A DNA stretch of 64,000 bases from Pseudonocardia sp. ICBG1293 (lineage in GTDB: Bacteria; Actinomycetota; Actinomycetes; Mycobacteriales; Pseudonocardiaceae): positions 186,001-250,000 of the forward strand of contig NZ_JAHLEL010000085.1 of assembly GCF_020131355.1 (NCBI RefSeq), in the 5' to 3' direction. The position numbers were made by a program, and so were the translations under genes. This document shows positions 1-64,000 of the stretch, piece by piece; position 1 is the stretch's first letter; the number at the start of each line of letters is the position of its first letter. The notes below the pieces were generated by a model. The model was given only the letters and a program-made list of their open reading frames with translations, did not search any database and was not told where the DNA came from.

Positions 1-13
1 TCCACCGCCACCA

Positions 14-28
14 TACCCCTAGGGGGTA
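14..28. promoter_or_regulatory. CsoR-like G-tract palindrome (candidate operator)
   Basis: The sequence TACCCC-TAG-GGGGTA is a perfect 6-bp inverted repeat 23 bp before the DUF6153 start. Operators of the CsoR/RcnR/FrmR repressor class are typically A/T-flanked C-tract/G-tract palindromes of this form. The two genes that follow are His/Met rich. Copper or another metal as the signal is an inference, and no csoR gene is visible in the window. Confidence 0.5.
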
Positions 29-51
29 ACGGTATCCACCCGGCCGGTAGC

Positions 52-474
52 GTGGCACCGGTGACGGACCGGACCCGGCTGCTCGTGCTCGTGCTGCCGG
101 TGCTGCTCGGGCTGGTGGGGATGCACGCGCTCGCGGCGCCCCCCGCGTCCTCCGGTGTACACGACGCCCCCGCGGCCGTCGCGCACGCTGCACCGCCGGA
201 CGGGGCACAGGTCACCGTGCACCCCCGCCCGCACCCCGATCCGCATCCCCGTCCGCACGGCATGCCGCACGACGGGGCGGCGCACCTGCTGCACCTGTGC
301 CTGGCCGTGCTCGCAGCCGGGATCGTCCTCGCCGCGGCGGCGCTGCTGTCCGGGTTCGCGCCGCTGCCGTCGGCGCGGCGGCCGGCCGGTCCGGGGCGCC
401 CGCGGACCGCGCCGACGGCCCGCCCACCCCCGGTCCGACGGCGGCTCGCCCGGCTCTGCGTGTCGCGGACGTGA
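52..474 (+). CDS. DUF6153-like small His-rich membrane protein
   Basis: This is a 140-residue protein of unknown function. An N-terminal hydrophobic segment (about residues 9-29) is followed by a His/Pro-rich stretch (about 55-76, with repeated HP pairs) and a second hydrophobic segment (about 78-102). The tail is basic and Pro/Arg rich. The layout matches the DUF6153 family, small actinobacterial membrane proteins often found next to DUF305 genes, as here. The start is a GTG just after a CsoR-like palindrome. A role in metal handling is inferred from the His-rich loop and the context; no catalytic motif is visible. Confidence 0.6.
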   Translation: MAPVTDRTRLLVLVLPVLLGLVGMHALAAPPASSGVHDAPAAVAHAAPPDGAQVTVHPRPHPDPHPRPHGMPHDGAAHLLHLCLAVLAAGIVLAAAALLSGFAPLPSARRPAGPGRPRTAPTARPPPVRRRLARLCVSRT

Positions 475-539
475 CCGGCCCCCGGCGCGGGAGAGCGCCG
501 GAGCCGCCGAGCACACCCACGACACCGGAGTACCGACAC

Positions 540-1097
540 ATGACACGCACGACCACGGCGCTCGCCGCCGCGGCCCTGACCGCTGCCCTCGTCCTGACCG
601 GCTGCGCCGGCGGGGGCCCGTCCACCCCGCCCGCGGTCCCGTCGAGCAGCGCCGACGTCGCCTTCGCCCAGGGCATGATCCCGCACCACGAGCAGGCGGT
701 GGCGATGGCGCGGCTCGCCGACGGCCGTGCCGGGGCCCGGGTGCGCGACCTCGCCGCCCGGATCGAGGCCGCCCAGGGCCCGGAGATCGGCCGGCTCCAG
801 GGGTTCCTGGCCGACTGGGGCGCCGCGCCCGCCGCCGACCACCACGGCGGCCACGGCGACATGGCCGGGATGGCCGGGATGATGTCCGACGAGCAGATGG
901 CCGCTCTGGGGCGCGCGTCCGGCGCCGCGTTCGACCGGTCGTTCCTCCAGATGATGATCGCCCACCACGAGGGGGCGGTGACCATGGCCCGCGCCGAGCT
1001 CGACGCCGGGGCGGACCCGCGGGCGCGGGAGCTGGCGCAGCGGATCGTCGACGCCCAGCAGGCGGAGATCGCGGAGATGCGGACGCTGCTGGGCTGA
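540..1097 (+). CDS. DUF305 family lipoprotein
   Basis: This is a 185-residue exported lipoprotein. The signal peptide ends in the lipobox LTGC (Cys about residue 21). Two DUF305 repeats follow, each with the family signature: GMIPHHEQAV near residue 43 and MIAHHEGAV near residue 141. Between them lies a His/Met-rich linker (GGHGDMAGMAGMM). DUF305 proteins have a ferritin-like four-helix fold and are often found in copper-responsive loci; the paired His residues and Met linker could bind metal. The ATG at 540 is chosen because it immediately precedes the signal peptide; the longer in-frame reading upstream has no signal sequence. It lies 65 bp after the DUF6153 gene, probably co-transcribed. 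Confidence 0.85.
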   Translation: MTRTTTALAAAALTAALVLTGCAGGGPSTPPAVPSSSADVAFAQGMIPHHEQAVAMARLADGRAGARVRDLAARIEAAQGPEIGRLQGFLADWGAAPAADHHGGHGDMAGMAGMMSDEQMAALGRASGAAFDRSFLQMMIAHHEGAVTMARAELDAGADPRARELAQRIVDAQQAEIAEMRTLLG

Positions 1098-1116
1098 GCC
1101 GGGGCCGTCCCCGGTC

Positions 1117-1148
1117 GGGGACCGGAGCCGTTCCCGGCTCCGGTCCCC
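1117..1148. terminator. Bidirectional hairpin terminator
   Basis: A perfect 14-bp GC-rich stem (GGGGACCGGAGCCG with its complement) closes a TTCC loop. It lies between the convergent DUF305 gene and the gene at 1185. There is no U tract, as is common in high-GC actinobacteria. Confidence 0.75.
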
Positions 1149-1184
1149 TCGGGCCACACGGCGCACGCGGGCGTCCCGGTCGCG

Positions 1185-2084
1185 TCAGCGGAACGAGATG
1201 TGCACGTGGTCCATGTGGTTCGCCGTCTCCCCGCCCCGGTCCTCCTGGGCCTTCCATCCGCTGCCCGTGTCGATGCGCTGCTTCCAGATGATGTAGGAGA
1301 TCCCGAGGTCGTCCCGGTTCTGCTGGGCGTAGGCGGCGAGCCGGTCGCCCGTGGCCGTGTCGACCATGAAGTCCAGGGCCTTGCCGCTGGGGTGGTCGGA
1401 GGCGTTGCCGCGACTGCCGATGCCCAGCACGGAGTCGACGCCGAACAGGCAGCGCAGCGTCTCCCCGGCCGTCGCCACGTTCGCGGCCACGCCCTCCATC
1501 CCCGCGGTGCCCAGGGCACACGTGGGGGAGCCGGTCGGGCCGCCGCCCGAGGGCGCCCCGGAGGCCCCGGCCGAGGACCGCGCGGAGTCGGCGGCGCGGG
1601 CGGCCGCCTCCCGTGCCTCGCGGGCGGCGGCACGGGCGCGCTCGCGCGCCTCGTCGCGGGCCTTCACCGCGGAGCCCACCGCACCGTCCGCGGCGCCGAC
1701 GATCGCGTCGACGTCGACCGGGGGCGGCGGCTCGGCCAGCGACCGGGCCGTGCCCGCGGCCCCGGACGACGCGACGGACGAGGCGGCGGAGACCGCGTCG
1801 GCGAGCGAGGCGTCCGCGGCCGGGGTGCTGAAGGCCTGCAGCGCGAGGTCGTCGACGCGGGGGACCCCGCCGCCGGTCGCGGCGTGCGCGGCGACGAGGC
1901 CACCACCGGCCAGCGCCGAGGTGAGTGCCTGCAGGGTGCGGGCCCGCCCCGCGCGTCGGTGCCTCCCGCCCCGCTGGGGGACGACGTCACGGGTGACGAC
2001 GGTCGTCGACGGCAGGGGTCGGCTCGGGGCGGTCCGGCTCGGGGAGCGCCGGGCCGCCACGGAGCCGGGGATGTTCCTCGGCAC
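1185..2084 (-). CDS. Secreted protein with ARB_07466-like C-terminal domain
   Basis: This 299-residue protein begins with a basic segment and one hydrophobic stretch (about residues 52-72), a signal peptide or anchor. An Ala/Arg/Glu-rich helical region with coiled-coil character spans about 140-170. The C-terminal ~110 residues match the ARB_07466-type domain, with GSRGNASDHPSGKALDFMV and the terminal NHMDHVHISF. The SDHPSGKALDFMV and HVHI blocks resemble the metal-site blocks of M15/DD-peptidase-like folds, so a cell-wall hydrolase or binding role is plausible but unproven. The GTG start at 2084 is the longest reading; a later start is possible. Transcription ends at the shared hairpin at 1117-1148. 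Confidence 0.65.
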   Translation of the reverse strand: MPRNIPGSVAARRSPSRTAPSRPLPSTTVVTRDVVPQRGGRHRRAGRARTLQALTSALAGGGLVAAHAATGGGVPRVDDLALQAFSTPAADASLADAVSAASSVASSGAAGTARSLAEPPPPVDVDAIVGAADGAVGSAVKARDEARERARAAAREAREAAARAADSARSSAGASGAPSGGGPTGSPTCALGTAGMEGVAANVATAGETLRCLFGVDSVLGIGSRGNASDHPSGKALDFMVDTATGDRLAAYAQQNRDDLGISYIIWKQRIDTGSGWKAQEDRGGETANHMDHVHISFR

Positions 2085-2303
2085 GCAGGGCGTCCTTCCT
2101 CGTCGGAGACGGCTGCGCCCGGGTGCCTGGGGAGCGGGGCGCGCGGGTCCTGCTGGGGATCAGGACCGTGACCGTTCCGTGATCGACCGTACGGATCGGG
2201 TTGTCCGTGTGGGGCCGGTCCGCGACCACCGGCCGCCGCGGTGCTGCGAGTGGCGGGCCGCTCGGCCGGAAGGATCAACCGTGATCCACCTGTTGCCGGT
2301 GGA

Positions 2304-3494
2304 TCAGGCGTCCTGGACGTCCCAGGTGCCCGCGGTGTAGTCGAGGGTGACCCGCAGCGCGCCACCGTCGCCGTGGCTGACGTAGACGAGCCGGTCGTCG
2401 GTGGCCTCGGCCACCTCGGTCCGCGCGTCGTACAGCCAGGGGTGGCGCCGTCGCAGTCCGATCAGCTCCTGGTGCACGGCCAGCACGTGCGGGTCCGCGC
2501 CGGAGGGGAGGGACCCGTCGGCGGGGAACTCGGGGCGGACCGCGTCGTCGCCGCCGGCCCGCTCCTCCTTGACCCCGGTCAGGCCGAGCTCGTCGCCGGC
2601 GTAGACCGACGGCGTGCCGCCGACGGTGCACAGCACCGCGACGGCGAGCTCGATGTGGCGGCGGTCGTGCAGCTGCGACGCGAGCCGGGTGACGTCGTGG
2701 TTGCCGACGAAGGTGTTCGGCACCGCGGCGGCGACGAACCGGTCGTGGCGCTGCAGCGCCCACGCGAGCTCGTGCGGGTTGCCGTCGTTGAGGCTCGACC
2801 AGATCGCCTTCCACAGCTCGTACTGGGTGAGCGCGTCGATCGTGGTGGCGGCGGTGACCGCGTCGTGCTCACCGTGGATGACCTCGCCGAGGAACCAGGC
2901 GTCCGGGTGGCGCTCGCGGACGCGGGGGAGCACGTCGGCCCAGAAGTCGTCCGGGACGGTGTAGGCGGCGTCGAGCCGCCACCCGTCGGCACCGCGGTCG
3001 AGCCAGTGGCCGAGCACGTCGGCGACGTGCTCGCGGACGGCGGGGTTGTCGTGGTCGAGGGTGTGCAGGCCGGGGTGGCCCTCGAAGACGGCGATCTCCC
3101 CGTCGTCGGTGTGCCGGAACCAGGCGTCGTCCGGCCCGCCGGGGTCGGCGCGGGCGGCGAGCAGCCGCGGGTGTTCGGGGCCGACGTGGTTGAACACGCC
3201 GTCGAGCAGGATCCGCAGGCCGCGCCCCTTCGCCTCCGCGACGAGCGCGTCGAAGTCGGCGTCGGTCCCCAGGCGCGGGTCGATCCGCAGGTGGTCGGTG
3301 GTGTCGTAGCCGTGGGTCGCCGACGCGAACACCGGGCCGAGCAGCAGCCCGTTCGCCCCCAGCGCGACGGCGTGGTCGAGCCAGCCGACGATCCTCCGCA
3401 GTGAGTGGTCCGCGCCGTCGCCGCGGTCGGGGTGGGCCCCGGTGAACCCCAGCGGGTACACGTGCCACCAGATCGCGTGTCGTACCCAGTCCAT
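2304..3494 (-). CDS. Glycoside hydrolase family 13 (alpha-amylase type)
   Basis: This is a 396-residue cytoplasmic GH13 enzyme acting on alpha-glucosidic bonds. The (beta/alpha)8 barrel motifs appear in order: DGVFNHVG (conserved region I), DGWRLDAAY with the nucleophile Asp, FLGEVIHG with the acid/base Glu, and FVGNHDVTR with the transition-state Asp. A short C-terminal beta domain follows. There is no signal peptide. The start at 3494 (MDWVRHAIWWHVYPLGF) is chosen because it leads directly into the first barrel strand; the upstream in-frame extension is low-complexity. Exact substrate (maltodextrin, trehalose or other) cannot be told from sequence alone. It starts 10 bp after the GntR stop, so may be co-transcribed with the SDR-CaiB-GntR operon. 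Confidence 0.85.
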   Translation of the reverse strand: MDWVRHAIWWHVYPLGFTGAHPDRGDGADHSLRRIVGWLDHAVALGANGLLLGPVFASATHGYDTTDHLRIDPRLGTDADFDALVAEAKGRGLRILLDGVFNHVGPEHPRLLAARADPGGPDDAWFRHTDDGEIAVFEGHPGLHTLDHDNPAVREHVADVLGHWLDRGADGWRLDAAYTVPDDFWADVLPRVRERHPDAWFLGEVIHGEHDAVTAATTIDALTQYELWKAIWSSLNDGNPHELAWALQRHDRFVAAAVPNTFVGNHDVTRLASQLHDRRHIELAVAVLCTVGGTPSVYAGDELGLTGVKEERAGGDDAVRPEFPADGSLPSGADPHVLAVHQELIGLRRRHPWLYDARTEVAEATDDRLVYVSHGDGGALRVTLDYTAGTWDVQDA

Positions 3495-3504
3495 CCGCGC
3501 GACC

Positions 3505-4146
3505 CTAGTCGTCGAACGGATCCCCGGCCCGGTGCCCGCCGAGCGCTCCGAGCAGCGAGGCGAACCCGCCCGCCACGTGCGCCTCGGTCGCGGCGGCGGC
3601 GCGGTCGGCGTCGCCGTCGGCGACCGCGTCGAGGATCGCCCGGTGCTCGGCGGCCGAGGCGGCGGCACGGTCGTCGTCGTGCAGGGTCAGGTCCCACGGG
3701 AACGCCTGCCAGAGCGCGGTGATCCGCTCCGGCAGCGCGGGTACCCCGCACCGGTCGTAGAGCAGGAAGTGGAACTCGCGGTTCCGCTCGCGGGCGGCGG
3801 CCGGGTCGTCGGCCGGGCGGTCGAGGACGGTGCGGGCCCGGGCCAGGTCGTGCCGCGAGACCCGTGGCGTCGCGCGGCGGACCGCGTAGGCCTCGGTGAG
3901 CCGGCGCACCACGTAGGTCGCGGTCACCCGGTCCACGTCGACCCCGGCGACCCGCACCCCGCGGTGGTGCTCGGCGACGACCAGTCCCTCCGCCGACAGC
4001 AGGCTCAGCGCCTCCCGGACCGGGGTGATGGAGGCGCCGAAGCGGCGGGCCAGCTCGTCCTGGCGCAGCGGGGTGCCGCGGGCCAGACCGCCGCCGAGGA
4101 TCTCACGGCGCAGCTCGTCGACGATCCGGTCGCGCTTGGTGCTCAC
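3505..4146 (-). CDS. GntR family regulator (FCD/FadR subfamily)
   Basis: This is a 213-residue transcription factor. The N-terminal winged helix (about residues 5-70) carries the GntR signature (LRQDELARRFGASITPVREAL). The C-terminal all-helical FCD ligand domain has a conserved Asp/Glu-Arg and two metal-type His (HFLLYD, EHRAIL, EAHVAGG). The GTG start overlaps the CaiB stop by 4 bp (GTGA), indicating translational coupling as third gene of the SDR-CaiB-GntR operon. It probably controls its own operon through the palindrome at 6083-6108. The ligand is unknown, perhaps an organic acid or CoA-pathway intermediate. Confidence 0.88.
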   Translation of the reverse strand: MSTKRDRIVDELRREILGGGLARGTPLRQDELARRFGASITPVREALSLLSAEGLVVAEHHRGVRVAGVDVDRVTATYVVRRLTEAYAVRRATPRVSRHDLARARTVLDRPADDPAAARERNREFHFLLYDRCGVPALPERITALWQAFPWDLTLHDDDRAAASAAEHRAILDAVADGDADRAAAATEAHVAGGFASLLGALGGHRAGDPFDD

Positions 4147-5285
4147 CGCTCGTCGAGCCAGGCCAGCACGGCGTCGGTGTGCTCGCCCACGGCCGGGACC
4201 GGGTCCATCCGTGCGGTCCGGCCGGCGACGGTGATCGGCGGCTGCAGCGCCCGCAGCGGCCCGACCGGGCTGCCGACCTCGGTCCACCTCTCCCGTGCGG
4301 TGAGCTGCGGATGCTCCAGCACCTCGCCGACCTCGCGCTGCCGGGCGTGCGCGATCCGGCCCTGCACCAGCCGGGCGACGAGCTCGTCGCCGGTCAGCCC
4401 CGTGAGCACCGTGTCGATCTCGGCGTGCAGGTCGGGGCGGTGCTCCACCCGTGCCCGGCCGCTCGCGAACCGCGGGTCGGTCGCGACCTCCGGGCGGCGC
4501 AGCACGACCTCGCAGAACGTGGCCCACTCGCGCTCGTTCTGGATCGAGAGGACGACGTCGGTGCCGTCCCCGGCCGAGAAGGTCCCGTACGGCGCGATCG
4601 CGGCGTGGCTGGTGCCGGTCCGCTCCGGCGCGGTGCCGCCGTAGCCGGCGTAGTAGAGCGGGTAGCCCATCCACTCGACCAGCGAGTCGAACAGGCTGAC
4701 CTCCAGGTCGGTGCCCCGTCCGGTGCGCTCGCGCTCGTAGAGGGCGGACAGGATGCCGGAGAACGCGTACATGCCGGCGCCGATGTCGGCGGCCGGGAGG
4801 CCGCTCTTCGCGGGCGCGTCCGCGGTGCCGGTGATCGAGACGAGCCCGGCCTCGGACTGGATGAGCAGGTCGTAGGCCTTGGCGTCGCGGTAGGGCCCGG
4901 ACGAGCCGTAGCCGGAGATCGAGCAGGTGACCAGCCGGTCGAACCGCTCCCGCAGCGCGGCCGCGCCGAGGCCGAGCCGCTCGGCGGCGCCCGGGGCGAA
5001 GTTCTGCACGAACACGTCGGCCCGCTCCAGCAGCCGCAGCATCGTGGCGCGGCCGTCGTCGGACTTGAGGTCGAGGGTGACCGACTCCTTGGACCGGTTC
5101 AGCCACACGAAGTGGCTGGACATGCCGTGCACCGTCTCGTCGTAGTCGCGGGCGAAGTCGCCCCGGCCCTCGCGTTCGATCTTGATGACCCGGGCTCCGA
5201 GGTCGGCGAGGTGCCGGGTCGCCAGCGGCGCGGCCACGGCCTGCTCGCAGGAGACGACGACCAGGCCCTCCAGGGGGAGTCCCAT
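4143..5285 (-). CDS. CaiB/BaiF family (class III) CoA-transferase
   Basis: This is a 380-residue class III CoA-transferase, moving CoA between carboxylic acids through an aspartyl-CoA thioester. Family features are LADLGARVIKIE near the N terminus, NRSKESVTLDLKS, FVQNFAPGAAERLGLG, and the DLEVSLFDSLVEW block holding the likely catalytic Asp. Length is standard. Its ATG overlaps the upstream SDR stop by one base (TGATG) and its own stop overlaps the GntR start, so the three genes form a coupled operon. Which acid is activated is unknown; the dehydrogenase partner suggests a hydroxy acid. Confidence 0.88.
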   Translation of the reverse strand: MGLPLEGLVVVSCEQAVAAPLATRHLADLGARVIKIEREGRGDFARDYDETVHGMSSHFVWLNRSKESVTLDLKSDDGRATMLRLLERADVFVQNFAPGAAERLGLGAAALRERFDRLVTCSISGYGSSGPYRDAKAYDLLIQSEAGLVSITGTADAPAKSGLPAADIGAGMYAFSGILSALYERERTGRGTDLEVSLFDSLVEWMGYPLYYAGYGGTAPERTGTSHAAIAPYGTFSAGDGTDVVLSIQNEREWATFCEVVLRRPEVATDPRFASGRARVEHRPDLHAEIDTVLTGLTGDELVARLVQGRIAHARQREVGEVLEHPQLTARERWTEVGSPVGPLRALQPPITVAGRTARMDPVPAVGEHTDAVLAWLDER

Positions 5286-6040
5286 CAGATGCTCCGCCCG
5301 CCGTCGACGGGCAGGACCACGCCGGTCAGGAACGCGGCGGCGTCGGAGGCGAGGAACACCGCGGCGTCGGCGACGTCGCCCGCCTCCGCGAGCCGGGCCA
5401 GCGGGATGCCCGTGACGAACCGCTCGCGAGCGGCCTCGGGGTCCTCGGTGCCGAGGAGCCTCGGCAGCATCGGGGTGTCGGTGGCGACCGGGGCCAGGCA
5501 GTTGACCCGGATGTCGGGCGCGAGCTCCAGGGCCAGGGTGCGGGCGAGGTGGTGGGCGGCGGCCTTCGACGAGGCGTAGGCGCCGAACCCGGGGCGGGTC
5601 CGCTCGCCCATCACCGACCCGGTGATCGTGACCGCGCCGCCGCCGGTGCGGCGCATCGCGGGCACCGCGGCCCGCACACCGAGCCAGGCGCCCTTCACGT
5701 TGACGTCGAAGATCGCCGAGAACTCGTCGGGGTCGGCGTCGAGCGCGGGGACGGGGAAACCGGTGAGCCCTGCGTTGCAGGACAGCACGTCCAGCCGGCC
5801 GAACGCGGTCTCGGCCCGCTCGACGGCGGCGGCGTTCGCGGCGGCGTCGGTGACGTCGACCCGGAGCCCGACCGCCCGCTCACCGAGCTCGGCGGCGGCC
5901 CGCTCCGCCGCGTCCCCGTCCAGGTCGGCGACGACGACCGACGCCCCCTGCTCGACGAACCGCCCGGCCGTGGCCAGGCCGATGCCGGACGCGCCCCCGG
6001 TGACGATCGCGACCCTGCCCTGCAGTGCGCCCGTGGCCAT
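5285..6040 (-). CDS. Short-chain dehydrogenase/reductase
   Basis: This is a 251-residue classical SDR. The nucleotide-binding TGGASGIG motif is near residue 13. An acidic residue pair after beta-2 (VVADLDGD) favours NAD(H). The catalytic Ser (TITGSVMG) and YASSKAA follow. It ends in VVLPVDGGRSI, typical of the family. The ATG at 6040 is chosen over one 16 codons upstream because the MATGALQGRVAIVTGG start is canonical and the extra codons would run into the operator. It is the first gene of the SDR-CaiB-GntR operon and probably oxidises a hydroxyacyl or hydroxy acid; the substrate is not identifiable. Confidence 0.87.
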   Translation of the reverse strand: MATGALQGRVAIVTGGASGIGLATAGRFVEQGASVVVADLDGDAAERAAAELGERAVGLRVDVTDAAANAAAVERAETAFGRLDVLSCNAGLTGFPVPALDADPDEFSAIFDVNVKGAWLGVRAAVPAMRRTGGGAVTITGSVMGERTRPGFGAYASSKAAAHHLARTLALELAPDIRVNCLAPVATDTPMLPRLLGTEDPEAARERFVTGIPLARLAEAGDVADAAVFLASDAAAFLTGVVLPVDGGRSI

Positions 6041-6063
6041 GACGGCTCCTCGACGTCGAGACG

Positions 6064-6108
6064 ATGCCTGATCGCGGAAATAATGCATGATCCGGCGAGA
6101 TCATGCAT
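6064..6108. promoter_or_regulatory. Palindromic operator upstream of the SDR-CaiB-GntR operon
   Basis: A perfect 10-bp inverted repeat (ATGCATGATC at 6083-6092 and its complement at 6099-6108) flanks a 6-bp spacer. A further half-site differing by one base (ATGCCTGATC) is at 6064-6073, in direct orientation nearer the gene. It lies 24-68 bp before the SDR start, where the promoter should be. The GntR encoded in the same operon is the natural candidate ligand. Confidence 0.65.
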
Positions 6109-6162
6109 CCCTCGGGTGCCACCGCCGCAGGATCCCCACCCGGCCACGCCGTCACGTCACGT

Positions 6163-6208
6163 CGATCAGCACGTTCCGGCCCCCGGCGGGGCGGAGACGT
6201 GCTGATCG
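6163..6208 (-). terminator. trpF terminator hairpin, copy of a 38-bp palindromic repeat
   Basis: A perfect 12-bp outer stem (CGATCAGCACGT with its complement) and an inner GC stem lie just after the trpF stop. The central 38 bp are nearly identical, in inverse orientation, to the hairpin at 16092-16129 (one difference by eye). It is probably both a terminator and a dispersed palindromic repeat. Confidence 0.6.
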
Positions 6209-6225
6209 GATCGGCCGCGCGGTCC

Positions 6226-6828
6226 TCAGCCCACGGCGCGGGCGGCGGCGACGAAGTCGCGGATGCGGGCGTGGTCCTTGACGCCGCGGGACGACTCGAC
6301 GCCGCTGGAGACGTCGACACCCCAGGGGCGGACCCGGCGCACGGCCTCGCCGACGGTGCCGGGGTCCAGCCCGCCGGCGAGCAGCCATCTCCCGTCCGGC
6401 CTCGGGTCGAGCGCCTCGGCGTCCCAGCGCTCGCCGGACCCGGCGACGGGGGAGTCGAGCAGCAGCACGTCCTCGCCGTAGAGGCCCACGGTGAGGTCCG
6501 GGTCGTGGGCCAGCGAGGTCGCCCGCCAGAGGGTGATCGGCGCGCGGGCGGCCACGGTGAAGTCGTCGCGGGTGTAGCGGCCGTGCAGCTGCAGCGCGTC
6601 GGCGCCGGCGTCGGCGGTCACCGCCGCGGCCCGGTCGGCGGGCAGGTCGGCGACCACGACCACCGACCGCACGCCGTCCGGCACCCGGGCGACGAGCGCG
6701 CCCAGGTCGGCCGGGTCGATGTGGCGGGGACTCGGCGGGTACACGACGAACCCGACCGCGTCGGCGCCGGCGGCCACGGCCGCGTCGACGTCGCCGGGGG
6801 TCCGCAGCCCGCACACCTTGACGAACAC
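6226..6828 (-). CDS. trpF: Phosphoribosylanthranilate isomerase
   Basis: This is a 200-residue TIM-barrel enzyme that performs the Amadori rearrangement of N-(5-phosphoribosyl)anthranilate in tryptophan synthesis. The N-terminal FVKVCGLRTP contains the general-base Cys. DALQLHG, the LLLDSPVAGSGERWD catalytic-Asp loop and the phosphate-binding LAGGLDPGTV and DVSSGVESSRGVKD motifs follow in family order. It stands apart from other trp genes, as is common in actinobacteria. An upstream 22-bp gap separates it from the PH-domain gene on the same strand; a hairpin follows its stop. Confidence 0.93.
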   Translation of the reverse strand: MFVKVCGLRTPGDVDAAVAAGADAVGFVVYPPSPRHIDPADLGALVARVPDGVRSVVVVADLPADRAAAVTADAGADALQLHGRYTRDDFTVAARAPITLWRATSLAHDPDLTVGLYGEDVLLLDSPVAGSGERWDAEALDPRPDGRWLLAGGLDPGTVGEAVRRVRPWGVDVSSGVESSRGVKDHARIRDFVAAARAVG

Positions 6829-6850
6829 ACCCCGACCCTACGGGCCGGGG

Positions 6851-7228
6851 TCAGCGCATGACGTAGGTGCTCAGCAGCGCCTGCACCTCGTAGACGTCGA
6901 CGCCCTTGCCGAACTGCTTCTGCAGGGGCACCGACGATCCGGACAGCCAGATCTTCAGCTCCGCGTCGAGGTCGAAGGTGCCCGCGGTCTCCACCGAGAA
7001 GTGGGTGATCGCGCGGTAGGGCACCGAGTGGTACTCGACCTTGCGCCCGGTCACCCCCTGCTTGTCGACGAGGATCAGCCTGCGGTCGGTGAACAGGAAC
7101 GAGTCCCTGATCAGCTGGTAGGCCGCCTGGACCTGCTCACCGGGCGCCAGCAGCCTGCCGAACTCCTGGGCCGCCGCCGCGGGGTCGATGCGGGAGGCGT
7201 TGCCCATGACACCGTCGAGGAATCCCAT
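6851..7228 (-). CDS. Bacterial PH-domain protein
   Basis: This is a 125-residue cytoplasmic protein formed almost entirely by one bacterial pleckstrin-homology (YokE/bPH-like) domain: LLAPGEQVQAAYQLIRDSFLFTDRRLILVDKQGVTGRKVEYHSVPYRAITHFS is spread over residues about 28-80. The FTDRRLILVDKQG core is typical. Members are widespread and mostly uncharacterised. The start at 7228 (MGFLDGVMG) is the conserved one; upstream readings overlap the reductase gene in another frame. Function is unknown. Confidence 0.8.
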   Translation of the reverse strand: MGFLDGVMGNASRIDPAAAAQEFGRLLAPGEQVQAAYQLIRDSFLFTDRRLILVDKQGVTGRKVEYHSVPYRAITHFSVETAGTFDLDAELKIWLSGSSVPLQKQFGKGVDVYEVQALLSTYVMR

Positions 7229-7260
7229 GCGCCCAGTGTCGCCCACCGGGCGCGGCGTCG

Positions 7261-8202
7261 TCAGAGCTCGAGCACCAGCCGCGGCGACCGCGCCCGGGAC
7301 ACGCAGAGCATCATCACCTCGCCCGAGGCCCGCTCCTCCTCGGTGAGCAGCGAGTCCCGGTGGTCCGGCTCGCCGGCCAGCACCCCGGTCTCGCAGGTGC
7401 CGCAGGTCCCCTCCCGGCACGACGACAGCGTCGTGATCCCGGCGCCCTCCAGCGCGTCGAGGATCGAGCACCCGGCCGGGACGGCGACGACCGTCCCGGA
7501 CCCGGACAGCTCCACCTCGAACGCCTCGTCCGGCCCGTCGAGGGCGCCGGGGCGGGCGGAGAACCGCTCGACGTGCACCGGCACGCCGAGCCGCTCCCCC
7601 TCGGCCTCGACGGCGGCGAGCAGCCCCTCGGGCCCGCAGCAGTACACGGGCCGTCCGGCGGCCGCGGACAGGATCCCGCCGACGTCGAGCAGTCCCGCCT
7701 CGTCCTGCGGCACCAGGGCCACGCGGTCCGGGTGCCGCCCGGCGAGCTCGGTGAACGCCATCGACGCCCGGCTGCGTCCGCCGTGGACCAGCCGCCAGTC
7801 CGCGCCCGCGGCGTGCGCCGCCGCGATCATCGGGACCAGCGGGGTGATACCGATCCCGCCGGCGACGAACACGTAGCCCGGGGCGTCGACGAGCGCGAAC
7901 CGGTTGCGCGGCCCGCGGACGAGCACCGTGTCGCCCTCGGCGACGACGTCGTGCACGTGTGCCGAGCCGCCCCGCCCGGCGGGCTCGCGCAGCACCGCGA
8001 CCCGGTAGACCGAGCGCTCGCCCGGGTCCCCGCACAGCGAGTACTGCCGGACGAGGTCCGCGCTCAGGACGAGGTCGAGGTGGGCGCCGGGCGTCCACTC
8101 CGGCAGCTCGGCCCCGGACGGGTCGCGCAGGGTCAGCAGCACGACGTCCTCGGCGAGGAGCTCCTTCTTCTCCACCACCAGGTGCAGCTCGGGTTCGGTC
8201 AC
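7261..8202 (-). CDS. Oxygenase reductase component (VanB/PDR-like, FAD and 2Fe-2S)
   Basis: This is a 313-residue electron-transfer component that passes electrons from NAD(P)H to the partner Rieske oxygenase. The FAD/FMN-binding beta-barrel carries RQYSLCGD (about residue 50). The NAD domain has GGIGITPLVPM and YCCGPEGLL. The C-terminal plant-type ferredoxin has CREGTCGTCETG and a distal Cys (MMLCVSRA). This reductase-then-ferredoxin order is that of the phthalate dioxygenase reductase/VanB family. The GTG start at 8202 overlaps the preceding 63-residue gene by 4 bp. It is the last gene of the operon from 10791. Confidence 0.88.
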   Translation of the reverse strand: MTEPELHLVVEKKELLAEDVVLLTLRDPSGAELPEWTPGAHLDLVLSADLVRQYSLCGDPGERSVYRVAVLREPAGRGGSAHVHDVVAEGDTVLVRGPRNRFALVDAPGYVFVAGGIGITPLVPMIAAAHAAGADWRLVHGGRSRASMAFTELAGRHPDRVALVPQDEAGLLDVGGILSAAAGRPVYCCGPEGLLAAVEAEGERLGVPVHVERFSARPGALDGPDEAFEVELSGSGTVVAVPAGCSILDALEGAGITTLSSCREGTCGTCETGVLAGEPDHRDSLLTEEERASGEVMMLCVSRARSPRLVLEL

Positions 8203-8390
8203 GACGTGCTCCAGCTCTCGTGGTCCACGGGGCAGCCCAGCAGCCAGTCCCACAGCGGCACCGGGTCGTCGAACACGCGCTCCGCACCGCAGTGGCACAC
8301 CGCGCGCAGCAGGTCGGTGCCCAGCACCCAGTGGATGCGCTGCACGCGGTGACCGTGCAGGACCGGTGGCGCCTCGGGGATCGCGCTCAC
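8199..8390 (-). CDS. Small Cys-containing protein between oxygenase and reductase
   Basis: This is a 63-residue protein of unknown function beginning MSAIPEAPPVLHGH. It has a CHCG motif at about residue 33, flanked by Trp/Asp-rich segments (WDWLLGCPVDHESW). It overlaps the oxygenase stop and the reductase start by 4 bp each (GTGA), so it is translated in step with both. Its fixed position suggests a small accessory subunit, metal-binding or assembly factor for the oxygenase system, but this is inference from position. Codon use is like its neighbours. Confidence 0.6.
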   Translation of the reverse strand: MSAIPEAPPVLHGHRVQRIHWVLGTDLLRAVCHCGAERVFDDPVPLWDWLLGCPVDHESWSTS

Positions 8391-9451
8391 GTGGCGGGGG
8401 CCGGGGAGGGGACGGCCGGTGCCGCGCCGGCCATGCGGGCGAGCATCCGGCGCGCGGCCAGCCCGCCGGTGTCGATGTTGACCGACAGCTCCTGGTAGCC
8501 CGCCGGCTCGTTCGCGACCACCTTCTCCAGGACGTCGAGCGCCTCCACGTCCTGCAGCACCACGGTCCGGTTCTGCTCGGCGAGGAACGCCGAGACCTCG
8601 ACGTCGGCCAGGGCGAAGTCGCGCGCGACCATCCAGAAGTCGTGTGTGGAGTGCTCGGTCTCCGGGGTGATCGCGTAGACCACCTCGACGTGGAAGGCGT
8701 CCGGGTCGGAGCCGTCGGCGTGCGGGACCGAGCCGACCGGTGCGATCCGGGAGTGCAGCTTGTACAGGCACGGTGGGGTGTACTCGATGTCCTGCCAGCG
8801 CGAGATCCGCCCGGACAGGCCGGTGGAACGCTCGTAGAACGGCGGGCACTGCGCGTCGGCCATGTGCCGGGAGACGTAGACGACGCCGGCGTCCTCGTCG
8901 ACCTCGGTGGAGATCGGGGTGGCCGCGACCTCGGGGGTGCCGATGTAACCCCCGTGCAGGTAGGTCTCGTGCGACAGGTCGAGCAGGTTGTCCACCAGCA
9001 GCGAGAACCGGGCGGCCAGCGGCTCCATCCCGCGGACCGTGGTCCACCCGGCGTCGTCGAGGTAGGTGGCGCGGGGGATGCGCAGCGGGTCGGCGAGCTC
9101 CGGGTCGCCGATCCAGACCCAGATCAGCGAGTCCTGCTCGACGACGGGGTAGGCCGCCAGCCGGGCCGTGCGCGGCACCCGGTTCTGCCCCGGCACGGCG
9201 ACGCACTTCCCGTCGGCACCGTAGGTGAAGCCGTGGTAGCCGCAGACGACGGTGTCGCCGACGAGCCGGCTCGGGGCCTGCGACAGCGGGAACCGGCGGT
9301 GCACGCAGCGGTCGGCGTGCGCGGTGACCCGGCCGGCCTCGGTGCGCCAGAACAGGATCGGTTCCTCGCAGATGGTGCGCCCGAACAGCTCGCGGCCGAT
9401 CTCGGCGGAGTAGGCGGCGACGTACCACTGGTCGCGGGGGATCGAGCTCAT
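8387..9451 (-). CDS. Rieske non-heme iron oxygenase (VanA-like)
   Basis: This is a 354-residue aromatic-ring or O-demethylating oxygenase. The N-terminal Rieske centre is C-x-H ... C-x2-H (CVHRRFPLSQ and VVCGYHGF, about residues 50-75). The catalytic domain holds the mononuclear iron motif NLLDLSHETYLH (Asp, His, His). Architecture and length match vanillate O-demethylase oxygenase and related phthalate/dicamba-type enzymes. It overlaps the MFS gene by 4 bp upstream and the small Cys protein downstream. The substrate is unknown, though the AAHS-type transporter and IclR regulator point to an aromatic acid. Confidence 0.88.
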   Translation of the reverse strand: MSSIPRDQWYVAAYSAEIGRELFGRTICEEPILFWRTEAGRVTAHADRCVHRRFPLSQAPSRLVGDTVVCGYHGFTYGADGKCVAVPGQNRVPRTARLAAYPVVEQDSLIWVWIGDPELADPLRIPRATYLDDAGWTTVRGMEPLAARFSLLVDNLLDLSHETYLHGGYIGTPEVAATPISTEVDEDAGVVYVSRHMADAQCPPFYERSTGLSGRISRWQDIEYTPPCLYKLHSRIAPVGSVPHADGSDPDAFHVEVVYAITPETEHSTHDFWMVARDFALADVEVSAFLAEQNRTVVLQDVEALDVLEKVVANEPAGYQELSVNIDTGGLAARRMLARMAGAAPAVPSPAPAT

Positions 9452-10791
9452 GCGGGGACTCCCTGGGTGGTGGGGGTGCCGGATCGGCGGAGCAGCAGGA
9501 CGAGGGCGGCCGCGCCGACGAACACGGCCGCGAAGAGCAGGTAGAGCGACTGCGGGGTGGCGCCACCGTCGAGCAGCGCCCCGGCCAGGGTCGGCGCGAG
9601 GATCGCCCCGGACCGGCCGACCGCGAGCGCGGTGCCGACGCCCGTGGTGCGCACGTCGGCGCCGTAGGAGGTCGGTGCCATCGCGTAGAGCCCGGCGACG
9701 CAGCCGTTGACGAACAGCCCGACCAGCGCGGCGACGACGAACGCCACCGCGAGCGAGGAGGTGCTGGCGATGAACACGGCGAGCAGGACCGCGGCGGCCA
9801 GCAGGTACCCGGCGAGCACGTGCCGCAGCGCGAACCGGGCGGCGAGCAGGCCGAGCGCGGCGGCGCCGAAGATGCCACCGACGTTGAGCAGGGTGCCGCC
9901 GGCGATGCCCGCGTCGGGGGACAGGCCGGCCTCGACGAGCAGGATCGGCGTCCAGCTGGTGACGAAGTGGAACCCGGCCATCACGCAGAAGAACCCTGCC
10001 CAGAGCAGCAGCGTGGTGCGGCGCAGCGCCGGCCGCAGCAGCGCTCCGTAGCCCGCGGCCACGCCCGTGCGGACCGGGGGGTCGTCGGGGAGGGCCGGCA
10101 GAGGCGCGTGCCCCATCCGGGTGAGCAGCGCGTTGACCCGCTCCAACGCTCCGGGCGGGCGGCGCACGAGCAGGAAGTCCAGGGACTCCGGCAGCCGCCA
10201 CCAGACCAGTGGGACCGCGGCGAGCGTGGCGACGCCACCGGCCAGGAACACCGCGCGCCAGCCGAACTGACCGATCAGCGTCGCGGCCAGCAGTCCGCCG
10301 AACACGGCGCCCAGGGCGTAGCCGGTGGAGTTCAGGCTCACCGCCAGCCCGCGCCAGCGCGCCGAGGCGTACTCGGCGGCGACGACGTTGCTGGTGGCGA
10401 GGATGCCGCCGACGCCGAGCCCGGTGAGCAGCCGCAGGGCGCCGAGCTGGCCGGGGGACTGCGCCGCGGCCGAGCCCAGCATGGCGAGGCCGGCCACGAC
10501 CAGGCAGCCGAGCACGACCGGCCGCCGCCCGACGCGGTCGGCCCACGGTCCGATGAGGACCGAACCGGCCGCCATCCCGACCAGGCCGGCGGACAGGAGC
10601 AGCCCGAGCTGGCTGCCGGACAGGCCCCACTCGGTGGCGACCGAGCGGCCGGTGAAGGCCATGACCAGCACGTCGAAGCCGTCGAGGACGTTCAGCAGGA
10701 CGCACGCCGCGACCGCGCCCCACTGGTACCGGGACATCGGTGTGTCGTCGAGCAGGCGGCGGACGGTGTCCGCCGTGGGAGGTGGGCGCAT
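9448..10791 (-). CDS. MFS transporter, aromatic acid:H+ symporter (AAHS) type
   Basis: This is a 447-residue inner-membrane permease with 12 predicted membrane segments. The loop 2-3 motif GPWADRVGRRPVVLG and the TM1 motif LLNVLDGFDVLVMAF (with the DGxD pattern used by PcaK/BenK-type permeases) support aromatic-acid import. It is the first gene of the aromatic operon; its stop overlaps the oxygenase ATG by 4 bp. A candidate IclR operator lies 74-96 bp upstream. Substrate is not identifiable from the sequence. Confidence 0.87.
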   Translation of the reverse strand: MRPPPTADTVRRLLDDTPMSRYQWGAVAACVLLNVLDGFDVLVMAFTGRSVATEWGLSGSQLGLLLSAGLVGMAAGSVLIGPWADRVGRRPVVLGCLVVAGLAMLGSAAAQSPGQLGALRLLTGLGVGGILATSNVVAAEYASARWRGLAVSLNSTGYALGAVFGGLLAATLIGQFGWRAVFLAGGVATLAAVPLVWWRLPESLDFLLVRRPPGALERVNALLTRMGHAPLPALPDDPPVRTGVAAGYGALLRPALRRTTLLLWAGFFCVMAGFHFVTSWTPILLVEAGLSPDAGIAGGTLLNVGGIFGAAALGLLAARFALRHVLAGYLLAAAVLLAVFIASTSSLAVAFVVAALVGLFVNGCVAGLYAMAPTSYGADVRTTGVGTALAVGRSGAILAPTLAGALLDGGATPQSLYLLFAAVFVGAAALVLLLRRSGTPTTQGVPA

Positions 10792-10864
10792 GGTGGGACT
10801 CCGTCGTCGCCGCGCGGTGGTGGTGTGCAGCGAGGATGCGGGGCGACGGACGCCGGCTCGTACG

Positions 10865-10887
10865 ATGCTTCCGGGAAATGGAAGGAT
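10865..10887. promoter_or_regulatory. Candidate IclR operator before the MFS-oxygenase operon
   Basis: ATGCTTCC and GGAAGGAT form 8-bp inverted arms with one mismatch around a 7-bp spacer. The site lies between the iclR stop and the MFS start. Purine-rich GGAA/TTCC palindromes are common IclR-family targets. Confidence 0.4.
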
Positions 10888-10888
10888 T

Positions 10889-11665
10889 TCAGTGCGCGGT
10901 GGAGCTGAGTGCGCGGCTGATCCCGGCCGCGGTCGTGCGCACCAGCGGGGCCAGCGCCCTGGCCGACACGCTGCCGTGCCGCACGACGAGCGACACGGCG
11001 GCGACGACCTGACCGCGGGCGTCGGAGACGGGCGCCCCGACCGACAGCGCGTCGTCGGTGACCTGCCGGTCGCTGACGGAGTGGCCGTCGCGGCGGACGT
11101 CGGCGAGCATGCGGCGCATCCGCTGCGGGTCGGTCACGGTGAACGGGGTGTAGCGCTCGATGCGCGCGCCCAGCACCTCGTCCTGCAGCTCCGGCGGCGA
11201 GTGCGCGAGCAGCACCAGCCCGACCCCGGTCGCGGTGAGCGCGAAACGGCCCCCGACCCGGGTCTGGACCGGGACCGCGCCGGACCCGGCGAGGCGCTCG
11301 ACGAACACCACCTCGGCGCCCTCGCGTACCGCCAGCTGCACGTTCTCCCGGGTGACCCGGGACAGGTCCTCCAGGAACGGCAGCGCCGTCTCGCGCAGCG
11401 CCTGCCCGCGCGGGGCGAGCGCGCCGAGCTCCCAGACACGCAGCCCGATCCGGTACCGGCCCTCGTCGTCCCGCTCCAGCGCGCCCCACGCCGTCAGGTC
11501 GGCGACCAGCCGGTGCGCGGTCGACAGCGGGACGCCGGCGTGCCGGGCGAGGTCGCTCAGCGTCAGCGCGGGCCGGTCGGGGCCGAACGCGTCGAGCAGG
11601 CCGAGTGCGCGCACCACGACCGACCCGGTCGGTCCCACCGGGTGGCCGCGACGCGACGTGGTCAT
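10889..11665 (-). CDS. IclR family transcriptional regulator
   Basis: This is a 258-residue regulator. The N-terminal winged helix-turn-helix (about residues 15-75) has LSDLARHAGVPLSTAHRLVADL. The C-terminal GAF-like effector domain (about 95-250) shows the family pattern FALTATGVGLVLLAHS and VSVGAPVSDARGQVVAAVSLV-type strands. It starts 10 bp after the paaE stop on the same strand, so it can be co-transcribed with the paa genes, and it precedes the MFS-oxygenase operon. It most likely controls that operon through the palindrome at 10865-10887. Confidence 0.88.
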   Translation of the reverse strand: MTTSRRGHPVGPTGSVVVRALGLLDAFGPDRPALTLSDLARHAGVPLSTAHRLVADLTAWGALERDDEGRYRIGLRVWELGALAPRGQALRETALPFLEDLSRVTRENVQLAVREGAEVVFVERLAGSGAVPVQTRVGGRFALTATGVGLVLLAHSPPELQDEVLGARIERYTPFTVTDPQRMRRMLADVRRDGHSVSDRQVTDDALSVGAPVSDARGQVVAAVSLVVRHGSVSARALAPLVRTTAAGISRALSSTAH

Positions 11666-11675
11666 GCCCCCAGTA

Positions 11676-12848
11676 TCAGGCGTCGTAGTCGACCGTGGCG
11701 GTCCCCGACGTCGGACGGGACTGGCAGGTGAGCACGAAGCCGGCCGCGACCTCGTCGTCCTCCAGCGCGTAGTTGCGCCGCATCGTCACCTCGCCGTCGG
11801 TCACCTTCGCCCGGCACGTCCCGCACACCCCGCCCTTGCAGGCGAACGGGAGGTCGCCACGGACCTTCTGCGCGGCGTCGAGGACGTACTCCCCGGCCGG
11901 GACGGCCAGCGTCGTCGACCGTCCGTTCAGGACGACCGTGACCTGGGCACCGTCGCCGTCCGGTTCGGGCTCGTGGCGGTCGACCTCGGGCGGCGGCTCG
12001 TCGACGTAGAACAGCTCGCGGTGCATCCGGCGACGCTCGACACCCAGCCCGCCGAGCACCTCGACCGCGGCCTCGGTCATCCCGAGCGGGCCGCAGAGCC
12101 ACCAGTCGTCGACGTCGGCGGTGTCGACCAGCGCGGTGAACAGCAGCCGCAGCCGCTCGGCGTCGAGCCTGCCGTTGACGATCTCGGCCTCGGTGGGCTC
12201 GCGGGACAGCACGTGCATCAGGTGCAGCCGCGGCCCGTAGCGGTTCTTCAGGTCGGCGATCTCCTCGGTGAACATCACCGTGTCGGTCCGCCGGTTCCCG
12301 TAGACGAGGGTGACCCGGGTGTCGTCGTGCGCGGCCAGCAGCGACGCCGCGATCGACAGCACCGGGGTGATCCCGGACCCGGCGGCGACCAGCCCGTGGT
12401 GCGTGCCCGCGGCCAGCTCCGGGGTGAACGAGCCGGCGGGCGGACCGACCTCGACGACGTCGCCCGGGGTCACCTCGTCGACCAGCCACGCGGAGAACAG
12501 TCCGCCGTCGACCCGCCGCACCCCCACCCGCGGCGCGGTCCCGGCGGCGGAACAGATCGAGTACGACCGGCGCTCCTCGCCGTCGGCGGTGACCTTCCGC
12601 AGGGTCAGGTACTGGCCCGGCCGGAAGTCGTAGTGCCCGCGCAGGTCCTCCGGTACGTCGAAGGTGACGGCGACGGCGTCGTCGCAGAGCCGGTCGACCT
12701 CGGCCACGACCAGCCGGTGGAAGCCGGCCGGCAACCCGGTCCCCTCCGCCATCAGCGCCTCGATCTCGTCGTCGAGGGCCAGCATCGTGCGCCCGGTGGC
12801 CTGGTTGGCGCGGGCCTGCCAGGCGGCCGCGCGGCGACGCTCGCTCAT
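11676..12848 (-). CDS. paaE: Phenylacetyl-CoA 1,2-epoxidase reductase subunit PaaE
   Basis: This is a 390-residue flavo-iron-sulfur protein that supplies electrons to the PaaABCE epoxidase. After an N-terminal extension of about 45 residues come the FAD site (RRSYSICSAAG), the NAD(P) site (AAGSGITPVLS and WWLCGPLGM), and a C-terminal ferredoxin with CKGGVCGTCRAK and a distal LTCQS Cys. The order matches PaaE. It starts 2 bp after paaD on the same strand and closes the paaABCDE operon, with an iclR gene right behind. The N-terminal extension is typical of actinobacterial members. Confidence 0.93.
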   Translation of the reverse strand: MSERRRAAAWQARANQATGRTMLALDDEIEALMAEGTGLPAGFHRLVVAEVDRLCDDAVAVTFDVPEDLRGHYDFRPGQYLTLRKVTADGEERRSYSICSAAGTAPRVGVRRVDGGLFSAWLVDEVTPGDVVEVGPPAGSFTPELAAGTHHGLVAAGSGITPVLSIAASLLAAHDDTRVTLVYGNRRTDTVMFTEEIADLKNRYGPRLHLMHVLSREPTEAEIVNGRLDAERLRLLFTALVDTADVDDWWLCGPLGMTEAAVEVLGGLGVERRRMHRELFYVDEPPPEVDRHEPEPDGDGAQVTVVLNGRSTTLAVPAGEYVLDAAQKVRGDLPFACKGGVCGTCRAKVTDGEVTMRRNYALEDDEVAAGFVLTCQSRPTSGTATVDYDA

Positions 12849-12850
12849 CG

Positions 12851-13384
12851 TCACAGCTCCTTCATGTGCTCGAACGGCTCGCGGCACGCCGTGCAGCGGC
12901 GCAGCGCGGTGCACGCGGTCGGTCCGAAGCGCGACAGCTCCTCGGTCGCCGGCGATCCGCACTGCGGGCACCGCACCACCGACGACGGCGGGTCGAGCGT
13001 CAGCGGCACCGGGCCGGCGGTGGTGGGGGCGCTGCGACCGGGCGGGGCGACGCCCGCCTCGGCGAGCTTGCGCCGACCCGCCTCGCTGATCCAGTCGGTG
13101 CTCCAGGCGGGGGAGAACACGGTCCGCACCTCGGCGACGGCGTACCCGGCACCGGCGAGGGCGGACCGGATGTCGGCGCGCATCTCCTCGATGGCGGGAC
13201 ACCCGGAGTAGGTCGGCGTGATCGTCACGACCACGCCACCGTCCCGGTCGGACACCGAACGGATCACCCCGAGGTCGTCCAGGGTCAGCATGGGCATCTC
13301 GGGGTCGACGACCCGGGCGACGACGCCGCGGGCACCGAGGGCGCGCCCGCCCGGATCGCGGGTACCGGGGTCCGCCGTGGTCAC
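12851..13384 (-). CDS. paaD: Phenylacetate degradation protein PaaD (MIP18/DUF59)
   Basis: This 177-residue protein is an Fe-S maturation factor for the epoxidase. The DUF59 core has VVDPEMPMLTLDDLGVI and TYSGCPAIEEM with the conserved Cys. The C-terminal zinc-ribbon-like part contributes CPQCG, CTALRRC and TACREPF. Two adjacent GTG codons could start it; the one at 13384 overlaps the paaC stop by 4 bp (GTGA), as the other genes of the operon do. Confidence 0.92.
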   Translation of the reverse strand: MTTADPGTRDPGGRALGARGVVARVVDPEMPMLTLDDLGVIRSVSDRDGGVVVTITPTYSGCPAIEEMRADIRSALAGAGYAVAEVRTVFSPAWSTDWISEAGRRKLAEAGVAPPGRSAPTTAGPVPLTLDPPSSVVRCPQCGSPATEELSRFGPTACTALRRCTACREPFEHMKEL

Positions 13385-14259
13385 CACGTCGCCCCCGGGT
13401 GCCTGCGCGCCAGGCTCTGCATCACCACGAGGGCGTGCTCGAGCTTCTCCGTGTGCAGCCCCTGCCGGCCGCCGCGGCCGCCGACGGTGCCGGTCGGCGG
13501 TACGTCCGGGTGGGTCAGCGTGGCCCGCTCCAGGACCTGCGCGAGGACCGCCCCGACCTCCTCGCGGGTGTCGGCGGGATCGACGGCGACCCCAACCGCG
13601 ACCAGGCGTCGTTCCTGCTCGGTGGTGCGGAACAGCTCCTCCAGGTGCGGCCACACCCACTCCAGCGCGTCCTGCATCCGGGCGTGCGACTCGCGGGTGC
13701 CGTCGCCGAGGCGCAGCGTCCACCGGGCGGCGTGGTCACGGTGGTAGGTGACCTCCTTGACCCCCTTCGCGGCGACGGCGGCGACCACCGGGTCCGCGGA
13801 GCCCTGCAGCCGGTGCAGCAGCGCCAGGCGCCAGGTGGAGAACACCAGCAGCCGGGCGATGCACCGGGCGAAGTCGAGGTCGTCGGACGGTTCGACGAGC
13901 CCGACGCAGCGGAACTCGCCGACCTCGCGCCAGTAGGCGAGCGCGTCCTCGTCCCGGCCGGTGAGGTGCCCGGCGCGGGCGAGCAGCACCCGGGCCTGGC
14001 CGAGCAGGTCGAGCGCGGTGTTGGCCAGCGCGACCTCCTCCTCCAGCTCCGGGGCGTTCGAGACCCACTCGGTGAGCCGGTGGGACAGGACCAGCGCGTC
14101 GTCGCCGAGCATCAGGCAGTAGTCGGCCAGGTCGGCCGGGTCGACGCCGTCCGGGACGGGCGCGACGATGTCGGCCTCGGAGTCCTCGAAGCCGGACCCG
14201 AACGCCCAGCGGGGGTCGTCGCCCTCCTCGGTGAGGCCGTCGTAGACGGATCCGCTCAC
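13381..14259 (-). CDS. paaC: Phenylacetyl-CoA epoxidase structural subunit PaaC
   Basis: This is a 292-residue ferritin-like subunit that pairs with PaaA in the epoxidase. Family blocks are YCLMLGDDALVLSHRLTEW, NTALDLLGQARVLLARAG, DFARCIARLLVFSTW, and KGVKEVTYHRDHAARWTLRLGDGT across residues 45-190. PaaC lacks the full diiron ligand set and supports PaaA structurally. It has a GTG start overlapping the paaB stop by 4 bp, and its own stop overlaps paaD. Confidence 0.92.
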   Translation of the reverse strand: MSGSVYDGLTEEGDDPRWAFGSGFEDSEADIVAPVPDGVDPADLADYCLMLGDDALVLSHRLTEWVSNAPELEEEVALANTALDLLGQARVLLARAGHLTGRDEDALAYWREVGEFRCVGLVEPSDDLDFARCIARLLVFSTWRLALLHRLQGSADPVVAAVAAKGVKEVTYHRDHAARWTLRLGDGTRESHARMQDALEWVWPHLEELFRTTEQERRLVAVGVAVDPADTREEVGAVLAQVLERATLTHPDVPPTGTVGGRGGRQGLHTEKLEHALVVMQSLARRHPGATW

Positions 14260-14690
14260 AGGTGCGGCACCTCCTCCGGGATCGCGTAGAACGTCGGGTG
14301 GCGGTAGACCTTGTCGCCGCTCGGGGCGAAGAACGGGTCCTTCTCGTCGGGGCTGGACGCGGTGATCGCCTCGGCCCGCACCACCCAGATGCTCACGCCC
14401 TCGTTGCGGCGGGTGTAGACGTCGCGGGCGTTGTGCAGGGCCATCTCGTCGTCCGCGGCGTGCAGCGATCCGACGTGGACGTGGTTGAGCCCGCGCTTGC
14501 CGCGGACGAACACCTCGTAGAGCGGCCAGGCGCGACGGCTCGGCCGCTCGCCCTGCCCGGTCTCGACACCCGTCGTCGGGACCGCGCCGTGGCCGCCCTC
14601 GGCGCTCATGCTCGTTCCGCGTGCGCTGTTCTCGGTGTTCATGCTCGTTCCGCGTGCGCTGCTCTCGGCGCTCCTGTCCTGCTCGCTCAC
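14256..14690 (-). CDS. paaB: Phenylacetyl-CoA epoxidase subunit PaaB
   Basis: The ~90-residue PaaB core ([39 protein letters not shown]) bridges the PaaAC dimers. Three in-frame starts exist. The GTG at 14690 overlaps the paaA stop by 4 bp and has a good AGGGGG ribosome site 8 bases away, giving 144 residues. ATGs at 14642 and 14609 lie in a tandem 33-bp duplication and give 128 and 117 residues. E. coli-type PaaB is about 95 residues, so the N-terminal ~50 residues are extra and low-complexity. The GTG is chosen because the whole operon uses 4-bp overlaps, with moderate certainty. Confidence 0.88.
14607..14672. repeat. Tandem 33-bp duplication at the paaB start
   Basis: Two adjacent 33-bp units (14607-14639 and 14640-14672) differ at three bases. 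Each encodes an 11-residue block (SARGTSM plus NTE or SAE) and, read on the minus strand, each carries a weak GGAACGAG motif followed by an ATG. Part of a third unit is visible at 14594-14606. Confidence 0.85.
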
Positions 14691-15634
14691 GCCCGTGCCC
14701 CCTGCTTCGCCGCGTAGGCCTGCGCCGCCTCGCGGACCCACGCCCCGTTCTCGTGCGCGCGTCGCCGGTGGTCCAGGCGCTGCCGGTTCGCCGGCCCCGC
14801 CCCGGAGACGACGGCGGTGAACTCCGACCAGTCCGGCTCGCCGAAGTCGTGCGCCTGCCGCTCGTCGTTCCAGCGCAGGTCCGGGTCGGGCAACGTGACG
14901 CCCAGCACCGCCGCCTGCGGGACGGTCATGTCGACGAAGCGCTGGCGCAGCTCGTCGTTGGTGTGGCGCTTGATGCCCCAGGCCATCGACCGGTGGGTGT
15001 TGGGGGAGTCGCCGTCGGCCGGGCCGAACATCATCAGCGACGGCCACCACCAGCGGTCCACCGACTCCTGCACCAGCCGCTTCTGCGCCTCGGTCCCCGC
15101 GGTCAGCGCGAGCAGCGACTCGTAGCCCTGGCGCTGGTGGAACGACTCCTCCTTGCAGATGCGGATCATCGCCCGGGCGTAGGGCCCGTAGGAGCAGCGG
15201 CACAGCGGGACCTGGTTCGCGATCGCCGCGCCGTCGACCAGCCAGCCGATCACCCCGATGTCGGCCCACGACAGCGTCGGGTAGTTGAAGATCGAGCTGT
15301 ACTTCTGCTTGGAGTCGATCAGCTTCTCGGTGAGCTCCTCGCGGTCGACGCCGAGGGTCTCGGCCGCCGCGTAGAGGTACATGCCGTGACCGGCCTCGTC
15401 CTGCACCTTGGCCAGCAGGATGGCCCGGCGCCGCAGCGACGGTGCCCGCAGCAGCCAGTTGCCCTCGGGCTGCATCCCGATGATCTCGGAATGCGCGTGC
15501 TGGGCGATCTGGCGGATGAGCGTCTTCCGGTAGGTATCGGGCATCCAGTCCCGCGGCTCGATGCGCTGGTCCGCCCCGATGGTGGCATCGAAGCGTTCCT
15601 GCAGGTCCGACTCCGATGGCGCGGTACTCGTCAC
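14687..15634 (-). CDS. paaA: Phenylacetyl-CoA epoxidase catalytic subunit PaaA
   Basis: This is the 315-residue diiron subunit of ring 1,2-phenylacetyl-CoA epoxidase, which makes the ring epoxide of phenylacetyl-CoA. The metal-ligand helices are visible: [29 protein letters not shown] (ExxH), and [15 protein letters not shown] (second ExxH-type site). [11 protein letters not shown] and the basic C terminus are typical. It is the first gene of the paaABCDE operon, with a candidate TetR operator 15-30 bp upstream of its start. Confidence 0.95.
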
Positions 15635-15648
15635 TGGACACCTCCGTA

Positions 15649-15664
15649 CCGAATGTTCGTTCGG
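15649..15664. promoter_or_regulatory. Candidate PaaR operator in front of paaA
   Basis: CCGAA-N6-TTCGG is a 5-bp inverted repeat. On the minus strand it reads CCGAACGAACATTCGG and shares 14 of 16 bases with the site at 18034-18049. Confidence 0.55.
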
Positions 15665-15737
15665 CTACGAGTGTGGCGGATGGGCGGGGGATCCCGCAAC
15701 CCCGGTGTCCCGGAGGCGTCGGCACCTTTCCGCCCCA

Positions 15738-16079
15738 GGCTCGCGGGCCCGGTCGCCCTGGCGGACCCGCTCGCCGAGTCCCCGATGGAGACCCGCATCC
15801 GCCTCGCCCTGCACGACCACGGCGTCCGCCCGCCGGTCCTGCAGCACCCGGTCGGGCCCTACCGGCTCGATCTCGCCCATCCCGACGTGCTGCTCGGTAG
15901 GGAGTACGACGGCGGACACCATCTCCGACCGCGATCGTGCCCGGACCGACCTGAGGAGGCAGGCGTTCCTGACCGCACAGGGCTGGGAGATCGTCCGCCC
16001 CGACCCGCGCACGGTCCTGGCCGCCCCCGACCTCCTGGCCGCCGACATCCGGCACCGCCTCGCCTCCCGGGCGCGGAGC
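15738..16079 (+). pseudogene. DUF559 domain protein remnant (frameshifted)
   Basis: The translation shows PMETRIRLALHDHGVRPPVL, then GPYRLDLAHPDVLLG and EYDGGHH. In the next frame it continues as DRDRARTDLRRQAFLTAQGW and PDPRTVLAAPDLL. Together these are the C-terminal half of an actinobacterial DUF559 (Vsr-like nuclease fold) protein, with one frameshift near 15925-15935. No start or ribosome site is present, and the N-terminal AbiEi-like half is missing. It lies between paaA and the GNAT gene and ends near a palindromic repeat. Confidence 0.6.
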
Positions 16080-16091
16080 CGGGGCGTCGAG

Positions 16092-16129
16092 CAGCACGTC
16101 TCCGCCCCGCCGGGGGCGGGAACGTGCTG
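16092..16129. terminator. Hairpin terminator, second copy of the 38-bp palindromic repeat
   Basis: An outer 8-bp stem CAGCACGT and an inner CCGCCCC stem are both perfect. It follows the GNAT stop (16139, minus strand). Read on the plus strand it differs from the reverse complement of the trpF hairpin core at one base. Confidence 0.6.
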
Positions 16130-16138
16130 GCCGACCGC

Positions 16139-16540
16139 TCAGCGGTGCAGGCGGAGCAGACCGGCGTCGGTGGGCGGGAGGCCGCAGGAACGGTGGAAGG
16201 GGGTGAGGTGGGGGGCGAAGTCGGCGTGCAGCCAGGTGCAGCCCGCCGCGGTGGCCTCCTCGACGGCCCCGGCGACCAGGGCCCGGCCGATCCCGCGGCG
16301 GCGGTACCCGTCCGCGACGACGAGGTCGAGCAGGAAGGCGTGCCGGTCGCCGTCCCAGGCCAGGTTGACGAACCCGACGAGCGCGTCGCCGTCGCGGGCG
16401 TCGAGCCAGCTCAGGCTGTGCTCGGCGAGCTGGGCGGACCAGCGGCGCAGCCGCGGGGTCTCGTCGAACCCCGCGGCGTGCAGCGCGGAGAGGGCGACGT
16501 CGTCGACCGCGGGCCGGACGCGGACCCGGACGCCGGTCAC
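16139..16540 (-). CDS. GNAT family N-acetyltransferase
   Basis: This is a 133-residue single-domain GNAT enzyme. The acetyl-CoA-binding motif A is LLDLVVADGYRRRGIGRALVAGAVEEA (central RRRGIG), followed by a WLHADFAPHLTPFHRSCG C-terminal segment. The GTG start overlaps the TetR stop by 4 bp, so it is translated with the paaG-like gene and the regulator. The substrate is unknown; there is no obvious link to phenylacetate chemistry beyond the shared operon. Confidence 0.82.
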   Translation of the reverse strand: MTGVRVRVRPAVDDVALSALHAAGFDETPRLRRWSAQLAEHSLSWLDARDGDALVGFVNLAWDGDRHAFLLDLVVADGYRRRGIGRALVAGAVEEATAAGCTWLHADFAPHLTPFHRSCGLPPTDAGLLRLHR

Positions 16541-17133
16541 GGTGCCGGCAGGATGCCGACGAACGCGGCGCGGACGACGTCCTGCGGCAGCGTGGCGGTC
16601 CCGGGCCGGCCGGGGCGGTACCACTCGACGATCGAGTTGATCGCCCCGGACAGCAGGCGTGCGGCCAGCGCGGGGTCGACGTCGGAGCGGACCTCCCCGG
16701 CGTCGACGGCCTCGCTGACCATGGTGCGCACGGCCGCGTCGAACGAGCGGCGGCGTTCCAGCGCCCAGCGCTCGGTCTCGGTGTTGCCCCGCACCCGGAG
16801 CAGCAGGGTCACGTAGGGCAGCTCGGCCATCAGCACCCCGACCTGCGCGGCGACGATCACCCGGAGCCGGGCCGCGGGGGAGCCGGTGCGGGCCTCCGGC
16901 AGCTCGAGCACGCCGAACAGTCCGTCCACCGCGCGTTCCAGTGCGGCGCGCAGCAGCGCCTCCTTGCCCGCGAAGTGGTGGTAGAACGACGACTTCGTGA
17001 TCCCGGCGGCACGCGAGAGGTCCTCCATCGACGTCGCGTCGTAGCCGCGGTCGATGAACTCGCCCACCGCGGTCTCGAGCAGTGCGTCGCGGCCCCCGCT
17101 CGGGCGCCGGGCGCGCTTGACGGGGGAGTTCAT
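16537..17133 (-). CDS. TetR family regulator of the paa locus (PaaR-like)
   Basis: This is a 198-residue repressor. The N-terminal TetR helix-turn-helix (about residues 15-60) reads FIDRGYDATSMEDLSRAAGITKSSFYHHFAGKEAL across the HTH. The C-terminal ligand domain is all helical. Its ATG overlaps the enoyl-CoA hydratase stop by 4 bp. TetR-type PaaR proteins repress phenylacetate genes in actinobacteria and are relieved by phenylacetyl-CoA; that role here is inferred from position and from three similar palindromes at the paa promoters. Confidence 0.85.
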   Translation of the reverse strand: MNSPVKRARRPSGGRDALLETAVGEFIDRGYDATSMEDLSRAAGITKSSFYHHFAGKEALLRAALERAVDGLFGVLELPEARTGSPAARLRVIVAAQVGVLMAELPYVTLLLRVRGNTETERWALERRRSFDAAVRTMVSEAVDAGEVRSDVDPALAARLLSGAINSIVEWYRPGRPGTATLPQDVVRAAFVGILPAP

Positions 17134-17948
17134 CGGCCCTCGAAGGTGGGCTTCTTCTTGGCCAGGAAGTCGCTCACGGCCTGCTGGTGGTCGCGCGTGG
17201 TCGACAGCCGCACCTGGGCGTCGGCCTCGTACTCCAGGACGGCGGGGAGCTCGTTGACCGCGCCGAAGCGCAGCGCACCCTTGACCTCGGCGTAGGCGCG
17301 GGTGGGGCCCGCGGCCAGCCGCCGGGCCAGCTCCAGTGCGCTGTCGAGCACCTGCTCGGCGGGGACGACGTCGCGCACCAGGCCCCAGTTGCGGGCGTCG
17401 GAGGCGCTGAACGGCTCGTTCAGCAGCAGCAGCTCCGTCGCCCGGGAGACGCCGACGGCGTGCGCGAGCGAGGCCGCGAGGCCGCTGTCGGTGGACAGCC
17501 CGATGCCGGTGAACGCTGCGGAGAACTTCAGGCCCTCCGCCGCGACCCGCAGGTCGGCGGCCAGCGCGATGCCGAGCCCGGCGCCCGCGCACGGTCCGTT
17601 GATCGCGGCGACCACCGGCTTGGGCGCCTCGTTGAGCGCACGGATCAGCGGGTTGTAGTGCCGGCGGACGGTACCCAGGGCGTCGACCGGGTCGGCCTCG
17701 AGCGCCGCGGCGTGCTCGCCCAGGTCCTGGCCGACGCAGAACGCCTTCCCCGCGCCGGTCAGGACGACCGCGCGCAGCGACCGGTCCGCGGCGACCTCGA
17801 CGGTCGCGGCGAGCAGCGCTCCCTTGAGCTCGACGGTGAGCGCGTTGTACTTCGCGGGGCGGTTCAGCGTGACCACCGCGACCGACGGGTCGGTCTCGTC
17901 GCGGGTCACGAGGACGGCGGGATCGGTGCCGGTGGCGGGGGAGGTCAT
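17130..17948 (-). CDS. Enoyl-CoA hydratase/isomerase, PaaG-like
   Basis: This is a 272-residue crotonase-family protein. The oxyanion-hole blocks are GKAFCVGQDLGEH and NGPCAGAGLGIALAADLRVA. The GIGLSTDSGLAASLAHAVG segment carries Asp where hydratases have Glu, as in PaaG-type isomerases that convert the ring epoxide to the oxepin-CoA. That fits the gene's place beside paaZ. It shares a divergent promoter region with paaZ and leads an operon with the TetR and GNAT genes. A general enoyl-CoA hydratase role cannot be excluded. Confidence 0.83.
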   Translation of the reverse strand: MTSPATGTDPAVLVTRDETDPSVAVVTLNRPAKYNALTVELKGALLAATVEVAADRSLRAVVLTGAGKAFCVGQDLGEHAAALEADPVDALGTVRRHYNPLIRALNEAPKPVVAAINGPCAGAGLGIALAADLRVAAEGLKFSAAFTGIGLSTDSGLAASLAHAVGVSRATELLLLNEPFSASDARNWGLVRDVVPAEQVLDSALELARRLAAGPTRAYAEVKGALRFGAVNELPAVLEYEADAQVRLSTTRDHQQAVSDFLAKKKPTFEGR

Positions 17949-17967
17949 CCGGTGAGCGTAGCGGCCG

Positions 17968-17981
17968 ACCGAACGATCGGT
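17968..17981. promoter_or_regulatory. Candidate PaaR operator before the paaG-like gene
   Basis: ACCGA-N4-TCGGT lies 20 bp before the paaG-like start. CCGAACGA is shared exactly with the sites upstream of paaA and paaZ. Confidence 0.5.
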
Positions 17982-18033
17982 CTCCGGTGCGACACGAGTC
18001 TGGTGCGCCGGCGAGGACCGGTGCTACGTTCTC

Positions 18034-18049
18034 CCGAACGAACGGTCGG
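18034..18049. promoter_or_regulatory. Candidate PaaR operator before paaZ
   Basis: CCGAACGAACGGTCGG is an imperfect palindrome 44 bp upstream of the paaZ start, matching the paaA site at 14 of 16 positions. Confidence 0.55.
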
Positions 18050-18092
18050 TTCAATGCTGACTTCGAGGACGAAGCGCGACGGAGGCTCGCCG

Positions 18093-20123
18093 ATGACCCT
18101 GCTCCGCAGTCACCTCTCCGGTACCTGGCAGACCGGATCCGGGGACGGTCGCCCGCTGTACGACGCGGTGACCGGCGACGAGGTCGCCCGCATCTCCTCC
18201 GACGGCCTGGACCTCGGTGCGGCCCTGGCCCACGGTCGCCGCACCGGTGGCCCGGCCCTGCGCGAGCTGACCTTCCACCAGCGCGCCGCGCTGCTGAAGG
18301 CGCTCGGCGGGCACCTGCGCGAGCACCGCGAGGAGCTCTACGCCGTCTCCGTCCGTACCGGAGCGACCCTCGCCGACTCGAGGTTCGACGTCGACGGCGG
18401 CATCGGGGTCCTGCTCGCCTACGCCTCCAAGGCCAAGCGCGAGCTGCCCAACGACACGATCCACGTCGAGGGCGAGGTCGAGCCGCTCGGCCGGGGCGGG
18501 ACGTTCCTCGGCCAGCACGTGCTGACCCCGCGCCACGGGGTCGCGGTGCAGGTCAACGCGTTCAACTTCCCGGTCTGGGGGCCGCTGGAGAAGCTCGCCC
18601 CCGCGTTCCTCGCGGGCGTCCCCACGCTGATCAAGCCGGCGTCGCCGACCGCGTTCCTGACCGCGAAGCTGGTCGAGCTGATCGTCGACTCGGGTCTGCT
18701 GCCCGATGGCGCGGTCCAGTTCGTCGCCGGGTCGCTGGGCGACTGTTTCGACCATCTCACCGGGCAGGACCTGGTGAGCTTCACCGGGTCGGCCTCGACC
18801 GCACACACCCTGCGCAGCCACCCGGGCATCGTCCGGAACTCGGTGCGGTTCTCCGCCGAGGCCGACTCGCTCAACCTCGCCGCACTCGGGCCGGACGCCG
18901 CGCCCGGGACCGAGGAGTTCGACCTCTTCGTGACCGCGCTGACCACGGAGATGACGGTCAAGGCGGGGCAGAAGTGCACCGCGATCCGCCGGGCCCTCGT
19001 GCCGCGCGCGCACGTCGACGCCGTCGTCGAGGCGGTCACCGCGCAGCTGGCGACGGTCGTCGTCGGGGCCCCGGACGCGGCCGGGGTGCGGATGGGTGCG
19101 CTCGCGAGCCTGGACCAGCGCGAGGAGGTCCGCCGCAGCGTGAAGGCGCTGCGCGACGCCGGGCGGATCGTGTTCGGCGACCCGGACCACGTCGAGGTGA
19201 CCGGCGCCGACGCGGACCGGGGCGCGTTCGTCTCGCCGTTGCTGCTGGTCGGCGACCCGGACCGCGCCGAGCCGCACGAGGTCGAGGCGTTCGGCCCGGT
19301 GGCGACGGTGCTGCCCTACGACTCCACCGAGCAGCTGATCGACCACGCCGCCCGCGGCCAGGGCTCGCTCGCCGGCTCGGTCGTCTCCGCCGACCCCGGG
19401 TTCGTCCGCGAGGTCGTCCTGGGCCTCGCGCCGTTCCACGGCCGCGTCCACGTGCTCAACGCCCGCGACGCCGGGGAGTCGACAGGACACGGGTCCCCGC
19501 TGCCCCAGCTGGTCCACGGCGGCCCCGGCCGGGCCGGCGGCGGCGAGGAGATGGGCGGCGTGCGCGGGGTGTTCCACCACATGCAGCGCACCGCGGTCCA
19601 GGCCGATCCCGACTCGCTCGCCGCGATCACCGGCCGCTGGGTCACCGGCGCGCGGCGCCACACCTCCGACGTGCACCCGTTCCGCAGGCACCTCGAGGAG
19701 CTGCGCCCCGGCGACTGCCTGGTCGCCGGCCCGCGCCGGGTGACCCGGGAGGACGTGGAGCACTTCGCCGAGTTCACCGGCGACACGTTCTACGCGCACA
19801 TGGACGAGACCGCCGCCGCGGCGAACCCGCTGTTCGGCCAGCGCGTCGCGCACGGCTACCTGGTGGTCTCGCTGGCCGCGGGGCTGTTCGTGGATCCGGA
19901 CCCGGGCCCGGTGCTCGCGAACTTCGGTGTCGACGGGCTGCGGTTCCTCACCCCGGTCCGCTTCGACGACGAGCTCACCGTGACCCTGACCTGCAAGCAG
20001 CTCACCCCGCGCGAGTCCGCGGCCTACGGCGAGGTCCGCTGGGACGCCGACGTCACGCGCCAGGACGGCGAGTCCGTCGCCCGCTACGACGTGCTCACCC
20101 TCGTCGCGAAGAAGGACGCGTGA
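18093..20123 (+). CDS. paaZ: Bifunctional oxepin-CoA hydrolase / semialdehyde dehydrogenase PaaZ
   Basis: This is a 676-residue fusion protein. The N-terminal ~520 residues are an aldehyde dehydrogenase (NAFNFPVWGPLEKLAPAFLAG, catalytic GQKCTAIRR). The C-terminal ~150 residues are an R-specific hydratase (MaoC) domain with FTGDTFYAHMDE and FGQRVAHGYLV that opens the oxepin ring. Together they give 3-oxo-5,6-dehydrosuberyl-CoA. The ATG at 18093 is chosen because a GGAGG ribosome site lies 7 bases upstream and MTLLRSHLSGTW is the usual N terminus. It overlaps paaK by one base (TGATG). Confidence 0.95.
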   Translation: MTLLRSHLSGTWQTGSGDGRPLYDAVTGDEVARISSDGLDLGAALAHGRRTGGPALRELTFHQRAALLKALGGHLREHREELYAVSVRTGATLADSRFDVDGGIGVLLAYASKAKRELPNDTIHVEGEVEPLGRGGTFLGQHVLTPRHGVAVQVNAFNFPVWGPLEKLAPAFLAGVPTLIKPASPTAFLTAKLVELIVDSGLLPDGAVQFVAGSLGDCFDHLTGQDLVSFTGSASTAHTLRSHPGIVRNSVRFSAEADSLNLAALGPDAAPGTEEFDLFVTALTTEMTVKAGQKCTAIRRALVPRAHVDAVVEAVTAQLATVVVGAPDAAGVRMGALASLDQREEVRRSVKALRDAGRIVFGDPDHVEVTGADADRGAFVSPLLLVGDPDRAEPHEVEAFGPVATVLPYDSTEQLIDHAARGQGSLAGSVVSADPGFVREVVLGLAPFHGRVHVLNARDAGESTGHGSPLPQLVHGGPGRAGGGEEMGGVRGVFHHMQRTAVQADPDSLAAITGRWVTGARRHTSDVHPFRRHLEELRPGDCLVAGPRRVTREDVEHFAEFTGDTFYAHMDETAAAANPLFGQRVAHGYLVVSLAAGLFVDPDPGPVLANFGVDGLRFLTPVRFDDELTVTLTCKQLTPRESAAYGEVRWDADVTRQDGESVARYDVLTLVAKKDA

Positions 20124-21442
20124 TGACGACCGCCACGAAGCGCCTGGGCGACGCGCCCCCGCCTGAGCTGCTGGACCCGGCCGAGCGGATGTCGGTCGAC
20201 GAGCTGCGCGCACTGCAGCTGGAGCGTCTGCAGTGGACGCTGCGGCACGCCTACGACAACGTGCCGCACTACCGCGCGAAGTTCGACGAACACGGCGTGC
20301 ACCCCGACGACTGCCGCGAGCTCGCCGACATCGCCAGGTTCCCGACGACGACCAAGGCCGACCTGCGGGAGACCTACCCGTTCGGCATGTTCGCGGTGCC
20401 GCGGGAGCGGATCGCGCGGATCCACGCGTCGTCGGGCACCACGGGCCGACCGACCGTCGTCGGCTACACCGCGGGCGACCTCGACCGGTGGGCCGGGCTC
20501 GTCGCCCGGTCGATCCGGGCCGCGGGTGGGCGCCCCGGGCACCGCGTGCACGTCGCCTACGGGTACGGCCTGTTCACCGGCGGGCTCGGCGCGCACTACG
20601 GCGCGGAGAAGCTGGGCGCGACCGTCATCCCGGTCTCCGGCGGGATGACCCCGCGCCAGGTGCAGCTGATCGGCGACTTCGAGCCCGAGGTCATCATGCT
20701 GACCCCGAGCTACATGCTCACCCTGCTCGACGAGTTCGAGCGCCGGGGTGTCGACCCCCGGTCGACGAGCCTGCAGGTCGGGATCTTCGGCGCCGAGCCG
20801 TGGACCGAGCAGATGCGCGCCGAGATCGAGCAGCGGGCCGGCATCCACGCCGTGGACATCTACGGGCTGTCCGAGGTCATGGGGCCCGGGGTGTCGCAGG
20901 AGTGCGTGGAGACCAAGGACGGCCTGCACATCTGGGAGGACCACTTCCTGCCCGAGGTCGTCGACCCGCTCGACGGCACCCCGCTGCCCGACGGCACCGA
21001 GGGCGAGCTGCTGTTCACCAGCCTCACCAAGGAGGGGCTGCCGATCGTCCGGTACCGCACCCGCGACCTCACGACGCTGCTCCCGGGCACCGCGCGGCCG
21101 CAGATGCGGCGGATGGCCAAGATCACCGGCCGGTCCGACGACATGATCATCCTGCGCGGGGTGAACGTGTTCCCGACCCAGATCGAGGAGATCGTGCTCC
21201 GCACGCCCGGTCTCGCCCCGCACTTCCAGCTGGAGCTGACGACCCAGGGCAGGCTCGACGCGATGACCGTGCGCGTCGAGGCCCGCGGCGACACCCCCGC
21301 CGAGCGTCGTGACCCGGCCGCCGCCGAGCTCGTCCGCGCGGTGAAGGAGACCGTCGGGATCTCCGTGACCTGCGACGTGGTCGATCCCGACACCCTGGAA
21401 CGCTCGGTCGGGAAGCTGCAGCGGCTCAAGGACCGGCGCTGA
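20123..21442 (+). CDS. paaK: Phenylacetate-CoA ligase PaaK
   Basis: This 439-residue adenylate-forming enzyme makes phenylacetyl-CoA from phenylacetate, ATP and CoA, the entry step of the pathway. The P-loop motif is SSGTTGRPTVVGYT (about residue 100). YGLSEVMGPGV, YRTRDL and GRSDDMIILRGVNVFP follow in ligase order, with the C-terminal Lys motif SVGKLQRLKD. Length and order match PaaK. It overlaps paaZ by one base and is transcribed from the same promoter. Confidence 0.95.
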   Translation: MTTATKRLGDAPPPELLDPAERMSVDELRALQLERLQWTLRHAYDNVPHYRAKFDEHGVHPDDCRELADIARFPTTTKADLRETYPFGMFAVPRERIARIHASSGTTGRPTVVGYTAGDLDRWAGLVARSIRAAGGRPGHRVHVAYGYGLFTGGLGAHYGAEKLGATVIPVSGGMTPRQVQLIGDFEPEVIMLTPSYMLTLLDEFERRGVDPRSTSLQVGIFGAEPWTEQMRAEIEQRAGIHAVDIYGLSEVMGPGVSQECVETKDGLHIWEDHFLPEVVDPLDGTPLPDGTEGELLFTSLTKEGLPIVRYRTRDLTTLLPGTARPQMRRMAKITGRSDDMIILRGVNVFPTQIEEIVLRTPGLAPHFQLELTTQGRLDAMTVRVEARGDTPAERRDPAAAELVRAVKETVGISVTCDVVDPDTLERSVGKLQRLKDRR

Positions 21443-21446
21443 GGGA

Positions 21447-22139
21447 ATGCCGCGGCACCCCGGCCGGTTGCGGCCGGGTGTGAAGCTGGAGATCTGGTCC
21501 GACGTCGTCTGTCCGTGGTGCGCGATCGGGCGGGCCCGGCTGCGGACCGCGCTGGCCGGTCACGCCCACCGCGACGAGGTGACGGTGCGGTGGCGCAGCT
21601 TCGAGCTGGAACCGGATGCGCCCCGCGAGCGCGGCGACGGTGCCGAGCACCTCGCCTCGACGTTCGGTGTGAGCGTCGAGGCGGCCCGGCGGATGCAGGA
21701 CCGCGTCGCCGCCACCGCGGCGCAGGACGGGCTGGAGTTCCACGTCGACCGGGCCCGCCACGGCAACACCGCCGACGCCCACCGGCTGCTCCACCACGCC
21801 TGGGAGACCGGCGGTCCTGCACTGCAGGACACCCTGAAGGGGCGGCTGCTGCAGGCCTCGTTCACCGACGGTGAGCCGATCGGCGACCCCGGGGCGCTGG
21901 CCCGGATCGCGGTGGACGCCGGTCTCGACGACGGCGCGGTCCGCGACGTGCTCGGCTCCGACCGGTACCTCGACGACGTCCGCGCCGACGAGGACCTGGC
22001 CCGGCGACTCGGCATCACCTCGGTACCGTTCCTCGTCGTCGACGACCGCTACGGCGTCGCCGGCGCCCAGCCCGTGGACGCGCTGCGGCAGCTCCTCGAC
22101 ACCGCGTGGGCGGAGCGGGGGACACCCGCCCGGAGCTAG
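21447..22139 (+). CDS. DsbA family oxidoreductase (FrnE-like)
   Basis: This is a 230-residue thioredoxin-fold protein with the active-site CPWC (about residue 22), an inserted helical domain, and the cis-Pro loop GITSVPFLVVDDRYGVAGAQP. It lacks a signal peptide and is therefore cytosolic, like FrnE-type 2-hydroxychromene-isomerase-related DsbA proteins. It starts 4 bp after paaK; a GTG at 21480 (VKLEIWSDVVCPWC) is a likely alternative start. Its TAG stop lies in the CTAG tetranucleotide where IS-A inserted. Confidence 0.85.
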   Translation: MPRHPGRLRPGVKLEIWSDVVCPWCAIGRARLRTALAGHAHRDEVTVRWRSFELEPDAPRERGDGAEHLASTFGVSVEAARRMQDRVAATAAQDGLEFHVDRARHGNTADAHRLLHHAWETGGPALQDTLKGRLLQASFTDGEPIGDPGALARIAVDAGLDDGAVRDVLGSDRYLDDVRADEDLARRLGITSVPFLVVDDRYGVAGAQPVDALRQLLDTAWAERGTPARS

Positions 22140-22153
22140 GGCGTGTCTCCTAA

Positions 22154-22274
22154 GAGGTCGTTTCAGAACGACTTGTCGAGTTTCCATTGACCCCTCGACG
22201 ACAGATCAAACGGCAGGTCAGATAGCCGCTTGTCGTCTACAACAGACACGTCGACCTCGTTCTGAAATGACCTC
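22154..22274. mobile_element. MITE copy 1 (121 bp)
   Basis: The terminal inverted repeats (GAGGTCGTTTCAGAACGA and GAGGTCATTTCAGAACGA) match at 17 of 18 bases. TAA flanks both ends. It has no transposase. The first 15 bases equal the IS-B terminus, so IS-B transposase is the likely mobiliser. Four copies occur in the window. Confidence 0.9.
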
Positions 22275-22277
22275 TAA

Positions 22278-23881
22278 GCTTGATCTTTAACCTTCCGGAG
22301 CTGCTGCTGGGAGGTTGATGTAGTTCGGGCGGCGTGTCGGCGGGACATGGGTACGGCCACCGCTTGATCATCTTCGGGTTCCTTCCACAGAACATCGAAG
22401 ACGAAAGCGGTGGCCGTGGTGGTCAGTGTGGCTTCTGCCGGGCCAGTGGTGCTCGGTGACACTCCGGTCGGGCGGGGTGATCTTGCCGGGTTTCGGCAGG
22501 AGTTCTACGCGTCGTTGACTGCGCGAGCGGATGCGCTGTTCGAGCTCACCGACGCCGTGTTGTGCGCGGACGGCCCGGTTCGCTCGCTACCGGAGCTGAC
22601 CTTGGTGGCTGAGCACCGTCGCGGGCACGGCGCGATGTACGACGCGTTGGCCTGTGGCAGGATCTCCGCCCGGAGGCTGCGCCGGGTGCTGGCCGGTCTC
22701 CCGTTGCCCCGTGCCGTCGACGGTCGGATCGTGCTCGCCGTGGATGTCAGCCCGTGGCTGCGCCCGGACGCTACGACCAGCGATCAGCGGCTGTTCTGCC
22801 ATGTCTACGGACGCGGAAAGGGCAACGCGCAGCTGATCCCGGGCTGGCCATACTCGTTCGTCGCCGCCCTGGAGACGGGCCGGACGTCGTGGACGGCGGT
22901 CCTGGACGCGGTTCGACTCGGCCCGGCCGACGACGCCACCGCGGTGACCGCCACCCAGCTACGCGCGGTCATCGAGCGACTGACCAGCGCCGGGCACTGG
23001 CGCCCCGGGGACCCGGACATCGTGATCGTCACCGACACCGGATACGACATCACCCGCCTCGCCTACGTACTGGCCGATCTGCCCGTCGAGCTGGTCGGAC
23101 GACTGCGCTCGGACCGGGTCCTGCGCCTGCCCAAGCCGCCACGGCTGCCCGGCACGACCGGGCGCCCACCCAAGCACGGCCCGGAGATCGCCTTGAACCG
23201 GCCCGCCACCTGGATCGAACCGGTGCACACCACGACGACCAAGACCACCCGCTACGGCACTGCCGTCGCGACCAGCTGGGACCGGGTCCACCCCCGGCTG
23301 ACCCGGCGCACGTGCTGGATCGACCACGCCGGCGAACTGCCGATCATCGAGGGCACCCTGCTCCGGCTGCAGGTCGACCACCTACCCGGCGACCGCGACC
23401 CGAAGCCCGTGTGGCTATGGAGCTCCGCCACCGACGCGAGCGCCGCCGACGTGGACCGCTGGTGGCAGGCGTTCCTCCGCAGATTCGATCTCGAGCACAC
23501 ATTCCGCCTGCTCAAGCAGACCCTCGGCTGGACAACCCCGAAGCTGCGCACCCCCGAAGCCGCCGACCGCTGGACCTGGCTGATCATCGCCTCCCACACC
23601 CAACTCCGCCTGGCCCGACCACTGGCCGCCGACCTACGCCGCCCCTGGGAACGACCCGCCGCCCCCACCCGGCTCACCCCGGCCCGGGTTCGCCGCGCCT
23701 TTCGGAACATCCGCGCGCGGACCGTCCTCCCGGCCAGTGCACCGAAACCCAGCCGACCCGGTCCCGGCCGCCCACCCGGCTCCCGCAACCGGCACACCCC
23801 GACCAGCCACGACGTCGGGAAAACGGTCAAACGCGACCGCACCATCACCGCGCGACGACAACACACAGGTTAAAAACCAAG
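22278..23881 (+). mobile_element. IS-C, 1.6-kb DDE insertion sequence
   Basis: Imperfect ends GCTTGATCTTTAACC and, inverted, GCTTGGTTTTTAACC bound one transposase gene. CTAA (possibly CTAAG) is duplicated at 22274 and 23882. It sits at the joint between MITE copy 1 and IS-B copy 1. Confidence 0.85.
22410..23873 (+). CDS. DDE transposase of IS-C (IS701-like / NF041680-type)
   Basis: This is a 487-residue transposase. Candidate acidic residues lie in VLAVDVSPWLRPD, VIVTDTGYDITRLAY and RRFDLEHTFRLLKQTLGW, the last being the ExxF-type motif of RNase H-fold transposases. The C-terminal tail is Pro/Arg rich and probably binds DNA. The N-terminal sequence (VLGDTPVGRGDLAGFR) recalls the family named NF041680 in automated annotation; this label is from memory. 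The GTG start at 22410 lies 130 bp inside the left end. The gene appears intact. Confidence 0.85.
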   Translation: MAVVVSVASAGPVVLGDTPVGRGDLAGFRQEFYASLTARADALFELTDAVLCADGPVRSLPELTLVAEHRRGHGAMYDALACGRISARRLRRVLAGLPLPRAVDGRIVLAVDVSPWLRPDATTSDQRLFCHVYGRGKGNAQLIPGWPYSFVAALETGRTSWTAVLDAVRLGPADDATAVTATQLRAVIERLTSAGHWRPGDPDIVIVTDTGYDITRLAYVLADLPVELVGRLRSDRVLRLPKPPRLPGTTGRPPKHGPEIALNRPATWIEPVHTTTTKTTRYGTAVATSWDRVHPRLTRRTCWIDHAGELPIIEGTLLRLQVDHLPGDRDPKPVWLWSSATDASAADVDRWWQAFLRRFDLEHTFRLLKQTLGWTTPKLRTPEAADRWTWLIIASHTQLRLARPLAADLRRPWERPAAPTRLTPARVRRAFRNIRARTVLPASAPKPSRPGPGRPPGSRNRHTPTSHDVGKTVKRDRTITARRQHTG

Positions 23882-23949
23882 CTAAGACGTCGTTTCAGAA
23901 GTGGTGGGCCCGGTTCTGCCGGTGACGGCGGGGCTGGCAGCATCGGCTG

Positions 23950-24542
23950 ATGGTCGCGCCTCGTGTGTCTGAGAAGACGAAGATTTTCGAGTTGGAGATC
24001 GTCCTGACCGAGGTGGTGCCGGCGGTCCGGCGTCGGGTGCAGGTGCCGGGCGAGGTCGACTTGGCGGTGTTGCACGAGGTGGTGCAGTCAGTGATGGGCT
24101 GGACGAACTCTCATCTGCACGAGTTCGAGATCGTCGGGCGCCGCTACGGGATCCCAGACCCGGACTGGCCCGGACAGGATGTCGCCGACGAGACGAAAGA
24201 GAAGCTGTTTCGGCTGGTCAAGGCTGGTGACCGGTTCGGTTACGTCTACGACTTCGGTGACAACTGGGCCCACGAGATCACCGTCGAGGCGGTCGCGGCC
24301 GTCGAGCCGGGAGTGTGCTATCCGCGATGCGTCGCCGGGCAGGGGGCGTGCCCGCCCGAGGACGTCGGCGGGATCGGGGGTATGAGGACTTCCAGGCCGT
24401 GCTCGCCGACCCTGACCATCCCGACCGCGCCGAGCGCCTGGAGTGGGCGGGCGGGCCGTTCGACCCGCACCGCTTCGACCCTGACGAGGCCGACCGGGCC
24501 TTGGAGTGGCTGGCCTGGCGGCCGCTGGCCCCGACCTCGTAG
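23950..24542 (+). pseudogene. pRiA4b Orf-3-like passenger gene, frameshifted
   Basis: The first ~145 residues are intact (FELEIVLTEVVPAVRRRVQV, HLHEFEIVGRRYG, FGYVYDFGDNWAHEI). A run of five G at about 24374-24378 is one base shorter than in copy 2, where the gene is whole. The frame is lost there and the true C terminus (YEDFQAVLADPDHPDRAERL) continues in another frame to 24542. The native reading gives a 197-residue protein in copy 2. Confidence 0.85.
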
Positions 24543-24573
24543 GCGAGTGCCTCAGCGAGGGCTGGGTCGACCA

Positions 24574-25413
24574 TCACTTCGGCTTCGGCTTGGTGAGGCG
24601 GCGGTGGCAGATCAGGGCGCAGGCCAGCGATAACAGCGCGGTGATCGTGGATTCGGCGCGGTCGTAGCGCAGCGCGAGGCGGCGGAAGTCCAGCAGCCAG
24701 GACATGGTGCGCTCGACGACCCAGCGGACCCGCCCGAGCCGGGTGGAGTCCTCGATCCCGCGCCGGGCGATCCGCACCCCGATCCCACGCCCACTCAGGT
24801 AGCGGCGGCAGCGGGGATAGTCGTAGCCCTTGTCGGCGTGCACCTTGTCCGGCCGACGTCGCGGACGCCCCGGCTGTCCCGCCCGTTCGCGGACGCCGGG
24901 GTTGGTGTCCAGCAGCGGGGCGAGCATCCGACTGTCGTGGGTGTTCGCCCCGGTGACCAGCGCATGCAGCGGGAGCCCGCCTCGGTCGCAGAGCACGTGG
25001 TACTTGCTGCCCGCCTTCCCGCGATCGGTCGGCGAGGGCCCGGTGGCCTCGCCGCGGCGCTTGGCCCGCACGCTCACGCTGTCCACCGCCGCCCGCGACC
25101 AGTCCAGCAGGCCCTGCTGGGCGAGGCGGTCGAGCATCACCCGGTGCAGCTGGGCCCAGACCCCGGCCTGCTGCCACTGCCGTAGCCGCCGCCAGCAGGT
25201 CACTCCGGACCCACAGCCGAGCTCGGCGGGCAGCGCGTTCCAGCTGATCCCGGTCTTGAGCACGAACACGATCCCGGCCAGAGCGGCCCGATCCGGCACC
25301 CGCGGACGGCCTGTCCGTCCCCGCTTGTGCTTGCGCGGCTTGGGCAGCAGCGGCTCCACCAGCGCCCACAGCTCGTCGCTCACCAATCGCTCGACACAAG
25401 ATCGCCGCGCCAC
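24574..25413 (-). CDS. IS5 family transposase of IS-B copy 1
   Basis: This is a 279-residue DDE transposase. It has the N-terminal DUF4096 segment (LVSDELWALVEPLLPK ... TGISWNALP), then DWSRAAVDSVSVRAKR (first Asp), HADKGYDYPRC (second Asp) and VRWVVERTMSWL (Glu). It ends in a Lys-Pro repeat. The gene looks functional and is nearly identical to the copy at 57743, differing in NTHDS versus NAHDS and one KP unit. Confidence 0.9.
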   Translation of the reverse strand: MARRSCVERLVSDELWALVEPLLPKPRKHKRGRTGRPRVPDRAALAGIVFVLKTGISWNALPAELGCGSGVTCWRRLRQWQQAGVWAQLHRVMLDRLAQQGLLDWSRAAVDSVSVRAKRRGEATGPSPTDRGKAGSKYHVLCDRGGLPLHALVTGANTHDSRMLAPLLDTNPGVRERAGQPGRPRRRPDKVHADKGYDYPRCRRYLSGRGIGVRIARRGIEDSTRLGRVRWVVERTMSWLLDFRRLALRYDRAESTITALLSLACALICHRRLTKPKPK

Positions 25414-26213
25414 GACCGGACATGATCAGCTACCAGCGCCGATCCACACAGGACCGACACGCCGACTTCTGAAACGACCTCTAAAGTGCGCAACCAGGTG
25501 ACGATGGCCTTCAGTGCAACTCCGCCGCGGTAGGTCAGGGCGAGTTTGTCGTAGCGGGTCGCGAGGCCGCGCCACTGCTTGACCTCGCAGAACCCGCGTT
25601 CGACGACGTTGCGGCCGCGGTAGTCGACCCGGTCGAACGCTGGTGGTCGGCCGCCGCGTGTGCCGCGTCGTTTCCGGTGTCCCTGCTGGTCAGCCGGCTC
25701 CGGGATGACCGCGACGATCCGTCGTCTGCGCAGGTGGGCGCGGATGGCGCGTGAGGAGTAGGCCTTATCTGCGCGGACCCGCTCGGGTCGGGTCCGCGGT
25801 CGGCCCGGACCGACCCGTCCGACGCTCAGATGTGACATCAGGTGCGCGAACATCGGGGCGTCACCGGCCTGTCCGGGGCCGACGAGTACGACCAGCGGGC
25901 GGCCGTGTCCGTCAACGAGCTGGTGGATCTTCGTGCCGAGCCCTCCGCGGGAGCGGCCCAAGGCGTGATCGGGTGGCTCGATCAGCAGATTCTTGTAGTT
26001 CGATCCGGCCCCCTGTGTCTCGCTGCAGGGTCGCGGCGTGTTGGTGAGCGCGGATGATCGTCGAGTCGACCGACACGGCCCAGTCCACGAGACCGGCGGA
26101 GTCGGCATCGGCGAGCAGAGCTGCGAGAACCTGGTCCCAGGTGCCGTCACCGCAGTAGCGGCGGTGGCGTTTCCATAGGGTCTGCCACGGCCCGAACTCG
26201 ACCGGGACATCAC
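25380..26213 (-). pseudogene. IS-A orfB copy 1, C terminus replaced by insertion
   Basis: This is the second half of the IS-A transposase (KIHQLVDGHGRPLVVLVGPG, RADKAYSS, RNVVERGFCEVKQW). In copy 2 it ends TWLRTLGDTP and uses TAG of the flanking CTAG as its stop. Here, the nested insertion after TWLRTL makes it read into IS-B to 25380. Its expression would require a frameshift from orfA at the run of five C/G at 26009-26013. Confidence 0.8.
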
Positions 26214-26364
26214 GCCAGGCCAGCCCGCAGCGGAACCGGTAGATGATCCCCTCGATCACTCTGCGGTGATCGGCGAACGGGCGCCCTGGCATCCCGTCCG
26301 ACGAGGGCAGTAACGGCTCGAGTCGGTCCCACTGGGCATCGGTCAGGACGGCACGGCGCGACAC
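25912..26364 (-). CDS. IS-A transposase N-terminal half (orfA), copy 1
   Basis: This 150-residue product carries the DUF4096 domain (LTDAQWDRLEPLLPSSDG, FRCGLAWRDVPVEFGPWQT) and the first catalytic Asp (WAVSVDSTIIRAHQH). The reading frame leaves the transposase after ATLQRDTGG; a +1 shift at the G5 run joins orfB. The arrangement is identical in copy 2, so it is probably programmed rather than a mutation. Confidence 0.82.
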   Translation of the reverse strand: MSRRAVLTDAQWDRLEPLLPSSDGMPGRPFADHRRVIEGIIYRFRCGLAWRDVPVEFGPWQTLWKRHRRYCGDGTWDQVLAALLADADSAGLVDWAVSVDSTIIRAHQHAATLQRDTGGRIELQESADRATRSRLGPLPRRARHEDPPAR

Positions 26365-26411
26365 CTACTGATCATCGCGCAGGCCCGACCAGCCGGGTTA
26401 GGAGACGCGCC

Positions 26412-26840
26412 CTAGCGCGACTCGTCCTCGAAGATCAGGATCGTCCGCGTCGACACCACGGCGGGCAGCGCCTGCAGGCGCTCCAGGACGACACCGCGCA
26501 GTGCGTCGTTGCCGGTGGTGCGCACCAGCAACAGCACGTCGAAGTCGCCGCCGACCAGCGCCATGTGCCGGACCTCCGGGATCGCGCGCAGCTGCTCGCG
26601 CAGCTCGCGCCAGCTGTTCTGGCGCACCGTCAGCGTCACGTACGCCGAGGTGTGCAGCCCCAGCCGGTCCGGGTCGACCACCGCGGTGAACCCGGTGATC
26701 ACGCCGTCGTCGACCAGCCGGGCGAGACGGGCGTAGGCGTTCGCCCGCGAGATCGTGAGGCGCTCGGCCAGCGCGCGCCCGGTCAGCCGTCCGTCGCGCT
26801 GCAGCTCCGCGACCATCCGCCGGTCGATGTCGTCGAGCAC
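26412..26840 (-). CDS. Lrp/AsnC family regulator
   Basis: This is a 142-residue regulator. The HTH is near residues 3-60 (LDDIDRRMVAELQRDGRLTGRALAERL, SRANAYARLARL). The C-terminal RAM effector domain has VRHMALVGGDFDVLLLVRT. It is divergent from the 2-oxoacid dehydrogenase genes, the usual place of BkdR-type activators responding to branched-chain amino acids. The GTG at 26840 is chosen because it begins the domain; the longer upstream reading overlaps the intergenic region. Its TAG stop is within the CTAG at 26412-26415 at the IS-A border. Confidence 0.88.
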   Translation of the reverse strand: MLDDIDRRMVAELQRDGRLTGRALAERLTISRANAYARLARLVDDGVITGFTAVVDPDRLGLHTSAYVTLTVRQNSWRELREQLRAIPEVRHMALVGGDFDVLLLVRTTGNDALRGVVLERLQALPAVVSTRTILIFEDESR

Positions 26841-26977
26841 CGGTGCCCTCCGTTCGTCTCGCCGGGCCCCGCCCGGCGCGGGTGCCCCGGACCAGTCGTC
26901 CCGGACGGTGCGGTGCCGGGAGCCGATCGTCTCGTCATCATCGCGAGCACGACCGATCGTACGGCTCTTGCGCCATT

Positions 26978-27002
26978 CTCGATGCACTGTGTCTGCATCG
27001 AG
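26978..27002. promoter_or_regulatory. 9-bp inverted repeat before the bkd-type operon
   Basis: CTCGATGCA and TGCATCGAG are perfect arms around CTGTGTC. The repeat ends at the ribosome site (AGGGGAG, 27001-27007) of the E1-alpha gene. It could be an Lrp operator or an mRNA hairpin next to the start. Confidence 0.5.
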
Positions 27003-27012
27003 GGGAGCTGAC

Positions 27013-28071
27013 GTGGACGACCGGCACGAGACCATCCGCCTGCTGGAGCCGGACGGCACCACGGTGCCCGCAGCGCAGCTCCCGCCGCCCGACCGGCTGC
27101 TCGCGGGGTACCGCGGTCTGGTGCGGGCCCGGCGGCTCAACGAACAGGCCGGCGCCCTGGTGCGGCAGGGGCGCCTCGCGGTGTACCCGTCCTCGCGGGG
27201 CCAGGAGGCCTGCCAGGTGGCCGCGGCGATGGTGCTCGCCGAGGGGGACTGGCTCTTCCCGACCTACCGCGACACCGCCGCGATCGTCGCCCGCGGTGTC
27301 GACCCGGTCGAGGTCCTCACGATGCTGCGCGGTGACCGGCACTGCGGCTACGACGTCGCCGCCCACCGCGTCGCCCCGCAGGCGACCCCGCTCGCCACGC
27401 AGCTGCTGCACGCCGTCGGCGTCGCGCACGCCGCGCGGCTGCGCGGTGAGCCCGACGCCGTCCTCGCACTCTGCGGGGACGGCGCGACCAGCGAGGGCGA
27501 CTTCCACGAGGCGCTCAACTTCGCCGCGGTGTTCCGGGCCCCGGTGGTGTTCCTCGTGCAGAACAACAAGTACGCGATCTCGGTGCCGCTGCACCGGCAG
27601 AGCGCCGCGGCCCGCCTCGCGGACAAGGCCGTCGGCTACGGCATGCCCGGGGTGTGCGTCGACGGGAACGACCTCGCGGCCCTGCTCACGGTCCTCGACG
27701 AGGCCGTGGACCGGGCCCGCGCGGGTGGCGGTCCGACGCTGGTCGAGGCCGACACCTACCGGATGGACGCCCACACCAACGCCGACGACGCGGGCCGCTA
27801 CCGCGCCGACAGCGAGGTCGCCTCCTGGGCCGGGCGCGACCCGCTGGTCCGCCTGCGGGCCCGGCTGCGCGCCGACGGCGTGCTCGACGACGACACCGAG
27901 CGCGGCCTCGCCGAGGACGCCGAGCGGATGGCCGCCGAGCTGCGCACCGGCATCGCGGCCGAGTCCCCGGTGGACCCCGAGGAGCTGTTCGCGCACGTCT
28001 ACGCCCACCCCACCCCGCAGCTGCGCGAGCAGCGAGACCAGCTGCGTGCCGAGCTGGAGGTCACCCCGTGA
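27013..28071 (+). CDS. bkdA: 2-oxoacid dehydrogenase E1 alpha subunit (branched-chain type)
   Basis: This is the 352-residue thiamine-diphosphate-dependent decarboxylase alpha chain. GDGATSEGDFHEALNFAAVF and NNKYAISVP are the TPP/Mg motif (GDG ... NN). YRMDAHTNADDAGRYR is the phosphorylation-loop-like region. It starts 12 bp after AGGGGAG. The set (Lrp, E1 alpha, E1 beta, E2) is typical of actinobacterial branched-chain 2-oxoacid dehydrogenase rather than the PDH, which uses AceE. The symbol follows common bkd usage; E3 is absent and presumably shared. Confidence 0.85.
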   Translation: MDDRHETIRLLEPDGTTVPAAQLPPPDRLLAGYRGLVRARRLNEQAGALVRQGRLAVYPSSRGQEACQVAAAMVLAEGDWLFPTYRDTAAIVARGVDPVEVLTMLRGDRHCGYDVAAHRVAPQATPLATQLLHAVGVAHAARLRGEPDAVLALCGDGATSEGDFHEALNFAAVFRAPVVFLVQNNKYAISVPLHRQSAAARLADKAVGYGMPGVCVDGNDLAALLTVLDEAVDRARAGGGPTLVEADTYRMDAHTNADDAGRYRADSEVASWAGRDPLVRLRARLRADGVLDDDTERGLAEDAERMAAELRTGIAAESPVDPEELFAHVYAHPTPQLREQRDQLRAELEVTP

Positions 28072-29078
28072 ACGCCGACGCCGGGCATCCCGGTCCCGTG
28101 AAGCTCACGATGGCGCAGTCGATCAACACCGCGCTGCGCGGGGCGATGGCCGACGACCCGACCGTCGTCGTGTTCGGGGAGGACGTCGGCCCGCTCGGCG
28201 GGGTCTTCCGGGTGACCGACGGGCTCGCCGCGGAGTTCGGCGAGCACCGGTGCTTCGACACCCCGCTCGCCGAGTCCGGCATCGTCGGCACGGCGGTCGG
28301 GATGGCGATGAACGGGCTGCGCCCCGTCGTCGAGATGCAGTTCGACGCGTTCGCCTATCCGGCCTTCGAGCAGATCGCCAGCCACGTCGCGAAGTTCGGC
28401 AACCGCACGTCCGGACGGATGCGGCTGCCGATGGTGATCCGGGTGCCCTACGCCGGCGGGATCGGCGGCGTCGAGCACCACTGCGACTCCTCCGAGGAGT
28501 ACTACGCCCACACCGCCGGGCTGACCGTGCTCGCCCCGGCCACCAACGCCGACGCCCACAGCCTGCTGCGCGCGGCGATCGAGTACCCGGACCCGGTGGT
28601 CTTCCTGGAGCCGAAGAAGCACTACTTCGCGAAGGAGGAGGTGGACACGACCGTCCCGGTACCGCCGATCGGTCGCGCCGTGGTCCGCCGTCCCGGCGCC
28701 GACGCCACGCTCCTCGCCTACGGCCCGACCGTGCCGGTCGCGCTGGCGGCCGCCGAGGAGGCGGCCCGCGAGGGCCGCGACCTGGGCGTGGTCGACCTGC
28801 GGTCGATCGTCCCGTTCGACGACGAGACCGTCTGCGCGCAGGTGCGCCGGACCGGGCGGGCGGTCGTCGGCGCCGAGGCCCCGGGCTTCGCCTCGGTCGC
28901 CTCGGAGATCGCCGCCCGGGTCTCCGAGCGGTGCTTCCACCACCTCGAGGCACCGGTGCGCCGGGTGACCGGGTTCGACGTGCCCTACCCGCCGCCGAAG
29001 CTGGAGCAGCACCACCTGCCCGGGGTGGACCGGGTGCTCGACGCCGTCGACTCGCTCGGCTGGGAGGACGTGGCGTGA
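28068..29078 (+). CDS. bkdB: 2-oxoacid dehydrogenase E1 beta subunit
   Basis: This is a 336-residue transketolase-like beta chain. VFGEDVGPLGGVFRVTDGL, FDTPLAESGIVGTAVGMAM and EMQFDAFAYPAFEQI are canonical blocks; the Glu and His of the active-site channel are present (GVEHHCDSSEEYYAH). The C-terminal GFDVPYPPPKLEQHHLP is typical of the family. Its GTG overlaps the alpha stop by 4 bp. Confidence 0.88.
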   Translation: MNADAGHPGPVKLTMAQSINTALRGAMADDPTVVVFGEDVGPLGGVFRVTDGLAAEFGEHRCFDTPLAESGIVGTAVGMAMNGLRPVVEMQFDAFAYPAFEQIASHVAKFGNRTSGRMRLPMVIRVPYAGGIGGVEHHCDSSEEYYAHTAGLTVLAPATNADAHSLLRAAIEYPDPVVFLEPKKHYFAKEEVDTTVPVPPIGRAVVRRPGADATLLAYGPTVPVALAAAEEAAREGRDLGVVDLRSIVPFDDETVCAQVRRTGRAVVGAEAPGFASVASEIAARVSERCFHHLEAPVRRVTGFDVPYPPPKLEQHHLPGVDRVLDAVDSLGWEDVA

Positions 29079-30748
29079 GCGCGCAGGTGTTCACCCTGCC
29101 CGACCTGGGGGAGGGGCTGACCGAGGCCGAGCTGGTCCGCTGGCTCGTGTCCGACGGCGACACCATCGGCGTCGACCAGCCGGTGGCCGAGGTGGAGACG
29201 GCGAAGGCCGTGGTCGAGGTGCCCTCGCCGTACGCGGGCACGGTGCTGACCCGGCACGGGGCGGAGGGCGAGACGCTGCGGGTCGGGGAGCCGCTGGTGT
29301 CGGTCGAGGGCGAGGAGCCCGTGAGCGGGCCCTCCGGCGAGGGGGAGCAGGCCGGGTCGGGCAACGTCCTGATCGGGTACGGCACCTCCGGCGGGCACGA
29401 GGGGTCCCGCCGGCGTCGCCGGGCGTCCCGGCGCACCTCCGCCACGCCCTCCACCGCCCCGGGGCCCGCGGGACCTCCCGCCGGTAGTACGACCCCGGCG
29501 ACCCCGGCGACCCCGGCGGCCCCGGCCGCGTCGTCGTCGGCCGCCGGCCGGGCGTCGGGGGAGCGCCGGCCGGTGCAGTCCCCGGTGGTGCGCCGGCTGG
29601 CCCGCGACCACGGCATCGACCTGGCCACGGTCGAGGGGACCGGACCCGGCGGGATGGTGCTGCGCCGCGACGTGGCTCTCGCGGCCGCCGGGGCGGCCGC
29701 ACCGGCCGGTGCCGTCCCCGCGGCCGCACCGCCCGCCGCCGTCCCCGCGGGCGGACCGCCCGTTGCCGCATCCGCTGCCGTCCCCGGCGCCGCACCGCCC
29801 GCCACGACGTCCGCCGCCGACCCGCCGGCCACCGTGCCCGCGGCCGGTCCGGCCGGTCCGGCCGGTCCGGCCGCAGCGACGCCGGCCGCAGCGACGCCGG
29901 CCGCAGCGACGCCGGCCGCAGCGACGCCGGCCGCAGCGACGCCGGCCGCAGCGACGCCGGCCGCTGCTGCGTCGGTCGCCGCGGGGCCGGCCGCTGCCGC
30001 GTCGGTCGCCGTTCCGGTCGGCCCCGCGCGGGACCGTGACCCCCGCACCGGTCTCGCCGTCCGCGCGGTCGTGCCGCTGCGCGGAGTCCGGCGCGCCGTC
30101 GCCGAGACCCTGACCCGCAGCCGCGCCGAGATCCCCGAGGCCACGACCTGGGTCGACGTCGACGCCACCGACCTGCTCGCCCTGCGTCAGCAGCTCACCG
30201 GCGTCGACGGTCGCCCGGTCGGGCTGCTCGCGATCCTGGCCCGGTTCGTCGTCGCGGGTCTCGCGCGGTTCCCCGAGCTCAACGCCCGGGTCGACACCGC
30301 CGCCGGGGAGATCGTGCATCTCGACGGGGTGCACCTCGGGATCGCCGCGCAGACCGACCGGGGCCTGGTCGTCCCGTCGGTCGCCGACGCCCACCGCCGG
30401 GGGATGCGCGACCTGGACACCGAGATCCGACGGCTCACCGCGGCGGCCCGGGACGGCTCGGTCACCGCCGCCGAGCTGACCCGCGGGTCGTTCACCCTGA
30501 ACAACTACGGGGTGCTCGGCGTCGACGGCAGCGCCGCGATCATCAACCACCCCGAGGTCGCGATGCTGGGAGTCGGGCGGGTGCTCCCGCGGCCGTGGGT
30601 CGTCGACGGCACGGTCGTCCCACGGTCGATCACCCAGCTCTCGCTGGTGTTCGACCACCGCGTCTGCGACGGCGGCACGGCGGGCGGGTTCCTGCGGTTC
30701 GTCGCCGACGCCGTCGAGGCCCCGCTGTCCGCGCTCGCCGACCTCTGA
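29075..30748 (+). CDS. bkdC: Dihydrolipoamide acyltransferase E2
   Basis: This is a 557-residue E2 core. One lipoyl domain (residues ~3-78) carries the lipoylated Lys in VETAKAVVEV. An Arg-rich linker with GSGNVLIGYGTS is typical of actinobacterial E2. The E1/E3-binding domain follows (SPVVRRLARDHGIDLATVEGTGPGG). A long Ala/Pro linker (~90 residues, partly a 15-bp repeat) separates it from the catalytic acyltransferase domain. The catalytic His motif is FDHRVCDGGTAG. The linker is longer than usual. Its GTG overlaps the E1 beta stop. Confidence 0.9.
   Translation: MSAQVFTLPDLGEGLTEAELVRWLVSDGDTIGVDQPVAEVETAKAVVEVPSPYAGTVLTRHGAEGETLRVGEPLVSVEGEEPVSGPSGEGEQAGSGNVLIGYGTSGGHEGSRRRRRASRRTSATPSTAPGPAGPPAGSTTPATPATPAAPAASSSAAGRASGERRPVQSPVVRRLARDHGIDLATVEGTGPGGMVLRRDVALAAAGAAAPAGAVPAAAPPAAVPAGGPPVAASAAVPGAAPPATTSAADPPATVPAAGPAGPAGPAAATPAAATPAAATPAAATPAAATPAAATPAAAASVAAGPAAAASVAVPVGPARDRDPRTGLAVRAVVPLRGVRRAVAETLTRSRAEIPEATTWVDVDATDLLALRQQLTGVDGRPVGLLAILARFVVAGLARFPELNARVDTAAGEIVHLDGVHLGIAAQTDRGLVVPSVADAHRRGMRDLDTEIRRLTAAARDGSVTAAELTRGSFTLNNYGVLGVDGSAAIINHPEVAMLGVGRVLPRPWVVDGTVVPRSITQLSLVFDHRVCDGGTAGGFLRFVADAVEAPLSALADL
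29866..29970 (+). repeat. 15-bp tandem repeat in the E2 linker
   Basis: Six consecutive units of GCCGGCCGCAGCGAC (first with T for G), plus one degenerate unit, encode repeats of ATPAA. Just before it lies a short GGTCCGGCC repeat. The array is a likely site of slippage length variation. Confidence 0.9.
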
Positions 30749-30761
30749 GCCGGCCGGGTGC

Positions 30762-31394
30762 TCAGCGACGGCGGGTGATCACCACCGGCGCGATCCGCCG
30801 GGGCACCTGCGCGAACGCGGACTCGGGCACCCCGAACGACGCGGCCAGCACGTCGCGCGGGATCGCGTTGAGGCTGCCGACGATGCCGATGTCGTCGTCC
30901 GGCTCGGCGGTCGAGGTGTTGAACACGATGAGCACGTCGAGCGCCTCGGTCGTCGACGGGTTCTCGAAGTAGTGGAACAGGCCCGTCGGCGCGAACACCA
31001 GGTCGCCGCGCTGCGCGGTGAAGACGTCGTTGTGGTAACCGCCGTCGGGGTGGGTGCCGAGGATCGTCCAGCGTGCGGTGCCGGAGACGACGTAGTTCAG
31101 CTCCCACGCGGTCGGGTGCCAGTGCGGCTCGCGGATCCCGCCGGGGTCGAGGTGGGCCAGGTAGACCGAGCCCTGCCGGCCGGCGAGCACCGGGAAGTTC
31201 TGCTCGTTCGCCCCGCGCAGCCATCCGCCGTCGAACGTGTTCGGGTCGCTCGCCGCGAGATGGAACAGGTGACCGGGCTGCCCGGTCCGCGGCGGGGTCG
31301 GAGCGCCCGCCCCGGCGGTCCCGCCCGCGGCGGCCAGTCCCGCCATCCCCGCGACACCCGCGCCGAGGGCGCGTCGCCTGCTGATCCCCGTCAT
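30762..31394 (-). CDS. Tat-exported cupin protein (oxalate decarboxylase-like monocupin)
   Basis: This is a 210-residue secreted protein. The N terminus ISRRRALGAGVAGMAGLAAAGG is a Tat signal (twin Arg then hydrophobic). A single cupin follows, with the metal motif GIREPHWHPTAWELNYVVSG (two His, Glu) and a second-motif His (LFHYFENPS). Single-cupin relatives include oxalate decarboxylase-type proteins; activity is unproven. A MITE begins 15 bp before the start codon, leaving the ribosome site AGGGAG intact but replacing the native upstream region. Confidence 0.8.
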   Translation of the reverse strand: MTGISRRRALGAGVAGMAGLAAAGGTAGAGAPTPPRTGQPGHLFHLAASDPNTFDGGWLRGANEQNFPVLAGRQGSVYLAHLDPGGIREPHWHPTAWELNYVVSGTARWTILGTHPDGGYHNDVFTAQRGDLVFAPTGLFHYFENPSTTEALDVLIVFNTSTAEPDDDIGIVGSLNAIPRDVLAASFGVPESAFAQVPRRIAPVVITRRR

Positions 31395-31408
31395 GGTCTG
31401 CTCCCTAA

Positions 31409-31529
31409 GAGGTCATTTCAGAACGAGGTCGACGTGTCTGTTGTAGACGACAAGCGGCTATCTGACCTGCCGTTTGATCTGTCGTCGAGGGGTCAATGGA
31501 AACTCGACAAGTCGTTCTGAAACGACCTC
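31409..31529. mobile_element. MITE copy 2 (121 bp)
   Basis: It is the reverse complement of copy 1 and appears identical. TAA flanks it at 31406-31408 and 31530-31532. It lies directly upstream of the cupin ribosome-binding site. Confidence 0.9.
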
Positions 31530-31544
31530 TAAGGTCGCAGGTGT

Positions 31545-31700
31545 TCGGGGTTGATGCCCCGGATGCCCGGGACGACGGGGTGTGGCTGATGAGCTGTTGC
31601 CGCTTCGGTGGCTCGGAAGGAATGGCCGCCCCGTCGTTCTGGACAGGCCTGGCCACTGATTCGGATCTGATGCGAACCGTCGCTGATTAGGGACCTGATG
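31545..31700 (+). ncRNA. Candidate IS110 bridge RNA region
   Basis: The ~160 bp between MITE copy 2 and the transposase gene has no gene but contains GC-rich hairpins (for example GGGG-TTGAT-CCCC around 31557). IS110-group elements are known to encode a bridge RNA in the non-coding end upstream of the recombinase. Exact ends and loops were not determined. Confidence 0.35.
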
Positions 31701-31705
31701 GCGGG

Positions 31706-32992
31706 TTGTCCACGGGCGTGAACTGCAACAACAGGAGTTTGTTCGTGGCGCGACGAGCAGTGGTCTGGATCGGGATCGACGTCGGGAAAAGGACCCACCA
31801 CGCCTGCGCTGTCGATGCCGAGGGCAAGGTTGTGTTCTCCCGCAAGGTCGGCAACGACCAGGCCGCGATCGAAGCTCTGCTCGATCGGGCGTCCGCCGCG
31901 GCCGAGGACGTGCGGTGGGCGATCGATCTGACCAACAGCTATGCCGCGCTGTTGCAGGTCGTCCTCACCGCAGCCGACCAGCGGGTGGTCTACGTTCCCG
32001 GGCGGGTCGTCAACCGGATGAGCGGCGTGTTCCGTGGGGAGGCCAAGACCGACGCCCGCGACGCAAAGGTCATCGCCGACACCGCCCGCATGTCCGGCGC
32101 CGACCTCACCGTGGTTACCGCCACTGACGAGACCACTGCTGAGCTGCGTCGGCTCGTGGCCCACCGCGAGGACCTGATGGCTGACTGGGTACGCGGGGTC
32201 AACCGGCTGCGTGACCTGCTCGGGTCGATCTTTCCCGGTCTCGAGGCGGCCTTCGACTACTCCACCCGCAGCGCTCTGGTGCTGGTCACCGGGTTCCAGA
32301 CACCGCAGGCGCTCCGAGACGCGGACACAGCCGGAGTGATCGAGTATCTGCACGCCCACCGGGCATGGGCACCAGGCATCCCCACGATGGCGGCCACCGC
32401 GGTCGCCGCAGCCCACGCCCAGACCGTGACCCTGCCCAGCGAGACGCGGACCGCGGTCCTTGTCGCCGGCCTGGCCCGGCGGCTGTTGGAGCTCGACCGG
32501 GAGATCAAAGACACCGACAAGCTGATCACCACCGTGTTCCGCACCCACCCGGACGCGGCGATCATCGAGTCGCTGCCCGGACTCGGCCCCATTCTGGGCG
32601 CGGAATTCCTCACCGCCACCAACGGCGGTGTCAGCAGCAGTATCGGCGCTGATGTCGGCTCCGAGCTGGGTGGCTTCGCCAGCTCGGGACGGCTGGCCTC
32701 CTACGCCGGCCTCGTCCCAGTGCCCCAGGACTCCGGCCGGATCAGCGGGAACCTGCGCCGCCCACGACGCTACAACCGCCGCCTGCGGCGAGTGTTCTAC
32801 ATGGCCGCGCTGTCCAGCCTCAAGGTCAACGGCCCGTCCCGGGCCTTTTACCAGCGCAAACGCAGCGAAAGAATGCTGCACACCCAAGCTCTGCTCGCCC
32901 TGGCCCGACGCCTGGTCGACGTCCTGTGGGCCCTGCTGCGTGACCGGAGAATGTTCACCATCACCGCACCACAACCCGCTACCGCGGCTTGA
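31706..32992 (+). CDS. IS110 family transposase
   Basis: This is a 428-residue recombinase. The N-terminal DEDD RuvC-like domain has VWIGIDVGKRTHHA, AIDLTNSYAALL and AKTDARDAKVIADTARM. The C-terminal Transposase_20 domain has ESLPGLGPILGAEFL and GRLASYAGLVPVPQDSG with the likely catalytic Ser near the end. The GTG at 31745 (VARRAVVWIGID) is a likely alternative start. It appears intact. Confidence 0.9.
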   Translation: MSTGVNCNNRSLFVARRAVVWIGIDVGKRTHHACAVDAEGKVVFSRKVGNDQAAIEALLDRASAAAEDVRWAIDLTNSYAALLQVVLTAADQRVVYVPGRVVNRMSGVFRGEAKTDARDAKVIADTARMSGADLTVVTATDETTAELRRLVAHREDLMADWVRGVNRLRDLLGSIFPGLEAAFDYSTRSALVLVTGFQTPQALRDADTAGVIEYLHAHRAWAPGIPTMAATAVAAAHAQTVTLPSETRTAVLVAGLARRLLELDREIKDTDKLITTVFRTHPDAAIIESLPGLGPILGAEFLTATNGGVSSSIGADVGSELGGFASSGRLASYAGLVPVPQDSGRISGNLRRPRRYNRRLRRVFYMAALSSLKVNGPSRAFYQRKRSERMLHTQALLALARRLVDVLWALLRDRRMFTITAPQPATAA

Positions 32993-33115
32993 CACCATCA
33001 TTCGGATTCCTTCCGCCGAGATCGTTGCCACTGGCAACGGTAGGGTGGACGGTGATCGGTCGGGGTGATCACTCCCAGCGGCCTCCGTGATCACGGTGGC
33101 ACGGGTCGTCGCAGA

Positions 33116-33871
33116 TCAGCGCGCCGGGTCGACCGTCCAGGCCGGAGCCTTCGCGGGGCGGCCGTCGCCGGAGGACCGGCCCCGCAGCCGTCGTCCGACC
33201 CAGGGCAGGACGTGCCCGCGGTAGTAGGCCAGCTGCGCGGCGGGCCCGGCGGCGGGCACGGTCGTCGCGGGGGTCGTCGCGGGGACCGCGCCGCGCACGC
33301 CGAGGGCGTCCAGCACCAGCCCCGCGGCGCGCAGGTGACCGGCCGTGCCCAGGTGCAGCCGGTCGTCCGACCAGTAGCCGGGCCGGCGGATCTCGGTGTC
33401 GCCGAACACGTCGACGAAGGTGAGCCCGCGTGCGGCCGCGAGGGTGCGCACCGCCGCCGACAGCTCGGCGCCGCGACGGTGGACGACCCGTCCCAGCGGC
33501 AGCCGGTCCGACGGGTCGGCGCCGCTGAGCAGCACCAGCCGTACCCCGGCGGCCGCGCAGCGCTCGACGGCCCGGGTGGTCAGCGCCGCGAGCCCGGCGA
33601 CGTCGGTGCGGGGACGCAGCATGTCGTTCCCGCCACCGTTGAGCGTGATCAGGGTCGGTGCGGGGGCCAGCGTGAGCGCCGCCTCGAGCTGCCGCCCGAC
33701 GACGTCGGCCAGCAACCGGCCCCGCACGGCCAGGTTGGCGTAGTGCACCGGCTCGCCGGTGGCGCCGGCCAGTCCGGCGGCGACCCGGTCGGCCCACCCC
33801 CGGGGGACCCCCGCCGCGTCCTCGTCCCCGACGCCCTCGGTGAAGCTGTCCCCGATCGCCACGTACCGCAC
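33116..33871 (-). CDS. SGNH/GDSL-type hydrolase
   Basis: This is a 251-residue esterase-like protein. SGNH block I is YVAIGDSFTEGVGD (nucleophile Ser). Block II/III are RGRLLADVV and TLNGGGNDML. Block V is WSDDRLHLGTAGH (Asp, His). A ~50-residue basic C-terminal tail follows. There is no signal peptide with the GTG start at 33871, chosen since VRYVAIGDS is the standard onset. The substrate (lipid, acyl ester or sugar ester) is unknown. Confidence 0.83.
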   Translation of the reverse strand: MRYVAIGDSFTEGVGDEDAAGVPRGWADRVAAGLAGATGEPVHYANLAVRGRLLADVVGRQLEAALTLAPAPTLITLNGGGNDMLRPRTDVAGLAALTTRAVERCAAAGVRLVLLSGADPSDRLPLGRVVHRRGAELSAAVRTLAAARGLTFVDVFGDTEIRRPGYWSDDRLHLGTAGHLRAAGLVLDALGVRGAVPATTPATTVPAAGPAAQLAYYRGHVLPWVGRRLRGRSSGDGRPAKAPAWTVDPAR

Positions 33872-33964
33872 GGGGTCAGCATCCGCGTCGCCGTCGCCGC
33901 GGATCGCCCCGGGGGTGGTGACGGCTGTTACCCTCGATCCGTGCGCGGTCGCATCATTACCCGG

Positions 33965-33994
33965 CGCGCCGGCTGAACCCAGGGAGCCGGCGCG
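33965..33994 (+). promoter_or_regulatory. Leader hairpin before the ACT-like gene
   Basis: CGCGCCGGCT and its complement AGCCGGCGCG (10 bp, perfect) flank a 10-base loop, 65 bp before the ACT-like start. It could be an attenuator-type element; no leader peptide was recognised. Confidence 0.35.
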
Positions 33995-34058
33995 TGGCAC
34001 GTCGTGCCCGCCGGACCTGGCCGGATCCTGACGTTCGCCCTCGAACACCGGAGATCCG

Positions 34059-34334
34059 ATGAACGCCCCCACCGCCGAGCACCCCGCCCGCACCGCCTCG
34101 TCCGCCGAGCACGGCCACGTGGTCTCGCTGCTGCTGACCGACGCCGACGACGGCCTGCACAAGGTCCTGACCGTGCTGCGGTCGCGCCGCTGGCGGGTCC
34201 GGTCGCTGCAGGTCGACCTGTCCGGCGAGGTCGGCCGCGTCGAGTTGGTCGTCACCCGCGACGGCCGGGACGCGGGCCTGCTGCTCGAACAGCTGCGCCG
34301 GGTCGTCCCGGTGGTCCGCGCCGAGCTGGGCTGA
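34059..34334 (+). CDS. ACT-like domain protein (acetolactate synthase small-subunit type)
   Basis: This is a 91-residue protein. After a ~20-residue leader it shows HVVSLLLTDADDGLHKVLTVLRSRRWRVRSLQVD and RVELVVTRDG, the beta-alpha-beta-beta pattern of ACT domains, similar to short IlvM/IlvN-like regulators. There is no adjacent ilvB. Function is uncertain: it may regulate a distant enzyme or be an orphan ACT protein. Confidence 0.6.
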   Translation: MNAPTAEHPARTASSAEHGHVVSLLLTDADDGLHKVLTVLRSRRWRVRSLQVDLSGEVGRVELVVTRDGRDAGLLLEQLRRVVPVVRAELG

Positions 34335-34473
34335 GCCCGGCCGCGCTGGCGCGCTACCCCCGGGGCGTCAGCCGCGCGTTCGGGAGCTCCGGCGCCGGCA
34401 GGGTCGACTCCCAGGCGTCCGGGAACGCTCCGAACCGCCCGTCGGCGTCGCCCCCGGCGGCGCGTTCGTGCTG

Positions 34474-35322
34474 CTACTGCTCCCGGAAGGCGGCGACCTC
34501 GTCGTGGCTGGAGCCGACGAAGTTCCACCACATCACGATCTGCTCGCCCAGCGGCTCCCCGCCGAGCAGCACCAGGCGGGCGCCGTCCGGGCCCGCACGC
34601 AGCTCCAGGGTGTCGCGGCCCGGGGGCAGGTAGACGAGCTCGCCCGGGGCGGCCGCCGTCACACCGACCTCCGCCGAGCCGGTGTCGACCAGCACGCCGT
34701 GCTCGAACCCGGTGTCGACGTCGAGGCCCACCGCCGCCCCGGCGGGGAGCACGACCTCGGCGCCGAGCAGCGGGGTGAACGTCGCGACCGGCGACGACGA
34801 CCCGGCGAGCGACCCCAGGAACACCCGCACCGCAGCGTCCCCGGCCTGCACCCGCGGCGGCGCGTAGTGCTCGAAGCGCGGCGCGGTGTCCCGGTGCGCG
34901 GCGGGCAGCGCCAGCCACAGCTGCACCCCGTGCAGCACGTCGGTGTCGGGGGTGGAGAACTCCGAGTGCGCGATGCCGGAGCCCGCCGTCATCAGGTTCA
35001 GCTCGCCCGGCCGCACGATCGCGTGCGCACCGGTGGTGTCACGGTGCTCGACCCGGCCGGTGAACAGCCACGACACGGTGGCCAGGCCGGTGTGCGGGTG
35101 CCCCGGGACGGCCATCCCGCCGGTGTCGGAGATCCGGTCGGGGCCGTAGTGGTCCAGGAAGCACCAGGCACCGATCAGCGACCGTGTCCGGCGGGGCAGG
35201 GTGCGGCGCACCGTCATCGCCCGCGGGCCGCCCAGCGGCACGTCCCGGGGGGTCACCAGTTCCACGGCGGCGTCGTCGCCCCCGCAGACGACCTCCTCGG
35301 GCGCGGTCTCGACGTTGCTCAT
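34474..35322 (-). CDS. Pirin family protein
   Basis: This is a 282-residue bicupin. The N-terminal cupin has the metal motif GHPHTGLATVSWLFTGRVEHRD (two His) and SGIAHSEFS (third His), with LDHYGPDRI before it. The C-terminal cupin has MWWNFVGSSHDEV at its end. Some pirins have quercetinase activity or respond to redox; this one's role is unknown. Its ATG overlaps the upstream GNAT stop by 4 bp. Confidence 0.9.
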   Translation of the reverse strand: MSNVETAPEEVVCGGDDAAVELVTPRDVPLGGPRAMTVRRTLPRRTRSLIGAWCFLDHYGPDRISDTGGMAVPGHPHTGLATVSWLFTGRVEHRDTTGAHAIVRPGELNLMTAGSGIAHSEFSTPDTDVLHGVQLWLALPAAHRDTAPRFEHYAPPRVQAGDAAVRVFLGSLAGSSSPVATFTPLLGAEVVLPAGAAVGLDVDTGFEHGVLVDTGSAEVGVTAAAPGELVYLPPGRDTLELRAGPDGARLVLLGGEPLGEQIVMWWNFVGSSHDEVAAFREQ

Positions 35323-35657
35323 CGCGCGACCCGCCCGACGACCTCGAGGGCGTGCGGGGTGACCGGGTCGAGCACGTCGGCCCAGCCGTCGTGGGTCGCG
35401 GTCCACCGCTTCACGTACGGGCACACCGGCACGATCCGCTTCCCGGCGGTGCGGGTGTCCTCCAGCGCGAAGCGGACCAGCGTGCCCGCGAGCCCCTGCC
35501 CGGAGCGGTCCGGGTCGACCTCGGTATGGAAGAAGATGCGGCGGGGGCCGTCGTCGACGTACGCGGCACGGCCGACCACGGTGCCGTCGACCAGGATCTC
35601 GTAGCGGTGGTGGCCGGTGTCGTGCGTGACGACCGTGCCGGAGTCGCTGTCGGACAT
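35319..35657 (-). CDS. GNAT family acetyltransferase (small, Yjdj-type)
   Basis: This is a 112-residue protein of the short GNAT type. RYEILVDGTVVGRAAYVDDG, IFFHTEVDPDRSGQGLAGTLVRFAL (acetyl-CoA motif) and VPVCPYVKRW are characteristic. The start at 35657 gives the family length; the longer reading has no support. It lies between a CMD-family gene and pirin in an operon-like group. Confidence 0.85.
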   Translation of the reverse strand: MSDSDSGTVVTHDTGHHRYEILVDGTVVGRAAYVDDGPRRIFFHTEVDPDRSGQGLAGTLVRFALEDTRTAGKRIVPVCPYVKRWTATHDGWADVLDPVTPHALEVVGRVAR

Positions 35658-35670
35658 GGGGACCAGCCTC

Positions 35671-36159
35671 TCAGGACGCCCGGCCGGGCACGACGCGGCC
35701 GTCCGCGTCGCGGGCCGGGACGGGGTGTGCGGACAGGATCGAGACCCGGTTGAACGCGTTGATGGTGATCGCGGCCCAGACCAGCACCGAGACCTCGTCG
35801 TCGGTGAGGTCACCGCGCACGGCGGCGTAGGCCTCGTCGTCGAGGTGCGTCCCGGCGGTCCGGGTGACGGCCTCGGCGAGCCCGAGTGCGGCGCGCTCGC
35901 GGTCGTCGTAGAGGGTGCTGTCGCGCCACGCCGGGAGCAGGGTCATCCGCTGGGGGGTCAGCCCGGCCGCGAGCCCCGACCGCCAGTGGGTGTCCAGGCA
36001 GGTCGCGCAGCCGTTGATCTGCGACACCCGCAGGTTCACCAGCTCCAGCAGGTCCCGGTCCACCCCGGCCGCGGCGGCGCGCTCCCGCACGACCGCGACG
36101 ACGCCGGTCATCGCCCGGAGCACCTCGGGGGTCTGCCTGTCGATCCACACCCGGTCCAT
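35671..36159 (-). CDS. Carboxymuconolactone decarboxylase family (AhpD-like) protein
   Basis: This is a 162-residue all-helical protein. The CxxC-x3-H motif CATCLDTHWRSG (about residue 51) is that of AhpD-type alkylhydroperoxidases. YDDRERAALGLAEAVT and the C-terminal AITINAFNRVSI helix are typical. A peroxide or thiol-redox role is likely and would fit the pirin neighbour. Confidence 0.87.
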   Translation of the reverse strand: MDRVWIDRQTPEVLRAMTGVVAVVRERAAAAGVDRDLLELVNLRVSQINGCATCLDTHWRSGLAAGLTPQRMTLLPAWRDSTLYDDRERAALGLAEAVTRTAGTHLDDEAYAAVRGDLTDDEVSVLVWAAITINAFNRVSILSAHPVPARDADGRVVPGRAS

Positions 36160-36174
36160 GTCCTCCCGAACCCC

Positions 36175-37329
36175 TCAGACGGTGACGCTGTTCCGGGCCG
36201 GGGCCGTCTCGACGGTCACGACCACCGCGACCATCACCACCGCGGCGAGGACCGGGGTGAACGGGGCGAACGCCGAGAGCCCCAGCACCGCCGCCAGCCC
36301 GACGACGACGGCGCTGCGCCCGGTGGTGAGCGTGGGCCGCAGCGCGAGTGCCCAGACCCCCAGGACGAACAGCGCGACCGGCACGGTCAGGGTCGCCCCG
36401 GCCGCGGCGACGGACAGTCCGGTCGCGGTGGTGTCGACGTCGACGGCCACCTCGATGCCCGCGGAGAACGCACCCGCCGCGGCGAAGACGACGTAGTGGC
36501 CGTAGCCGTGCACCAGCGCCCGCGGCATGGCCCGCAGGTACGGGTGCTGGTCGCGGGCGAAGTAGACCCACCACATCCCGGCCGCCAGCACCAGCCCGCA
36601 GGCCGAGAGCAGCAGCAGCGGGCCGAGGTGCTCGGCGGAGGACAGTGCGTCGACCACCGCCGTCGTCGAGGCCAGGACCGACTCGCCGAGCAGGATCAGG
36701 GTGAACAGGCTGTAGCGCTCGGCGATGTGGTGCGGGTGCCAGGGCGTGGGCCGCGCCCGTTCGGCGACCACCGGGACCGCCAGTTCGGCCAGCGCCAGCA
36801 CCACGAAGCCGGCCGGGTGCGGGTCCACGAGCACCCAGACGACCCACAGCACCTGGACGACGACGATCCCTCCGGCGTACCGCAGCGCGGTCCGCCGCAG
36901 CTCGGGGTGCGAGCGGGCCGCCCGCAGCCACTGCGTGACCATCGCCAGGCGCATCACCACGTACCCGGCGACGAGCACGCCGTAGCCGTCGCCGGCCATC
37001 GCCGCCGGCGTCCCCGCGGCCAGGACCAGCGCGCCCGCCATCTGGACCAGGGTGGTGACCCGGTAGAGCCAGTCGTCGACGTCGAAGGCGGAGGCGAACC
37101 AGGTGAAGTTCATCCAGGCCCACCAGATGCCGAAGAACACCAGCAGGTAGGACCCGACCCCGGCGCCGACGTGCCCGCCGGACTCCTCGTGGTGCAGGGC
37201 CGCCGACGACAGCGAGACCGCCACGACGAACACCAGGTCGAAGAACAGCTCCAGCGGACTGGCCGCGCGGTGGGGCTCGTCCGGGTCACGGGGGCGCATC
37301 GCGCGCAGACCGAGGTTCACGCCCGCCAT
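36175..37329 (-). CDS. Low temperature requirement protein A family (LtrA) membrane protein 1
   Basis: This is a 384-residue membrane protein with about 10-12 hydrophobic segments. It starts with ASPLELFFDLVFVVAVS, the LtrA family signature, and has HHIAERYSLFTLILLGESVLA and WWVYFARDQ. Function is unknown. It is divergent from a second LtrA gene 53 bp away. Confidence 0.87.
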   Translation of the reverse strand: MAGVNLGLRAMRPRDPDEPHRAASPLELFFDLVFVVAVSLSSAALHHEESGGHVGAGVGSYLLVFFGIWWAWMNFTWFASAFDVDDWLYRVTTLVQMAGALVLAAGTPAAMAGDGYGVLVAGYVVMRLAMVTQWLRAARSHPELRRTALRYAGGIVVVQVLWVVWVLVDPHPAGFVVLALAELAVPVVAERARPTPWHPHHIAERYSLFTLILLGESVLASTTAVVDALSSAEHLGPLLLLSACGLVLAAGMWWVYFARDQHPYLRAMPRALVHGYGHYVVFAAAGAFSAGIEVAVDVDTTATGLSVAAAGATLTVPVALFVLGVWALALRPTLTTGRSAVVVGLAAVLGLSAFAPFTPVLAAVVMVAVVVTVETAPARNSVTV

Positions 37330-37382
37330 CGTTGCGCGCCGCACTAGCCTTCGGCTGCGCCGACACGGGGAGGGACTCATCG

Positions 37383-38555
37383 ATGACCACACCGGACACC
37401 ACACCGGACACCCGGCCGCGGGTGCTGCGCCGGCCGGGCGACTCCGAGGTCGCCCCGATCGAGCTGTTCTTCGACCTGGTCTACGTGTTCGCGATCGTCC
37501 AGGTCTCGCACACGCTGCTGTACCACCTGACCCCGCTCGGGGCGCTGGAGACGGCGGTGCTGTTCGCCGCGGTCTGGTGGCTGTGGAACTACTCGGCCTG
37601 GGCGATGAACTACCTGGACCCGGCCCGGCCGTCGGTGCGGATGCTCAACGCCGGCCTGATGCTGGCGGCGCTGGGGATGGCGCTGGCCCTGCCGGGCGCG
37701 TTCGGTGACTCCGGGCTGCTGTTCGCACTGTGCTTCGCCGCCGCCCAGATCGGCCGCCCGCTGTTCCTGGTCGTGAGCGCGCGCGGGCACGTCATGGCCC
37801 GCAACTACCGCAACCTGCTGGTGTGGAGCACCGCCGCGTCGGTGCTGGTCGTCGTCGGTGCGTTCCTCCCGCCGGTGGCGCGGCTGGTCGTCTGGGCACT
37901 GGCCGTCGCCGTCGACATGGCGGGCCCGCGGTTCGAGTTCCGGGTGCCGGGGCTCGGCCGCACCCCGATGGAGGAGTGGCCCACCGATGTGGAGCACCTC
38001 GCCGAGCGCAACCGGCTGGTGTTCATCATCGCGCTCGGCGAGTCGATCCTGATCATGGGTTTCACGCTGTCGGAGATGGAGGTCGTGACCCCCTACGCGG
38101 TGCTGATCACCCTGCTCGGGTTCGCCGGCCTGGTCGCGCTGTGGTGGTCCTACTTCGCGCTTGCCGGACACGGCACCCGGGCGTCCTCCGGCGACGGGTC
38201 GACCCGGGCGGCGCGGGCCGCGTTCGCCTACGCGCACGGCCTGATGGTGGCCGGCGCGGTGCTGTTCGCGGTCGCGATCGACCTGCACCTCACGCACCCG
38301 GAGAACACGCCCTCGCTGGTGCTGACCTCGGTCGGCGGCCTGCTGCTCTACCTCGCGGGCAACACGCTCTACCTGCAGGGCCGCACCGGGGCCGCCGGGC
38401 GGTCGCGCCTCGTCGCCGCCGCGGTCCTGGTCGTGGCCGCGGCGGCCGCACTCGTCGCCGGGCACGCCCTGCCCGCGGTCGTGATCGGGCTGGTCGTGCT
38501 CGCCGTGGTGGTCGCGCTGGCCGTGGTCACCGAGCTGACGCAGCGGCGCGCCTAG
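37383..38555 (+). CDS. Low temperature requirement protein A family (LtrA) membrane protein 2
   Basis: This is a 390-residue paralogue: PIELFFDLVYVFAIVQVSHTL, HLAERNRLVFIIALGESILI and LWWSYFALAGHG match the family. The ATG at 37383 has GGAGGGACT upstream. Its TAG stop (38553-38555) is part of the CTAG where IS-A copy 2 inserted; the gene is intact. Confidence 0.87.
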   Translation: MTTPDTTPDTRPRVLRRPGDSEVAPIELFFDLVYVFAIVQVSHTLLYHLTPLGALETAVLFAAVWWLWNYSAWAMNYLDPARPSVRMLNAGLMLAALGMALALPGAFGDSGLLFALCFAAAQIGRPLFLVVSARGHVMARNYRNLLVWSTAASVLVVVGAFLPPVARLVVWALAVAVDMAGPRFEFRVPGLGRTPMEEWPTDVEHLAERNRLVFIIALGESILIMGFTLSEMEVVTPYAVLITLLGFAGLVALWWSYFALAGHGTRASSGDGSTRAARAAFAYAHGLMVAGAVLFAVAIDLHLTHPENTPSLVLTSVGGLLLYLAGNTLYLQGRTGAAGRSRLVAAAVLVVAAAAALVAGHALPAVVIGLVVLAVVVALAVVTELTQRRA

Positions 38556-39298
38556 GGCGTGTCTCCTAAAGTGCGCAACCAGGTGACGATGGCCTTCAGT
38601 GCAACTCCGCCGCGGTAGGTCAGGGCGAGTTTGTCGTAGCGGGTCGCGAGGCCGCGCCACTGCTTGACCTCGCAGAACCCGCGTTCGACGACGTTGCGGC
38701 CGCGGTAGTCGACCCGGTCGAACGCTGGTGGTCGGCCGCCGCGTGTGCCGCGTCGTTTCCGGTGTCCCTGCTGGTCAGCCGGCTCCGGGATGACCGCGAC
38801 GATCCGTCGTCTGCGCAGGTGGGCGCGGATGGCGCGTGAGGAGTAGGCCTTATCTGCGCGGACCCGCTCGGGTCGGGTCCGCGGTCGGCCCGGACCGACC
38901 CGTCCGACGCTCAGATGTGACATCAGGTGCGCGAACATCGGGGCGTCACCGGCCTGTCCGGGGCCGACGAGTACGACCAGCGGGCGGCCGTGTCCGTCAA
39001 CGAGCTGGTGGATCTTCGTGCCGAGCCCTCCGCGGGAGCGGCCCAAGGCGTGATCGGGTGGCTCGATCAGCAGATTCTTGTAGTTCGATCCGGCCCCCTG
39101 TGTCTCGCTGCAGGGTCGCGGCGTGTTGGTGAGCGCGGATGATCGTCGAGTCGACCGACACGGCCCAGTCCACGAGACCGGCGGAGTCGGCATCGGCGAG
39201 CAGAGCTGCGAGAACCTGGTCCCAGGTGCCGTCACCGCAGTAGCGGCGGTGGCGTTTCCATAGGGTCTGCCACGGCCCGAACTCGACCGGGACATCAC
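38552..39298 (-). CDS. IS-A transposase C-terminal half (orfB), copy 2
   Basis: The frame contains the catalytic core KIHQLVDGHGRPLVVL, RADKAYSS (Asp) and RNVVERGFCEVKQWRGL (Glu). It ends in TWLRTLGDTP. Its TAG stop is provided by the flanking CTAG (38552-38555), not by the element. It is probably made as an orfAB fusion; the N-terminal part of this frame (before about residue 70) is not transposase. Confidence 0.8.
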   Translation of the reverse strand: MMSRSSSGRGRPYGNATAATAVTAPGTRFSQLCSPMPTPPVSWTGPCRSTRRSSALTNTPRPCSETQGAGSNYKNLLIEPPDHALGRSRGGLGTKIHQLVDGHGRPLVVLVGPGQAGDAPMFAHLMSHLSVGRVGPGRPRTRPERVRADKAYSSRAIRAHLRRRRIVAVIPEPADQQGHRKRRGTRGGRPPAFDRVDYRGRNVVERGFCEVKQWRGLATRYDKLALTYRGGVALKAIVTWLRTLGDTP

Positions 39299-39496
39299 GC
39301 CAGGCCAGCCCGCAGCGGAACCGGTAGATGATCCCCTCGATCACTCTGCGGTGATCGGCGAACGGGCGCCCTGGCATCCCGTCCGACGAGGGCAGTAACG
39401 GCTCGAGTCGGTCCCACTGGGCATCGGTCAGGACGGCACGGCGCGACACCTACTGATCATCGCGCAGGCCCGACCAGCCGGGTTAGGAGACGCGCC
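38556..39496 (-). mobile_element. IS-A copy 2 (intact, 941 bp)
   Basis: Ends are GGCGTGTCTCC and, inverted, GGCGCGTCTCC. CTAG occurs at 38552-38555 and 39497-39500. By inspection it is identical to copy 1 apart from the nested insertions there. Confidence 0.92.
38997..39449 (-). CDS. IS-A transposase N-terminal half (orfA), copy 2
   Basis: It is identical in translation to copy 1 (25912-26364), with the DUF4096 domain and first catalytic Asp. The run of five C (39094-39098) is where a +1 shift would join orfB. Confidence 0.82.
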   Translation of the reverse strand: MSRRAVLTDAQWDRLEPLLPSSDGMPGRPFADHRRVIEGIIYRFRCGLAWRDVPVEFGPWQTLWKRHRRYCGDGTWDQVLAALLADADSAGLVDWAVSVDSTIIRAHQHAATLQRDTGGRIELQESADRATRSRLGPLPRRARHEDPPAR

Positions 39497-39500
39497 CTAG

Positions 39501-40903
39501 TACTCCAGCCGCAGTTTGTGATGTTGATGTGCGCTAAGCTTCGATCTTGTGCAGGTGGAGGAGGATCTCGAGGCGTGGGCCGGTGGCCTGGATGGGCTGT
39601 TCGGGCTGGTGGCGGGCCGGTTCTTCCGGACGGAACCGCGGCGTCGGGCGCGGGCGTATGTGCGGGGGTTGTTGGCGCCGTTGGCGGGGAAGAACGGGTG
39701 GACGCTGGCCGAGGTCGCCGGTGACACGACTCCGGATGGGATGCAGCGGCTGCTCAACTCCGCGACCTGGGATGTCGACGGTGTCCGTGATGACCTGCGG
39801 GATTACGTCGTCGAGCACCTCGGCGAGTCCGGTGGGGTGCTGATCGTCGATGAGACCGGGTTCCTGAAGAAGGGGACGAAGTCGGCGGGGGTGCAGCGCC
39901 AGTACTCGGGCACTGCCGGGCGGGTGGAGAACTGCCAGCTCGGAGTCTTCTGTGCCTATGCCACGAGCAAGGGCCGGACGTTGATCGACCGCGAGCTCTA
40001 CCTGCCCAAGTCCTGGACCGGTGATCGGGAACGCTGCCGAGCCGCGGCGGTGCCTGAGGAGATCGAGTTCGCCACCAAGGCCACGCTGGCCAAGGAAATG
40101 CTCGGCCGTGCCCTCGATGCCGGGGTTCCCGCAGGATGGGTGACCGCGGACGAGGCATACGGGCAGGACTACAAGTTCCGCACCTGGTGCGAGCAGCGCC
40201 GGATCGGCTACGTCGTCGCGGTTCCGCGCAGCCAGTCCGTCCCGTTGTCCCTGGACGCCGACATCTGTCAGATCAGCGGCTCACGACGGGCCGACGACCT
40301 GGTCGCCCGCGCTCCCGGACGGGCGTGGAAGCGCCGCTCAGCCGGTCCGGGTGTGAAGGGAGAACGCTTCTACGACTGGGCCGTGGCCTCGCTGTATCCG
40401 CCCGAGAACGCCCCGGCCGGATGGGGCCGATGGCTACTGGTCCGACGTCAGATCCTCACCGACACACAGCTCTCCGCCGGCGAGGAGCCCGATCTGGCCT
40501 ACTACCTGTGCGCCGGCCCGCCCGGCACCACCGACGACGATCTCATCCGCGTCGCCGGCCCGCGGTGGGCGATCGAGGAGTGCTTCCAGACCGCGAAGAA
40601 CGAGGTCGGGCTCGACCACTATCAAGTGCGGCGTTACGACGCCTGGTACCGCCACGTCACCCTGGCTATTCTCGCCCACGCCTACCTCTCGGTCACCGCG
40701 GCGATCGCCCCAAAAGACCTGATCACGGGCTCATCCCGCTCACCCTCGCCGAGATCCGACGTCTCCTGGCACCTCTGATCCACATTCCCACCCAGGCGCC
40801 GTGCTGGGCCTGGTCGACCTGGCGACGTCGCCACCAACACCGAGCCCGCGAAAGCCACTATCGACGACGAAGACAGCTCAGCTAACGAAGTGCGGCTGGA
40901 GTA
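39501..40903 (+). mobile_element. IS-D, IS701 family element
   Basis: It is 1403 bp with ends TACTCCAGCCGCA and the inverted match at the right. CTAG flanks both ends (39497-39500, shared with IS-A copy 2; 40904-40907). Confidence 0.92.
39549..40778 (+). CDS. IS701 family transposase (frame break near the C terminus)
   Basis: This is a 409-residue transposase. GGVLIVDETGFLKKGTKSAG (first Asp), AGWVTADEAYGQDYKFR (second Asp) and RWAIEECFQTAKNEVGLDHYQVR (Glu) form the DDE triad. At 40709-40715 the heptamer C CCA AAA occurs in frame. The expected C terminus (GLIPLTLAEIRRLLAPL ...) continues in the -1 frame to 40885. Either a programmed -1 frameshift or a one-base deletion is implied. The GTG at 39549 is used as start. 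Confidence 0.85.
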   Translation: MQVEEDLEAWAGGLDGLFGLVAGRFFRTEPRRRARAYVRGLLAPLAGKNGWTLAEVAGDTTPDGMQRLLNSATWDVDGVRDDLRDYVVEHLGESGGVLIVDETGFLKKGTKSAGVQRQYSGTAGRVENCQLGVFCAYATSKGRTLIDRELYLPKSWTGDRERCRAAAVPEEIEFATKATLAKEMLGRALDAGVPAGWVTADEAYGQDYKFRTWCEQRRIGYVVAVPRSQSVPLSLDADICQISGSRRADDLVARAPGRAWKRRSAGPGVKGERFYDWAVASLYPPENAPAGWGRWLLVRRQILTDTQLSAGEEPDLAYYLCAGPPGTTDDDLIRVAGPRWAIEECFQTAKNEVGLDHYQVRRYDAWYRHVTLAILAHAYLSVTAAIAPKDLITGSSRSPSPRSDVSWHL

Positions 40904-42271
40904 CTAGTCCTCGTCCGCGGCGTCGCGCAGCGCGTTCTCCAGCACCTCGGTCAGCGCGGGGTGGATCCAGTACTGCACGTCGGCCAGGCGCGCCGCGGTG
41001 ACACCCAGCGCCATCGCCTGGACCAGCTGCTGGACCATCGTCGAGGCCTGCGGGCCGAGCAGGTGCGCCCCCAGCAGCGTGCCGTCGGGTGCCACGAGCA
41101 CCTTGCAGAACCCGCGCTGCTCCTCCAACGCCCAGCCGAAGGCGACGTCGGCGTACTCGTGGAACCCGACGCGGAACTCCAGGCCCTCGTCGCGGCACTG
41201 CTGCTCGGTACGCCCGACCGTGCCGATCTGCGGGGTGGTGAACACCGCGGCCGGGACGACCCCGTGGTCCACCTCGCGCAGCTCGTCGGGGTGGGCGAGG
41301 TTGTGCCCGACGACCTCCGCCTCGTGGTTGGCGACGTGCTTGAGCGGGTGCGGGGACGAGATGTCGCCCAGCGCCCACACCCCGTCCGCGGTGGTGCGGC
41401 CGTGGGCGTCGACGACGACCCGGCCCGCGTCGTCGGTGTCGACCCCGGCGTGCCCGAGGTCGAGCCGGTCGGAGTTCGGCCGGCGCCCGGCGGCGACGAG
41501 CAGCCGGTCGGCCCGGATCTCGGTGCCGTCGTCGAGGTGCAGCCGCACGTCGCCCTCCCGGCCGGTCACCTTCTCCACCGTCCGGCCCGTGTGGACGGTG
41601 AACCGCTCGCGTGCGGCGTCGGTGAACCGCTCCACGACGGTCTCGTCCATCCCGCCGAGCAGGGTGTCGGAGCTCTCGACGATCGTGACCTCGCAGCCGA
41701 GCCCGCCGAACACGTGCGCGAACTCGGCGGCGATGTAGCCGCCGCCGATGATCGCCAGGTGCTCGGGCAGCTCGTCGATCCGCATGACGGTGTCCGAGGT
41801 GTCGAACGGGACGCCCGAGTCGGCGACCGGCGGCGGGACCACCGGGCGCCCGCCGACGGCGAGCACGATCCGGTCCGCGGTGAACTCGGCGGTGCCGCCG
41901 TCCGCCAGATCGACCGCCATCGCCCGCGGCCCGGTGAAGCGGGCGGTGCCGTCGTAGACGGTGCCGTGGTCGCGGCGGTAGTCCCGGCCGTCGTCGCCGA
42001 TCGGGTCGAGCCGGGAGAACACCCGGTCCCGGATGTCGCTCCAGCGGACCCGGTCGATCCGGGCGTCGACGCCGTAGGACGACGCCGCCCGGACGGTCTC
42101 GGCGACCTCGGCGGTGTGGGCGAGCATCTTGGTCGGGATGCAGCCCACGTTGAGGCAGGTCCCGCCGAACCGCGTCGCCTCCACGTGGGCGACGTCGAGA
42201 CTGTCGAAACGGTCGTCGACGATCATGTTCCCGGATCCGGTGCCGACGATTGCGAGATCGTGATGGGCCAC
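40904..42271 (-). CDS. mtr: Mycothione reductase
   Basis: This is a 455-residue flavin disulfide reductase that reduces mycothiol disulfide with NADPH. FAD site: LAIVGTGSGN. Redox disulfide: GGTCLNVGCIPTKML. NADPH fold: LAIIGGGYIAAEF. FAD second site: VWALGDIS. The C-terminal dimer domain carries HPALTEVLENAL (catalytic His-Glu). It marks a mycothiol-producing actinobacterium. Its TAG stop lies in the CTAG at 40904-40907. Confidence 0.95.
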   Translation of the reverse strand: MAHHDLAIVGTGSGNMIVDDRFDSLDVAHVEATRFGGTCLNVGCIPTKMLAHTAEVAETVRAASSYGVDARIDRVRWSDIRDRVFSRLDPIGDDGRDYRRDHGTVYDGTARFTGPRAMAVDLADGGTAEFTADRIVLAVGGRPVVPPPVADSGVPFDTSDTVMRIDELPEHLAIIGGGYIAAEFAHVFGGLGCEVTIVESSDTLLGGMDETVVERFTDAARERFTVHTGRTVEKVTGREGDVRLHLDDGTEIRADRLLVAAGRRPNSDRLDLGHAGVDTDDAGRVVVDAHGRTTADGVWALGDISSPHPLKHVANHEAEVVGHNLAHPDELREVDHGVVPAAVFTTPQIGTVGRTEQQCRDEGLEFRVGFHEYADVAFGWALEEQRGFCKVLVAPDGTLLGAHLLGPQASTMVQQLVQAMALGVTAARLADVQYWIHPALTEVLENALRDAADED

Positions 42272-42330
42272 CGGCCGAGCCTAGGAAGACCGGCGGCATC
42301 CCGCGCGTCGACCGCGGGTACCCGGTCGCG

Positions 42331-43185
42331 GTGAGTACGACGGTGACGGTGCTGGGCACCGGGATCATGGGCACGGCGATGGCACGCACCCTGCTGCGTG
42401 CGGGCTTCAGCGTGACGGTGTGGAACCGCAGCGCCGACCGGGCGGAGCCGTTGGCGCGCGACGGCGCGACCGTCGCCACCGACCCGCGCGAAGCGGTCGA
42501 CGGCGCGGACGTGGTGACCACCATGCTGTTCGACGACGACGCCGTCGCGGACACCCTGGAGCCGCTGCTCGACACCATGGCGGGCCGGGCGGTGTGGGTG
42601 CAGACCTCCACCGTCGGCGTCGACGGGGCCCAGCGGCTGGCCCGGCTGGCGGCCGACCACGGCGTCGACCACCTCGACACCCCGGTGCTCGGCACCCGGG
42701 AGCCGGCCGAGGACGGCGAGCTCGTCCTGCTGCCCTCGGGCGACCAGGGCCTGCGCGAGCGGGTGCAGCCGGTGTTCGACGCCCTCGGCGACCGGACGGT
42801 GTGGGTCTCGCAGACCCCCGGCGACGGCAGCCGGCTCAAGCTGGCCGCCAACTCCTGGCTGGCGACGGTCGTGGTCGGCGTCGCGCAGTCGGTGGCGCTG
42901 ACCCGCGACCTGGGTCTGGACCCGCAGCTGTTCCTCGACGCGATCGCCGGGCACGCCCTGGACTCGCCGTACGCCCAGCTCAAGGGCGCCGGGATGGTGG
43001 AGGGCGACTTCACCCCGTCGTTCGCGCTGCACTCGGTGGCCAAGGACGTCGGGCTCGTCCTCGACGCCGCCCGCGCGAGCGGCACCGACACCACCCTGCT
43101 GCGGGCGCTCGACGCCCGGTTCCGGGCGGCGATGGACGCCGGCCACGGCGACGACGACGCCGCTGCGGTCATCACCGCCTGGTGA
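42331..43185 (+). CDS. NAD(P)-dependent beta-hydroxyacid dehydrogenase family protein
   Basis: This is a 284-residue 6PGDH/3-hydroxyisobutyrate dehydrogenase-like enzyme. The N-terminal Rossmann fold reads VTVLGTGIMGTAMARTLLRAG, with Asn-Arg after beta-2 (VWNRS) favouring NADP. The substrate block has DTPVLGTREPAEDGEL and the catalytic Lys lies in RLKLAANSWLAT. The substrate is not evident (imine reductases have a similar fold). It is divergent from mtr. The GTG at 42331 is the family start. Confidence 0.83.
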   Translation: MSTTVTVLGTGIMGTAMARTLLRAGFSVTVWNRSADRAEPLARDGATVATDPREAVDGADVVTTMLFDDDAVADTLEPLLDTMAGRAVWVQTSTVGVDGAQRLARLAADHGVDHLDTPVLGTREPAEDGELVLLPSGDQGLRERVQPVFDALGDRTVWVSQTPGDGSRLKLAANSWLATVVVGVAQSVALTRDLGLDPQLFLDAIAGHALDSPYAQLKGAGMVEGDFTPSFALHSVAKDVGLVLDAARASGTDTTLLRALDARFRAAMDAGHGDDDAAAVITAW

Positions 43186-43271
43186 GGGTGGCCCGCCGGC
43201 GGGCGGGCATCCCGTGGTACTGGCACTCTTGCCCCGCGGTGGCGTGGCGCCCCGCGGGAGGCGGCCGGGTG

Positions 43272-43706
43272 ATGACCGATCCGACGGGCGGTCCGGGAGG
43301 GGTGCCCGGCCTGTCCGCCGCGACCACGGTGGGCGGCGGCCTGGCACTGGAGGCGGTGCCGCACCCGTCGGGGCCGGTCGCGCTGCACGCCGTGGGTGAG
43401 GTCGACGCCGCCACCGCCCCGTTCCTGGCCGAGCAGGTGGGTGCCTGGCTGGCCGCGGCCCCGCGGATCGTGCTGGACCTGTCCGGGGTCGGTTACCTCG
43501 CCTCGGCCGGGATCGCGGTGCTGCTGGACTGCCACCGGGCCGCCGTCGCGGCCGGGGTGGTGCTGGAGCTGTACTGCGGCGGCGCGCGCCGGGTCCGCCG
43601 GGTCCTGCAGGTCACCGGCACGTGCGAGCACCTGCGGGTGCTCGACCCGCACCCGCCGCCGGAGACCCCCGGGAGCCGGGCCCCGCTGTTCCCGGTGCCC
43701 GACTGA
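43272..43706 (+). CDS. STAS domain protein (anti-anti-sigma factor-like)
   Basis: This is a 144-residue protein. The STAS fold spans about residues 20-125: ALHAVGEVDAATAPFLAEQV, IVLDLSGVGYLASAGIAVLL (with the phosphorylatable Ser position near YLASAG) and a final CEHLRVLDP helix. It probably binds an anti-sigma kinase encoded elsewhere. It is convergent with the LysR gene; their stops are 4 bp apart. Confidence 0.85.
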   Translation: MTDPTGGPGGVPGLSAATTVGGGLALEAVPHPSGPVALHAVGEVDAATAPFLAEQVGAWLAAAPRIVLDLSGVGYLASAGIAVLLDCHRAAVAAGVVLELYCGGARRVRRVLQVTGTCEHLRVLDPHPPPETPGSRAPLFPVPD

Positions 43707-43710
43707 CCGC

Positions 43711-44676
43711 TCAGCCGAGCAGCTCGCGTCCGGTCCGGTGCCGGTGCAGCACCTGCACGTCGGTCGTGCCCTCCCGCAGCGACGCCGAGGTGTCGGACAT
43801 GTGCTCGAGCAGGGTGTCGGCGAAGGCGATGACGGCCGGGGTGGGCGCGATGTCGGCCCGGCGCGCCAGGGCCACCGTGCGGTGGATGGCCGGGTTGAGC
43901 ACGGTGCGCCGCAGCCGTGGCCGGCCGATGAAGGTCAGGTCCGGGACCACCGCCACCCCGGTCCCGGCCTCGACCATGCGCAGGACCGCGTCCATCTGGC
44001 CGCCCTCGACGGCGATCCGGGGCGTGGCCCCGGCGACGGCGTAGGCCCGCAGCGTCACCTCCCGCAGGTCGTAGCCCTGGCGCACCATCACCAGGTCGTG
44101 CCGGGCGAGCTCGGCCACCGTCATCGACCCGCGGGGGGTGAGTGGCCTGCGTGCCCGTGGGGAGGCGACCGAGAGCCGTTCGCGGAGCAGGGGGGCGGTG
44201 TGCAGGGTCGGGTCCACCCCGTCGGGCGGAACGATCACCAGCGCGACGTCCAGCTCGCCCTGGACCAGGGCCGCCTCCAACGGCTGCGAGCCGTCCTCGG
44301 CGAGCTCGACGGCGATCTCGGGGTGCCGGGCGTGGAAGACCCGCAGCACGTCGGACAGCACACCGATGCACAACGACGGCGTCGCCCCGACCCGCACCCG
44401 GCCGCTGCGCAGGCCCACCATCTCGGCCACCGTCGTGCGGACCATGTCGGAATCGGCGATCATCCTCCGTGCCAGTGGCAGTACCGCCTCACCGGCCGGG
44501 GTCAGCGTGACGGCCGACCCGCGGTTGATCAGCGGTGCGCCCAGCTCGTCCTCCAGGGCCCGCAGCGCGCGGCTCAGAGTCGGTTGGGCGACCCCCACCT
44601 GGTCGGCCGCCCGAGTGAAGCTGCGCACGTTCGCCACAGCAACGAAGTACATGAGCTGCTGAAGTGTCACGTGCAT
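43711..44676 (-). CDS. LysR family regulator, divergent from sdhCAB
   Basis: This is a 321-residue LTTR. The N-terminal winged HTH (TLQQLMYFVAVANVRSFTRAADQ) is followed by a periplasmic-binding-like effector domain (VRVGATPSLCIGVLSDVL). It is divergently placed 81 bp from the sdhCAB operon, and a T-N11-A type box overlaps its start. Regulation of sdhCAB is inferred; the ligand is unknown. Confidence 0.87.
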   Translation of the reverse strand: MHVTLQQLMYFVAVANVRSFTRAADQVGVAQPTLSRALRALEDELGAPLINRGSAVTLTPAGEAVLPLARRMIADSDMVRTTVAEMVGLRSGRVRVGATPSLCIGVLSDVLRVFHARHPEIAVELAEDGSQPLEAALVQGELDVALVIVPPDGVDPTLHTAPLLRERLSVASPRARRPLTPRGSMTVAELARHDLVMVRQGYDLREVTLRAYAVAGATPRIAVEGGQMDAVLRMVEAGTGVAVVPDLTFIGRPRLRRTVLNPAIHRTVALARRADIAPTPAVIAFADTLLEHMSDTSASLREGTTDVQVLHRHRTGRELLG

Positions 44677-44689
44677 AGCTTACGGCTAT
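44675..44689. promoter_or_regulatory. LysR-type box (T-N11-A) between LysR and sdhC
   Basis: ATAGC-TTACG-GCTAT is a 5-bp inverted repeat with T and A 11 bases apart, the LTTR consensus form. It overlaps the first bases of the LysR gene, consistent with autorepression. Confidence 0.5.
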
Positions 44690-44757
44690 GGGCGGAGGCC
44701 GTTTCATGCATTGGACTGCCTCACCCGTTGGTATATCCACTGGAGGACGTGGTCACG

Positions 44758-45477
44758 ATGTCCGAGAAGTCCCGGGCCGGCGGCGGAGCCAAGCCCGCCG
44801 CACCCCGGCGCCCGCGCACGCCCAGTGCGCTGCTGAAGTTCGTGATGGCGGTGAGCGGCGTCGTGCTGCTCGGCTACGTCACGCTGCACATGATCGGGAA
44901 CCTGAAGATCTTCTTCGGCCCCGAGGCGATCGACCAGTACGCGGCCTGGCTGCGCACCGTCCTGGAGCCGGCGCTGCCCTACTCGGGCCTGCTGTGGATC
45001 GTCCGCGTGCTGCTGGTCGTCGCGGTGGTCGCCCACATCTGGTCGGCGACCATGCTCGCGCTGCGCGCGCGCAGGGCCCGCCCGATCAAGTACGCCGGTG
45101 GTTCCTACCAGGTGAAGGGCAGCTACGCGGCCCGCACCATGCGCTGGGGCGGCGTGATCATCGCGCTGTTCGTGATCTACCACCTGCTCGACCTCACCGC
45201 GGGCACGCTGAACCCGAACGGCGTGCACCTCGCGGTGGCCGACAACCTCGCGGCCGACTTCACCCTCGCCCGCTGGTACGTCACCCTGTTCTACGTCCTC
45301 GCGGTGGTCGCGCTGGGCTTCCACGTCCAGCACGGCATCTTCTCGGGCATCCAGACGCTCGGGTGGTCGTCGAACAGCCGTGAGCGCACCATCAAGGTGG
45401 TGTCGACGGTCTTCGCCGCCGTGTTGACCCTCGGCTTCATCTCGGTGCCCCTCGCCGTCACGTTCGGAGTGGTCTGA
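44758..45477 (+). CDS. sdhC: Succinate dehydrogenase cytochrome b subunit
   Basis: This is a 239-residue membrane anchor of the b558 type (Bacillus-like, single fused subunit) with five hydrophobic helices. Candidate heme His are in YVTLHMIGNL, VVAHIWSATML, IYHLLDL and GFHVQHGIF. GGAGG at 44742 precedes the ATG. It lies 3 bp from sdhA. Confidence 0.9.
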   Translation: MSEKSRAGGGAKPAAPRRPRTPSALLKFVMAVSGVVLLGYVTLHMIGNLKIFFGPEAIDQYAAWLRTVLEPALPYSGLLWIVRVLLVVAVVAHIWSATMLALRARRARPIKYAGGSYQVKGSYAARTMRWGGVIIALFVIYHLLDLTAGTLNPNGVHLAVADNLAADFTLARWYVTLFYVLAVVALGFHVQHGIFSGIQTLGWSSNSRERTIKVVSTVFAAVLTLGFISVPLAVTFGVV

Positions 45478-45480
45478 CCC

Positions 45481-47448
45481 ATGACTGACGCCTCGTCCCA
45501 CCACGTTTCCTACGCCGACTACGCGACCGGTGAGCCGGTCGTCGACAAGGCGGTCCCCTCGGGTGCCATCGAGACCCGCTGGGAGCGCCGCCGGTTCGGC
45601 GTCAAGCTGGTCAACCCGGCGAACAAGCGCTCGAAGAAGATCATCGTCGTGGGCTCCGGCCTGGCCGGTGGCTCCGCGAGCGCCACGCTCGGCGAGGCCG
45701 GCTACCACGTCAAGACGTTCTGCTACCAGGACAGCCCGCGCAGGGCGCACTCGATCGCGGCGCAGGGCGGCATCAACGCCGCGAAGAACTACCGCAACGA
45801 CGGCGACTCGGTGTACCGGCTGTTCTACGACACCGTGAAGGGCGGCGACTTCCGCGCGCGGGAGTCCAACGTCCACCGGCTCGCCGAGATCTCCCGCCAG
45901 ATCATCGACCAGTGCGTCGCCCAGGGCGTCCCGTTCGCCCGCGACTACGCCGGTCTGCTCGACAACCGGTCCTTCGGCGGCGTGCAGGTCTCCCGGACCT
46001 TCTACGCCCGCGGCCAGACCGGCCAGCAGCTGCTGATCGGGGCCTACCAGGCGCTGGAGCGCCAGGTGAAGGCCGGCACGGTCGAGATGTACGCCCGGCA
46101 CGAGATGCTCGAGCTGATCGTCGTCGACGGTCGCGCCCGCGGCATCGTCGCCCGCGACATGGTCTCCGGGGAGATCGAGGTGCACACCGCGGACGCGGTC
46201 GTGCTGGCCTCCGGTGGCTACGGCAACGTCTTCTACCTGTCGACGAACGCCAAGGGCTGCAACGTGACCGCCGGGTGGCGGGCGCACCGCAAGGGCGCGC
46301 TGTTCGCCAACCCCTGCTTCACCCAGATCCACCCGACCTGCATCCCGGTCTCCGGCGACCACCAGTCGAAGCTGACCCTGATGTCGGAGTCGCTGCGCAA
46401 CGACGGCCGTGTGTGGGTCCCGAAGAGGCTCGGCGACGACCGCGGGCCGAACGAGATCCCGCACGAGGAGCGCGACTACTTCCTCGAGCGCAAGTACCCG
46501 GCGTTCGGCAACCTGGTGCCCCGCGACATCGCGTCCCGGGCGGCCAAGGAGGTCTGCGACGAGAAGCGCGGTGTCGGCCCGTCGGGCCTGGGCGTGTACC
46601 TGGACTTCGACGACGCCATCCAGCGGCTCGGCCGCAAGGCCGTCGAGAACAAGTACGGCAACCTGTTCGAGATGTACGAGCGGATCACGGGGGAGAACCC
46701 CTACGAGGTCCCGATGCGGATCTTCCCCGCCGTGCACTACACGATGGGTGGCCTCTGGGTCGACTACGACCTGCAGTCGACCGTCCCCGGTCTCTACGTG
46801 GCGGGCGAGGCGAACTTCTCCGACCACGGCGCGAACCGGCTCGGCGCCTCCGCGCTGATGCAGGGGCTGGCCGACGGCTACTTCGTCCTCCCGGTCACGA
46901 TCGGCGACTACCTGGCCAAGAACGAGCTCGACGCCGTCCCCGACGACGCGCCCGAGGTCGTCGAGGCCGTGCAGTCGGTGACCGACCGGATCGACCAGTT
47001 CCTGTCGATCAACGGCACCCGCACGGTGGACTCGTTCCACCGCGAGCTGGGCCAGATCATGTGGGACTACTGCGGCATGGAGCGCACCGAGGAGGGTCTG
47101 CGCAAGGCGCTGGACCGGATCCCCGAGCTCCGTCGCGAGTTCTGGAACAACGTCAAGGTGCCGGGTACCGGCGCGGAGCTCAACCAGAGCCTGGAGAAGG
47201 CCGGCCGGGTGGCCGACTTCCTCGAGCTCGGTGAGCTCATGTGTCTCGACGCGCTCGTGCGTCGCGAGTCCTGCGGCGGTCACTTCCGCGGGGAGAGCCA
47301 GACCGAGGACGGCGAGGCGCAGCGCGACGACGAGAACTTCTCCTTCACCTCGGCCTGGGAGTACACCGGCCGCGGGCAGGCTCCGGTCCTGCACAAGGAG
47401 GAGCTCACGTTCGAGTACGTGCACCCGACCCAGCGCAGCTACAAGTAA
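45481..47448 (+). CDS. sdhA: Succinate dehydrogenase flavoprotein subunit
   Basis: This is the 655-residue catalytic subunit, oxidising succinate to fumarate in the TCA cycle. FAD-binding [21 protein letters not shown] is followed by [14 protein letters not shown] with the FAD-linking His (RRAHS, family position). The active-site segment is [11 protein letters not shown], with [14 protein letters not shown] and [14 protein letters not shown]. It is the Bacillus-type (SdhA_Bsu-like) flavoprotein, different from the second locus at 62392. Confidence 0.93.
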
Positions 47449-47460
47449 GGCGAGGACCCC

Positions 47461-48210
47461 GTGAAGCTCAACCTGAAGGTCTGGCGCCAGCGCGACGCGG
47501 TCGACAAGGGTCGCCTGGTGAACTACACCGTCGACGCCGACGAGGACATGTCGTTCCTCGAGATGCTCGACGTGCTCAACGAGAAGCTGATCCTGTCCGG
47601 TGACGAGCCGGTCGCGTTCGACCACGACTGCCGCGAGGGCATCTGCGGCTCCTGCAGCATGGTCATCGACGGCCGGCCGCACGGCCCGCAGCGGGCGACC
47701 ACCACCTGCCAGCTGCACATGCGGCACTACTCCGACGGCGACACGATCGTCATCGAGCCGTTCCGCTCGGGCTCGTTCCCGGTGCTCAAGGACCTCGTGG
47801 TCGACCGCGCCGCGTTCGACAAGATGATCCAGGCCGGCGGCTACGTCTCGGTGAACACCGGGTCGGCGCCGGAGGCCAACTCCAACGCCGTGCCGAAGGT
47901 CTCCGCGGACCGCTCGTTCGCCGCCGCGAACTGCATCGGCTGCGGTGCCTGCGTCGCGGCCTGCCCGAACGGGTCGGCGTCGCTGTTCCTGGGCGCCAAG
48001 CTCACCCACCTCGGTGAGCTCCCGCAGGGCCAGCCGGAGCGCTACGAGCGCGTCGTCAGCATGGTGGAGGAGCACGAGGCCGCCGGCTTCGGCGGCTGCA
48101 CCAACACCGGCGCCTGCGCCACCGCCTGCCCCAAGGAGATCCCGCTCGACGTGATCTCCCAGCTCAACCGCGACTACCTCGCGGCGACGGTGGGCGGCCG
48201 GAAGGCCTGA
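47461..48210 (+). CDS. sdhB: Succinate dehydrogenase iron-sulfur subunit
   Basis: This is a 249-residue electron-transfer subunit. The [2Fe-2S] ligands are in [12 protein letters not shown] and TTTCQLH. The C-terminal ferredoxin-like domain has [13 protein letters not shown] and [16 protein letters not shown] for the [4Fe-4S] and [3Fe-4S] centres. The GTG start is 12 bp after sdhA. A strong hairpin terminator follows. Confidence 0.94.
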
Positions 48211-48238
48211 TCCGCCCGGTGCCGTCGCGTCGGCACCC

Positions 48239-48285
48239 ACGCAGGGAGCCCTGGTCCGGTGTCACCGGACCAGGGCTCCCTGCGT
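48239..48285. terminator. Strong bidirectional terminator between sdhB and putP
   Basis: A perfect 21-bp stem (ACGCAGGGAGCCCTGG... and complement) closes a TGTCA loop. It serves the convergent sdhB and putP genes. Confidence 0.9.
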
Positions 48286-48302
48286 CGTTCCGGGGCCGGT
48301 CG

Positions 48303-49814
48303 CTACCCGGCGGTGACCCGGCGAGGCCCGGCGGCGGCGACGGCCGCGTCGAACTCGCGGTCGATCTCCTCGTTCGGGACGTAGGTCATCCGGCTGACGA
48401 CCACCGACACCAGCACGTTGGCCAGGAAGCCCGGGATGATCTCGTAGAGGGTGACGCCGAAGACCTGCGGGCCGGCCATGCTCCACGCGAAGACGGTGAC
48501 CGCCCCGGCGACCATGCCGGCCAGCGCCCCCCATGCGGTGAGCCTGCGCCAGAACAGGCACAGCAGGACGGCCGGTCCGAACGAGGCACCGAAGCCGGCC
48601 CACGCGAAGGCGACGAGCTCGAGGATCGTGCCACTCGGGTTCAGCGCGAGCACCCCGGCGATCAGGGCGACGGCCAGCACGCACAGCCTGCCCAGGACCA
48701 GCAGTCTGCGCGGCGAGGTGTCCTTGCCGAACACCGTGTACAGGTCCTCGACGAAGGCCGACGAGCAGACGATCAGCTGGCTCGACACCGTGCTCATGAT
48801 CGCCGCCAGCACCGCGGCGAAGACGAACCCGACGACCAGCGGGTTCAGCAGGGCCTGTGACATCGCGAGCACGACCAGCTCGGGGTTGTCCAGGGTGTTC
48901 CCCGGCTGCTGGAAGAACGCGATGCCGACGATGCCGCAGACGACGGCGCCGAGCAGCGAGGCGACCATCCAGCTGATCCCGATGCGGCGCGCCGCCCCGG
49001 CCGAGGCGGGATCGCGCATCGCCATGAAGCGCACGATGATGTGGGGCTGGCCGAAGTACCCCAGGCCCCAGGCCGCGGCCGAGACGACCCCCACGACGGT
49101 GGTCGCGGACAGCGACGCGCCGCCCAGCAGGGACAGCCGGTCCGGATCCACCGCGCTGATGCCCGCCGAGGTCTCGCCGAGCCCGCCGACCGCGACGATC
49201 GCGATCACCGGGATGACCAGCAGCGCGATCATCATCATGAGGCCCTGCACGACGTCGGTCAGCGACGCCCCGAGGAATCCGCCGATCATCGTGTAGACGA
49301 GGGTCACCACCGTCACGATCACCATGCCCAGCAGGTAGGACCCGCCGAACGCGAGCTGGAAGAACTCCCCGCCGGCCACCATCATCGACGACACGTAGAA
49401 GGTGAAGAACACCAGGACGATGGATCCGGACGCGACCCGCAGCGCCCGTGAGGAGTCGTGCAACCGGTTCTCGAAGAAGCTGGGAATGGTGATCGAGTTC
49501 CGGGCCACCTCGGTGTAGGAGCGGAGCCGGGGGGCGACGAACCGCCAGTTGAGGTAGGCACCCATGGTCAGACCGACCGCGATCCAGCCCTCGATCAGGC
49601 CGGAGGCGTAGATGGCCCCGGGCAGGCCCATCATCAGCCAGCCCGACATGTCCGAGGCGCCCGCGCTCAGCGCCGCGGTCCACGGCGGCAGCCCACGCCC
49701 CGCCAGCATGTACCCCTCGTGGTCGGAGGTCTGTCGGTAGGCGTAGTAGCCGATCCCGATCATCGCCGCGAAGTACACGACCAAGGCCGTGATCTGGAAG
49801 AACTGGTCGGACAT
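48303..49814 (-). CDS. putP: Sodium/proline symporter PutP
   Basis: This is a 503-residue solute:sodium symporter with 13 predicted helices. YMLAGRGLPPWTAALSAGASDMSGWLMMGLPG is the Na+/proline site region (broken over helices 1-2), YTMIGGFLGASLTDVVQG follows. It starts 12 bp after putA on the same strand, forming a putA-putP operon for proline uptake and oxidation. Confidence 0.93.
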   Translation of the reverse strand: MSDQFFQITALVVYFAAMIGIGYYAYRQTSDHEGYMLAGRGLPPWTAALSAGASDMSGWLMMGLPGAIYASGLIEGWIAVGLTMGAYLNWRFVAPRLRSYTEVARNSITIPSFFENRLHDSSRALRVASGSIVLVFFTFYVSSMMVAGGEFFQLAFGGSYLLGMVIVTVVTLVYTMIGGFLGASLTDVVQGLMMMIALLVIPVIAIVAVGGLGETSAGISAVDPDRLSLLGGASLSATTVVGVVSAAAWGLGYFGQPHIIVRFMAMRDPASAGAARRIGISWMVASLLGAVVCGIVGIAFFQQPGNTLDNPELVVLAMSQALLNPLVVGFVFAAVLAAIMSTVSSQLIVCSSAFVEDLYTVFGKDTSPRRLLVLGRLCVLAVALIAGVLALNPSGTILELVAFAWAGFGASFGPAVLLCLFWRRLTAWGALAGMVAGAVTVFAWSMAGPQVFGVTLYEIIPGFLANVLVSVVVSRMTYVPNEEIDREFDAAVAAAGPRRVTAG

Positions 49815-49826
49815 CTCCGGACCCCT

Positions 49827-52800
49827 CTACTCTGCCGACGACGGCGTCGGCGTGACGATCGGTACCTCGTAGGGCTGCGGGGTGCCGAACCGGTGCGCGG
49901 TGACCGACACGGCCTGCTCCCGCAGGAAGGTCAGCAGCTCGACCCGGCCCGCGGAGACGACCTCGCCGTCGAACACGGCGAGCGAGGGGGCGCCTCCGGT
50001 GGCCCCGATGATCTCGGCCGGGTCCGCGCCGACCAGCCGCACCCGACCGCCCTGCGCCGCGAGCGCGACCAGCTGGTCGCGCCAGGTCGCGGCGGCCTCC
50101 TGCCGGACCGCGACACCCAGCCCGTTCAGCGCGGTGCGCAGCGGCGCGGGCAGCGGCCCGGCCGTGCTGAGCCGCGTCGCCGCGCCCGCGCGCAGCCCGG
50201 CGGCGACCACGCGCAGCAGTGCGGCCGGTCGCTCGTCGCCGTACCGGACGGTGACCGGGACCGGGTGATAGCGCAGCACGTTGTGCTCGGAGACGAGACC
50301 GGTGGCGTCGCGGGCCACGCCGAACTCCTCGCCCCAGGCGTCGAGGTCGCAGCGCAGGGCGCCGGCCAGCCAGGCCCGTTCGTCGTCGGGGACGCCGGCG
50401 GTGGCGGCGGCCCGCAGGACGCGCGAGGCGAGGGCGTCGGCGGGGGCGTCGGCGGCGACCGGAGCGGGGTCGTCCGCCCACGTGCCGAAGCCGAGCAGGT
50501 AGTTCGGGCCGCCCGCCTTGGTGCCGGTGCCGACGGCCGACTTCTTCCAGCCGCCGAACGGCTGCCGCTGCACGATCGCACCCGTGATGCCGCGGTTGAC
50601 GTAGAGGTTGCCGGCCTCGACGGTGCGCAGCCAGGTGTCGATCTCGTCGGTGTCCAGCGAGTACAGGCCGGAGGTGAGGCCGTACTCGATCCGGTTGACC
50701 AGCTCGATCGCCTCGTCCAGCGTGTCCACGGTCATGATGCCGAGCACGGGGCCGAAGTACTCGGTGAGGTGGAACTCCGATCCCGGCCGGACCCCCTCCC
50801 GGACGCCGGGGCGCCAGGTCGTGCCCGAGTCGTCGAGCTGCTGGGGTGCGATCACCCAGCGCTCCCCCTCCCCGAGCGTGGTCAGGGCGGAGAGCAGCTT
50901 CCCCGACGCGGGGCCGACCAGGGGGCCGACCTGGGACCGCGCGTCCCACGGAGCACCGACGTGCAGCGAGGTCACGGCGTCGAGGAGCTGCCCGCGGAAC
51001 CGCTGCGACGTGGCGGCCGCACCGACCAGGATCACCAGGGACGCGGCCGAGCACTTCTGCCCGGCGTGCCCGAACGCCGACCGCGCGACGTCGCGGGCGG
51101 CCAGGTCGAGGTCCGCGCTCGGCGTCACGATCATCGCGTTCTTGCCGCTGGTCTCGGCCATGAGCGGCAGGTCGGGCCGCATCGAGCGGAACAGCTCGGC
51201 GGTCTCGTAGGCCCCGGTGAGGACCACCCGCTCCACGTCCGGGTGCGCGATCAGGTCCGCCCCCAGCTCGTGGTCGTCGAGCCCGACGAAGCGCAGGACC
51301 TCGCGCGGCACGCCGGCCTCCCACAGCGCCTCGGCGACGACCGCGGAACATCGCCGCGCCTCCGGCGCCGGCTTGAGGACGACGGGGGAGCCCGCGGCCA
51401 GCGCCGCCAGGGTCGAGCCGGTCGGGATCGCCACCGGGAAGTTCCAGGGCGGTGTCACCACGGTCAGCCCCGCCGGGGTGAACCGGGCGCCCGGCACCGT
51501 GTCCAGGCGGCGCCCGGCCTCGGCGTAGTAGTGCGCGAAGTCGACGGCCTCGCTGACCTCGGGGTCGCCCTGGTCGAGGAGCTTGCCGCACTCCGAGCCC
51601 ATCACCTCGAGCAGCTCGGCCCGCCGGGACTGCAGGACGTCCCCGGCGCGGTGCAGGATCTCCGCCCGGCGTGCGGCGCCCAGCGCGCGCCACCCGGCAC
51701 CGGCGTCGCGTGCTCCGGCCACGATCGCGTCGAGCTCGGCCCGGGTGGTGACCCAGGTGTCGGTGACGGTCCGCTCGCCCAGCCGGGAGTCGCGCATCCG
51801 GGCGCGGATCCCGGCGCCCCAGGCCCGGTTGGCCGCCACCGCGGTGTCGGTGTCCGGGGTGTTGACGAACCCGTCGGTCGGCGCGGGCGGCTCGGGCAGG
51901 GTGCGGTCCTGGACCCGGTTCGACCCCGGGACACCGGTGGGCATCGCCGCGACCGAGGCCAGGAACCGCCGGCGCTCACGGTCGAACAGCGCGGTGTCGC
52001 TGTCGATGTCGAAGACGGCGGACATGAAGTTCTCCTGGGACGCGCCCTCCTCCAGCCGCCGGATCAGGTACGCGATGGCGACGTCGAACTCCCCGGGGTG
52101 CACCACCGGGGTGTAGAGGAGCAGGGACCCGACGTCGGCCCGGACCGCGGCCGCCTGGGCGGTCGCCATGCCGAGCAGCATCTCGATCTCGATCGAGTCG
52201 GTGCACCCGCGGCGCTGGGCCAGCAACCAGGCCAGTGCGATGTCGAACAGGTTGTGTCCGGCGACCCCGATCCGCACCGCACGGGTGTGCTCGGGCCGCA
52301 GCGCGTAGTCGAGGACGGCCTTGTAGGAGGCGTCGGACTCCTCCTTGCTCGCGCAGGTGGCCTGCGGCCAGCCGTGGATCTCGGCGTCGACCCGCTCCAT
52401 CGGCAGGTTGGCGCCCTTGACCACACGGACCTTCACCGGGGCGCCGCCGCGGGCGACGCGGGCCGCCGACCACTCCTGCAGCCGGATCATCGCGCCGAGC
52501 GCGTCGGGCAGGTAGGCCTGCAGGACGATCCCGGCCTCGAGGTCGAGGAACTCGGGGCGGTCCAGCAGGGTGGTGAAGACCGCGAACGTCAGGTCGAGGT
52601 CCTTGTACTCCTCCATGTCGAGGTTGAGGAACTTCGGACCGCCCGGCGCCGTGCGGGCGAGCCGGTAGAGCGGGGCCAGCGCCTCGACCGCGTCGGCGAC
52701 GGCCTCGTCGAACGACCACGGGTCGTGCGGCGCGACGGTGGAGGACACCTTGATCGAGACGTAGTCGACGTCGTCGCGGGTGAGGAGCCTGCGGGTGCCC

Positions 52801-53303
52801 TCGACCCGGCGGGCCGCCTCGTGCGTACCGAGGATCGCCTCGCCCAGCAGGTTGATGTTGAGCCGGGTGCCCTCCTGGTTCCGCCGGATCCGCTGGATCG
52901 CCGGACCGAGCCGGCGCTCGGAGGCGTCCACGATCAGGTGCCGCACCATGCGGCGCAGTGAGGCCTTGGCGATCGGCACGACGACGCCCGGGGCCACCCG
53001 TCCGGCGACCGCGCCGGCCCTGATCGCGGTCCGCAACGGCCACGGCAGGACCCGGGGGATGATCGGGACCAGGGTCGCCAGGTGCCGGGCCGCCGCCCGG
53101 TGGTCCTCGGGACGGATCACCCCGTCCACGAAGCCGACGGTGAACGCCAGCCCGTTCGGGTCACCGAGGACCCCGGCCAGCCGGCGGGCGGAGGGGTCGA
53201 CCGGCTCGCCCCGGCCGGTGTCGAGCCACCGCCGTACCAGTGCGATGGCCTCCTCCACCAGCCCGTCGTCGACGACCCTCCCCGGCAGCTCTCCCACGCT
53301 CAT
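49827..53303 (-). CDS. putA: Bifunctional proline dehydrogenase / glutamate-semialdehyde dehydrogenase
   Basis: This is a 1158-residue enzyme converting proline to glutamate. The N-terminal half is the FAD-dependent proline dehydrogenase (VSIKVSSTVAPHDPWSFDEA, NLDMEEYKDLDLT, RVVKGANLPMERVDAEIHGW). The C-terminal half is the aldehyde dehydrogenase (VTPPWNFPVAIPTGSTLAAL, FGHAGQKCSAASLVILVG with catalytic Cys). No ribbon-helix-helix DNA-binding domain is present, so it is not self-regulating. An IS remnant begins 108 bp upstream, separating it from the LysR gene at 60428. Confidence 0.94.
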   Translation of the reverse strand: MSVGELPGRVVDDGLVEEAIALVRRWLDTGRGEPVDPSARRLAGVLGDPNGLAFTVGFVDGVIRPEDHRAAARHLATLVPIIPRVLPWPLRTAIRAGAVAGRVAPGVVVPIAKASLRRMVRHLIVDASERRLGPAIQRIRRNQEGTRLNINLLGEAILGTHEAARRVEGTRRLLTRDDVDYVSIKVSSTVAPHDPWSFDEAVADAVEALAPLYRLARTAPGGPKFLNLDMEEYKDLDLTFAVFTTLLDRPEFLDLEAGIVLQAYLPDALGAMIRLQEWSAARVARGGAPVKVRVVKGANLPMERVDAEIHGWPQATCASKEESDASYKAVLDYALRPEHTRAVRIGVAGHNLFDIALAWLLAQRRGCTDSIEIEMLLGMATAQAAAVRADVGSLLLYTPVVHPGEFDVAIAYLIRRLEEGASQENFMSAVFDIDSDTALFDRERRRFLASVAAMPTGVPGSNRVQDRTLPEPPAPTDGFVNTPDTDTAVAANRAWGAGIRARMRDSRLGERTVTDTWVTTRAELDAIVAGARDAGAGWRALGAARRAEILHRAGDVLQSRRAELLEVMGSECGKLLDQGDPEVSEAVDFAHYYAEAGRRLDTVPGARFTPAGLTVVTPPWNFPVAIPTGSTLAALAAGSPVVLKPAPEARRCSAVVAEALWEAGVPREVLRFVGLDDHELGADLIAHPDVERVVLTGAYETAELFRSMRPDLPLMAETSGKNAMIVTPSADLDLAARDVARSAFGHAGQKCSAASLVILVGAAATSQRFRGQLLDAVTSLHVGAPWDARSQVGPLVGPASGKLLSALTTLGEGERWVIAPQQLDDSGTTWRPGVREGVRPGSEFHLTEYFGPVLGIMTVDTLDEAIELVNRIEYGLTSGLYSLDTDEIDTWLRTVEAGNLYVNRGITGAIVQRQPFGGWKKSAVGTGTKAGGPNYLLGFGTWADDPAPVAADAPADALASRVLRAAATAGVPDDERAWLAGALRCDLDAWGEEFGVARDATGLVSEHNVLRYHPVPVTVRYGDERPAALLRVVAAGLRAGAATRLSTAGPLPAPLRTALNGLGVAVRQEAAATWRDQLVALAAQGGRVRLVGADPAEIIGATGGAPSLAVFDGEVVSAGRVELLTFLREQAVSVTAHRFGTPQPYEVPIVTPTPSSAE

Positions 53304-53381
53304 CAGCAGTTCCCTCCGCGTCCGTACCTCTCGGCGGTCGTCCCGCCGTCACGTCCGGACGAGAGTGGCAGGCCACACACT

Positions 53382-53985
53382 TCAGAAAAAGAGGCCAAAC
53401 TCGAACAGTAAGAGCGCCCGGCAATTGATGGTTATCGGAGTCGACGGGTCGTGGGTCGGGTAGCGGCTGCGGGCACGGTTGATCCGCCGGCGGATCACGG
53501 TGAGCGCGGCGGCGAGGTTGAGGTAGAACTCGACGATGATCTTCCGGCGATCGGTGAACCGGCGCAGCTTGCCGTAGCCGTTCATCCAGGAGTGCGTGCG
53601 CTCGATGGGCCACCGTCGTCCTGCCTGGATCGGAGCCGGGACCCCCGTGGTCGCGATCTCGCCGGTGAAGCCCAGGGTGTGCAGCAGAGTACGGGTCTTG
53701 CCGGAGTCATAGCCGCGGTCCAGGTGCACGGTCGGGAACAGATCACCACCGTGGGCGGCGCGGTGGCGGGGCAGCGGGCCGATCATCGTCACGATGCCGG
53801 TCAAGGTCGGTTCCAGCAGGGGCGAGTCATGGTCGTTGGCTCGCGCCGCGACCAGGTGCAGCGGGATGCCCTGGTCATCGCAGGCCACGGACCGTTTCGT
53901 GCCCTGTTTGCCGCGGCCGACAGGGCTGCGGCCGGCCACCTCGCCTCCGCCTGGTGCCTTGGTGATCGATCCGTCGACCGCCAGA
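53382..53985 (-). pseudogene. IS-G copy 1 remnant with truncated IS5 family transposase
   Basis: The left end GAGCGCCCGGC starts at 53412 after TAA. The transposase (AVDGSITKAPGGGEVAG ... RPIERTHSWMNGYGKLRRF) lacks its N-terminal ~110 residues, cut near 53985 where IS-F begins. An 11-bp deletion versus IS-G copy 2 shifts the C-terminal frame, which then runs out of the element. The corresponding intact gene is at 59425-60282. Confidence 0.8.
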
Positions 53986-55584
53986 CCTGAGTTGCACAGG
54001 TAGTCGGGGGTTGTGAGGTGTCGTTGCTGGTCAGCGGGCTGTGGGGTCGGGATCTGGGGCACTAATCGGTAGTCTCGGGTGGTGTTCGTCCGGAAGGTGA
54101 AGACGGCGTCCGGGGCGACGGCGGTGCAGATCGTGGAGAAGCGCCACGGGGTCCGGCGGATCGTCGCCCACGTCGGTTCCGCTCATGATGACGCCGAGCT
54201 CGCAGTGCTGATCGCCTCAGCGCGGGATCGCATCCATGCAGGTCAGCAGGCCCTCGACCTCGACGCCCCTGCCACCGGGGGCGCGGCGGGCGCGGTCGTG
54301 ACCGGGTCGGCGAGCGAGGTCCTGTGGAACGTCCTGTGCGATGCCTACCGCCGGTTGGGGTTCGACCAGCTCGCCGACGAGGTGTTCCGGGCGCTCGTGC
54401 TCGCCAGGATCGTGGAGCCCACCAGCACCTCTGCCGCGGTCGGGGTCCTCGATGAACTCGGGGTGGTCGCGCCGCATCGCAACACCTTCACCGCGGCGCT
54501 GCGCCGCTGCAGTGACAAGGACTACCGGGCCGTCCTGGCCGCCGCCTGCACCGTGGCCTCGCGGGTGGGGGCGGCGTCGCTGGTGCTCTATGACGTGACC
54601 ACGCTGCATTTCGAGGTCGAGCACGAGGACACGCTGCGCAAGGTAGGGATGAGCAAGGAACGCCGGGTCGACCCGCAGATCCAGGTCGGGCTGCTCGTCG
54701 ACCCGTCCGGGTTCCCGCTCGAGGTCCGCTGCTTCGAGGGCAACAAGGCCGAGACGACCACTCTGCTACCCGTTCTGGAGGACTTCCGCAAACGGCACGA
54801 CGTGAAGGACATGGTGGTCGTCGCCGATGCCGGAATGCTGTCCGCGTCGAACCTGAACGCGTTGGAGGACAACGGGTTCTCCTTCATCGTGGGGTCGAGG
54901 ATCAGCAAGGCGCCCTACGATCTGGCCGCGCACGTCGAGCGTCACGGCAACGCCTTCGACGACGGCCAGGTCCTGGAGTCGCGCCGCGACATGGGGACAG
55001 GGAAGGCGAAACGGAGCCGGCGGGTCGTCTACCAGTACCGCTTCGCCCGCCACAAACACGATGACCGGGCGATCAACGCCATGGTCGACCGCGCGGAGAA
55101 GGTCGCCGCCGGCACCCGGCCGTTGAAGAAGGACCGCTTCGTCCGCATCGCCTCCACCGGCACCGAGGTCGACTGGGGCCTGGTCGAACGCGCCCGCCAG
55201 CTCGCCGGGTTGAAGGGCTACGTCACCAACCTGGCCGAGTCCACCATGGACGGGCACAAGGTCGTGGCCGCCTACCACGACCTGTGGCAGGTCGAGGCCA
55301 GCTTCCGCATGGCCAAGTCCGACCTGCGAGCCCGACCGATCTTCCACCGCGAACGCGACGCCATCGAAGCCCACCTCACCGTCGTCTTCGCCGCCCTCGC
55401 GGTCTCCCGACACCTCCAGGACGCGGCAGGCGTGACCATCAAGAAGCTGGTCACAGCCCTGCGCCCACTACGAACCGTCCGAGTCGACGTCGGCGGTCAC
55501 CCGATCACCGCCGCCCCGCAGATCACCAGCGGCGCGCGTGCCATTCTCGACCGGCTCCCCACCATCACCGCGCCGGGGCACTAA
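53986..55584 (+). mobile_element. IS-F (IS1634 family), approximate left end
   Basis: One transposase gene and ~90 bp upstream. The left border is put where IS-G homology ends (about 53985). The right end coincides with the transposase stop TAA (55582-55584), into which IS-E copy 1 inserted. A short direct repeat GGGGCACTAA occurs at 54054 and 55575. Confidence 0.6.
54079..55584 (+). CDS. IS1634 family transposase
   Basis: This is a 501-residue DDE transposase. LVLYDVTTLHFE (first Asp), MVVVADAGMLSASNLNAL (second Asp) and YHDLWQVEASFRMAKSDLRARP (Glu) mark the catalytic core with a beta-strand insertion between the last two, as in IS1634. The GTG at 54079 is used. The stop TAA is shared with the target of IS-E copy 1. 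It appears intact. Confidence 0.9.
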   Translation: MVFVRKVKTASGATAVQIVEKRHGVRRIVAHVGSAHDDAELAVLIASARDRIHAGQQALDLDAPATGGAAGAVVTGSASEVLWNVLCDAYRRLGFDQLADEVFRALVLARIVEPTSTSAAVGVLDELGVVAPHRNTFTAALRRCSDKDYRAVLAAACTVASRVGAASLVLYDVTTLHFEVEHEDTLRKVGMSKERRVDPQIQVGLLVDPSGFPLEVRCFEGNKAETTTLLPVLEDFRKRHDVKDMVVVADAGMLSASNLNALEDNGFSFIVGSRISKAPYDLAAHVERHGNAFDDGQVLESRRDMGTGKAKRSRRVVYQYRFARHKHDDRAINAMVDRAEKVAAGTRPLKKDRFVRIASTGTEVDWGLVERARQLAGLKGYVTNLAESTMDGHKVVAAYHDLWQVEASFRMAKSDLRARPIFHRERDAIEAHLTVVFAALAVSRHLQDAAGVTIKKLVTALRPLRTVRVDVGGHPITAAPQITSGARAILDRLPTITAPGH

Positions 55585-56564
55585 GAGGTCGCGCGGATTG
55601 GTCACAGCTTGGCCGCGGTCGAGTGTCTGGGGGCGAGGGCGGGTACGGGCCTGCCGATCATGAAGTTATCTACGCTTCGTGATCGTCTGGAGGCCGCGTG
55701 CCCACCCTGCCATCATGGCTGACCGAGCCGTTGTGGGACCAGTTCACCGCGCTGCTGCCTCATCGAGACGAGTTCGATCCCACCCATCCGCTGGGCTGCC
55801 ATCGCCGCCGGATCGCGGATCGGATCGTGTTCGACAAGCTCCTGCAGGTACTGCGGTTCGGCTGCTCGTATGAGGGCATCGCTGACAGCACCTGCTCGGC
55901 GACCACCATCCGCGATCGTCGTGACGAGTGGATCAGGCTCGGGGTCTTCGCCCAGCTGCGTCGGATCGTCCTGGACGCCTACGACCGCATCGTCGGTCTG
56001 CTGCTGCACGACATCGCCGTCGATGGCGCCATCACCAAGGCCCCCGGCGGCGGCGAGGTCGCCGGTCCGTCGCCGGTGGACCGGCGCAAACAGGGTATGA
56101 AACGTTCGGTGCTCGTCGAGGGATACGGCATCCCGCTGGGCCGAGTCCTGGCCGGAGCCAACCGGCACGACTCCCCGCTACTGGGCCCCACCCTCGACCG
56201 CCTCGATGCTCTCGGCCCGCTGCCCGACGACATCACCGTGCACCTCGACGCCGGCTATGACTCCGGCAAGACCCGCGACACGCTGGCCGAACGAGGCCTG
56301 CACGGCGAGATCGCGCACAAGGGTGAGAAAGCGCCGATCCAGGCCACCCGCCGCTGGCACGTCGAGCGGACCAACGCTTGGCACAACAGCTTCAACCGGC
56401 TGCAGCGCTGCTACGAACGACGAGAAATCGTCGTCGACGCGTTCTTCGACCTCGCCGACACGATCGTCACACTCCGTAGCTTGATTCGGCAGGCCTGGAC
56501 CACACACCGCTGGAACGCCCGACCTGCACGACGTCCATGATCACCAACCAATCCGCGCGACCTC
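55585..56564 (+). mobile_element. IS-E copy 1 (IS5-type, 980 bp)
   Basis: Perfect ends GAGGTCGCGCGGATTGGT and complement. TAA at 55582-55584 and 56565-56567. Confidence 0.93.
55698..56540 (+). CDS. IS5 family transposase of IS-E copy 1
   Basis: This is a 280-residue DDE transposase. LTEPLWDQFTALLPHRDEF is the N-terminal HTH-like domain. HDIAVDGAITKAP (Asp), HLDAGYDSGKTR (Asp) and WHVERTNAWHNSFNRLQR (Glu) are catalytic. The GTG start is used. The two copies (55698, 56681) appear identical. Confidence 0.9.
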   Translation: MPTLPSWLTEPLWDQFTALLPHRDEFDPTHPLGCHRRRIADRIVFDKLLQVLRFGCSYEGIADSTCSATTIRDRRDEWIRLGVFAQLRRIVLDAYDRIVGLLLHDIAVDGAITKAPGGGEVAGPSPVDRRKQGMKRSVLVEGYGIPLGRVLAGANRHDSPLLGPTLDRLDALGPLPDDITVHLDAGYDSGKTRDTLAERGLHGEIAHKGEKAPIQATRRWHVERTNAWHNSFNRLQRCYERREIVVDAFFDLADTIVTLRSLIRQAWTTHRWNARPARRP

Positions 56565-56567
56565 TAA

Positions 56568-57547
56568 GAGGTCGCGCGGATTGGTCACAGCTTGGCCGCG
56601 GTCGAGTGTCTGGGGGCGAGGGCGGGTACGGGCCTGCCGATCATGAAGTTATCTACGCTTCGTGATCGTCTGGAGGCCGCGTGCCCACCCTGCCATCATG
56701 GCTGACCGAGCCGTTGTGGGACCAGTTCACCGCGCTGCTGCCTCATCGAGACGAGTTCGATCCCACCCATCCGCTGGGCTGCCATCGCCGCCGGATCGCG
56801 GATCGGATCGTGTTCGACAAGCTCCTGCAGGTACTGCGGTTCGGCTGCTCGTATGAGGGCATCGCTGACAGCACCTGCTCGGCGACCACCATCCGCGATC
56901 GTCGTGACGAGTGGATCAGGCTCGGGGTCTTCGCCCAGCTGCGTCGGATCGTCCTGGACGCCTACGACCGCATCGTCGGTCTGCTGCTGCACGACATCGC
57001 CGTCGATGGCGCCATCACCAAGGCCCCCGGCGGCGGCGAGGTCGCCGGTCCGTCGCCGGTGGACCGGCGCAAACAGGGTATGAAACGTTCGGTGCTCGTC
57101 GAGGGATACGGCATCCCGCTGGGCCGAGTCCTGGCCGGAGCCAACCGGCACGACTCCCCGCTACTGGGCCCCACCCTCGACCGCCTCGATGCTCTCGGCC
57201 CGCTGCCCGACGACATCACCGTGCACCTCGACGCCGGCTATGACTCCGGCAAGACCCGCGACACGCTGGCCGAACGAGGCCTGCACGGCGAGATCGCGCA
57301 CAAGGGTGAGAAAGCGCCGATCCAGGCCACCCGCCGCTGGCACGTCGAGCGGACCAACGCTTGGCACAACAGCTTCAACCGGCTGCAGCGCTGCTACGAA
57401 CGACGAGAAATCGTCGTCGACGCGTTCTTCGACCTCGCCGACACGATCGTCACACTCCGTAGCTTGATTCGGCAGGCCTGGACCACACACCGCTGGAACG
57501 CCCGACCTGCACGACGTCCATGATCACCAACCAATCCGCGCGACCTC
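56568..57547 (+). mobile_element. IS-E copy 2 (IS5-type, 980 bp)
   Basis: It directly follows copy 1 with a single TAA (56565-56567) between them and TAA after (57548-57550). By inspection it is identical to copy 1. Confidence 0.93.
56681..57523 (+). CDS. IS5 family transposase of IS-E copy 2
   Basis: It is the same 280-residue protein as in copy 1, intact, with the same GTG start. Confidence 0.9.
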   Translation: MPTLPSWLTEPLWDQFTALLPHRDEFDPTHPLGCHRRRIADRIVFDKLLQVLRFGCSYEGIADSTCSATTIRDRRDEWIRLGVFAQLRRIVLDAYDRIVGLLLHDIAVDGAITKAPGGGEVAGPSPVDRRKQGMKRSVLVEGYGIPLGRVLAGANRHDSPLLGPTLDRLDALGPLPDDITVHLDAGYDSGKTRDTLAERGLHGEIAHKGEKAPIQATRRWHVERTNAWHNSFNRLQRCYERREIVVDAFFDLADTIVTLRSLIRQAWTTHRWNARPARRP

Positions 57548-57550
57548 TAA

Positions 57551-57671
57551 GAGGTCATTTCAGAACGAGGTCGACGTGTCTGTTGTAGACGACAAGCGGC
57601 TATCTGACCTGCCGTTTGATCTGTCGTCGAGGGGTCAATGGAAACTCGACAAGTCGTTCTGAAACGACCTC
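57551..57671. mobile_element. MITE copy 3 (121 bp)
   Basis: Same orientation as copy 2, TAA on both sides (57548-57550, 57672-57674), between IS-E copy 2 and IS-B copy 2. Confidence 0.9.
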
Positions 57672-57742
57672 TAAGAGGTCGTTTCAGAAGTCGGCGTGTC
57701 GGTCCTGTGTGGATCGGCGCTGGTAGCTGATCATGTCCGGTC

Positions 57743-58588
57743 GTGGCGCGGCGATCTTGTGTCGAGCGATTGGTGAGCGACGAGCTGTGGGCGCTGGTGG
57801 AGCCGCTGCTGCCCAAGCCGCGCAAGCACAAGCGGGGACGGACAGGCCGTCCGCGGGTGCCGGATCGGGCCGCTCTGGCCGGGATCGTGTTCGTGCTCAA
57901 GACCGGGATCAGCTGGAACGCGCTGCCCGCCGAGCTCGGCTGTGGGTCCGGAGTGACCTGCTGGCGGCGGCTACGGCAGTGGCAGCAGGCCGGGGTCTGG
58001 GCCCAGCTGCACCGGGTGATGCTCGACCGCCTCGCCCAGCAGGGCCTGCTGGACTGGTCGCGGGCGGCGGTGGACAGCGTGAGCGTGCGGGCCAAGCGCC
58101 GCGGCGAGGCCACCGGGCCCTCGCCGACCGATCGCGGGAAGGCGGGCAGCAAGTACCACGTGCTCTGCGACCGAGGCGGGCTCCCGCTGCATGCGCTGGT
58201 CACCGGGGCGAACGCCCACGACAGTCGGATGCTCGCCCCGCTGCTGGACACCAACCCCGGCGTCCGCGAACGGGCGGGACAGCCGGGGCGTCCGCGACGT
58301 CGGCCGGACAAGGTGCACGCCGACAAGGGCTACGACTATCCCCGCTGCCGCCGCTACCTGAGTGGGCGTGGGATCGGGGTGCGGATCGCCCGGCGCGGGA
58401 TCGAGGACTCCACCCGGCTCGGGCGGGTCCGCTGGGTCGTCGAGCGCACCATGTCCTGGCTGCTGGACTTCCGCCGCCTCGCGCTGCGCTACGACCGCGC
58501 CGAATCCACGATCACCGCGCTGTTATCGCTGGCCTGCGCCCTGATCTGCCACCGCCGCCTCACCAAGCCGAAGCCGAAGCCGAAGTGA
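57743..58588 (+). CDS. IS5 family transposase of IS-B copy 2
   Basis: This is a 281-residue DDE transposase with the same domains as at 24574: DWSRAAVDSVSVRAKR, HADKGYDYPRC, VRWVVERTMSWL. It ends with three Lys-Pro pairs plus Lys rather than two. It looks intact. Confidence 0.9.
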   Translation: MARRSCVERLVSDELWALVEPLLPKPRKHKRGRTGRPRVPDRAALAGIVFVLKTGISWNALPAELGCGSGVTCWRRLRQWQQAGVWAQLHRVMLDRLAQQGLLDWSRAAVDSVSVRAKRRGEATGPSPTDRGKAGSKYHVLCDRGGLPLHALVTGANAHDSRMLAPLLDTNPGVRERAGQPGRPRRRPDKVHADKGYDYPRCRRYLSGRGIGVRIARRGIEDSTRLGRVRWVVERTMSWLLDFRRLALRYDRAESTITALLSLACALICHRRLTKPKPKPK

Positions 58589-58619
58589 TGGTCGACCCAG
58601 CCCTCGCTGAGGCACTCGC

Positions 58620-59213
58620 CTACGAGGTCGGGGCCAGCGGCCGCCAGGCCAGCCACTCCAAGGCCCGGTCGGCCTCGTCAGGGTCGAAGCGGTGCGGGTC
58701 GAACGGCCCGCCCGCCCACTCCAGGCGCTCGGCGCGGTCGGGATGGTCAGGGTCGGCGAGCACGGCCTGGAAGTCCTCATACCCCCCGATCCCGCCGACG
58801 TCCTCGGGCGGGCACGCCCCCTGCCCGGCGACGCATCGCGGATAGCACACTCCCGGCTCGACGGCCGCGACCGCCTCGACGGTGATCTCGTGGGCCCAGT
58901 TGTCACCGAAGTCGTAGACGTAACCGAACCGGTCACCAGCCTTGACCAGCCGAAACAGCTTCTCTTTCGTCTCGTCGGCGACATCCTGTCCGGGCCAGTC
59001 CGGGTCTGGGATCCCGTAGCGGCGCCCGACGATCTCGAACTCGTGCAGATGAGAGTTCGTCCAGCCCATCACTGACTGCACCACCTCGTGTAACACCGCC
59101 AAGTCGACCTCGCCCGGCACCTGCACCCGACGCCGGACCGCCGGCACCACCTCGGTCAGGACGATCTCCAACTCGAAAATCTTCGTCTTCTCAGACACAC
59201 GAGGCGCGACCAT
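58620..59213 (-). CDS. pRiA4b Orf-3-like passenger protein of IS-B
   Basis: This is a 197-residue protein of the PRiA4_ORF3 (IS1096_N-related) family: FELEIVLTEVVPAVRRRVQV, LHEVVQSVMGWTNSHLHEFEIVG, GDRFGYVYDFGDNWAHEITVE and CYPRCVAGQGACPPEDVGG. Such proteins occur on plasmids and beside transposases; their role is unknown. It is convergent with the transposase, 31 bp from its stop. The same gene in IS-B copy 1 is frameshifted. Confidence 0.85.
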   Translation of the reverse strand: MVAPRVSEKTKIFELEIVLTEVVPAVRRRVQVPGEVDLAVLHEVVQSVMGWTNSHLHEFEIVGRRYGIPDPDWPGQDVADETKEKLFRLVKAGDRFGYVYDFGDNWAHEITVEAVAAVEPGVCYPRCVAGQGACPPEDVGGIGGYEDFQAVLADPDHPDRAERLEWAGGPFDPHRFDPDEADRALEWLAWRPLAPTS

Positions 59214-59280
59214 CAGCCGATGCTGCCAGCCCCGCCGTCACCGGCAGAACCGGGCCCACCACTTCTGAAACGACGTCTAA

Positions 59281-59401
59281 GAGGTCATTTCAGAACGAGG
59301 TCGACGTGTCTGTTGTAGACGACAAGCGGCTATCTGACCTGCCGTTTGATCTGTCGTCGAGGGGTCAATGGAAACTCGACAAGTCGTTCTGAAACGACCT
59401 C
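59281..59401. mobile_element. MITE copy 4 (121 bp)
   Basis: Same orientation and sequence as copies 2 and 3. TAA at 59278-59280 and 59402-59404. Confidence 0.9.
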
Positions 59402-59404
59402 TAA

Positions 59405-60385
59405 GAGCGTCCGGCGATTGATGGTTATCGGAGTCGACGGGTCGTGGGTCGGGTTGTCCAGCGGTAGCGGCTGCGGGCATGGTTGATCAGCCGGCGGATC
59501 ACGGTGAGCGCGGCGGCGAGGTTGAGGTAGAACTCGACGATGATCTTCCGGCGATCGGTGAACCGGCGCAGCTTGCCGTAGCCGTTCATCCAGGAATGGG
59601 TGCGCTCGACCGGCCACCGCTTACCGACCTGGATCGGGGCGGGCCGGCCCTTGGTGGCGATCTGTGCGTCGAACCCGAGTCGTTCGAGCAGATCGCGGGT
59701 CTTGCCTGAGTCATAGCCCCGGTCCAGGTGCAGGCACGGTCGCTCGGGCAGCGGCCCGATCATGTCGTAGATCCCGATCAGGGTCGGTTTCAGCAACGGC
59801 GAGTCGTGGTCATTGGCGCGGGCGCTGATCAGGTGCAGCGGGATCCCCGCACCGTCGCAGACCACGGAGCGTTTGGTGCCCTGTTTGCCCCGGTCGACCG
59901 GGTTACAGCCGGCGACCTCGCCACCGCAGGGAGCCTTGGTGATCGCTCCGTCGGCAGACAGATCGTCGAGGTCGAGACCGATCATCTGGTCATAGCCGGC
60001 CAGCGCGGCCCGAAGGACCTGCTCCCCGACGCCGGCGGCGGCCCACTGGGCGAGACGGCGGCGGATCGTGCGGTCCGAGCAGCCGGGGGTGGCAATGCGT
60101 TCGTAGCCGCTGCCGTGCACCAACGCCGCGAGCACGTGCTCGAACACCAGGCGGTCGGGGATACGGCGGCGGTGACATCCCCACGGATGGGCCGGGTCGA
60201 ACTCCGGGCGCCGCTCTGCCTCGATCAGGGCAGCGAACTCGACCCAGAGGGGGTCGATCAGCGATTCTGGCAATAGAGGCACGGACCCTCCAGGCGACCA
60301 TCAGGACATCAGCAATCCCATGATCACTTGCAGGTCCGTGTCTCTACCAACACCGACACACGGCCACCTCTACTGCCGGACGCTC
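59405..60385 (-). mobile_element. IS-G copy 2 (IS5-type, 981 bp)
   Basis: Ends GAGCGTCCGGC and complement GCCGGACGCTC, TAA at 59402-59404 and 60386-60388. Confidence 0.92.
59425..60282 (-). CDS. IS5 family transposase of IS-G copy 2
   Basis: This is a 285-residue DDE transposase. LIDPLWVEFAALIEAE forms the N-terminal domain. LDDLSADGAITKAPCGG (Asp), HLDRGYDSGKTRDLL (Asp) and WPVERTHSWMNGYGKLRRF (Glu) form the catalytic triad. It is intact, unlike copy 1. Confidence 0.9.
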   Translation of the reverse strand: MPLLPESLIDPLWVEFAALIEAERRPEFDPAHPWGCHRRRIPDRLVFEHVLAALVHGSGYERIATPGCSDRTIRRRLAQWAAAGVGEQVLRAALAGYDQMIGLDLDDLSADGAITKAPCGGEVAGCNPVDRGKQGTKRSVVCDGAGIPLHLISARANDHDSPLLKPTLIGIYDMIGPLPERPCLHLDRGYDSGKTRDLLERLGFDAQIATKGRPAPIQVGKRWPVERTHSWMNGYGKLRRFTDRRKIIVEFYLNLAAALTVIRRLINHARSRYRWTTRPTTRRLR

Positions 60386-60389
60386 TAAT

Positions 60390-60406
60390 ATTCGGATCTT
60401 CCGAAT
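60390..60406. promoter_or_regulatory. Palindrome (candidate LysR operator) before the LysR gene
   Basis: ATTCGGA-TCT-TCCGAAT is a perfect 7-bp inverted repeat starting 5 bp from the end of IS-G and 22 bp before the LysR start. Confidence 0.55.
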
Positions 60407-60427
60407 TATTGACGAGGGAGTAGCCCG

Positions 60428-61414
60428 ATGTGGGATCTGCACCGGCTCCGGCTGCTGCACGAGCTGCGGCTGCGCGAGACCGTCACCGCGGTCGCCCGGA
60501 CCCTGGACTACAGCCTGTCGAGCGTGTCGCAGCAGCTCGCGAAGCTGGAGGACGAGGTGGGTGTGCGGCTGCTCGAACCGGACGGCCGCCGGCTGCGGCT
60601 GGCCCCGGAGGGGCTGCGGGTCGCGGCCCACGCGGCCCGGGTACTCGACCTGGAGGAGGACGTCCGCAGCGAGCTGCAGGCCGGGCTCCCGGTGGCCGAG
60701 ACGGTGCGCATCGCCAGCCTGGAGTCCACGGCGCGGGCGTTGGTCCCGCACGCGCTGACCGCGCTGCGGGAGACCGCCCCGCACCTGCGGCTGGAGGCCG
60801 CGGTCGTCCCTCCGGAGACCGGGCTGGCGGAGCTGGAGGCGCGCGGCTACGACATCGCGGTCGCCGAGCAGTACCCGGGTCACACCCGCGAGCACCGTGA
60901 TCTGCTCGACCGGACGAGCCTGGGGCACGACCCGGTGCGCCTGGTCGTGCCGCGGGACGCGGCCGTGACCGACCTGGCCGGCGCGGCCGGGCTCCCGTGG
61001 GTCATGGAGCCGGAGGGCACGGCGGCGCGGTACTGGGCCGTGCAGCAGTGCCGGGCCGCCGGCTTCGAACCGGACATCCGTTTCGACTCGGCGAGTCTGG
61101 ACGTGCACGTCCACCTGATCCGGGCGGGGCACGCGGCCGGTCTGCTCCCCGACCTGGTCTGGACCGGGGACCGCAGCGGGGTCCGCACGATCGCGCTGCC
61201 CGGCCCGTCGCACCGGGAGCTGTTCACCTCGGTCCGCCGGACGACGCGGGACAGGCCGTCGATCCGTGCGGTGCGCGCCGCGCTGTCCCGGGCGTTCGAC
61301 GCCCTCGGTCCCCCGCAGCCGGACCGGCCCGGAGGGGGCGCCGGGGCGCCGGCGCGGCCGGACGTCGCCGACCCGGCCGGTCGGTCACCGAGCGTGTCTC
61401 CGCGCCCGCTGTGA
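60428..61414 (+). CDS. LysR family regulator
   Basis: This is a 328-residue LTTR. The N-terminal HTH has HRLRLLHELRLRETVTAVARTLDYSLSSVSQQLAKLE; the effector domain follows from about residue 90 (VRIASLESTARALVPHAL). A Pro/Ala-rich C-terminal tail (about 35 residues) is extra. It was probably next to and divergent from putA before the IS chain, so it may regulate putA or the sdh genes. The palindrome just upstream is its likely site. Confidence 0.87.
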   Translation: MWDLHRLRLLHELRLRETVTAVARTLDYSLSSVSQQLAKLEDEVGVRLLEPDGRRLRLAPEGLRVAAHAARVLDLEEDVRSELQAGLPVAETVRIASLESTARALVPHALTALRETAPHLRLEAAVVPPETGLAELEARGYDIAVAEQYPGHTREHRDLLDRTSLGHDPVRLVVPRDAAVTDLAGAAGLPWVMEPEGTAARYWAVQQCRAAGFEPDIRFDSASLDVHVHLIRAGHAAGLLPDLVWTGDRSGVRTIALPGPSHRELFTSVRRTTRDRPSIRAVRAALSRAFDALGPPQPDRPGGGAGAPARPDVADPAGRSPSVSPRPL

Positions 61415-61453
61415 GCCATGTCTCGATCGGGCCGTCCATTCCGGCCCCGACGT

Positions 61454-61469
61454 AGATCACATGTGATCT
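61454..61469. promoter_or_regulatory. 16-bp perfect palindrome upstream of the second sdh operon
   Basis: AGATCACATGTGATCT is a perfect palindrome, 112 bp before the sdhC-type start. It is not a CRP-type site, since the TGTGA/TCACA order is reversed. Confidence 0.5.
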
Positions 61470-61523
61470 GCGTCGTACTCTCTGGCGACCACCGCACCCG
61501 AGGGTGCGGCGGGTGTTCACGAG

Positions 61524-61539
61524 GACACGACGTCGTGTC
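61524..61539. promoter_or_regulatory. Second 16-bp perfect palindrome upstream of the sdh operon
   Basis: GACACGACGTCGTGTC is a perfect palindrome 42 bp before the start codon, in the presumed leader. Confidence 0.45.
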
Positions 61540-61580
61540 AGGTCTCTTCGGCGTCGTCGAGACGACAGGAGCTCCCGTAC

Positions 61581-62381
61581 GTGTCATCCACCACTGACGC
61601 GTCCACCGGCCGGGCCACCATCGCCGCGCGCACCCTGCGCACGGACCGGTGGTGGCTTCCCCCGCTGGCCACCTTCGTGGCGTTCGTCGCCTGGGTCGCG
61701 TACGCGACGGTGCGGGCGTTCATGCAGAACCACTACTTCGTCCCGGAGTACGGGTACCTGACGCCGTTCTACTCGCCGTGCGTCTCGACGGGATGCGTCG
61801 AGGAGGCGTCGCACTTCGGCCGGTTCCTGCCCGACGTCTGGTGGCTGCCCTACGCGGCGGTCTCCCTGCCGTTCCTGCTGCTGTTCCGGCTGACCTGCTA
61901 CTACTACCGCAAGGCCTACTACCGGGCGTTCTGGCTGTCCCCGCCGGCGTGCGCGGTCGCCGAACCGCACCGGCGCTACACCGGCGAGACGCGGTTCCCG
62001 CTGATCCTGCAGAACGCGCACCGGTACTTCTTCTACATCGCCGGGATCATCACGCTGATCAACGCCTACGACGCGGTGCTGGCCTTCGCCAAGCCCGGCG
62101 GCGGGTTCGGCCTGGGTCTGGGCAACATCATCCTGGTCGCCAACGTGGTGCTGCTGTTCGGCTACACGCTCTCGTGCCACTCGTGCCGCAGCGCCGTCGG
62201 CGGGCGGCTCAACCACTTCTCGAAGCACCCGGTCCGCTACAGGCTGTGGACCCAGGTCTCCAAGCTGAACACGAGGCACAACCAGTTCGCGTGGGCGACG
62301 CTGGTGAGCCTCGCCGTCACCGACTTCTACGTCATGGCCGTCTCCGCCGGCTGGATCTCCGACCTGCGGATCGTGGGGTGA
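61581..62381 (+). CDS. Succinate dehydrogenase membrane subunit, Sdh1 type
   Basis: This is a 266-residue membrane anchor with about five hydrophobic helices (residues ~28-48, 90-108, 145-165, 178-200, 228-248). It has a cysteine-rich pattern: YSPCVSTGCVEEASHFG between TM1 and TM2, LTCYYYRKAYYRAFW, PPACAVAEPH, and TLSCHSCRSAVGG. It resembles the actinobacterial Sdh1 anchor, in which a membrane-embedded Rieske-type Fe-S cluster has been reported; these Cys/His are candidates. GGAG precedes the GTG. It lies 10 bp before the flavoprotein gene. Confidence 0.82.
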   Translation: MSSTTDASTGRATIAARTLRTDRWWLPPLATFVAFVAWVAYATVRAFMQNHYFVPEYGYLTPFYSPCVSTGCVEEASHFGRFLPDVWWLPYAAVSLPFLLLFRLTCYYYRKAYYRAFWLSPPACAVAEPHRRYTGETRFPLILQNAHRYFFYIAGIITLINAYDAVLAFAKPGGGFGLGLGNIILVANVVLLFGYTLSCHSCRSAVGGRLNHFSKHPVRYRLWTQVSKLNTRHNQFAWATLVSLAVTDFYVMAVSAGWISDLRIVG

Positions 62382-62391
62382 ACTCGAACAT

Positions 62392-64000
62392 GACCGACGA
62401 GCAGATCGAGCGCCACGACTACGACGTCGTCGTCATCGGGGCCGGCGGTGCCGGTCTCCGCGCGGCGATCGAGGCCCGGATGCAGGGCAAGCGGACGGCG
62501 ATCATCTCCAAGTCGCTGTTCGGCAAGGCGCACACGGTGATGGCCGAGGGCGGCTGCGCCGCGTCGATGGGCAACGCCAACCCGAACGACAACTGGCAGG
62601 TCCACTACCGCGACACGATGCGCGGCGGGAAGTTCCTCAACAACTGGCGGATGGCCGAGCTGCACGCCAAGGAGGCCCCGGACCGGGTCTGGGAGCTCGA
62701 GACCTACGGAGCGCTGTTCGACCGCACGAAGGACGGGAAGATCAGCCAGCGCAACTTCGGCGGGCACACCTACCCGCGGCTGGCGCACGTCGGCGACCGC
62801 ACCGGCCTGGAGCTGATCCGGACCCTGCAGCAGAAGGTGGTCTCGCTGCAGCAGGAGGACCTGGCCGAGACCGGTGACGCCGAGTCCCGGATCCGGGTGT
62901 TCCACGAGTGCACGGTCACCGAGCTGTTCACCACCGACGGCGCGATCTCGGGCTGCTTCGGGTACTTCCGCGGCGACGGCCGGTTCGTGCGCTTCGACGC
63001 GCCCGCGATCGTGCTCGCCACCGGCGGGGTGGGGAAGAGCTACTCGGTCACGTCGAACTCCTGGGAGTACACCGGCGACGGCCACGCGCTGGCCCTGCGC
63101 GCCGGCGCGACGCTGATCAACATGGAGTTCCTGCAGTTCCACCCGACCGGCATGGTGTGGCCGCCGTCGGTGCGGGGCCTGCTGGTCACCGAGTCCGTCC
63201 GCGGCGACGGCGGCGTGCTGCGCAACACCGAGGGCACCCGGTTCATGTTCGACTACGTGCCGGACGTGTTCAAGGAGCAGTACGCGACCTCCGAGGAGGA
63301 GGGCGACCGCTGGTACACCGACCCGGACAACAACCGGCGCCCGCCCGAGCTGCTGCCCCGCGACGAGGTGGCCCGGGCCATCAACTCCGAGGTGAAGGCC
63401 GGCCGGGGCACCGAGCACGGTGGGGTGTTCCTCGACGTGTCCACCCGGCTCAAGCCCGAGGAGATCCTCAAGCGGCTGCCGTCGATGCACCACCAGTTCA
63501 AGGAGCTGGCCGACGTCGACATCACGAAGGAGCCGATGGAGGTCGGCCCGACCTGCCACTACGTGATGGGCGGGGTGGAGGTCGAGCCGGACACCGCGAT
63601 GTCGAAGGTCCCCGGCCTGTTCGCCGCGGGCGAGGTCGCGGGCGGCATGCACGGCTCGAACCGGCTCGGCGGCAACTCGCTGTCGGACCTGCTGGTGTTC
63701 GGCAGGCGCGCCGGGCTGCACGCCGCACAGCACGCGGACCGGGGGCGCCCGGCCGTCGCCGAGGCCGACGTGACCGCGGCGCTGGAACGGGCGATGCTGC
63801 CGTTCTCCAGCGCGACCGCGGGCGGGGAGAACCCGTTCGTGGTGCAGCAGGAGCTGCAGAAGACGATGCACGAGCTCGTCGGGATCATCCGCAAGGGCGA
63901 CGAGATGGAGCTCGCGCTCAAGAAGCTCGAGGACATCGCCACCCGCACCCGCACCGTCTCGGTGGAGGGGCACCGCCGGTTCAACCCGGGCTGGCACCTG
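62392..64000 (+). CDS. sdhA: Succinate dehydrogenase flavoprotein subunit, Sdh1 type (partial, runs off window)
   Basis: The first 536 codons are present. Translation from the ATG gives YDVVVIGAGGAGLRAAIEAR (FAD), KAHTVMAEGGCAAS (FAD-linking His region), FLQFHPTGMVWP (active site), HYVMGGVEVEPD and GEVAGGMHGSNRLGGNSL. It belongs to a different flavoprotein branch from the gene at 45481. The iron-sulfur subunit should lie beyond 64000. Confidence 0.9.

Follow-up and report, generated by a model that had tools for sequence, protein, structure and literature searches.

The window analysed in this study is a 64,000-bp stretch of contig C85 in the assembly of Pseudonocardia sp. ICBG1293. It contains four copies of a 121-bp MITE among several insertion sequences (IS), which include two copies each of IS-B and IS-D, and the relevant features are as follows.

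22154-22274, minus strand: MITE copy 1, 121 bp, with TAA at 22151-22153 and 22275-22277
22278-23882, plus strand: IS with a DDE_5 transposase, ends GCTTGATC.../...AAACCAAGC, at TAA, between MITE copy 1 and IS-B copy 1
23886-25481, minus strand: IS-B copy 1, a 1596-bp variant
31409-31529, plus strand: MITE copy 2, 121 bp, TAA on each side
55585-56564, plus strand: IS-D copy, first of a tandem, 980 bp, IS5 type, ends GAGGTCGCGCGG, flanked by TAA
56568-57547, plus strand: second IS-D copy of the tandem, adjoining the TAA of MITE copy 3
57551-57671, plus strand: MITE copy 3, 121 bp, TAA on each side, between IS-D and IS-B
57675-59277, plus strand: IS-B copy 2, 1603 bp, left end GAGGTCGTTTCAGAA, right end GACGTCGTTTCAGAA, TAA on each side
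57731-58588, plus strand: IS-B transposase frame, 285 codons plus stop, DUF4096 and DDE_Tnp_1, IS5 type
58620-59213, minus strand: IS-B passenger gene PRiA4_ORF3 (PF07929), oriented opposite to the transposase
59281-59401, plus strand: MITE copy 4, between IS-B and IS-E, TAA on each side
59405-60282, minus strand: IS-E, one end GAGCGTCCGG plus a transposase ORF, its extent delimited at one end only

The original prediction described the copies at 22154, 31409, 57551 and 59281 as near-identical, and they are in fact 100% identical over 121 bp. As it also stated, TAA borders all four copies on both sides, and the terminal repeats agree at 17 of 18 bp, with position 7 as the single mismatch. The claim that the MITE shares its outer 15 bp with IS-B is exact for one pair of ends, the MITE right end and the IS-B left end (15/15), but the other pairs agree at 13 or 14 of 15 positions (14/15 between the two left ends, and 14/15 or 13/15 between the MITE ends and the IS-B right end). 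As described, IS-B copy 2 has the copies at 57551 and 59281 directly on either side, whereas the copy at 22154, placed beside IS-B copy 1 (23886-25481), is separated from it by another IS (22278-23882). The two IS-D copies at window positions 55585-57547 lie in direct tandem and have a single TAA in common. The pairing of a transposase gene with PRiA4_ORF3, as in IS-B, recurs in three elements on Pseudonocardia plasmids, with a DNA identity of about 73%. A cupin-domain gene (30762-31394, minus strand) has its start codon 14 bp downstream of MITE copy 2, which adjoins a likely ribosome-binding site recognised by eye (window 31392-31409) and may alter the expression of this gene.

The 121-bp element is short, carries no transposase gene, and folds over its full length into a single imperfect hairpin (-56.2 kcal/mol as RNA, z -5.6; -28.8 when computed as DNA, z -4.75). 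It has terminal inverted repeats, target-site duplications with empty sites and many dispersed copies, and its ends agree with those of IS-B, an autonomous element that the genome also carries, at 13-15 of the outer 15 bp. The duplicated TTA or TAA is the same as that of Tourist MITEs. By the features tested, the element is a new MITE family that works like known MITEs. The strong fold and the fragmented assembly could instead point to an assembly artefact, or to a REP/ERIC-like host repeat with a host function. We give this reading hardly any credence, because the copies have differing unique flanks at many places, no full copy occurs in the 61 congeners searched, and the surroundings of copy 1 give no Rfam match above the gathering score. 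The element was also considered as an RNA gene and rejected, as its fold is strong, yet the sole Rfam match, around copy 1, reaches 17.8 bits against a cut-off of 35.8.

The original prediction took the low divergence of the copies as a sign of recent, ongoing spread and proposed a count of copies and divergence across the genome. The host assembly comprises 7,959,327 bp (7.96 Mb) in 86 contigs, with an estimated contamination of 5.68%. At up to 3 mismatches it contains 215 MITE copies, compared to 0 for a reversed-pattern control, which excludes chance matches, and among the matches listed (100 of the 215) all have 0 mismatches. The sample that we read covers 1,619,651 of the 7,959,327 bp (~20% of the genome), largely picked around copies, plus the window. 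It holds 126 full copies, and no partial copies were found in its 1,619,651 bp at E <= 0.001. Identical sequences make up 124 of the 126 sampled copies, while the copy at C8:85103 carries 1 substitution, at base 1, and the copy at C46:74710 carries 2; this amounts to 3 changes in 15,246 bases, a uniformity that polishing of repeats during assembly could overstate. In IS-B, 3 substitutions are private to single copies among 45 complete copies of 1.6 kb, and other variants are common to many of the 45, indicating that more than one IS-B lineage has multiplied. Because the sample is free of decayed MITE copies, shows almost no mutations, and has no full-length counterpart in the other Pseudonocardia searched, the results indicate a recent burst. 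The identity of the element as a MITE and its recent spread are thus well supported, and this part of the original prediction, as distinct from its word 'ongoing', was borne out by the copy number, the identity of 124 of 126 sampled copies, the matched duplications and the empty sites.

Beyond the host, searches of 61 further Pseudonocardia genomes and of 389 family genomes, congeners included (2 candidates scored per genome in the latter), revealed no full copy. The original prediction had named copies in genomes lacking any element with these ends as evidence against it, and the 389 other family genomes yielded no further full copy. The best outside matches are 44 bp long, at the end of an element of G004 that we call IS-G, and 24 bp long in G139, the latter unlike an element end. 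The plasmids and phages searched gave no match, and neither did viral contigs when searched with exact 23-mers.

All 126 sampled MITE copies carry TTA or TAA on both sides, and 105 of them have matching 3-bp TWA duplications, including C8:85103, whose flank reading was shifted by its substitution at base 1. The 36 insertions in unique DNA with a matching duplication give the consensus C/T-TWA-G/A, in which the base before the target is C in 56% and T in 33%, and the base after it is G in 72% and A in 25%. When the flanks of the 124 exact copies were joined, 47 matched sampled sequence across the join, although many of these 47 matches are other MITE or IS junctions, are gapped, or fall below 95%. 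Clean empty sites exist for C60:54581, which matches C30:25030-25229 over 200 bp at 99% and without a gap, and for window copy 57551, for which a bare IS-D/IS-B junction lies at G000:C8 229099-229298 (100% over 200 bp). Window copy 59281 has gapped matches only, at about 88%, and no empty sites were found in the sampled sequence for window copies 22154 and 31409. The matched flanks and empty sites show that MITE copies arose by transposition.

The flanks are unlike, with TTA on one side and TAA on the other, in 21 of 126 sampled MITEs and in 16 of 45 complete sampled IS-B copies. Such flanks are not the product of simple insertion and require recombination between copies or misassembly; the former is the likeliest cause and the latter is possible. 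The 21 MITEs with unlike flanks, and three MITE junctions with the same flanks on C17 and C60, also agree with a spread by recombination, gene conversion or segmental duplication instead of transposition. Such a spread was already disfavoured, and it seems very improbable to us in view of the exact 121-bp borders, the 3-bp duplications, the unrelated surroundings and the empty sites. The three junctions on C17 (4248-11564) and C60 (71715-79266) are identical and in identical order, the first two being spaced equally (407 bp) and the third lying at 6,789 versus 7,024 bp; these stretches are duplicated or doubly assembled.

The sampled DNA has a GC content of 71.6%. It contains 577 YTWAR sites, those made by the elements themselves included, of which 404 touch a MITE or another recurrent flank and 173 are free, and 361 CTWAG sites, of which 45 are free; these counts come from a sample that is enriched for elements. 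At least one neighbour among the recurrent flanks is found for 88 of the 126 sampled MITEs. A codon-usage score trained on C6 places 2 of the 36 unique-DNA insertions, and 5 of 171 free sites, in coding sequence. Random positions are scored as coding at 67-68% on C6, C8 and C85, about 64% on C14 and C47, 60% on C46, 41% on C38, and 21-28% on C22, C60, C30 and C59, where either the score performs poorly or the coding density is low. With expectations matched by contig, about 12.5 of 33 insertions should fall in genes, compared to 2 seen (three insertions on contigs without a rate were left out). The depletion in genes therefore stands, though it is smaller than the control based on C6 alone (68% coding) had implied, and it indicates that target choice steers the MITE away from genes.

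Each insertion leaves a new target at its edge (for example, CTC-TAA-GAG), which accounts for the mixed arrays, the tandem pairs and the arrangement in the window. One such array, near 206.6-212.5 kb on C6, reads IS-B / IS-D / IS-E / MITE / IS-D / MITE, and three tandem MITE pairs were found. In the stretch C6:1-400000, 23 of the 36 YTWAR sites are at the ends of MITE, IS-B, IS-D or IS-E in 7 clusters, 8 are at other repeats, and 5 are free. On whole contigs, free sites number 43 of 97 on C22, 33 of 66 on C60, 13 of 19 on C59 and 30 of 45 on C46, and the occupied clusters (15, 12, 3 and 4, respectively) are fewer than the free sites. Near-saturation of targets thus holds for a single chromosomal-type stretch and is no general feature. 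Compared to C6, C8 and C85 (72-74% GC), contigs C22, C60, C30 and C59 are lower in GC (66-67%) and weaker in coding signal, and are possibly plasmids or islands; C22, C60 and C30 are rich in MITEs, and C59 has one.

The original prediction held that the MITE is apparently mobilised by IS-B, and this is the best-supported explanation, which we infer indirectly from the ends and flanks of the two elements. The genome contains 129 IS-B ends, corresponding to about 65 copies, with a length of 1603 bp and variants of 1597 and 1596 bp. Its transposase, an IS5-type DDE enzyme (PF13340, 90.9 bits; PF01609, 76.5 bits), is encoded at 65 places in open frames of 283-319 codons. Among 47 sampled IS-B left ends, 45 belong to complete copies, all of them TWA-flanked and 29 with matching flanks; these flanks would also fit the TNA target of the IS1031 group. 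A census of ends returned 563 TIR-like matches, compared to 0 for the reversed pattern; 430 are expected from the 215 MITEs and 129 are those of IS-B, leaving about 4. Left-end matches number 216, against 215 MITEs. A third element with MITE-type ends was also considered and rejected, with only the ~4 of 563 ends left to account for it. Since no element besides IS-B and the MITE was found with such ends, and TWA likewise flanks all 45 complete sampled IS-B copies, IS-B is the best candidate helper and likely mobilises the MITE in trans.

The nearness of the MITE to IS-B, offered originally as a link between them, calls for no such link, since MITE, IS-B, IS-D and IS-E all occupy and rebuild TWA sites. 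The same applies to IS-D, which could be proposed as the helper because it shares the outermost GAGGTC and the TWA target with the MITE, often abuts it, and alternates with it in arrays so that MITE pairs lie about 1107 bp apart. However, the agreement with the MITE over the 18-bp TIR is 7-8 positions for IS-D, compared to 15-17 for IS-G, 13-15 for IS-B and 4 for the one end of IS-E, and adjacency is expected where 404 of 577 YTWAR sites touch recurrent flanks and 88 of 126 MITEs have such a neighbour. Mobilisation by IS-D is accordingly very unlikely. Two findings argue against IS-B as well, namely that IS-G-type ends fit the MITE better than IS-B ends do, and that the TWA target is not specific to IS-B, being used also by IS-D and IS-E.

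IS-G is an 880-bp IS5 element in G004 with TAA on each side, and its left end, which gives the 44-bp match, is the sole sequence in the 61-congener search that resembles the MITE beyond the tips. Beyond the TIR, the left arm of the MITE aligns with the IS-G left end without gaps at 20 of 25 positions, and with the IS-B left end only with gaps; in both cases 0 of 500 shuffles were as good. The right arm is weakly similar to the IS-G right end (5/500 shuffles as good) and is not alike to the IS-B right end (392/500), all four comparisons falling within nine uncorrected tests. IS-B as the direct parent of the MITE is weakened in two ways: it is without the four bases that lie between the TIR and the subterminal motif in the MITE and IS-G, and its TIR agrees less well than that of IS-G. 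On these alignments, IS-B is unlikely to be the parent, and the MITE probably stems from an IS-G-like element, with IS-B as its adoptive helper.

In the G004 genome, IS-G (locus L031, 1501-2380), whose transposase frame is split, lies at TAA beside a frame that by eye resembles the beginning of a further transposase. Relatives of IS-B with 81% amino-acid identity are present in several copies in the Pseudonocardia genomes G030 and G032, each with one TGA inside the match. A scan of 25 loci recognised IS-B-type left ends in seven distinct other genomes, all with GACGTC, after exclusion of two IS-G-type loci and of those in which no end was recognised. The relative on a P. alni plasmid has GAGGTC, as in the host IS-B.

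The MITE could also have been spread by its own IS-G-like IS5 parent, since lost (for example, with a plasmid) or missing from the assembly, in which case the ends of IS-B would be merely similar. The closer agreement of IS-G ends (15-17/18, against 13-15/18 for IS-B), the ungapped alignment of the left arm, and the occurrence of IS-G-type ends, at up to 2 mismatches, in 9 of 61 other Pseudonocardia genomes are consistent with such a parent. However, neither the transposase nor the body of IS-G was found in the host genome, where the best match to the transposase is IS-B (55-58%), the rest being more distant, and DNA matches are confined to IS-B segments and the MITE end. The MITE copies also look too young for a source lost long ago, and IS-B is abundant, open-framed and similarly young. 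We therefore regard spread by a vanished parent as rather unlikely, though clearly less so than mobilisation by IS-D.

Taken together, we consider it probable that the element is a non-autonomous IS5-type MITE of IS-G-like origin that uses IS-B as its helper, targets TWA and builds arrays. The MITE would have derived from an IS-G-related IS5 element whose ends it retained, and the transposase of the ~65 IS-B copies would recognise its 17/18-bp terminal repeats and move it in trans. Insertion takes place at Y-TTA/TAA-R with duplication of three bases, as the anatomy of the copies shows. In this GC-rich genome such targets are rare and, as the codon-usage score shows for the sample, mostly non-coding, and genes are seldom broken. 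The edge of each insertion would provide a new site, so that MITE, IS-B, IS-D and IS-E may stack in the pattern observed. More tentatively, and with somewhat less than even confidence, we suggest that three or more IS5-type elements and an adopted MITE form a guild sharing the rare, non-coding Y-TWA-R target. Most targets would be consumed locally, where target supply would govern copy number, and rebuilt targets would sustain the growth of arrays with little harm to genes, the MITE having been born of one IS5 lineage and carried by another.

The genome thus offers an unusually clean case of a recent MITE burst in a bacterium, with about 215 almost uniform copies, an abundant candidate helper and a defined target. 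It is a natural test case for questions raised by plant MITEs, such as helper switching, the tolerance of hundreds of insertions and the limits set by target supply. It also serves as a warning, as the clustering of elements here reflects target choice in common and alone is no proof of functional partnership. Among titles and the opening parts of abstracts on Pseudonocardia or actinobacterial IS5-type MITEs, with subscription journals outside the scope, we found no published report of this MITE. A study of the Lowry landfill predicted MITEs in dioxane-monooxygenase contigs, and the portions of it available to us describe no family with these features (PMC12542641).

The closest bacterial parallel is MITECca01 of a Cardinium endosymbiont, which, according to the available portions of its description, underwent a lineage-specific burst to 169 copies, mostly intergenic or within mobile elements, and is thought to be maintained by intact IS copies (PMC9769881). 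MITECca01 belongs to the IS982 family, has its own parent IS as helper and resides in an endosymbiont, whereas the Pseudonocardia MITE is of IS5 type, resides in a GC-rich actinomycete, and has a likely non-parental helper and a fixed TWA target (PMC9769881). In plants, as far as the source available to us describes, PIF/Harbinger transposases are IS5-like and make 3-bp TTA/TAA duplications, and the Pong transposase moves the MITE mPing (PMC2213677). The system described here resembles Tourist and mPing in its IS5-similar transposase, its TTA/TAA duplications and a MITE probably moved by a related element (PMC2213677). The plant systems are eukaryotic and use a PIF/Harbinger transposase, whereas here the host is a bacterium and the candidate helper a bacterial IS5 element, and the analogy is one of mechanism only. 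IS-B shares DUF4096, DDE_Tnp_1 and 3-bp duplications with the IS1031- and IS427-like groups of the IS5 family, as outlined in the parts of the source consulted, but differs in its length of 1.6 kb and its PRiA4_ORF3 passenger (PMC2516522). Correia, ERIC, QMITE and Chunjie elements, as partly covered in a review, are likewise short, terminally repeated and mostly intergenic, with high copy numbers that reach up to 711 for ERIC and are also high for Correia (PMC10969869). By that account, QMITE and Chunjie are highly variable in both size and sequence (PMC10969869), whereas the Pseudonocardia MITE shows almost no variation and was found in a single genome. Compared to these systems, what looks unusual here is the adoptive helper, the near-uniformity within one genome, and the use of most targets in one stretch.
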